From a virus: DNA of 23,742 nucleotides. Numbering within the stretch: position 1 is the first letter of the stretch; every line of letters begins with the position of its first letter. The notes under the pieces are model-generated. The model ran no database searches. It saw only the letters and a program-made list of their open reading frames with translations, and was not told where the DNA came from. This document shows positions 1-23,742 of this stretch, piece by piece. The DNA lies in IMG/VR virus record IMGVR_UViG_3300017598_000203, positions 1-23,742 of that record. One strand, given 5' to 3'. The position numbers were made by a program, and so were the translations under genes.

Positions 1-71
1 AAAAATCTTGTATGGATGATTTAGATTATTGGTGTGACATTGTGGACTATGTGAGATTATATGAAATTGAT
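1..71. repeat. 71-bp direct repeat, left copy (at window edge)
   Basis: Bases 1-71 are identical to 3011-3081, and the match ends at base 72 (A here, T at 3082). The left copy starts at the first base of the window, so it may extend further left. In the right copy the repeat covers the end of the zinc-ribbon gene and most of a 20-codon ORF. In this copy it covers the end of a leftward ORF (47-145). It could be a true duplication or a contig-end artefact. Confidence 0.95.
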
Positions 72-145
72 ATGTCTTTAGCTATAGAACCAGATTCTTT
101 ATCGCTCAATGAAATTCCAGTCTCTTTGAATAAGTGTATTTTCAT
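47..145 (-). CDS. Tiny leftward ORF, 32 aa, unknown function
   Basis: Not recognised. The ATG at 145 overlaps the stop of the upstream gene (TAATG) and follows a strong ribosome site, GGAGGT, within the last codons of that gene. The 32-aa product begins MKIHLFKETG and ends at a TAG at 47-49. Its last 8 codons and stop lie inside the 71-bp repeat shared with 3011-3081. If the repeat is a false joint, the real gene is longer and differs after about residue 24. The start is well supported; the end is not. Confidence 0.5.
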   Translation of the reverse strand: MKIHLFKETGISLSDKESGSIAKDISISYNLT

Positions 146-330
146 TACTCAACCTCCTTGATCCATACCGTTGTTTCTGTTGGGAAAAAGCCACCTTCAA
201 TAACTGGTGACATTTTACGATCACCATTCATAACTTGAAAATCAGCGTGGATTCCGTTGTCCGATTCTTTTATATTTGAGATGCGGTAATAAGTGTCACC
301 GTAATTGTGTTTCATTTTAATTCGTTTCAT
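145..330 (-). CDS. Small leftward protein, 61 aa, unknown function
   Basis: Not recognised. The 61-aa polar protein begins MKRIKMKHNYGDTYYRI, has no membrane segment and no cysteines, and looks like a small soluble beta-rich protein (inference). Its ATG starts directly after the stop of the 56-aa gene upstream, with GGGAGAA as ribosome site inside that gene. It is the fourth of five tightly packed leftward genes driven by the promoter at 817-845. Accessory early genes of this size in phages often act against host functions, but nothing in the sequence shows that here. Confidence 0.7.
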   Translation of the reverse strand: MKRIKMKHNYGDTYYRISNIKESDNGIHADFQVMNGDRKMSPVIEGGFFPTETTVWIKEVE

Positions 331-501
331 TTAGCTGTTCTCCCAGTTTTTAACAATTGATTCATGTCTTTTTATCTTAGCATCAAGTTCTTCTTTTTCC
401 TTTTGATGCCTAGCTTCCATCTCGTTATAACGTGTGTAAAGTTCTGGTAGTTTCTTCTCACTGTAGTTCGCTTGTTGCTGTTCTGTTGTTAGGTAGTTCA
501 T
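331..501 (-). CDS. Small coiled-coil-like protein, 56 aa
   Basis: Not recognised. A 56-aa protein starting MNYLTTEQQQ, rich in Lys and Glu, with a probable amphipathic helix or coiled coil across roughly residues 20-50 (ARHQKEKEELDAKIKRH). Its ATG at 499-501 overlaps the stop of the 28-aa gene upstream (ATGA), and its own stop at 331-333 abuts the next ATG. The ribosome site CGGAGAAT lies in the end of the 28-aa gene. The near-seamless packing on both sides argues that it is translated as part of the leftward operon. Confidence 0.7.
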   Translation of the reverse strand: MNYLTTEQQQANYSEKKLPELYTRYNEMEARHQKEKEELDAKIKRHESIVKNWENS

Positions 502-584
502 TTTATTCTCCGTTTGTTTTTACGTGGTACTAAGTTAAAAAATCTTGCGAGCTTGTGTAGTTTCCATTTGATTGCTTTAATCAT
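498..584 (-). CDS. Microprotein, 28 aa, very basic
   Basis: A 28-codon ORF starting MIKAIKWKLHKLARFF and ending in a Lys/Arg-rich tail. It has a near-perfect ribosome site (AAAGGAGA, 5 bases before the ATG at 584) located at the stop codon of the 62-aa gene upstream. Its TGA overlaps the ATG of the 56-aa gene. The strong ribosome site and coupling on both sides support real translation. The N-terminal half could form a cationic amphipathic helix, so membrane or nucleic-acid contact is possible. No family is recognised. Confidence 0.6.
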   Translation of the reverse strand: MIKAIKWKLHKLARFFNLVPRKNKRRIK

Positions 585-595
585 TTTAATCTCCT

Positions 596-784
596 TTAGA
601 GGTACGGCAATTGTTCTATCACTAATTCTTTATTACGTTCTGATAAATCGTCTATGTCCATTCTATGCCCATTCATTATAACATAAATCGTTGACCAGTA
701 ATAATACCGCCCAAATGAACCAGTCTCATAATCCTTTGTTGCTTCGATCTCGAACTTGTTACCGCTTACTGTTTCGCCTTGCAT
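596..784 (-). CDS. Small leftward protein, 62 aa, unknown function
   Basis: The first gene of the leftward early operon, not recognised. The 62-aa product starts MQGETVSGNKFEIEA and has an aromatic stretch (GRYYYWSTIYVIMNG) in the middle, suggesting a small beta-sheet fold. The ATG at 784 follows a clean ribosome site (AGGAGG, 6 bases before). The leftward promoter with its -10 box at 817-822 lies just upstream. In lambda-like layouts the CI repressor would occupy this place, but this protein is too short and has no HTH pattern. Confidence 0.7.
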   Translation of the reverse strand: MQGETVSGNKFEIEATKDYETGSFGRYYYWSTIYVIMNGHRMDIDDLSERNKELVIEQLPYL

Positions 785-816
785 TATTTCCTCCTGTTTA
801 ATTATTGTATGAGTTA

Positions 817-845
817 TTTATACATGTGGAATAAATGATTGTCAA
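817..845 (-). promoter_or_regulatory. Leftward sigma70 promoter
   Basis: On the minus strand a perfect -35 box TTGACA (845-840) is followed by a 17-base spacer and TATAAA (822-817). Transcription would start near 810 and reach the ATG at 784. The -35 box lies within ATTGACAAT, the reverse complement of the element holding the rightward -35 box at 904-912. Confidence 0.8.
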
Positions 846-899
846 TTGGTTTTGTATAAAAAGATTGTATTTATTTTTTGTATAAAGTTTTTATGTTTT
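838..899. promoter_or_regulatory. Putative operator: repeats at a 13-bp period
   Basis: TTTGTATAAA occurs at 851-860 and 877-886, with the related ATTGTATTTA midway at 864-873, giving three starts exactly 13 bases apart. Weaker members in the same register are ATTGTCAATT at 838 and TTTATGTTTT at 890. They fill the space between two divergent -35 boxes, the expected place for a regulator to act on both promoters. The 63-aa HTH protein encoded next door is the obvious candidate binder (inference). Confidence 0.55.
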
Positions 900-904
900 A
901 ACTA

Positions 905-933
905 TTGACAATGTTTTAAAGTCAATGTAATAT
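905..933 (+). promoter_or_regulatory. Rightward sigma70 promoter
   Basis: TTGACA (905-910), a 17-base spacer and TAATAT (928-933). The -35 box is part of an ATTGAC/GTCAAT inverted pair (904-909 and 921-926), so a dimeric regulator could cover it. It lies about 35 bases before the ATG of the HTH gene and would drive the early operon that ends at 3731. Confidence 0.85.
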
Positions 934-966
934 TAAATCCATACTAACAATAACAAAGGAGATAGT

Positions 967-1158
967 ATGAAGAATGAAGTGTTAAAAACCGCAATTAAAG
1001 AAGCTGGTTACTCTTATGAGAAGCTTGCAAGAGAAATTGATGTAAGTAAACAAACCGTTGCAAATGCTGTTAATGGTAAAAGTATCCATAAACACACAAA
1101 GCAAGTTATTTGCATGACACTAAACAAAACGCTGAACGACCTGTTTGGCGATAACTAA
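967..1158 (+). CDS. Cro-like HTH transcription regulator, 63 aa
   Basis: A DNA-binding protein of the XRE/Cro type. The HTH is clear: helix 2 at about residues 16-25 (SYEKLAREID), a turn, and the recognition helix at 27-36 (SKQTVANAVN). The remainder is one C-terminal helical segment, so it is a bare DNA-binding domain with no peptidase or ligand domain. Length and position (first gene of the rightward early operon, next to a divergent operator) match Cro of lambdoid phages. The ribosome site AAGGAG lies 6 bases before the ATG. The likely targets are the 13-bp repeats and flanking -35 elements at 838-912 (inference). No partner CI repressor gene is seen in the window. Confidence 0.85.
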   Translation: MKNEVLKTAIKEAGYSYEKLAREIDVSKQTVANAVNGKSIHKHTKQVICMTLNKTLNDLFGDN

Positions 1159-1174
1159 TAAATAGAGGTGAGAA

Positions 1175-1909
1175 ATGAGTAACTTAATTCAATCAGTACA
1201 AACGTATTTCGCAAATGAGGTTAATTTTAGCCATATACAAAAAGCCTGTCAGTCTGTACAAGTAAACGAGCAAGTCATGGACGTGATTCAAATCATAGCT
1301 AATAATGCAAAACTACAGCAGTGTTCACCTGCTTCAATTGTTGGCGCAATTATCACTGCAAGTCGTCTTGGTGTTAGTCTTGACCCGAACATAAAACATT
1401 CGTACTTGATACCATATGGAAAGACTGCAAAACTTGAAATCAGTTTCATGGGGTTTATTGACGTTATTTATCGTTCAACTGGCACTCTTCTTGAAGCTCA
1501 TATGGTTTACGCTAACGATGAATTTGATTATCAGCAAGGATCAAAACCACATGTAGAACACAAGCCGTGTGTATTTGGTGATAGAGGTGCCTTGATTGGA
1601 TGCTATGCAATAGGCAGAATGCCAAGCGGTGAGTTCTCTATTGAGTTTCTTACTCTTGAAGATATAGAAGCATGTCGCAAAGTTTCAAAAAATCCAAATG
1701 GTGTATGGAAAACTTGGTTTAATGAAATGGCTAAGAAGTCTGCTATCAGAAGATTATACAAGCGTCTGCCTAAAAACTCAGAGTCGGCAATGGTTGCAAG
1801 TTATGACGAGAAGCAAGAGACAGGTCAAGACACCTCTGAATTTATCGACATTGAAGGCGTGGAAGTACCGCAAGAACAATCAGCAAGCGACAAACTAGAC
1901 GAACTATAA
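1175..1909 (+). CDS. recT: RecT-family single-strand annealing protein
   Basis: A 244-aa member of the RecT/Bet-type annealing proteins, which coat single-stranded DNA and pair complementary strands. The family core is visible: a Cys-Ser-Pro-x-Ser segment at about residue 50, then an ALxxLxP-like helix (GAIITASRLGVSLDP), the strand pair HSYLIPYGKTAKLEISF and the GFIDVIYRS helix. The basic KTWFNEMAKKSAIRRLYK segment follows near residues 180-200. The C-terminal tail is acidic and variable, as in many RecT proteins. The ribosome site is GAGGTGAG, just before the ATG. The gene is followed by a RecE-like exonuclease, the partner that generates single-stranded ends, so the two form a phage recombination module. 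The family call is firm; its use in replication or genome circularisation is inferred. Confidence 0.93.
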   Translation: MSNLIQSVQTYFANEVNFSHIQKACQSVQVNEQVMDVIQIIANNAKLQQCSPASIVGAIITASRLGVSLDPNIKHSYLIPYGKTAKLEISFMGFIDVIYRSTGTLLEAHMVYANDEFDYQQGSKPHVEHKPCVFGDRGALIGCYAIGRMPSGEFSIEFLTLEDIEACRKVSKNPNGVWKTWFNEMAKKSAIRRLYKRLPKNSESAMVASYDEKQETGQDTSEFIDIEGVEVPQEQSASDKLDEL

Positions 1910-1915
1910 AACAAA

Positions 1916-1933
1916 GGGGCTGAAATATGCCCC
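1916..1933 (+). other. Small hairpin with mini-ORF between recT and exonuclease
   Basis: GGGGC at 1916-1920 pairs with GCCCC at 1929-1933 around an 8-base loop. No T run follows, so it is not a terminator. The loop and right arm hold an ATG (1927) opening a 4-codon ORF, M-P-R-N-stop, which ends just before the exonuclease ribosome site. It may mark an mRNA processing point or tune translation of the second gene. Confidence 0.35.
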
Positions 1934-1954
1934 GTAATTAATGAGGTGTGAGAA

Positions 1955-2764
1955 ATGATCCTAGAAATGACAGACGAGGAGTACAGAGCTTTAGAAGGGG
2001 CGAACGCTTCAACACTCAAGAGCTTTATACATTCAGTTAAAGAAGGCAACAAATCGCTTGAGAAACCGTTTAAAGGCTCACCTGCAACAGCATTCGGAAC
2101 ATTATGTCACTCGTATGTTTTGGAGGCTGATACTTTTGAGGATGAATACGCTTTGTTTAAACCTCCTGTTAACGAAAAGACGGGTAAAGAGTATGGCTCA
2201 ACCACAAAGGCGTACACAGAGGCTTTAAATGAGTTTAAAACGCAAGGTAAAACAGCATTTACACAAGAGCATTACGATAAATTAAAAGCCATTGAGCAAT
2301 CAATCAGCAATTGTGACGACACAAAGAAGATTCTCGCAAAGTGTGACCGCAGGGAGTTAGTATTAACTTGGGTAGATGAAAGAACTGGTTTAAAATGCAA
2401 AGCTAAACTTGATGGAGTTGGTGATAAAATCGGCATGGATTTAAAGACGATAGGTGACTTTAAATTTCATGGTTATGATGAAGATTCAGAGCGACTAAGA
2501 AACACAAAATTGCATTATCAATGCTTAGACTATGGTTATTATTTGCAATTTAAACACTATCTTAATGGAATGATTGCGAACGGTTTTGACACAAAAGTTT
2601 TTGCGGTCACATGGGCTGAACGCGATGGAATAAATGATGTATGCACAACTATAATTTCAGATGAAAAGGTAGAGTTAGGGCAATTGCAACTTGATTCAGC
2701 TTTCGACAACTTTATCAACCGCAAAAAAGAATGTAAACTTTTTCATAAAATAAGTGAGCTATAA
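1955..2764 (+). CDS. RecE-like exonuclease (PDDEXK fold)
   Basis: A 269-aa double-strand-specific exonuclease of the RecE C-terminal/DUF3799 type, which resects DNA ends to load the annealing protein encoded just upstream. Visible motifs: GTLCHSYVLE at residues 48-57 with the conserved His52 and Glu57; KAKLDGVG at 149-156 with catalytic Asp153; the metal-binding D-L-K (Asp162, Lys164) in GMDLKTIGD; and the helix HYQCLDYGYYL around 187-197 with Gln189. The spacing Asp153, Asp162, Lys164 and Gln189 fits the PDDEXK nuclease core. Length equals the nuclease domain alone, without the long N-terminal part of E. coli RecE. The ribosome site is GAGGTG, 8 bases before the ATG. Confidence 0.9.
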   Translation: MILEMTDEEYRALEGANASTLKSFIHSVKEGNKSLEKPFKGSPATAFGTLCHSYVLEADTFEDEYALFKPPVNEKTGKEYGSTTKAYTEALNEFKTQGKTAFTQEHYDKLKAIEQSISNCDDTKKILAKCDRRELVLTWVDERTGLKCKAKLDGVGDKIGMDLKTIGDFKFHGYDEDSERLRNTKLHYQCLDYGYYLQFKHYLNGMIANGFDTKVFAVTWAERDGINDVCTTIISDEKVELGQLQLDSAFDNFINRKKECKLFHKISEL

Positions 2765-2765
2765 A

Positions 2766-3029
2766 ATGCCTAAAAGAAAAACTAAGAAATGCTCAAATAA
2801 AAAATGCAAGTCAAAAGGAAAGCCTAAGGATTTAATCAACGGATTCAGCAAGGATAAATCAAAGTCTGACGGCTACTCTTCTTGGTGTAAATCCTGCATA
2901 AACAAGCGTAGCAATGAAGATTCTGATTATGTGCCGATGAGTAAAGAAGAGTTAGCTAATTTCAATGAGAAGTGTAAACAGGAAATGCGAGATAATTTAG
3001 AAACGAGGCGAAAAATCTTGTATGGATGA
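2766..3029 (+). CDS. Small zinc-ribbon protein, 87 aa
   Basis: A basic N-terminus followed by a four-cysteine zinc-binding unit: Cys9 and Cys14 (KKCSNKKCK), then Cys41 and Cys44 (SWCKSCI). The linker LINGFSKDKSKSDGYSS is typical of the short zinc modules on phage endonuclease VII/HNH-like proteins. The C-terminal half is charged and helical, and no nuclease core follows. I chose the ATG at 2766, one base after the exonuclease stop, because GTGAG lies 7 bases before it; an upstream in-frame GTG at 2754 would add four residues but has no ribosome site. Nucleic-acid binding is inferred. The last codons lie inside the 71-bp direct repeat. Confidence 0.75.
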   Translation: MPKRKTKKCSNKKCKSKGKPKDLINGFSKDKSKSDGYSSWCKSCINKRSNEDSDYVPMSKEELANFNEKCKQEMRDNLETRRKILYG

Positions 3030-3081
3030 TTTAGATTATTGGTGTGACATTGTGGACTATGTGAGATTATATGAAATTGAT
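3011..3081. repeat. 71-bp direct repeat, right copy
   Basis: Identical to bases 1-71. This copy has a sensible gene context: it spans the last six codons and stop of the zinc-ribbon gene and runs toward the dUTPase ribosome site. It is therefore probably the native one. The two copies are 3,010 bp apart in the same orientation. Confidence 0.95.
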
Positions 3082-3084
3082 TAA
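3022..3084 (+). CDS. Possible 20-aa micro-ORF
   Basis: An ATG overlapping the end of the zinc-ribbon gene opens MDDLDYWCDIVDYVRLYEID, a 20-aa acidic, aromatic peptide ending 15 bases before the dUTPase start. The only ribosome-like sequence (GAGG at 3005-3008) is 13 bases away, which is far. It could be a real coupled microprotein or chance. In the left repeat copy the same frame stays open to 161 (49 codons). Confidence 0.3.
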   Translation: MDDLDYWCDIVDYVRLYEID

Positions 3085-3099
3085 TTAAAGGAGAAATGA

Positions 3100-3540
3100 A
3101 TGAAAATAGGATTCAAAAAATTAAGCGAGTCGGCAACTATACCAACTCTGAATAATATTACTGATGCAGGAATTGACTTGTACGCCTCAGAGAATGTAAT
3201 GATTACAGCGCACTCAGACGCAATTATCAAAACTGGTATAGCGTGGCAACCTTCAAAGATTCGGATTAATCACAAGGCTGTAATGATTGTTAAAAGTCGT
3301 TCTGGCCTCGCTTTTAAAGAAGGTGTTGAGTGTACAAATGCAGGTGTGATTGACGAGGCTTATCGTGGAGAAATTGGTGTAAAATTATATAATACCACTT
3401 CTGAGTTATACCAAGTTAAAAAAGGCGACCGCATAGCTCAAGGCGTTGTGTATGAATTGCCACACGTTAATATCTTTGAAATTGACGAGTTAACAAAAAC
3501 TGACAGGGGTGAAAATGGATTCGGAAGTAGCGGTAAGTAA
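3100..3540 (+). CDS. dut: dUTPase (dUTP diphosphatase)
   Basis: Hydrolyses dUTP to dUMP and pyrophosphate, keeping uracil out of DNA and feeding dTMP synthesis. All five trimeric-dUTPase motifs are present in order in 146 aa: DAGIDLYA (22-29), KSRSGLA (65-71), NAGVIDEAYRGEIGV (80-94, with the catalytic Asp in VIDEAYRG), KKGDRIAQ (107-114) and the C-terminal P-loop-like RGENGFGSSG (136-145). Length is usual for the family. The start at 3100 has the ribosome site AAAGGAGA; an ATG four bases earlier is out of frame. It sits in the early operon with the recombination genes. The 49-aa gene overlaps its last 26 bases in another frame. Confidence 0.96.
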   Translation: MKIGFKKLSESATIPTLNNITDAGIDLYASENVMITAHSDAIIKTGIAWQPSKIRINHKAVMIVKSRSGLAFKEGVECTNAGVIDEAYRGEIGVKLYNTTSELYQVKKGDRIAQGVVYELPHVNIFEIDELTKTDRGENGFGSSGK

Positions 3541-3664
3541 ATGCAGTGAATGCGAACATAGCGAAGTATGGCCAGACGGTTGCGCGTGGTGTTCAGAGCG
3601 TGGCTATGAGGTTGATGGCAATGATAAGGCTTGCAGGGAGTTTACACAGCAGGTTATAGAATAA
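3515..3664 (+). CDS. Cys-rich small protein, 49 aa
   Basis: Overlaps the end of the dUTPase gene in a different frame. Its ATG at 3515 has the good ribosome site AGGGGTG. The product has two C-x2-C pairs (Cys10/Cys13 and Cys23/Cys26) and a later Cys40, so a small zinc-ribbon fold is likely; no family name is claimed. It is the last gene of the early operon, 19 bases before the terminator stem. Its final 11 bases also overlap, tail to tail, the end of the leftward lipoprotein gene. Confidence 0.65.
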   Translation: MDSEVAVSKCSECEHSEVWPDGCAWCSERGYEVDGNDKACREFTQQVIE

Positions 3665-3812
3665 TAGTTTTATCGCTAAATCTTACCCCGTGGTACTCTT
3701 CTTTTAGAGTGCCATCGGGGTAGTATTTTTTATAATGACAACAACCTGTCATCATTGCAATTAATAGGGCGATTAAAAGTAGAATGATAAAATTAAACGA
3801 GCGATCATCCAT
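3654..3812 (-). CDS. Small lipoprotein, 52 aa, last late gene
   Basis: A 52-aa protein with start MDDRSFNFII, a hydrophobic segment at residues 8-22, and a lipobox-like end (M-T-G-C, Cys24), followed by CHYKKYYPDGTLKEEY. This looks like a lipoprotein signal peptide with a short periplasmic tail, as in phage outer-membrane spanin-type or other lysis lipoproteins (function inferred). The ATG at 3812 overlaps the stop of the DUF1353 gene (ATGGATGA), so translation is probably coupled; no strong ribosome site is seen. The gene contains the whole terminator stem of the opposing early operon, and its last 11 bases overlap the 49-aa gene. The -3 position of the lipobox is Met rather than the usual Leu. 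Confidence 0.65.
   Translation of the reverse strand: MDDRSFNFIILLLIALLIAMMTGCCHYKKYYPDGTLKEEYHGVRFSDKTIIL
3684..3731 (+). terminator. Intrinsic terminator of the rightward early operon
   Basis: TACCCCG (3684-3690), TGG and ACTCT on the left pair with AGAGT, CCA and CGGGGTA (ending 3722) on the right. That gives about 16 paired bases with one wobble pair and one bulged base, around a 6-base loop, followed within 4 bases by six T (3726-3731). It lies inside the coding sequence of the opposing lipoprotein gene. In the leftward direction only a short T-poor tail follows, so it looks one-way. Confidence 0.85.
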
Positions 3813-4281
3813 AACGTTCTATTCGATAGCGATTATCATTTGCAATTGATTTTATAACAGATTCTGCTACAGGCTCAACTCTTACCTTTGATTTGTCAAA
3901 ACATGTCCAACCGCCAAGAAGCAAGCCTTTGTTAATTGCTTGAGCATCACACCATGATTCACCATCTTCACGGCTTAGAAGATAAAGAATCTCGTCACAT
4001 TCGCGCTGTGTGAATTCCCAACCGCAATTAGAACTGTATAACCAATCATGCACTACAAACGCTCTGAGACTTTTACCCATGCGATTTAAGAAACCGCGAA
4101 CAGGTGAAGGAATGGAGCCAAAGTTGGTCTTAAATCCACACGGGATAGTTAATATTCGTCTGTCAGTCATTCTTACTTGAACGTGAGAAAGAGTTATCCA
4201 GTGTTCTCCATTCCACTTGTCACCTTTGATATAAGGCACACAAGCGAAATCTTTAAGAGGTGTTATGAAATGAGGTTGCAC
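3805..4281 (-). CDS. DUF1353 family protein, 158 aa
   Basis: A DUF1353 protein, found at the end of tail or lysis modules in many phages; its biochemical role is unknown. The signature is clear: CGFKTNFGSIPSP at residues 48-60 (family pattern TDFASIP) and AFVVHDWLYSS at 74-84 (family pattern HDxLY), with conserved His and Asp. The start is a GTG at 4281 whose first base is the last base of the upstream TAG stop (TAGTG), so it is coupled to the 137-aa membrane protein. The stop overlaps the lipoprotein start. The context of membrane protein, DUF1353 and lipoprotein suggests a lysis or host-exit cluster, though no lysin is seen. Confidence 0.85.
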   Translation of the reverse strand: MQPHFITPLKDFACVPYIKGDKWNGEHWITLSHVQVRMTDRRILTIPCGFKTNFGSIPSPVRGFLNRMGKSLRAFVVHDWLYSSNCGWEFTQRECDEILYLLSREDGESWCDAQAINKGLLLGGWTCFDKSKVRVEPVAESVIKSIANDNRYRIERYG

Positions 4282-4694
4282 TAGTCTTCTCTATATGCTT
4301 TTTTGAAGTTTCGTGAATCCAGTTCTTTTCTGTCGGCTTTCTTTTTTAACTCACCGTCAACATAATTTTTGGTTGGATAAACGTATTTTAATTCAGAAAC
4401 AAAGTTATCTATTTTTTTATCAATTTCAGATAGTTTTGATTCACTGTTAATAATTGACGATTCAAGTCTAGCCGTTCTTAATTCATTGCGTTTTACATTA
4501 TCACTGATAGACTGCATCTCGAATTTATACTCAATGCGAATCTCTTTTAACTCAGCATGAATGTTAGACTTTGCCATACCACTGTGAAAAGCCAAGCCGA
4601 CTATACAGACCATTATTGGCCACATTTGCGCTATCCAATTTACTGCTTTATCAGTCACTTTGTCGTAACTCCTTCGCTTTGGTTTATTTTCCAT
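4281..4694 (-). CDS. Membrane-anchored coiled-coil protein, 137 aa
   Basis: A basic N-terminus (MENKPKRRSYDKVTDK) is followed by one hydrophobic segment at about residues 19-38 (WIAQMWPIMVCIVGLAF) and a long charged coiled coil at about 45-105. The Lys/Asp-rich tail contains YPTKNYVDGELKKKADRKEL. This architecture is common in phage late genes near lysis functions, such as DUF2730-like or inner-membrane spanin/holin-associated proteins, but no family is firmly recognised. One membrane segment alone does not establish a holin. The ATG at 4694 follows GCAGGT. Confidence 0.7.
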   Translation of the reverse strand: MENKPKRRSYDKVTDKAVNWIAQMWPIMVCIVGLAFHSGMAKSNIHAELKEIRIEYKFEMQSISDNVKRNELRTARLESSIINSESKLSEIDKKIDNFVSELKYVYPTKNYVDGELKKKADRKELDSRNFKKAYRED

Positions 4695-4736
4695 GATTTA
4701 TTACCTGCTTTAATATACCATTGATTAGTTAAATAT

Positions 4737-5216
4737 CTATTGCAACGCTTCGAGATTCATTATGTACGCATCGTAAATATCTTTAGCTTGTACTTTCCCA
4801 AGAGTAAAAGCCTGCTCCAGTTGTGCTGTCGTCACTGTTCTGATACTGTTATCAGCGAGCACCCATTTTGTTGAACCTTCTGCGATACCTACTTCAAAGT
4901 TTTCAAAGTCGCTTGGTCGTGTTTGAAATATCATACCATCAACTTCAACTGTTGCTGTGAACAAAGCCTCGTTGCGCTCCTGCTTATACTGTTGCCGTAG
5001 AGCCTCCTTTTCTTTCTCTGCAACCTTGTCTGCATCATACTTAACCACACCATCAACAACCTTTAAAATCGAATTATCGCGCACAATTATACCATCATGC
5101 TCAACTGCTGTTTGCGTGATAGTTTCCTTGCCTAGTTTCCATTGTTCGAGTTTGTCGAAATCTTCCTGTACTGAGCTTATTACTTCTGTGCCTGTGTAGG
5201 CGTATACCATGTTCAT
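4737..5216 (-). CDS. DUF4376-like tail-associated protein, 159 aa
   Basis: The C-terminal part (about residues 80-135: RNEALFTATVEVDGMIFQTR, then a W-V-L-A-DNS segment and VTTAQL) resembles DUF4376, a domain that follows tail-fibre genes in many phages and is often described as fibre-assembly related. The N-terminal 60 residues are a small variable domain; residues 60-80 are a highly charged helix. A strong ribosome site (AGGAGAT, 7 bases before the ATG at 5216) supports the start; a second in-frame ATG two codons later is possible. It lies directly after the probable receptor-binding gene, so a chaperone or fibre-tip role is plausible but inferred. Confidence 0.7.
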   Translation of the reverse strand: MNMVYAYTGTEVISSVQEDFDKLEQWKLGKETITQTAVEHDGIIVRDNSILKVVDGVVKYDADKVAEKEKEALRQQYKQERNEALFTATVEVDGMIFQTRPSDFENFEVGIAEGSTKWVLADNSIRTVTTAQLEQAFTLGKVQAKDIYDAYIMNLEALQ

Positions 5217-5226
5217 AATTTATCTC

Positions 5227-6705
5227 CTAGTAAAAACTTACTGTTAATTTTCCGTTGATTGTGTTGGTGTTATTTGCTTTTATCTGTGCGGTTGTGAATA
5301 CTGTTGAGCTGTCTTTTATCCATTTGCCTTGAAATAGAATGCGATTATCGTTATAGCTAGATTTGCATAAGGCAACTCTATTTGATCCACTTTTTAAGGA
5401 AAATAAGGCACTTAGACGACTGATGGAAACTACATATCCTAAAATTTCATTTGACGGATTAAATGAAGCCGTTGTTGATGCTCCGTTTGAAAATAGTTGT
5501 TGAGCATCAAATGATAACCCAAGATTATTGAAATCTGATAAAATTTGAGTCGATGCGCTTGCTTCCCCCACAAAATTCACCTTCATCAAACACGCCCAAC
5601 TTGGAATCTCAAAACTATGACCTGCTGAGAAGTCGCCTGCAATGTCAATTGTTTGGTTAAACTTCCACGGTGTCAAATCTGCGTTGTAGCCTTTTGGGAC
5701 TGCGTAAAGTTGGACGTTGCCCGATACGCTTGCACTAGGGCGAAGGAGTAGCGAGGTCATTGGCGTTGATGTGTCTGGGTTGGAGAAATAGTCCTCTTCT
5801 TGTTGTGGTGATGATTGCCCCGATTGCGATATTATAGATATTTTCTTTCTTCCTGTATTTGAATTTATTAGGATGCAACAATTACCAAGAAAAGCGCCAT
5901 CGTTTACCTGTGAACTATTTGAAGATTGAATAGCTCCGTTTGAATTTCTTAGATATTGCTTTGTCTTGCTTGATGACGTATTTTCATTTATATATGATTT
6001 TATCTGAGCTGTCAACCCACTACTAGCCACCACATAATAATCATACTCATCCCCATCTAAATCGTCCACACCTTCTGTATCATTCACACCTCCGAAAATT
6101 ATATCAGCGGTTTGATTTGTTAGGTCTAAGTTTTTGAGCAGAATCGCATTTGGATTGTACTGGACTTTTGGGACTGCCGTTATGAATAGGGAGTAGGTGA
6201 TGGTGGATGTTTGAGATGCGTAAAACTGCATTGATGTTATCTCTGTGCTTGTATCTGCTGTATAGTAACTATATTTAGCAACAGATTTACTGCTTGCACC
6301 GCTATCACACATTAAGTAATCATTATGCCTTTTACTTCCAATATAACCCGTTATCCTACCACTCCTAAAACATGGATGATCAGCACTATTGAAGTTCATA
6401 TAAGCAAAATTAGTATCGCTTGATAATGACCCTGCACTAGGGGATGTACCCGAACCTGTCATATTGTCACGGCTATAGCTTACTAAATTATTGACTCTTG
6501 AAAAAATAGCATTATTCGAGCCTGCGCTACTAGACGAATGAACAATAAAATGATACTCATAACCATAAACCTCAGAACCTTCGCCCTCAATTCTAAGGTC
6601 TATATCCTCAAAGTTCACCCCTGCCGTGACCGCTTTTGTTTCGCGGTCGATGTAGCAGATTGTGTTGTGACATAAAATGTCTGGTTTTAAATCGTAATCT
6701 GGCAT
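5227..6705 (-). CDS. Probable receptor-binding/tail-tip protein with duplicated domain, 492 aa
   Basis: No catalytic motif is recognised. The sequence is Ser/Asn/Thr-rich and beta-rich. Two similar halves are visible: about residues 45-190 (YGYEYHFIVHSSSS to YSLFITAVPK) and about 220-355 (YDYYVVASSGLTAQIKSY to GNVQLYAVPKGY). Each starts with an aromatic strand, has an N-rich middle and ends with a strand plus VPK. Such modules occur as sugar-binding-like beta-sandwiches in phage fibres (inference). I place the start at the ATG at 6705, three bases after the stop of the fibre gene and preceded by GGACGGTG; an in-frame ATG at 6729 would overlap that gene by 22 bases. Position between a large fibre and a DUF4376-like gene fits a host-recognition protein. 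Confidence 0.65.
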   Translation of the reverse strand: MPDYDLKPDILCHNTICYIDRETKAVTAGVNFEDIDLRIEGEGSEVYGYEYHFIVHSSSSAGSNNAIFSRVNNLVSYSRDNMTGSGTSPSAGSLSSDTNFAYMNFNSADHPCFRSGRITGYIGSKRHNDYLMCDSGASSKSVAKYSYYTADTSTEITSMQFYASQTSTITYSLFITAVPKVQYNPNAILLKNLDLTNQTADIIFGGVNDTEGVDDLDGDEYDYYVVASSGLTAQIKSYINENTSSSKTKQYLRNSNGAIQSSNSSQVNDGAFLGNCCILINSNTGRKKISIISQSGQSSPQQEEDYFSNPDTSTPMTSLLLRPSASVSGNVQLYAVPKGYNADLTPWKFNQTIDIAGDFSAGHSFEIPSWACLMKVNFVGEASASTQILSDFNNLGLSFDAQQLFSNGASTTASFNPSNEILGYVVSISRLSALFSLKSGSNRVALCKSSYNDNRILFQGKWIKDSSTVFTTAQIKANNTNTINGKLTVSFY

Positions 6706-6707
6706 TT

Positions 6708-9700
6708 TTACACCGTCCCTATCATCCATTTACTCAAGACTGTTGAATAAACGTATTTGATTATATTCGTTGGCGTTCCTTTGGCTTCAACCCATGCTCG
6801 CGTTCCGTTGTCGTCTGCAAGCTTCATGCGATATGTGGCGTTGTTGTTTGTAAAGTATACCGTGTCTTGGTTTGCAGGGTCAGTCGTGTTAAACGTAACG
6901 GTATATTCCGCTGTAGCCGAAACGTCTAAGTAAATTAAAGAGCCGTTGTGCGCTGATGTAAGTTGCTGATTACCTGCAATGCCTGTTTCTGTACCCCAAC
7001 CACCGCCACTTGGTAAATCATAAACACCGCGATTACCTCCGCTGTCTGTTCCTAGATATTTAGAGTTTCCTGTGATAACATGTTTCTCAATTGCGCTCGC
7101 ACCATCTGCTACGTATGCCGTACCTGCTGTGTCTGCTACTGCTGATGTACTTGCTTGCAGTGCTTGAACTTCGTGCTTGTGGTAGTTATCAGCGTTTGAG
7201 CCGTCAATTAATCCTGATGGTGTTGAGCCACCACTTGCGCCTACTATATCTTCGGGCTTAACTTCAACATATTTCAATGCTAAGCAGTTATGTGAGTTTC
7301 CATAGTTTCTTTTTGTCTTATAAAGCACTGCATAAGTAACGCGTGCTTCCTGTAAAATCGGACCATACCCCTCAACTGTGTTTAGTTCACTTGCATAACC
7401 TGTATCAGCGTCATCCTCATTATTGTATTGCTGATTTCCCATCCATGCAAAGAATGTGTTCTCATTTTCAATAGAGTTTGTAACGGTCATAAAATACCAA
7501 ACATATCGAGTGGTATTGTTCGCGTTATTATCTACTGATACAGGGCTACCGTCATTATTAAATACTGGCATATCATATGTAGTTGCTCCAAAATCACCCT
7601 CTGTTAAGAAAGGAAATCCAGTTTTTTCGATATGTCTTGTATTAGAGCCGTCTTTATACAATACGCGCCATGTATCACCGCGACTAAATGCAGTAAAATC
7701 AAATTTTCTGTCAGCAAATAACGTTGTACCGTTTCCTATTCCAAACTGTGCATCAAAATCAATTGAACCGTCTGGTGATGTTGGAAAGTCTGTTATAGAG
7801 CCACCAGATAAAAGATAGATTTGTTTATCGTAAAAATTCTTCACTGTCGTATTTAAACTCATTCCAGAACTAACTTTTCTAATGTCTGTTACTGCATTCT
7901 CTTTTTGAAATGAAGCATTCCCCCAGTCTATATACGAGACTGACACGAATTGAATCATTAATTCATATTGCGCCTGCCTATTCGGTGCGTCTGCAACTTG
8001 AGGTTCACCGCTATTATCAAAGTAAGCAAACTTTAATCCCTCGGTGTCGGGCAAAACCCAATCTACAGGTGAAGACTTTTCAAACACATCACCCGTTGCA
8101 ACTTGGAATCTAAAATTATCATTCGTTGGTGTAAGCGTAAGTGTTCTAGTACCGTTATCGAATGAAAAAACTGAGTCTAACAAGTTAAAAAAGCCTGGCT
8201 GAACGCTTTGTAAAACAGTTGCAAAACCTGCGCTCGTCTTTCGTACAATCTCGTATTTCTCTGGCTCTGTTAAGAAGTTGGTAAAACCTTGCTGTAGGAT
8301 AATTGCTTCTGTTACTACTCCACCCTCAAGGTTTAAGTCGTGATTTTCTTCCAAGTCTTCAAAGTCTACAAGGAGATTTGCTTCCGCTTCGGCAATTGTT
8401 GAATAGAGTTTACGGCCATAAATAAACGTCATTGAACCGTTATTGAATAGGTAAACAAATTGAGTTGTTACATTATTAGTCGGCACCGCAACAGGTGTGT
8501 TTGAAGCGCCATCATCCCAAAACTCTGGATCAATAACAGTTGCAGGTGATGTATAGGCGAATCCTGTGTCGCTTGTTGAGTCGATATAATTGTATAGCCT
8601 TACTGGGTTTTGAGTCGCAGGTATTACAGGTGTTACGGCTGTATTACCACCACGTTTAGCGGTTACGTTACCGCCTGCACCCTCTAGCGAGTAAGTGTAT
8701 TCAGCGCGGTTAATATTTAGCCCCGATATACCTGTAACTTTACCGCCTTTGATTATCGCACCGCGTTGCTGTGAGATATAACGACTCTCTAAGGCGTGAT
8801 TAAGCGCGATAGGTTGTGTGTTATCTGCATCAGTCGAAATGGTTGCAGAATCAACGTGAAGGATTCTTGATAATTTAACGGCTACTTGCTGTTTATAGAA
8901 ATCATCAGTTGAACTTAGATTAAGACCAGCAGGTGTAGGCATTAAGTCTCCGACCGTTGCTTGCCCTTCTAGGTCTTCATAGATTGCGCCATCAGAACGA
9001 AGCCATAAATCTGTAAACTGACCGCTCCCAATTGTTCCTAACACTTCATTTGTTAGTGGTGAGACTAGTTCAAAGATTTGAGGCGTTGCTATATTTGCGG
9101 TGTCGCGGTTATCTTCAACATACCCTGTACCTGCCGTCATTGAATAAGTTGTTAAACCTACATTTGCTGTGGTGATTAATCCGTTGATTGTCCCTGTTGA
9201 TTTTCCTAGCAGTGAATAATCTACACTACCACCGCCACCAACCTGCTGATAGTCTGTAATGTCGCCGACTGTTGTACCGAGGTATTCGTAATAGTCTGTA
9301 CCTGCTTTCTGTAGATATGCGCTTGTCTGGTCGCCTTGTCCTGCAATCATCGCTGTAGTGTTTGCATAGGCATTTTGAACGGGAGGAATGTTTGAGTCCC
9401 CTGCGCCTATCTGGTCATAATCTGAGATATCAGCAGTTGAATCAGATTTCTTTTTGTAGAAGTCTACTCCTGATTGTTGCAAATAATTTTCAGTTTGGTC
9501 GACTTGGTTAGCCAACATTGTTGCTATGTCTGCATATTCATTTTGAACAGGTGGAGTCTGTGTGCCTGTTGCGATGTCTGAGATTTTGTATTTCTCAACC
9601 AACTGAGTGTCTTTATTCCATACCGGAAAGTAATCATCAGAGTTAAGTAGTGCGCCTGTATCAACATTCGAGCTGTATCGAGGTATATATAACGCTTCAA

Positions 9701-10274
9701 TCTGAGAAGGTGTTAGGTAATCAACTCCAACTGTGCCGGGAGGTGTATCGCTTGTTATGCGCCTATTTCTGAATACAAATGGATATTGAACTACTAACGA
9801 TGGCTCAACTTCTGGCGCAATATATCCGAGTAATTCCGTACCAACAAAAATCTTTTTCCCAAGTGGAGAGTCTTCTTGATCGTAAATGTATGGCTCAGTG
9901 CCTAGAATTGTAGCTAGTTCAGAAGTGTTCGCATTAATTGGTATAAGTACAACACCACCAGTTAACTCAACTCCGCTCGTATTTGTCCATGTTTCTTCAA
10001 CTACTGTCTGACCTGTAAGAGTTCTAACTGGTGGAACTGTCCCCCCGTCATAATCCTCGGCAATGGCAAAATCCCATCCGGTATATATATCTAATTCGGC
10101 TTTTGAATAAGGAGAGCCATCAGCATGTAGTAGTCTTAGTTTGTGACTGGCTTGCTCTGTTACGTAAATCACGGGTATCTTTTCAAACACTTCCGCTATT
10201 ATTTTATTGTCAACATCAACGAGCGTGGAAACCGCTCCATCTATCCGAACGTACGTTATTATTTCGCGTCCCAT
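6708..10274 (-). CDS. Large tail fibre protein, 1188 aa
   Basis: The largest virion gene. The N-terminal 240 residues should attach it to the tail. Two tandem copies of a 56-residue unit follow (repeats starting near residues 244 and 300: QNEYADIATMLANQ and QNAYANTTAMIAGQ, each with a DQTxxYLQ segment and ending in a DI-x-DY-x-Q-x-G motif), a spacer module common in marine phage fibres. The middle is long and beta-rich. Near residue 1032 lies His-Lys-His in DNYHKHEV, the HxH type of metal-binding motif used by trimeric fibre shafts such as T4 gp12, and the last 120 residues resemble a trimeric tip domain. The ribosome site AGGA is 8 bases before the ATG. It may have its own promoter in the 69-base gap upstream. 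Confidence 0.85.
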   Translation of the reverse strand: MGREIITYVRIDGAVSTLVDVDNKIIAEVFEKIPVIYVTEQASHKLRLLHADGSPYSKAELDIYTGWDFAIAEDYDGGTVPPVRTLTGQTVVEETWTNTSGVELTGGVVLIPINANTSELATILGTEPYIYDQEDSPLGKKIFVGTELLGYIAPEVEPSLVVQYPFVFRNRRITSDTPPGTVGVDYLTPSQIEALYIPRYSSNVDTGALLNSDDYFPVWNKDTQLVEKYKISDIATGTQTPPVQNEYADIATMLANQVDQTENYLQQSGVDFYKKKSDSTADISDYDQIGAGDSNIPPVQNAYANTTAMIAGQGDQTSAYLQKAGTDYYEYLGTTVGDITDYQQVGGGGSVDYSLLGKSTGTINGLITTANVGLTTYSMTAGTGYVEDNRDTANIATPQIFELVSPLTNEVLGTIGSGQFTDLWLRSDGAIYEDLEGQATVGDLMPTPAGLNLSSTDDFYKQQVAVKLSRILHVDSATISTDADNTQPIALNHALESRYISQQRGAIIKGGKVTGISGLNINRAEYTYSLEGAGGNVTAKRGGNTAVTPVIPATQNPVRLYNYIDSTSDTGFAYTSPATVIDPEFWDDGASNTPVAVPTNNVTTQFVYLFNNGSMTFIYGRKLYSTIAEAEANLLVDFEDLEENHDLNLEGGVVTEAIILQQGFTNFLTEPEKYEIVRKTSAGFATVLQSVQPGFFNLLDSVFSFDNGTRTLTLTPTNDNFRFQVATGDVFEKSSPVDWVLPDTEGLKFAYFDNSGEPQVADAPNRQAQYELMIQFVSVSYIDWGNASFQKENAVTDIRKVSSGMSLNTTVKNFYDKQIYLLSGGSITDFPTSPDGSIDFDAQFGIGNGTTLFADRKFDFTAFSRGDTWRVLYKDGSNTRHIEKTGFPFLTEGDFGATTYDMPVFNNDGSPVSVDNNANNTTRYVWYFMTVTNSIENENTFFAWMGNQQYNNEDDADTGYASELNTVEGYGPILQEARVTYAVLYKTKRNYGNSHNCLALKYVEVKPEDIVGASGGSTPSGLIDGSNADNYHKHEVQALQASTSAVADTAGTAYVADGASAIEKHVITGNSKYLGTDSGGNRGVYDLPSGGGWGTETGIAGNQQLTSAHNGSLIYLDVSATAEYTVTFNTTDPANQDTVYFTNNNATYRMKLADDNGTRAWVEAKGTPTNIIKYVYSTVLSKWMIGTV

Positions 10275-10307
10275 TATTCAAATCCTGTTTTAATTATTAG
10301 TTTTAAT

Positions 10308-10335
10308 AATATAGCACCGATTTAGTATTAGTAAA
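10308..10335 (-). promoter_or_regulatory. Possible promoter before the large fibre gene
   Basis: In a 69-base gap, one of the few gaps in the late block, the minus strand reads TTTACT (10335-10330), a 16-base spacer and TATATT (10313-10308). Start would be near 10302, about 28 bases before the fibre ATG. The -35 box is weak and the region is AT-rich, so a chance match is possible. Confidence 0.3.
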
Positions 10336-10343
10336 AATTATAG

Positions 10344-11342
10344 TTATTCTGGTGGTGCGCTCACGCCTGTTCTCAGCATAACATCTTGAATATCTGAAAA
10401 TTCTATAAACTCCGTTCTTCCACGAGTTTGCATCGAGTGACTGCTACTACACTCTAACGCTCCCTCTTTTATACTTATTGATAAATCGGAAGAATCTATC
10501 TCAATTGTTTTTTCCCCTTCCGATAAATCAATCTCTACTACCTTTGACTCGTAAAAAGTTCCATCATCAGAGGTATTGTTATAAGATCTTCTATATAAAG
10601 GCAAGAATACAGATTTTATAAAAACACCCTTATTATCTCTAAAATCGTCTGGGTTTACTGTTACTATCGTTTTAGTAGTACATTCATAAGACAATTGTTC
10701 TTGGTCTACATAAAAATAACCCTCGTACTTAAAAGCCATTTTATCAGTATAGTATGGAACGCCTTCGCTTCCTGCCTCCCAAACATCAGTTTGAGAATCA
10801 GAAATGCTACCATCTCGATTATACCTAGTGTAAGTCCTGTATGTATCCCATCTAGTTGTGCCACCATAATCGGTATTTGGGATATAATCTCTAAATCTAA
10901 AAAGATTAATTAGCTCTAAACACTGCTCATAGTTTCCGCTAACAGAGGCACCAAAACTAGCTGCTCCACCTGAGTAATAAGCATGCCTGTATAGTTTACT
11001 GTCGCCTAATCCTTCTTTTATCTCGTTACTTCTTTCCTCTTCTGTTAAATAAGCTATTGCATAATCAGAAGGTTCTATAGATTCAACCTCCACTGGATTT
11101 TTGAAGTATAAATCGACCTTTGATGGTGTGAATACTTGTTCAAGTCGCAGTCTGTTTCGGTAGTAATAAACGGGTATTCCATCTATAGAATACCCTGCTG
11201 GCTCGCTGGAGGATAACCCCGAACAATCAAACAGTATATATTGACTTAGGTTGAAATAAACACTGATACTTGGAGTCCAGCGTCCTACTTGGTAGTTATG
11301 CGCGTTTAATAGCGCATAGTACGCATCAATTACGCTTACCAT
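10344..11342 (-). CDS. Distal tail/baseplate structural protein, 332 aa, unknown family
   Basis: Not recognised. A Tyr-, Ser- and Asp-rich soluble protein beginning MVSVIDAYYALLNAH with no membrane segment or enzyme motif. The C-terminal part has alternating short strands (VVEIDLSEGEKTIEIDSSDLSISI) typical of beta-sandwich structural proteins. The ATG overlaps the stop of the gene upstream (ATGGTAA) and has a strong ribosome site (AGGAG, 4 bases before). It lies just before the large fibre gene, so it is probably a connector or baseplate component to which the fibre attaches. Confidence 0.6.
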   Translation of the reverse strand: MVSVIDAYYALLNAHNYQVGRWTPSISVYFNLSQYILFDCSGLSSSEPAGYSIDGIPVYYYRNRLRLEQVFTPSKVDLYFKNPVEVESIEPSDYAIAYLTEEERSNEIKEGLGDSKLYRHAYYSGGAASFGASVSGNYEQCLELINLFRFRDYIPNTDYGGTTRWDTYRTYTRYNRDGSISDSQTDVWEAGSEGVPYYTDKMAFKYEGYFYVDQEQLSYECTTKTIVTVNPDDFRDNKGVFIKSVFLPLYRRSYNNTSDDGTFYESKVVEIDLSEGEKTIEIDSSDLSISIKEGALECSSSHSMQTRGRTEFIEFSDIQDVMLRTGVSAPPE

Positions 11343-12277
11343 ACAACTCCTGTTGAGCTAAATATTCCTTCAAAAGATTGCACTTGCGCTAATCCTGCCC
11401 GTCCAATTTGAACATAATAAATTTCAGCTGAGTTAACTAATAAATCATCAGACGTAATAACTTCCGCATTCCAATTTCTAAGATATAAATATTCATTTTG
11501 AGTGGCTGTAATTTTCAGATAATAGTACTTCGATTCGTCAACAGCAATAGCTGTTTTGACTGTTGGCGTATTAACTGAAATCTCGGGCAAGATAGCCTGC
11601 CCTTTATTACAATAAGTATTGTACGTAGCGTCATCAGCAGAATCATTTGCTTTTGCTTGAAAAATTCTATTTAGTGTAAATGAGTTTTGCGTATTGGATG
11701 TAAAGAGTGAATTATCCACAGCAACTTGCTCTATTGCGTATGACTTAACACTATCTTTTTCGGTTATTACAACCTTTCCAATTGTGTAAAAATAATGACC
11801 CTCATCGGTTGCAGGGAACTTAACGCTATTGTATGCGAAATTGGTATTTGCAATCTCAGTACCTTCTTTAACTGTTAAAACTGGGTAGCCTAAAAAATCA
11901 TCATCATCTTTCCAATTTGCTGAAAGTTTTAAATAAATAAATAAATCACCTGCCGATTCAGAATCTATGTTAACGGAATTTGTTTCTATAAAATATTCAG
12001 TATCATTGATAAACACGCAACCACTTGAGATATTAACCAATTGTTCGTCTTCATCATTTTTAGAAAGAGACATTGTAAAAGGTGTTAAGGTTTGCGCACT
12101 CGAATCACCACCACCACCATACTGGTCTATAACAGAGATATAAGTTCCTCCACGCGCTTTATTAACCGTAACAGTGGTATTATCTCCATGAAGTTCATTA
12201 GAATTAATCTCATTAATCAATTCCCGAATATCACGACCTCTTACTAATTCGCCATCATTTAGTGTATTGTGTATCAT
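11336..12277 (-). CDS. Tail/collar structural protein with GGT motif, 313 aa
   Basis: The N-terminus (NDGELVRGRDIRELINEINS, then a segment ending KARGGTYISV at about residues 30-50) fits a pattern seen in small structural proteins of many tailed phages: a helix that selects a register, then an x-GGT-x-I-x-V strand and a Gly-rich linker (YGGGGDSS). The remainder is predicted beta-rich and carries no enzyme motif. I chose the ATG at 12277 because it overlaps the upstream stop as ATGA; an in-frame TTG 30 bases upstream lies deep inside that gene. It forms a set with the genes on both sides, each coupled by a short overlap. Role inferred from position after the tape measure. Confidence 0.6.
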   Translation of the reverse strand: MIHNTLNDGELVRGRDIRELINEINSNELHGDNTTVTVNKARGGTYISVIDQYGGGGDSSAQTLTPFTMSLSKNDEDEQLVNISSGCVFINDTEYFIETNSVNIDSESAGDLFIYLKLSANWKDDDDFLGYPVLTVKEGTEIANTNFAYNSVKFPATDEGHYFYTIGKVVITEKDSVKSYAIEQVAVDNSLFTSNTQNSFTLNRIFQAKANDSADDATYNTYCNKGQAILPEISVNTPTVKTAIAVDESKYYYLKITATQNEYLYLRNWNAEVITSDDLLVNSAEIYYVQIGRAGLAQVQSFEGIFSSTGVVW

Positions 12278-13032
12278 TCTGTGAACCCGTACATTTCTAA
12301 ATCCCAACCTTTTTGAGGCTCACCGCCCGAATTAATAAACGTTGAATCATTAAATTTATAAGTTCTACGACATACCCAATAGCCACCGTCTCTAGTTATA
12401 GGACAAGAAGTGACAAGCCACATATTACCGTCTTCTGTTGATCGGCCGTAACTATTTGAAGGGTCTACGAGTAAGCCAACAGATTTAGATATATTAATTG
12501 CTTTTTCTTCTTCCGTCCAGTATATAGTTTCTAGGACTTCAACAGTTGGCTTTTGATAAGTGTTAGATGATTTGGTTCTCGATTTAATTATAGTTTCAGA
12601 GCCGGACGCATTTACATTTGTTCTGATAAAGAAATTGTCATACTCTGAATTACCTTCTATCTCTGAAATCTTCTTTAGCGTGTCCCATGATTCTGGAGCC
12701 GTTGCAGTTGAGTCGCTAGAAGTTAAGTAATGATCCCATTTCACTAGATAATCTTTATTGTGTGATAATGGTGCGTCAATAGTCGAGGCTCTTAATTCTG
12801 TATCAAATCGACCCGGCTTTTTCCATGAGTAATTTAAAATCAAATCACCCATTTTACCACTGCTTGGTTGCCAATCCGCATCATAAAAATATGTCTCGCT
12901 TGCGTCTGGATTTGGTTCACCTAGTTCGGGTATTCTGTAATCGAGCTTGCTTACAAGTCTTTTTACAATACGTCCAGTTTGCCTAGTTCCGCTTACCTTT
13001 AAGGCACCGCTTCTTGGTTGTTCGTCAGCCAT
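12274..13032 (-). CDS. Tail structural protein, 252 aa, unknown family
   Basis: Not recognised at family level. It starts with a basic segment (residues 10-30: LKVSGTRQTGRIVKRLVSKL) and continues as a Trp/Tyr-rich beta protein with a late segment GGYWVCRRTYKFNDSTF. Its position directly after the tape measure gene is where siphoviruses encode the distal tail protein and related baseplate parts. The ATG overlaps the tape-measure stop (TAATG), with the ribosome site AGAGGT. Its stop overlaps the next start. Confidence 0.55.
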   Translation of the reverse strand: MADEQPRSGALKVSGTRQTGRIVKRLVSKLDYRIPELGEPNPDASETYFYDADWQPSSGKMGDLILNYSWKKPGRFDTELRASTIDAPLSHNKDYLVKWDHYLTSSDSTATAPESWDTLKKISEIEGNSEYDNFFIRTNVNASGSETIIKSRTKSSNTYQKPTVEVLETIYWTEEEKAINISKSVGLLVDPSNSYGRSTEDGNMWLVTSCPITRDGGYWVCRRTYKFNDSTFINSGGEPQKGWDLEMYGFTE

Positions 13033-14138
13033 TATATACCTCTATCCGTGTTATTTGCAATTCTTTCTAAAATATCAAGCCTGTCCGATTCTGCTTGAGA
13101 CATCCCACCGTTTGCCCCCTGAGTTCTACCAATTGCCTCTGCACCAAATCCCATAGCGCCACCTAATGCACTAGCACCCGAACTTAATGGACTGAGATAC
13201 CAAGGAACTTGAGAAGCAACGTCTGTTGCTAAATCTACTTTTCCATAATCTTTCAAGCCTGTTGTTTTAGATAAATTACCACCATCGCGTGTAGACTCAA
13301 GCAAATCAGCAACCACTTGCAAATCTTTGATTAAAAGACCCATAGGACCACGCATGTTTTTTGCCTGTTCTGTCCAATTTATAAAAGTATCAGTGATTGA
13401 AATTAAAGAATTTTGTAATGGCCCCCCTATGTCAGCAGTAAGGTTTTGAATCTTACCTTGAAGCGTTGACCATTTACCGAGAAGAGTTTGAGACTGCTTT
13501 TCCATTAGCCCGGCATATATACCGCCATTACTTGTCATTTCCTTAAATACTTGGTTTAAATCTTTGAATTTTATTTTACCAGTTTCAGCCATTTTAAATA
13601 TTGCTTCTTTCGGTCTGTTCATTGACTTAGCTAGTTTATCAATTATTGGCACACCTGCGTTAACAAGTTGCAATAGTTCTTTTGTTTGAACCTTTCCCTT
13701 ATTCATTGACTTAGCATATAGTTGTGCCATTTCGCCCAAATCTTTTCCCGTACCTGCGGATATATCACCAAGCATTTTAATCACATTAACTGTATTTTCT
13801 GCCTCAACGCCTGCACCTGCTAGAACTTTACCAGCCTCAATAACTGAGTTTGTATCAAATGGCGTAACGTCTGCAAACTTACGCAAATCGCTTATAAGTT
13901 GTTTTGCTTTTTCCGCTGAACCGAGAAAGGTTTCCATTGCTAATTGCGTTTGAACAAGTTTACCGCTCATTTGTCCGATTTTAGCAATGGTGCCAACAAT
14001 AGCAGTACCAAAACCAATTAAGCCTAAGCCTATGTTTTTTGCAGATTTTCCAAAGCGTTTAAATTGAGCTTGTGCACTCTTTAAACCTGCTTGCAATCCT
14101 TTTGTTACGGCTTCAATTTTTACGCTTAATTTAGGCAT
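13032..14138 (-). CDS. Tail tape measure protein (short), 368 aa
   Basis: Sets tail length and is injected with DNA. The N-terminal tape-measure domain is clear: an N-terminal basic helix (KIEAVTKGLQAGLKSAQAQF), a hydrophobic stretch at about 36-50 (IGLGLIGFGTAIVGTI), then ETFLGSAEKAKQLISDLRKF, FADVTPFDTNSVIEAGKVLA and KGKVQTKELLQLVNAGVPI, the conserved core of phage tape-measure N-terminal domains. The helical middle ends in a Gly/Ala-rich segment (SSGASALGGAMGFGAEAIG). At 368 aa it is very short; if the usual scaling of about 0.15 nm per residue holds, the tail would be only about 55 nm. The ATG overlaps the upstream stop by 8 bases. Confidence 0.88.
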   Translation of the reverse strand: MPKLSVKIEAVTKGLQAGLKSAQAQFKRFGKSAKNIGLGLIGFGTAIVGTIAKIGQMSGKLVQTQLAMETFLGSAEKAKQLISDLRKFADVTPFDTNSVIEAGKVLAGAGVEAENTVNVIKMLGDISAGTGKDLGEMAQLYAKSMNKGKVQTKELLQLVNAGVPIIDKLAKSMNRPKEAIFKMAETGKIKFKDLNQVFKEMTSNGGIYAGLMEKQSQTLLGKWSTLQGKIQNLTADIGGPLQNSLISITDTFINWTEQAKNMRGPMGLLIKDLQVVADLLESTRDGGNLSKTTGLKDYGKVDLATDVASQVPWYLSPLSSGASALGGAMGFGAEAIGRTQGANGGMSQAESDRLDILERIANNTDRGI

Positions 14139-14877
14139 TTTTAACCTCTTTTAATCTTTTATCGTAATCTATTTTTATGTTTCTGCTATTTTGATAAGCT
14201 TCTAACTTATATATGTTTGGTTCTAGCCATTGCCAAGGATATAATTTTTCTTGCTTATCCCACTCTTTACAGCACTTAAACAAGAATTTTAAATGTTCTT
14301 CATCTTTGCGCCTGCCAACTCCATTAACACCGCTCTGAATTGCGTTAACAGCTCCAATGTGACCGATTAAAGTTAGTGGCGTATTCCATAATACATCCTC
14401 ATAACTTTTGTTTAACTTTTCGCAAACAGTGAAAATCGTACCTGCAATAGTTTCAGCACCGTACAAAAATAACCCACTGCCACCACCCGAACGGGGTAAC
14501 ATGTCGAAACCTGTAAAAGCACTATCTATTAATTCTTTGATTCGAGGCATTGACAATATAGAAATACGCTTTCTAAATATGAAAAACCTAACCGCTCTTT
14601 CTAACGGTCTTTTGTACCCCTTTACATAACTTGCAACTTTCTTTAAGGCTTTTTCTTTATTCTGTAATAGATAAAATACAACGCCATAGTCAAACCATGT
14701 CGCCTCTTCACCTTTGAATAGTTTATTATCCAAGAGTTCTAGCATAGACATAACCCCAAGCGTTAGCGGTGGTAGATTGATACCGTGAGTTTCAATCCCC
14801 ACACCGTAACAGCTTAGAATCTCGCCTTCAAAATCAACACGTTTGTCACGTATAAATCTATCTGGAATTGATGCCAT
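14131..14877 (-). CDS. Probable tail assembly chaperone/pre-tape-measure protein, 248 aa
   Basis: A mostly helical 248-aa protein with no transmembrane run or catalytic motif and several Cys and aromatic residues. It is encoded directly before the tape measure gene, where tailed phages encode the tail assembly chaperones that load the tape measure. The call rests on this position. No slippery heptamer or overlapping second frame typical of the G/GT-type chaperone pair is seen. The start shares one base with the upstream stop (TAATG), and the stop overlaps the tape-measure ATG. Confidence 0.5.
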   Translation of the reverse strand: MASIPDRFIRDKRVDFEGEILSCYGVGIETHGINLPPLTLGVMSMLELLDNKLFKGEEATWFDYGVVFYLLQNKEKALKKVASYVKGYKRPLERAVRFFIFRKRISILSMPRIKELIDSAFTGFDMLPRSGGGSGLFLYGAETIAGTIFTVCEKLNKSYEDVLWNTPLTLIGHIGAVNAIQSGVNGVGRRKDEEHLKFLFKCCKEWDKQEKLYPWQWLEPNIYKLEAYQNSRNIKIDYDKRLKEVKNA

Positions 14878-15146
14878 TAATTCTTAGAACGTGTAGTTTT
14901 AGTTTGTTTTGCGTAGTCGTTGTTAACTTCTGAATAATCATGAGAAGTTACAATGTCATCTCCGCTTTGAGCGTTCGTTGCTTCATTTGTAAAAGTATCA
15001 GTATACGTCTCTTCTGTTACCTCTGTTGTTCCTCCAAATGAGGTTGACTCGACAATGTTACCATCCTCGTCTAGCTTATCCGCAACCTGCACTGTTGCAG
15101 ATGTTGAACGACTTAAAACTCCTGTTGCACCTGTACCGTAAGACAT
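14877..15146 (-). CDS. Small Thr/Ser-rich virion protein, 89 aa
   Basis: Not recognised. The 89-aa acidic, Thr-rich product begins MSYGTGATGVLSRSTSATVQ and has a basic C-terminus (KQTKTTRSKN). It has a strong ribosome site (AAGGAGG, 6 bases before the ATG), better than its neighbours, which suggests higher expression. It sits in the slot between tail terminator and chaperone, normally held by the major tail protein, but is far shorter than usual (about 150-250 aa). It may be a reduced tube protein, a decoration protein or an unrelated small tail part. Confidence 0.55.
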   Translation of the reverse strand: MSYGTGATGVLSRSTSATVQVADKLDEDGNIVESTSFGGTTEVTEETYTDTFTNEATNAQSGDDIVTSHDYSEVNNDYAKQTKTTRSKN

Positions 15147-15156
15147 TTTTGCCTCC

Positions 15157-15567
15157 TTATTTAGTTAAATATGTTTTAATCTTAACACTTAAAATCTGAT
15201 AGTTTTCATCTCTCTCTTCTTCACCGCTCTCATCCATATTCAAGCCATCAATTATCAGCCCTGTTTCAGTCGCTAGTGTTGATGTCTCTAACGTTATCAT
15301 GTAATCAAATACAGCCGAATACATTGCTTTTAACTGCGCTCTGTCTTTATCATCCTGTATATACGTCATGCAAGTAAAATCGCATTCAGCTTCATAATAT
15401 GGCGCGTTTGGTGCTATCCTGCGTAACGGCATTACATGAACCGATATTACGGGGGGCTCAATCTCTTTCGCATTGTCTTCATACTGCTCAATTGTTATAC
15501 TAGAAAGAGCTGGAATAGCCTCCAATAATGCTTTATAGCCAAGCTCTAGCGTGTTTTCTGTACTCAT
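15157..15567 (-). CDS. Probable tail terminator/completion protein, 136 aa
   Basis: A 136-aa alpha/beta protein of the size and gene position of phage tail terminators. An N-terminal helix (ENTLELGYKALLEAIPAL) precedes strands with a VISVHVMPLRR segment and YYEAECDFTCMTYI. The helix RAQLKAMYSAVFDYMITLE and a final beta pair ILSVKIKTYL resemble the fold of small tail-terminator proteins (U-like), but recognition is by order and pattern, not by a signature. The ATG overlaps the upstream stop as ATGA. Confidence 0.6.
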   Translation of the reverse strand: MSTENTLELGYKALLEAIPALSSITIEQYEDNAKEIEPPVISVHVMPLRRIAPNAPYYEAECDFTCMTYIQDDKDRAQLKAMYSAVFDYMITLETSTLATETGLIIDGLNMDESGEEERDENYQILSVKIKTYLTK

Positions 15568-16286
15568 GTTAAATCCTTATCGCTTTTTAATACTCTTTCT
15601 GCTTTAGGTAGATATTGTTGTTCTAGTGCTCTACCTGCTTTTTGTAATCCAATTCTGGCCGAGTTTGGTGCTATCTTTGAAATATATCTAACATTATTTA
15701 TCATCTCAATAAAAGGGTCTGTTATTTTCTTTTGTACATTTGTTTTTGCTACTTTAGAACTAATACCGCGCATTCCCGTTGAGCCTTTGCCGTCAATATT
15801 CTTTCTGTGTCCTAACCACCCTGCCTTACCTGCCCCAGCTTTAGGTATCCTTCTTTTCTTACTCGAATTTCTATCATCACCCGGTTTTATTGGTATATAG
15901 TAAGGCTTACCCGTTTTCCTGCTAATCGCTTCAAAGAATTTTGTAATTTGAAACAAGCCTTGTTTGTCTGCTTTCTTTGGCGTTATATACTGACTCAAAA
16001 CTCTTATATTATTATCTTTTGTATTGTAATAATAAAACTTACCTTTTTGCTTTTGCGTCTTCTTTGTAAGTGTTACAATCGGTCTTAGTCTTGCTTTTGC
16101 AGGTAAGCTATTACCGCTTATCTTTCCTTTACTACCGGGCTTAGTTGCAACCGTTGCCGATGTTATAAACTTATTAGCAGTTGCCTTTATCAAATCAAAG
16201 CCGATAACACGCATCTTTTTTTCAACACGCTTCATTGCTCCGCGTAAATCAGATAGATCGCGTTGGCTTATTTGAAATCCACTCAT
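15564..16286 (-). CDS. Basic neck/head-tail completion protein, 240 aa (gp10-like by position)
   Basis: A strongly basic protein, rich in Lys and Arg throughout. Its N-terminal part (residues 10-50: LSDLRGAMKRVEKKMRVIGFD, then LIKATANKFI) fits the start of HK97 gp10-like tail-completion proteins, which begin with a helix containing similar spacing. The middle (about 55-180) is a long low-complexity basic insert with many Gly and Lys. The C-terminal helix is ARIGLQKAGRALEQQ. Its position between the 105-aa neck gene and the tail-terminator gene supports a neck role. It is longer than typical gp10 (about 120-150 aa), apparently because of the insert. Starts within the upstream stop (ATGA). Confidence 0.5.
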   Translation of the reverse strand: MSGFQISQRDLSDLRGAMKRVEKKMRVIGFDLIKATANKFITSATVATKPGSKGKISGNSLPAKARLRPIVTLTKKTQKQKGKFYYYNTKDNNIRVLSQYITPKKADKQGLFQITKFFEAISRKTGKPYYIPIKPGDDRNSSKKRRIPKAGAGKAGWLGHRKNIDGKGSTGMRGISSKVAKTNVQKKITDPFIEMINNVRYISKIAPNSARIGLQKAGRALEQQYLPKAERVLKSDKDLT

Positions 16287-16600
16287 TTCTTATACTTATC
16301 ACCAAGATTAATGGTAATCCCCACATTAGCAGTATCAAGGCTATAACTCATAACCCTGTATTCTTTGCCATCGTATGTTATTAAATCCCCGTCCTCTGGA
16401 TGACCTGTTAAAAAGTCTCTAAGTGTCGCAATCAATACAACTTCTACACCGTCACTCTCACCCATCTCAGAAAACACAACATCTATCTCAGATGAACCAA
16501 GCGAACCAGTATATGTATCACCTTTAAAAGTAAAAACCTTTGGTACATCGCTGTGAATAAAGTCTAAATCATCTGCCATTAAGCTAAAATCTAAAGCCAT
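16283..16600 (-). CDS. Small neck protein, possible head-tail adaptor, 105 aa
   Basis: A beta-rich 105-aa protein (MALDFSLMADDLDFIHS) with segment DGDLITYDGKEYRVMSYSLD near residues 71-90, the layout of small phage stopper/attachment proteins that carry a D-x-I-x-Y-x-G-x-x-Y-x-V hairpin. The gene lies immediately after the capsid gene and attenuator, the usual place for head-closure proteins. I chose the ATG at 16600 over the TTG at 16612 because GGAG precedes it by 6 bases. Stop overlaps the next ATG. Confidence 0.6.
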   Translation of the reverse strand: MALDFSLMADDLDFIHSDVPKVFTFKGDTYTGSLGSSEIDVVFSEMGESDGVEVVLIATLRDFLTGHPEDGDLITYDGKEYRVMSYSLDTANVGITINLGDKYKK

Positions 16601-16615
16601 TTGAATCTCCAATTA

Positions 16616-16646
16616 ATTTAAAAGAACGCGCCACATGGACGCGCTC
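16616..16646 (-). terminator. Probable attenuator after the capsid gene
   Basis: On the minus strand GAGCGCGTC pairs with GGCGCGTTC (16646-16624, nine pairs with two G-T wobbles, 5-base loop), followed by TTTT. It lies between the capsid gene stop and the next gene. The short T tract suggests partial termination that favours capsid over downstream neck and tail genes, a common phage arrangement. Confidence 0.6.
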
Positions 16647-16663
16647 GATAAATCAATTAAACA

Positions 16664-17590
16664 CTAGGGAGCAGTAACGATTGCTTCCGTTGATTTGATT
16701 GAATCAGTTAGAACGATTGGAACATTAAACGCCATTTCGGGATATGGCGCAGGTCGTCCGTCACCGTTTGTTGCTGTGCGAGACTGGCGTAGCATTTCAA
16801 TAGTTGCCGAGTTCATAAGAATACGGTTAGGCTTCTTGCCGGCAGGAAATAGAGTTAGCATCTTTGCAATATCATCATCATCAAACCCTGTAACCGCGTC
16901 AATATTAGCAAGTCTAGCCGCAGAATGAATTGAACCCATTTGAAGCCCCATCCAACCTAGGATAGACTGTGTTAGTCCTGTGTATCCCGATGTTCCATCA
17001 GCGCTTGTGCTGATGCGCTGTTCGATAACGTCACCAACATTAAGTTCTCCCTCATTACCTGCTATAACTGCAATGTCATCTTCGCCTTCTCGCAGAAAAT
17101 AAACCGATGTTTGTTTGGATGCAACAGCCCCACCATTTGAGAGACAGTTGTTTTCGATGTCTGGGAATGCAGATGCAAGACCAAGGAATCCGTCTCCATC
17201 TGTTGCGTTAATTAGTTGCTCTTCAAGTGCTTTGAACGCAGATTTAAGTGACTTTGTGCCTTGTTTCGCCATATATGCTTCAATACCGCGCTTGAACTTC
17301 ATTGCAAGTCCTTTATCTCTAACAAGAGAAGCGTCAATAAGTTTTAGAGCTACCTCAACCTCTAGCTCTGCACCTGCCGCATTCACAATGCCTGTGTTTA
17401 CATCACGGAACGCAACACCTGCCGCTAGTGTTTCTTTTGTGTAACTGTGGTTTGTACCATTCGATGCTTCTGTTGCAAATGCAACTTTAAGCCATGGTGT
17501 TTCTTGTAGTAGGTCGCTTACATCAATGTCAACATTATTCATGTTGTTCATTTGTACCAATCCTGCTAATGTGTTGTCTGACTCTGCCAT
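16664..17590 (-). CDS. Major capsid protein, 308 aa
   Basis: Forms the head shell. Key segments: an N-terminal acidic start (MAESDNTLAGLVQMNN), a long helix with KFKRGIEAYMAKQGTKSLK (about 100-118), the strand YFLREGEDDIAVIAGN, and the late block GLQMGSIHSAARLANIDAV, followed by RILMNSATIEMLRQSRTATN and MAFNVPIVLTDSI. This is the recognisable pattern of a family of HK97-fold capsid proteins (GP7-like/P22-like type; family label from memory). 308 aa is a normal size without a delta domain. The downstream hairpin and the strict order portal, protease/scaffold, capsid support the call. The ribosome site is AAGGA before the ATG. Confidence 0.85.
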   Translation of the reverse strand: MAESDNTLAGLVQMNNMNNVDIDVSDLLQETPWLKVAFATEASNGTNHSYTKETLAAGVAFRDVNTGIVNAAGAELEVEVALKLIDASLVRDKGLAMKFKRGIEAYMAKQGTKSLKSAFKALEEQLINATDGDGFLGLASAFPDIENNCLSNGGAVASKQTSVYFLREGEDDIAVIAGNEGELNVGDVIEQRISTSADGTSGYTGLTQSILGWMGLQMGSIHSAARLANIDAVTGFDDDDIAKMLTLFPAGKKPNRILMNSATIEMLRQSRTATNGDGRPAPYPEMAFNVPIVLTDSIKSTEAIVTAP

Positions 17591-17593
17591 AAT

Positions 17594-18031
17594 TTATCCT
17601 TGTGTTTTATTTCGTTGTGATAATGCTTGCTCAAACGTGAGCTTTGCTTTTGCTTCACCATCTGAAAACGCAACAGCCTCAATGCCGTCTGCTTTCTTTG
17701 ACAGTTCTTCATCTTTTTGCTCGATAACAGCTTTCAGAACATCAACTTCTGATTTACCGTAATGAGCCTTTGCGAACTCGTACCCGTGTTCATCTGCTAG
17801 TGCTTGGAAAGCTTCAACAGGATTAACCGCGCTTAGTTCTTCTTTAACTTCTTCAACTTCGGCAACTTCTTCGACAACTTCTGTCTCTTCAATTGCTTCT
17901 AGTTCCTCTTTTTCTTCGGCCACTTCTTCCGTAGACTCCGCTACTTCTTCAATAACCTCTGCTTCAAGTTGCTCAACCTGTACAGACTCCGCTGTCTCAA
18001 GCTCTTCAACTTCTTGTGTTTCTTCTGTCAT
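17594..18031 (-). CDS. Nested in-frame scaffold product, 145 aa
   Basis: An in-frame ATG at residue 220 of the protease gene (18031-18029) is preceded by a textbook ribosome site, AAGGAG, 6 bases away, inside the coding sequence. It would yield a 145-aa Glu-rich protein with no protease domain, equivalent to the lambda Nu3 scaffold made from inside gene C. The switch from protease to acidic helix falls exactly at this codon. Seen in sequence: site, frame and domain boundary; the independent product is inferred. Confidence 0.7.
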   Translation of the reverse strand: MTEETQEVEELETAESVQVEQLEAEVIEEVAESTEEVAEEKEELEAIEETEVVEEVAEVEEVKEELSAVNPVEAFQALADEHGYEFAKAHYGKSEVDVLKAVIEQKDEELSKKADGIEAVAFSDGEAKAKLTFEQALSQRNKTQG

Positions 18032-18688
18032 TTCTGACTCCTTTTTTCTATCGTTAAATTGTTCATAATTCTTTAAAAACTGTTCAACTATTTCAGGCTT
18101 ACTCGATAGCATTTCGTAAACTTCTGGATGCGTACCAAGAAATTCAGATACTTGAGAAGATAAAGCATCTTGATTGAAAGCACTGAATAACCCATCTGGA
18201 TTCGCGGCTGGATCGTCTACAACATCACAAGCGTGTAACTTATCACATGTCACAAACGTTCTTTCATCTCCATCATTCTGATACTCTTCCCCGATTGTAA
18301 AAACAATTGATGTTCCAAACATATCGGACTCACTTTCAGCCAGCCCCAGAACATAATCGTATAAATTACCACCTGGTGCATCTTTAGCCGAACCGCTCAA
18401 AAACAAATCAGCTAGTACTTGCTCTCCCTCAACACGAAAGTTTTTAAACCTTCCTAAGAACGTACCTAAGGCAGTAGAACACATTGAAGGATGCCCGAAA
18501 CGAGCTTTTAACCCGTTCTTTTCCGCGTTGCCAAGTTCTGCAACACGTTCGACAAATGATTGCTCAAGATGTACACCGTGTCCTTTAGCTTCACCAACAG
18601 TATTAACAGAAACGCCAAAAATAGCGCCTTTCTCCCTGTCTACTGTTCCGCGCTTTGCATAGGTTGAACTACTCCGAAACCATTCCAT
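17594..18688 (-). CDS. Prohead protease fused to scaffold, 364 aa
   Basis: Cleaves capsid and scaffold during head maturation. The N-terminal protease half (about residues 10-180) shows FGHPSMCSTALGTFLGRF with the probable catalytic His66, the strand ADLFLSGSA, and DMFGTSIVF with the probable nucleophile Ser127; this fits the phage capsid-maturation serine protease fold seen before lambda-type portals. From residue 220 the protein becomes a very Glu-rich, repetitive helical region (about 220-295, blocks such as EEVAESTEEVAEEKEELEA), typical of scaffold. The last 60 residues are a charged helix. The ATG at 18688 overlaps the portal gene by 20 bases but has a strong ribosome site (AGGAG). An internal start would give scaffold alone. 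Confidence 0.85.
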   Translation of the reverse strand: MEWFRSSSTYAKRGTVDREKGAIFGVSVNTVGEAKGHGVHLEQSFVERVAELGNAEKNGLKARFGHPSMCSTALGTFLGRFKNFRVEGEQVLADLFLSGSAKDAPGGNLYDYVLGLAESESDMFGTSIVFTIGEEYQNDGDERTFVTCDKLHACDVVDDPAANPDGLFSAFNQDALSSQVSEFLGTHPEVYEMLSSKPEIVEQFLKNYEQFNDRKKESEMTEETQEVEELETAESVQVEQLEAEVIEEVAESTEEVAEEKEELEAIEETEVVEEVAEVEEVKEELSAVNPVEAFQALADEHGYEFAKAHYGKSEVDVLKAVIEQKDEELSKKADGIEAVAFSDGEAKAKLTFEQALSQRNKTQG

Positions 18689-20075
18689 CTTCTTCTCCTA
18701 TCAATGCTTGTCCCGGCTGTCCAATGACCACCGAAGCGTTATTATCTTTTATTTGTGTTTCTTCGCGTCCTAGTTGCTCAATAACATCAGTGAACTCTAA
18801 ACCTTTCTTTTTGCATTCTAAAGCTCTGTTTGATACACCCGAAGCGATACGCATTTGAGTAGCTTGAACCTCTTTGAGTTCGTCTATCCAAGGAGTACCT
18901 TGTGGTATAAACTCGTAGTCAATCTCAGACGGTGCGCCTTTAATGCTTTTCAATAGTTCCGGTAGTACCCATTCTGCTATATTCTCAAGCGCATCAATAT
19001 TTGTTGCACGCTTCTGCTTTGCTGATAGTTCGTATTCTGCTCTATCCTGCTTATTCGCTGAGTAACTTGAACCTTGTGAATTGAAGAAAGTATAAGGAAT
19101 ATCAAAGGCGAGTAAGGCAATTCTGAGCATCAATGAGACATAATCTTGGTACTCGTTTGAAGGTGTTTTGCTTTCAAACATGTCAATTTTATCATTTTCA
19201 TCAAGCTCTAGTTTTAAGCCCATATCCATTTGAAAATCATATTTATCAGTATCCGCGTCCGGCTCATCGCCTGTTTCTTCATCAAACTCATTGAAGCCGG
19301 ATTCACCGCTACCCTCTGACATAATAGCAAGTCCAAACATACCATGCTTCTTACACTTCAATAACAGAGCTTCGTTACACTCGATTATATCCATGAACGT
19401 ATTGACAGCCGATGCCATTGGTGATATACCGCGCAATTGGTCGAAGCGTTGAAAGTAACCGTCAAAAATTATATTCTCTGGTGTTACTGATGATTGGTAT
19501 GATAACTGCCCGCTTTGATCGCGCTTGTTAATCATATAGCGTCTAACTGCTCCGAATTGGTCAAGAATTAACCCTTCATCATTTGTAACTTTCTCATATG
19601 ATTTAGGAATATTGCCAGCTTTACCGATTCTATCAGATTCCACACCTTGGAGTTTAAATCCTTTAATCTTTAGAAGTGCTGAATCACCATCAAATGCTTT
19701 ACCGGACTCAAACAAACGCATGATATTATTTAAGCTATGGCGCTTTGCAATATCACAAGACTCTTTCTTGCTCCACTTCTTCCATGCCTTTTCTATCTTC
19801 TTGTTCATTTCTGAATCAGTTGTTTTAGCTTGAAATGTAAAGGTTGAAACGTAGTCAAGATGCTTTCTTAGTGCCCAGCCCACAGTAGGGTCGTTTCGTG
19901 AAAGGTCTTTGATAGTTGCAACTAGTTTAATTCTGTCACGCCTTGAAAGAACTTTACTTTCGTTCTGTACTCTTGTTTTCGGTGCTCTGCGTCTGCCTTT
20001 ATTAGAGACAGCGTTGTAACCTAATTGTTTTTTATTAGGTGATAGTGACGGGTTCACAAATGAGTAATTATCCAT
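18669..20075 (-). CDS. Portal protein, lambda family, 468 aa
   Basis: Forms the dodecameric ring at the head vertex through which DNA enters and leaves. Recognised as a lambda gpB-type portal: the N-terminal region has LVATIKDLSRNDPTVGWALRKHLDYVS, the central GISPMASAVNTFMDIIECNEALLLKCK is the family segment (P-x-x-x-x-A near a helix that lines the channel), and later SLMLRIALLAFDIPYTFFNSQGSSYSANKQDRAEYE and VLPELLK follow. Length is typical of a lambda-type portal. A highly acidic loop (about residues 264-290) precedes this block. The start overlaps the upstream stop by one base (TAATG). No terminase was found upstream of it in the window. Confidence 0.92.
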   Translation of the reverse strand: MDNYSFVNPSLSPNKKQLGYNAVSNKGRRRAPKTRVQNESKVLSRRDRIKLVATIKDLSRNDPTVGWALRKHLDYVSTFTFQAKTTDSEMNKKIEKAWKKWSKKESCDIAKRHSLNNIMRLFESGKAFDGDSALLKIKGFKLQGVESDRIGKAGNIPKSYEKVTNDEGLILDQFGAVRRYMINKRDQSGQLSYQSSVTPENIIFDGYFQRFDQLRGISPMASAVNTFMDIIECNEALLLKCKKHGMFGLAIMSEGSGESGFNEFDEETGDEPDADTDKYDFQMDMGLKLELDENDKIDMFESKTPSNEYQDYVSLMLRIALLAFDIPYTFFNSQGSSYSANKQDRAEYELSAKQKRATNIDALENIAEWVLPELLKSIKGAPSEIDYEFIPQGTPWIDELKEVQATQMRIASGVSNRALECKKKGLEFTDVIEQLGREETQIKDNNASVVIGQPGQALIGEEDGMVSE

Positions 20076-20293
20076 TAGTTAAATGCACTCCCGAAACGAG
20101 CAGAAGACACACGCGGTCTTGAACCTATCTCATTATTATACTGTTTCTGTAAATCTTTTTGCATTCCGTAAAGGTCTTTAAGATTTGCGCGTGATACTGA
20201 GCGACCGTCAAGAGTATAAGACTGATTATTCAAAACAGCAGTAATTGCGCCTTGAACTTCCATCAATTGCTCTAATGCTGTTTTTAATGCCAT
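20075..20293 (-). CDS. gpW-like head-tail joining protein, 72 aa
   Basis: A small helical protein (MALKTALEQLMEVQGAITAV) with the hairpin YTLDGRSVSRANLKDLYGM at residues 26-44, the core pattern of lambda gpW/DUF6148-type proteins, which join portal and neck and are encoded right before the portal in many phages. The basic tail contains RPRVSSARFGSAF. A ribosome site (GGGGC) lies 6 bases before the ATG. It is the first head gene after the fibre-like genes upstream. Confidence 0.75.
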   Translation of the reverse strand: MALKTALEQLMEVQGAITAVLNNQSYTLDGRSVSRANLKDLYGMQKDLQKQYNNEIGSRPRVSSARFGSAFN

Positions 20294-20385
20294 ATAGCCC
20301 CTGTATAAGTTATTCTAATATTAGTTTTCTTAATCTACCATTAAAAAAACCAATATACAAATAAAACCTACTATGTTAATTTATT

Positions 20386-21927
20386 TTATACCGATATACT
20401 CGGCTTTACGTTTGATTTGGTGTCGAGGTTTGCGTCAGTTATCGCTTGATCTGCTTGTGATTTAACTTGTGCCTCGCTGATATTGTTCAGATTGCCAATA
20501 TCTGTTTGGATTGCAGTTTGAACATCTGTGACATTAGTCGGAGTAGCAGGTGCGACTGTATTCGCTCCATCGGTACCGCGCATGTTGCTTGCAATTGTTG
20601 TTGTTGCTGTAGCCCAATCACCTTGATTTCCTTGTAGCTCGTTTGTATCAACCAATATCGCATCCACAACCGTATCAACCGCATCAACCTTAGCTTCTAT
20701 GTCTGCTATGTCAGAAAGTATCTGCGTTTGGTTTGCTAATGTGGCATCTCCGCCTCCACTACCTGCTGTAGTATATACTGGTGAATAATCCATCTGAATA
20801 CTGTTTGAAGTACTGGCAATAATAGTCGCACTGTCATCACGATATAATCTACCACCCTTAAGTAAAAGAGCGTTTGCTTTTGTGTTGTGAATTTTCAAGT
20901 CTACACAATCAGTACAAACTTTAATAGAGTTGGTCGTCTCCCACTCGATACCACCGAGAAGGTTTCTTATTCCGTCTTCTGTTGTGATGTAGTAATAATT
21001 CCAAGCACCTAGACGCTGAATTTGTGTAACATTATCTGCATCGTTAATATCAACGTGAATATCACCACTATCAAAGGTGAACTCAGTAACAGTTGAACCG
21101 TCTAACCCAAAGTCATTATATACAGAGTCATCAGTTTGATTTGCAAGAACCGACCAACCTGCCGAGCCTGCAACTGCATTTGTTTCAAAGTCACTTTTAG
21201 CAGTAACACCGCTTTGATATGCAAGTCTAACTCTGACAGTGTCGCCTTCAGTGTAGTCTGCGCCCTCGTTATAGGTCGCGCTGTAGCTTGTGCCTGATAC
21301 AACCTCATTTGCAACTTCGCTTGCTGTGGTCACATTGTAGACTTGGAGCCTTGAGCCTGCGACGATGCCTGTAATACTAACTGATCTAGTATCATTGACT
21401 TCTACATTAGGTCCAGTAACAGTAGTTATGGAAGAGTTATCTAAGACTAAAGTAACTGTACCTCCAGATGAATTAGTTACTTCGTTGATTGTACACCCAT
21501 TTAAGTTGTAAGTTCCAGTCGTAGTAAAGTCTAATGCACCTGTACAAGTTACGTCTGTTATTGTAGTTGAGTCAGAGTCATAGCTAATATCACAATCAAA
21601 GTTACCCCCAGAAAGTGCTGTTGCCCCACGAACTGTAGTTGTACCTGTTGTTGCCACCACACCACCTGTGAATGTAGTTGATTTAAGTGTTGCGTCTGCT
21701 CCTGTTAGCGAGAAAACATTTGTCTCTGTAGAGTCTAGAATTAAGTCTCTATCTTCAATCTGAAGCTGCTCACCAACAATGTCGTACCAGAAAGTTGTTG
21801 TTGCGTAGTCATCATCACCTGCCCAATATAGTTTTGCCACTGCAAAGGCTTCATCGTTTGTATTAGCCTCTGTAAGTGCTGATGCCTGAACTGCTGTCAA
21901 AGTAGTAGCTTCTTCCGCTACACCCAC
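20386..21927 (-). CDS. Tail-fibre-like protein, C-terminal part of a split gene
   Basis: A 513-aa Thr/Ser/Asp-rich beta-helical protein with a C-terminal coiled coil (near residues 395-425: ANQTQILSDIADIEAKVDAV), a typical trimeric fibre shaft. The annotated start is a GTG at 21927, but the same frame is open back to 22056 and its extra codons read as protein (NRFTQDGAVTFEYNLAVDND, then LTYTDFDGLILV). So the gene probably continues without a proper start here. The gene upstream (21975-23177) lies in the other frame and ends in the same segment; a single base change would join them into one protein of about 940 aa. No ribosome site precedes the GTG. Its place between other fibre parts and the portal is unusual. 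Confidence 0.65.
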   Translation of the reverse strand: MGVAEEATTLTAVQASALTEANTNDEAFAVAKLYWAGDDDYATTTFWYDIVGEQLQIEDRDLILDSTETNVFSLTGADATLKSTTFTGGVVATTGTTTVRGATALSGGNFDCDISYDSDSTTITDVTCTGALDFTTTGTYNLNGCTINEVTNSSGGTVTLVLDNSSITTVTGPNVEVNDTRSVSITGIVAGSRLQVYNVTTASEVANEVVSGTSYSATYNEGADYTEGDTVRVRLAYQSGVTAKSDFETNAVAGSAGWSVLANQTDDSVYNDFGLDGSTVTEFTFDSGDIHVDINDADNVTQIQRLGAWNYYYITTEDGIRNLLGGIEWETTNSIKVCTDCVDLKIHNTKANALLLKGGRLYRDDSATIIASTSNSIQMDYSPVYTTAGSGGGDATLANQTQILSDIADIEAKVDAVDTVVDAILVDTNELQGNQGDWATATTTIASNMRGTDGANTVAPATPTNVTDVQTAIQTDIGNLNNISEAQVKSQADQAITDANLDTKSNVKPSISV

Positions 21928-21974
21928 AAGAATTAATCCATCAAAATCCGTATAAGTTAAATCATTATCAACAG

Positions 21975-23177
21975 CTAGATTATACTCAAATGTAACCGCA
22001 CCATCTTGTGTAAACCTATTTTCGTATTGCCTTCCACTTGGATTGTTGAATCGTAGTCAGTTATTTGCGAAAGGTAAAGGTCACCACCTGATGTAGCTCC
22101 TGTGTGTTGTGCTTGCCTTGTTACCACCACTGGGAAATCATCTCCAAATGGAATTGTAGGGCTTCCTTGTAAGACAAGCTCTCCATTAGAGTCTGATTCA
22201 TAATCAAGGTCAAGTGGAGTGCCGTTGATACTATTAAACTGAGCACTTGAGGAGAATCCGTAAGGTAGAGTTAGACGGCATTTAGCACCCTGTATTTTAG
22301 TTGTACCAACAACATCAGAGGAAACAATAGGGTCAAACTTTAATGACTCATAAATACGTCCATTCCTTACATTTATGTTTGTTGATTGGTCGTATCGACA
22401 GTTACCTGTACCGGAGAGCTTAGTTACAGGGTTAAGCGACAGGATACTAGGACTGTAACTCTTATCACCTTGACCAATTGCGTAAATAACAGGTGTTCCA
22501 TTTGAGGCTACCTCAAGGTTGCTAACAACCGAGTCTCCTTGCCCCCAGTTAAAGTAAGTAAAGTCAAATAGCCTGTTACCCGAGAACTCAATAGCGCTAA
22601 GGTCAAGACTTGGTGCGTCTGAGCTTAACTCCCAGTTAGAGCCAGTTGTAATGTGAGAAGTATTGTTATTATTAACCCTTGAACCATTACGCATATAAGC
22701 GAATGTGTTACCCTCTAGGTTGTACCAGTTAGAATTAAGGAAATCAGCCACAAAGTAGTTAGACCTTGAGCTTGAGTTTGATGCAGAAACTTTTTGGTAT
22801 ACAGTACATCCATAGAAGTTAAATGTCCTACTATTTGCTTGGTTTCCTGATACTCCTGCGATTATATCCCCCGAGTTATTTGCTCCCGCACTATACTCAA
22901 AATATCCAGTTAATCCTAATGGAGAATCGCTTGTGTCGTTTATATTTACAACACAGTTATAGAAAGATATGTGTACACCGTCAGCAGTAAGTGTAGTCCT
23001 GCCATTTAAGTCAACAACTGCATTCTTGATTACATAATAACCAGTAGCTGATATGTTACTAGCCGTAGCCTTAGTAACTGTATCACCACTTCTTGTAAAT
23101 CCAAGTGGAAGGCTCTCTGATGAGACTGATGCCCCAGAAAACCTATTGACCATGTCTGAATCAGTATAGAATTTCAT
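21975..23177 (-). CDS. Tail-fibre-like beta-helix protein, N-terminal part of a split gene
   Basis: A 400-aa Ser/Asn/Gly-rich protein with many short strands and regular turns (for example NAVVDLNGRTTLTADGVHIS and SFYNCVVNIND), a pattern of right-handed beta helices such as those of fibre or tailspike proteins. Near the end (SQITDYDSTIQVEGN) it reads well, but the last 14 or so codons (TKIGLHKMVRLHLSII) look out of frame while the neighbouring frame gives a better protein. It starts at an ATG overlapping the 48-aa gene stop (ATGA). The 29-base inverted repeat (22041-22069) lies across its last codons. Confidence 0.65.
   Translation of the reverse strand: MKFYTDSDMVNRFSGASVSSESLPLGFTRSGDTVTKATASNISATGYYVIKNAVVDLNGRTTLTADGVHISFYNCVVNINDTSDSPLGLTGYFEYSAGANNSGDIIAGVSGNQANSRTFNFYGCTVYQKVSASNSSSRSNYFVADFLNSNWYNLEGNTFAYMRNGSRVNNNNTSHITTGSNWELSSDAPSLDLSAIEFSGNRLFDFTYFNWGQGDSVVSNLEVASNGTPVIYAIGQGDKSYSPSILSLNPVTKLSGTGNCRYDQSTNINVRNGRIYESLKFDPIVSSDVVGTTKIQGAKCRLTLPYGFSSSAQFNSINGTPLDLDYESDSNGELVLQGSPTIPFGDDFPVVVTRQAQHTGATSGGDLYLSQITDYDSTIQVEGNTKIGLHKMVRLHLSII
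22041..22083. repeat. Imperfect inverted repeat, left copy
   Basis: Bases 22041-22083 match the reverse complement of 23700-23742 at 39 of 43 positions. The first 29 are identical, then 5 differ almost entirely, then TAAAGGTCA is shared. The copies are 1.6 kb apart in opposite orientation and both lie inside genes read leftward. The right copy ends at the window edge. Confidence 0.9.
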
Positions 23178-23320
23178 TTTTCAGTATTACCTCCTACCGC
23201 CACTTCACCCGAAAGCTTTGGGTCTGAGAAAGTTGTTAGGGATGTAACACCAGTTAATCCGCTTAAATCGGCATCTGTCCCTGTTTGAGTGATTATTCCG
23301 CCATTAAAAGAAAAGCTCAT
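23174..23320 (-). CDS. Small tail-associated protein, 48 aa
   Basis: An ORF that starts MSFSFNGGIITQTGTDADLS and ends in GEVAVGGNTEK. It has a ribosome site AGGGG before the ATG at 23320, and its stop overlaps the ATG of the fibre gene (ATGA), so it is translated with it. The GLTGV-T-SLTTFSDPKL stretch is a short beta unit of the kind found repeated in fibre proteins. No independent function is known; it may be an adaptor between two fibre parts. Confidence 0.6.
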   Translation of the reverse strand: MSFSFNGGIITQTGTDADLSGLTGVTSLTTFSDPKLSGEVAVGGNTEK

Positions 23321-23332
23321 GTGTACCCCTAT

Positions 23333-23740
23333 TTAAACTTTATTAATTGTTCGCGTTGGTTTGCCAGTCAAAACCTCGCCTGTATATGTGAGTGCTGTGG
23401 TAACTGTCCACACTTGAGAATTGTATGTAAATTCATGAACTAACTGTGTCAGAAGATCGCCCGTATAGGTGAGTGTCTTGCTGTTTAGTGTTACATCTGC
23501 CGTATCATCGTAATCAATGCTTGTTAACTTCCCCGATGTATAAACAAAACCTCCATCTGTAACAGTTGAATTACCTGCTAGATATATAATGTAATCGTCG
23601 TCATAATCAAGTTTACCATCTAACTCCGCCTGAAGGTCTGTTTGATCTGATAAAGTACCCTCAAGACTTCCCCAAGTATTTACGCCCTGTTCGCCTTGTT
23701 GACCTTTAACGCCCGCAAATAACTGACTACGATTCAACAA
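23333..23740 (-). CDS. Tail-fibre-like protein, partial at window edge
   Basis: The frame is open to the right edge, so the start is missing; the first in-frame candidate is a TTG at 23740. The product has a short collagen-like stretch (GVKGQQGEQG), then NTWGSLEGTLSDQTDLQAEL, the classic hinge-plus-helix found in fibre proteins, then a Thr/Tyr-rich beta end. It belongs to the fibre group and precedes the 48-aa gene by a short gap. Its first residues (from LNRSQLF) lie inside the inverted repeat and may not be native if the edge is a false joint. Confidence 0.6.
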   Translation of the reverse strand: MLNRSQLFAGVKGQQGEQGVNTWGSLEGTLSDQTDLQAELDGKLDYDDDYIIYLAGNSTVTDGGFVYTSGKLTSIDYDDTADVTLNSKTLTYTGDLLTQLVHEFTYNSQVWTVTTALTYTGEVLTGKPTRTINKV

Positions 23741-23742
23741 TC
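23700..23742. repeat. Imperfect inverted repeat, right copy (at window edge)
   Basis: Reverse complement of 22041-22083 at 39 of 43 positions, with the perfect 29 bases (23714-23742) running into the window end. It lies at the 5' end of the partial fibre ORF. Because both edges of the window fall in repeats, a break or chimera at a repeat is a fair explanation. Confidence 0.9.

Follow-up and report, generated by a model that had tools for sequence, protein, structure and literature searches.

A short inverted repeat around fibre genes at the end of a metagenomic phage contig is best explained as a fold-back chimera

Two short inverted copies of one sequence lie on either side of fibre coding DNA in an IMG/VR virus record (IMGVR_UViG_3300017598_000203), which raises the question of whether this phage flips a tail-fibre segment or whether the repeat was made while its DNA was being copied. 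Both readings figured in the original prediction. We find that the repeat is best explained as an amplification or assembly copying accident and not as a genetic switch. Specifically, it is very probably an inverted (fold-back) chimera, formed in vitro, with which an incomplete metagenomic phage contig ends. The window, that is, the whole stretch of DNA analysed, is the entire linear record of 23,742 bases and is part of a tailed-phage genome. Its left part encodes on the plus strand a RecT (PF03837), a DUF3799 PDDEXK-like protein (PF12684) and a dUTPase (ORF 3100-3540; PHROG 135, E 3e-48). The minus strand carries the tail and head genes, among them a tape measure (13032-14138; PF20155), a capsid (PF20911), a portal (PHROG 21) and a head-tail adaptor (PHROG 118), with a fibre block at 20386-23742 upstream of the adaptor. 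The tape-measure-like protein is only 368 aa long. A scan of 26 of the record's proteins against PHROGs or Pfam yielded no terminase match, which makes it probable that the genome is incomplete; PHROG 2, which we take to be the large terminase family, likewise had no match in the record.

A repeat search of the window pairs 22041-22086 with 23697-23742 (46 nt, 89% complementary), the two arms being separated by 1,610 nt; this is the longest inverted pair among the matches listed (25 of the 86 in the window). Compared letter by letter, the arms agree over 29 bases, then at one position of a 5-base core and again over nine bases, which bears out the 39 of 43 originally claimed. Past one mismatch there follow two more matches, giving 41 of 46, and in this comparison no similarity runs inward of the 46-nt arms. 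The exact 29-mer occurs twice in the window and nowhere else in it, and it forms the window's only exact inverted pair of at least 20 bp at a spacing of 300-5,000 bp. The right copy follows the left exactly over the 29 bases up to 23742, where the record, and with it the match, breaks off; it had been described as lying at the window edge and, as the window is the whole record, it indeed constitutes the last bases of the contig. The repeat is far beyond chance expectation: the longest terminal inverted suffix is 29 bases, compared with a maximum of 11 and a mean of 7.55 in 100 order-3 Markov copies of the window.

The anatomy of the two arms is directly visible in the letters of the record, as are the reading frames, the position of the copy at the exact end of the record and the partly homologous stretch by the junction. 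The exact part of the left copy (22041-22069, minus strand) is in frame in ORF 21975-23177, where it reads ...QITDYDSTI, and we take it as the native template. Adjoining it is a stretch of partial homology (22070-22086, minus strand) made up of the 5-base core at 22070-22074 (one match in five), nine identical bases at 22075-22083 and a final two matches in three; this is the proposed landing site of a 3' end. At the other side, 23697-23713 (plus strand), consisting of TGTTGACCTTTA followed by ACGCC, forms the native side of the proposed junction and would have supplied the priming 3' end. The exact 29-base inverted copy at the record end (23714-23742, plus strand) is proposed to be non-native DNA copied from 22069-22041, of which the first three bases, CGC, may be native. 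Read along the plus strand, the native end TGTTGACCTTTAACGCC is followed by CGCAAATAACTG..., the same as in the left copy, which carries TGGTGACCTTTACCTTT ahead of the shared CGC; both arms have TGACCTTTA-N5-CGC in common. When 300 random window junctions were examined, 2% found a partner that matched in three bases and had a run of nine no more than 8 bases away (6 of 125,753 pairs). Thus, nine matching bases near the join are not expected by chance.

These features fit a copying event that would have started in strand-displacement amplification, or in another copying step before or during library making. The plus-strand 3' end at about 23716 (...TGACCTTTAACGCCCGC) would have come loose and, with its sequence TGACCTTTA-ACGCC-CGC, annealed imperfectly at 22067-22083, either on the very strand it belonged to or on a displaced one of the same polarity. 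Pairing through TGACCTTTA and the terminal CGC would have left the 5-base core mispaired, and extension leftward would have copied about 26 bases, down to 22041. The assembler would then have followed such reads until they were exhausted, and these would have become the last bases of the record. We infer the copying in vitro, the enzyme responsible and the way in which the assembler ended; a strand-displacement step is the likeliest source, although from the sequence by itself it would be indistinguishable from PCR, ligation or a rearrangement within the phage population. The variable core, which had been proposed as what a recombinase site could look like, makes better sense as the portion of the priming 3' end that failed to pair.

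Published chimeras from MDA offer a close parallel. In the study by Lasken and Stockwell (2007; PMC1855051), 406 of 475 chimeras were inverted and 337 of these 406 joined sequences less than 10 kb apart; priming took place at two or more complementary bases (as many as 21) in 76.8%, and annealing with mismatches was named as possible, so that literature has room for a primer whose core is mispaired. The same account has the 3' end priming nearby displaced strands and gives hairpin self-priming no major part (PMC1855051), which makes priming on a nearby displaced strand the likelier form here. Further figures come from passages of two other studies: more than 95% of overlaps measured 3-13 nt in a larger one (PMC5372508), and inverted chimeras made up on average 91.36% of single-end chimeras in the other (PMC6515389). 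The present repeat resembles MDA inverted chimeras in being an inverted copy of a segment less than 10 kb away (1,610 nt), in having short complementarity at the join, in the loss of the intervening stretch and in being tied to no gene or enzyme of the organism. It differs in that the complementarity is split into nine bases, a 5-base mispaired core and at least three bases. The spacing of 1,610 nt also counts against the chimera in exceeding the 80-280 nt preference given in the passage cited, although it is within the 5-kb range stated there (PMC5372508).

The reading frame that enters the right arm carries related information. On the minus strand, 23333-23713 (GVKGQQGEQGVNTWGSLEGTLSDQTDLQAEL...) is the C-terminal part of a collagen-like tail-fibre gene, the upstream part of which is off the contig. 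Its product matches a PHROG tail protein (PHROG 25379, E 4.2e-5) and, in part only, seven IMG/VR loci. In a targeted comparison with the fibre of Curvibacter phage PCA1 it scored 73, whereas the best of 500 shuffles reached 54; a tblastn of phage records at E 0.01, PCA1 included, gave no match. In the minus frame of the window, LLNRSQLFA stands directly before GVKGQQGEQG, and the Gly-X-Y pattern stops exactly where the arm begins. At the same point in both copies of one matching locus (L003), EQGLGGIGRQ precedes the GVKG unit, and the GVKG units seen in PCA1 are preceded by Gly-X-Y text. Judging from these two relatives, the point where the arm starts would thus fall inside a collagen-like run, which supports the chimera. 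Among the seven loci matching the right-end ORF, only L003 has the GVKG unit. Taken as sole proof of the chimera, the phase of the collagen pattern was set aside: among the matches listed, 120 pattern places include four collagen-like GVKGQ places, of which those in L081 and L121 (near-duplicates) come after Gly-X-Y text and those in L111 and L129 after other text, so that runs do start after other text as well. The GVKGQ run of L129 is short.

The left copy adjoins a change of reading frame. The second fibre gene as it stands in the record begins with ORF 21975-23177 (minus strand, 400 aa), and probably continues in another frame as ORF 20386-21927 (minus strand, 513 aa), so that the two ORFs are probably one fibre gene in two frames. 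The 513-aa ORF matches a 982-aa protein of PCA1 (35.3% over 40% of the query, E 2e-18, in a tblastn of all phage records; 28% over 399 positions pairwise, without composition correction) and, in part only, three IMG/VR loci. The 400-aa ORF has no family, IMG/VR or phage match; compared with the 982-aa protein it scored 65, the maximum in 100 shuffles being 73, and gave no alignment above the shuffles. Consequently, the one-gene reading rests on the second part, the length and the open frames, the lower frame (20386-21927) being open up to about 22056. Codon-usage scoring, with both gene halves in the training set, places the switch best at 22011-22013, with nearly as good positions up to 22031 and a score 2.4 bits worse at 22043. 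The frameshift earlier noticed next to the left copy is thus upheld, and it is probably located immediately beyond the arm, at the side of the left copy and not in its middle. If the switch were inside the 29 bases, it would be common to both copies. It may be an assembly error or a mutation; the sequence fits either.

For the fibre block, PCA1 (OP588919.1) is the nearest usable relative. There too, a collagen-like fibre gene is followed by a fibre-like gene, related to 20386-21927, among head genes; unlike in the window, this second gene is a single 982-aa ORF, annotated as a hypothetical protein. The PCA1 block comes after the terminases, adaptor and portal and before the protease and capsid, hence between portal and protease, whereas that of the window is upstream of the head-tail adaptor and portal; its place in the head module differs between the two phages. 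Since PCA1 has a fibre block among its head genes, this placement appears from the comparison not to be peculiar to our record. The PCA1 record itself starts and ends within the collagen-like repeat of a fibre gene (L135 7348-7757 and L133 1-305), and its assembly may be broken there. Other relatives are distant. Searches of IMG/VR with the 400-aa ORF, the portal and the major capsid found no relative, and the dUTPase found one relative there, at 40% identity; none of the ten records behind the loci matching the right-end and 513-aa ORFs has a portal match. Among phage records, a DNA-level search with 20000-23742 and 1-4000 found nothing, and protein searches found 14 records for the portal (all below 60% identity; 21.5 to 25.2% among the matches listed), one for the capsid, two for the 513-aa ORF and none for either the 400-aa or the right-end ORF. 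In bacterial and archaeal genome contigs, the right-end ORF had one partial match and the 513-aa ORF none. Native sequence running across either arm was found from no near relative in IMG/VR, the phage records or the bacterial and archaeal contigs.

The left end of the record is unusual as well. Its bases 1-71 (plus strand) are an exact 71-bp direct copy of 3011-3081 (plus strand), a stretch comprising the end of ORF 2754-3029 and the sequence before the dUTPase ORF, and depart from it at base 72. This repeat implies a join of 3081 to 72 in some reads (a 3,010-bp circle or a tandem join), or a second chimera. As controls we used 130 other loci of the same collection (L003-L132; 1.22 Mb), 119 of them chance pattern matches, from among the matches listed, and some of them near-duplicates (L017, L066 and L122; L081 and L121); repeats were sought within the stretch of each locus, often part of a contig. 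A terminal inverted copy of at least 14 bp was present at none of 107 cut ends and none of 153 true contig ends. Direct terminal copies reached at least 14 bp at one of the 153 true ends (17 bp) and at least 20 bp at none. Exact inverted pairs at 300-5,000 bp measured at least 20 bp in none of the 130 loci, 18 bp in one and 14 bp in 30. Exact direct pairs of at least 29 bp occurred in 11 of the 130, and the left-end repeat alone is therefore less odd than the right-end one. That both ends of a single record are odd suggests to us a shared cause in sample making or assembly. The controls also provide a point against the chimera: with no terminal inverted copy at the 153 other ends, this is not a common artefact of the collection, and a chimera would have to come from the handling of this sample. 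A further point against it is that the exact copy is limited to 29 bases and that the continuation that would prove it would fall off the record. Overall, the chimera, which the original prediction had named as a serious alternative, is best supported, by the place at the record end, the left-end copy, the homology at the junction and the stop codons that inversion would bring.

Among the other explanations, the one that survives best is a real rearrangement in the phage population, in which template switching or illegitimate recombination in the cell left an inverted duplication. The junction anatomy to be expected from it, partial homology at the join included, is the same; we nevertheless consider it improbable, as it would disrupt the fibre gene extending past the right end and leaves unexplained both the anomaly at the left end and the fact that the record ends within 29 bases of the junction.

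Somewhat less probable still is a real invertible fibre segment, the arms of which would be sites for a recombinase, of the serine or tyrosine type, with its gene in another part of the phage genome or in the host, so that flipping 22070-23713 would change the fibre. The layout itself invites this reading. The arms flank fibre coding sequence, identical inverted sites of 29 bases, long enough for a recombinase site, are present on either side (the right one cut by the record end), and a site within these 29 bases would not involve the core, so that the differing core by itself does not exclude it. As in Mu G, P1 C and e14 P, inverted copies lie either side of fibre coding DNA; here they are about 1.6 kb apart, a spacing like that of the e14 P segment, given as 1,797 bp with 16-base repeats in the passage cited (PMC12529663). 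The same passage describes two e14 genes in opposite orientation, from which inversion produces two complete chimeric genes (PMC12529663). The window, in contrast to these three systems, has neither genes in opposite orientation nor an open frame after inversion, no recombinase was found on its contig and its right copy ends an incomplete contig. All ORFs of at least 70 aa in the segment are on the minus strand, and no plus-strand open stretch in it exceeds 58 codons. After inversion, all three frames entering from the right would stop, the longest open run being 17 codons from the record end, and stops would occur in every frame across the left junction; the immediate stops on both sides that had been foreseen are therefore confirmed by frame analysis. 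The search for an invertase detected no resolvase (PF00239) or phage-integrase (PF00589) domain on the contig, which weighs little, as the contig is incomplete and the gene could lie outside it. The sites of invertible segments have imperfect dyad symmetry within each site. The best dyad in the 29-base arm is 6 of 10, reached by 168 of 500 shuffles and hence no excess, and no stable hairpin above shuffles was found in the arms. In addition, 20 of the 29 arm bases (22050-22069) had no exact match in the other IMG/VR contigs scanned, from which near-identical records may be omitted. With ORFs running one way, stops on both sides, no recombinase domain on the contig and no dyad, we could not sustain the invertible segment as first suggested. 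A narrower form, in which an off-contig recombinase acts on the arms as its true sites and flips the segment on and off, with the differing 5-base core beside them, seems even less credible to us; if true, one orientation would truncate both fibre proteins.

An equally slender chance attaches to a native short inverted duplication, in which a plus-strand gene beyond 23742 would share the QITDYDSTI segment with the left gene. The right copy does read QITDYDSTI on the plus strand in the frame matching the left copy, but a stop (TAA) precedes the shared part in that same frame, the neighbouring DNA encodes protein on the opposite strand, and for 29 bases to have stayed exact the duplication would have to be very recent. 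A covalently closed telomere was rejected by reasoning, as a 1,610-nt loop is unfit for a hairpin end.

Taken as a fold-back chimera, the inverted repeat is thus best explained as no real biological feature of this phage, the letters themselves being real in the record. The case serves as a warning that an apparent invertible fibre switch can come from a short inverted copy at a metagenomic contig's very end; a quick safeguard is to examine both ends of a contig for sequence copied from its interior.
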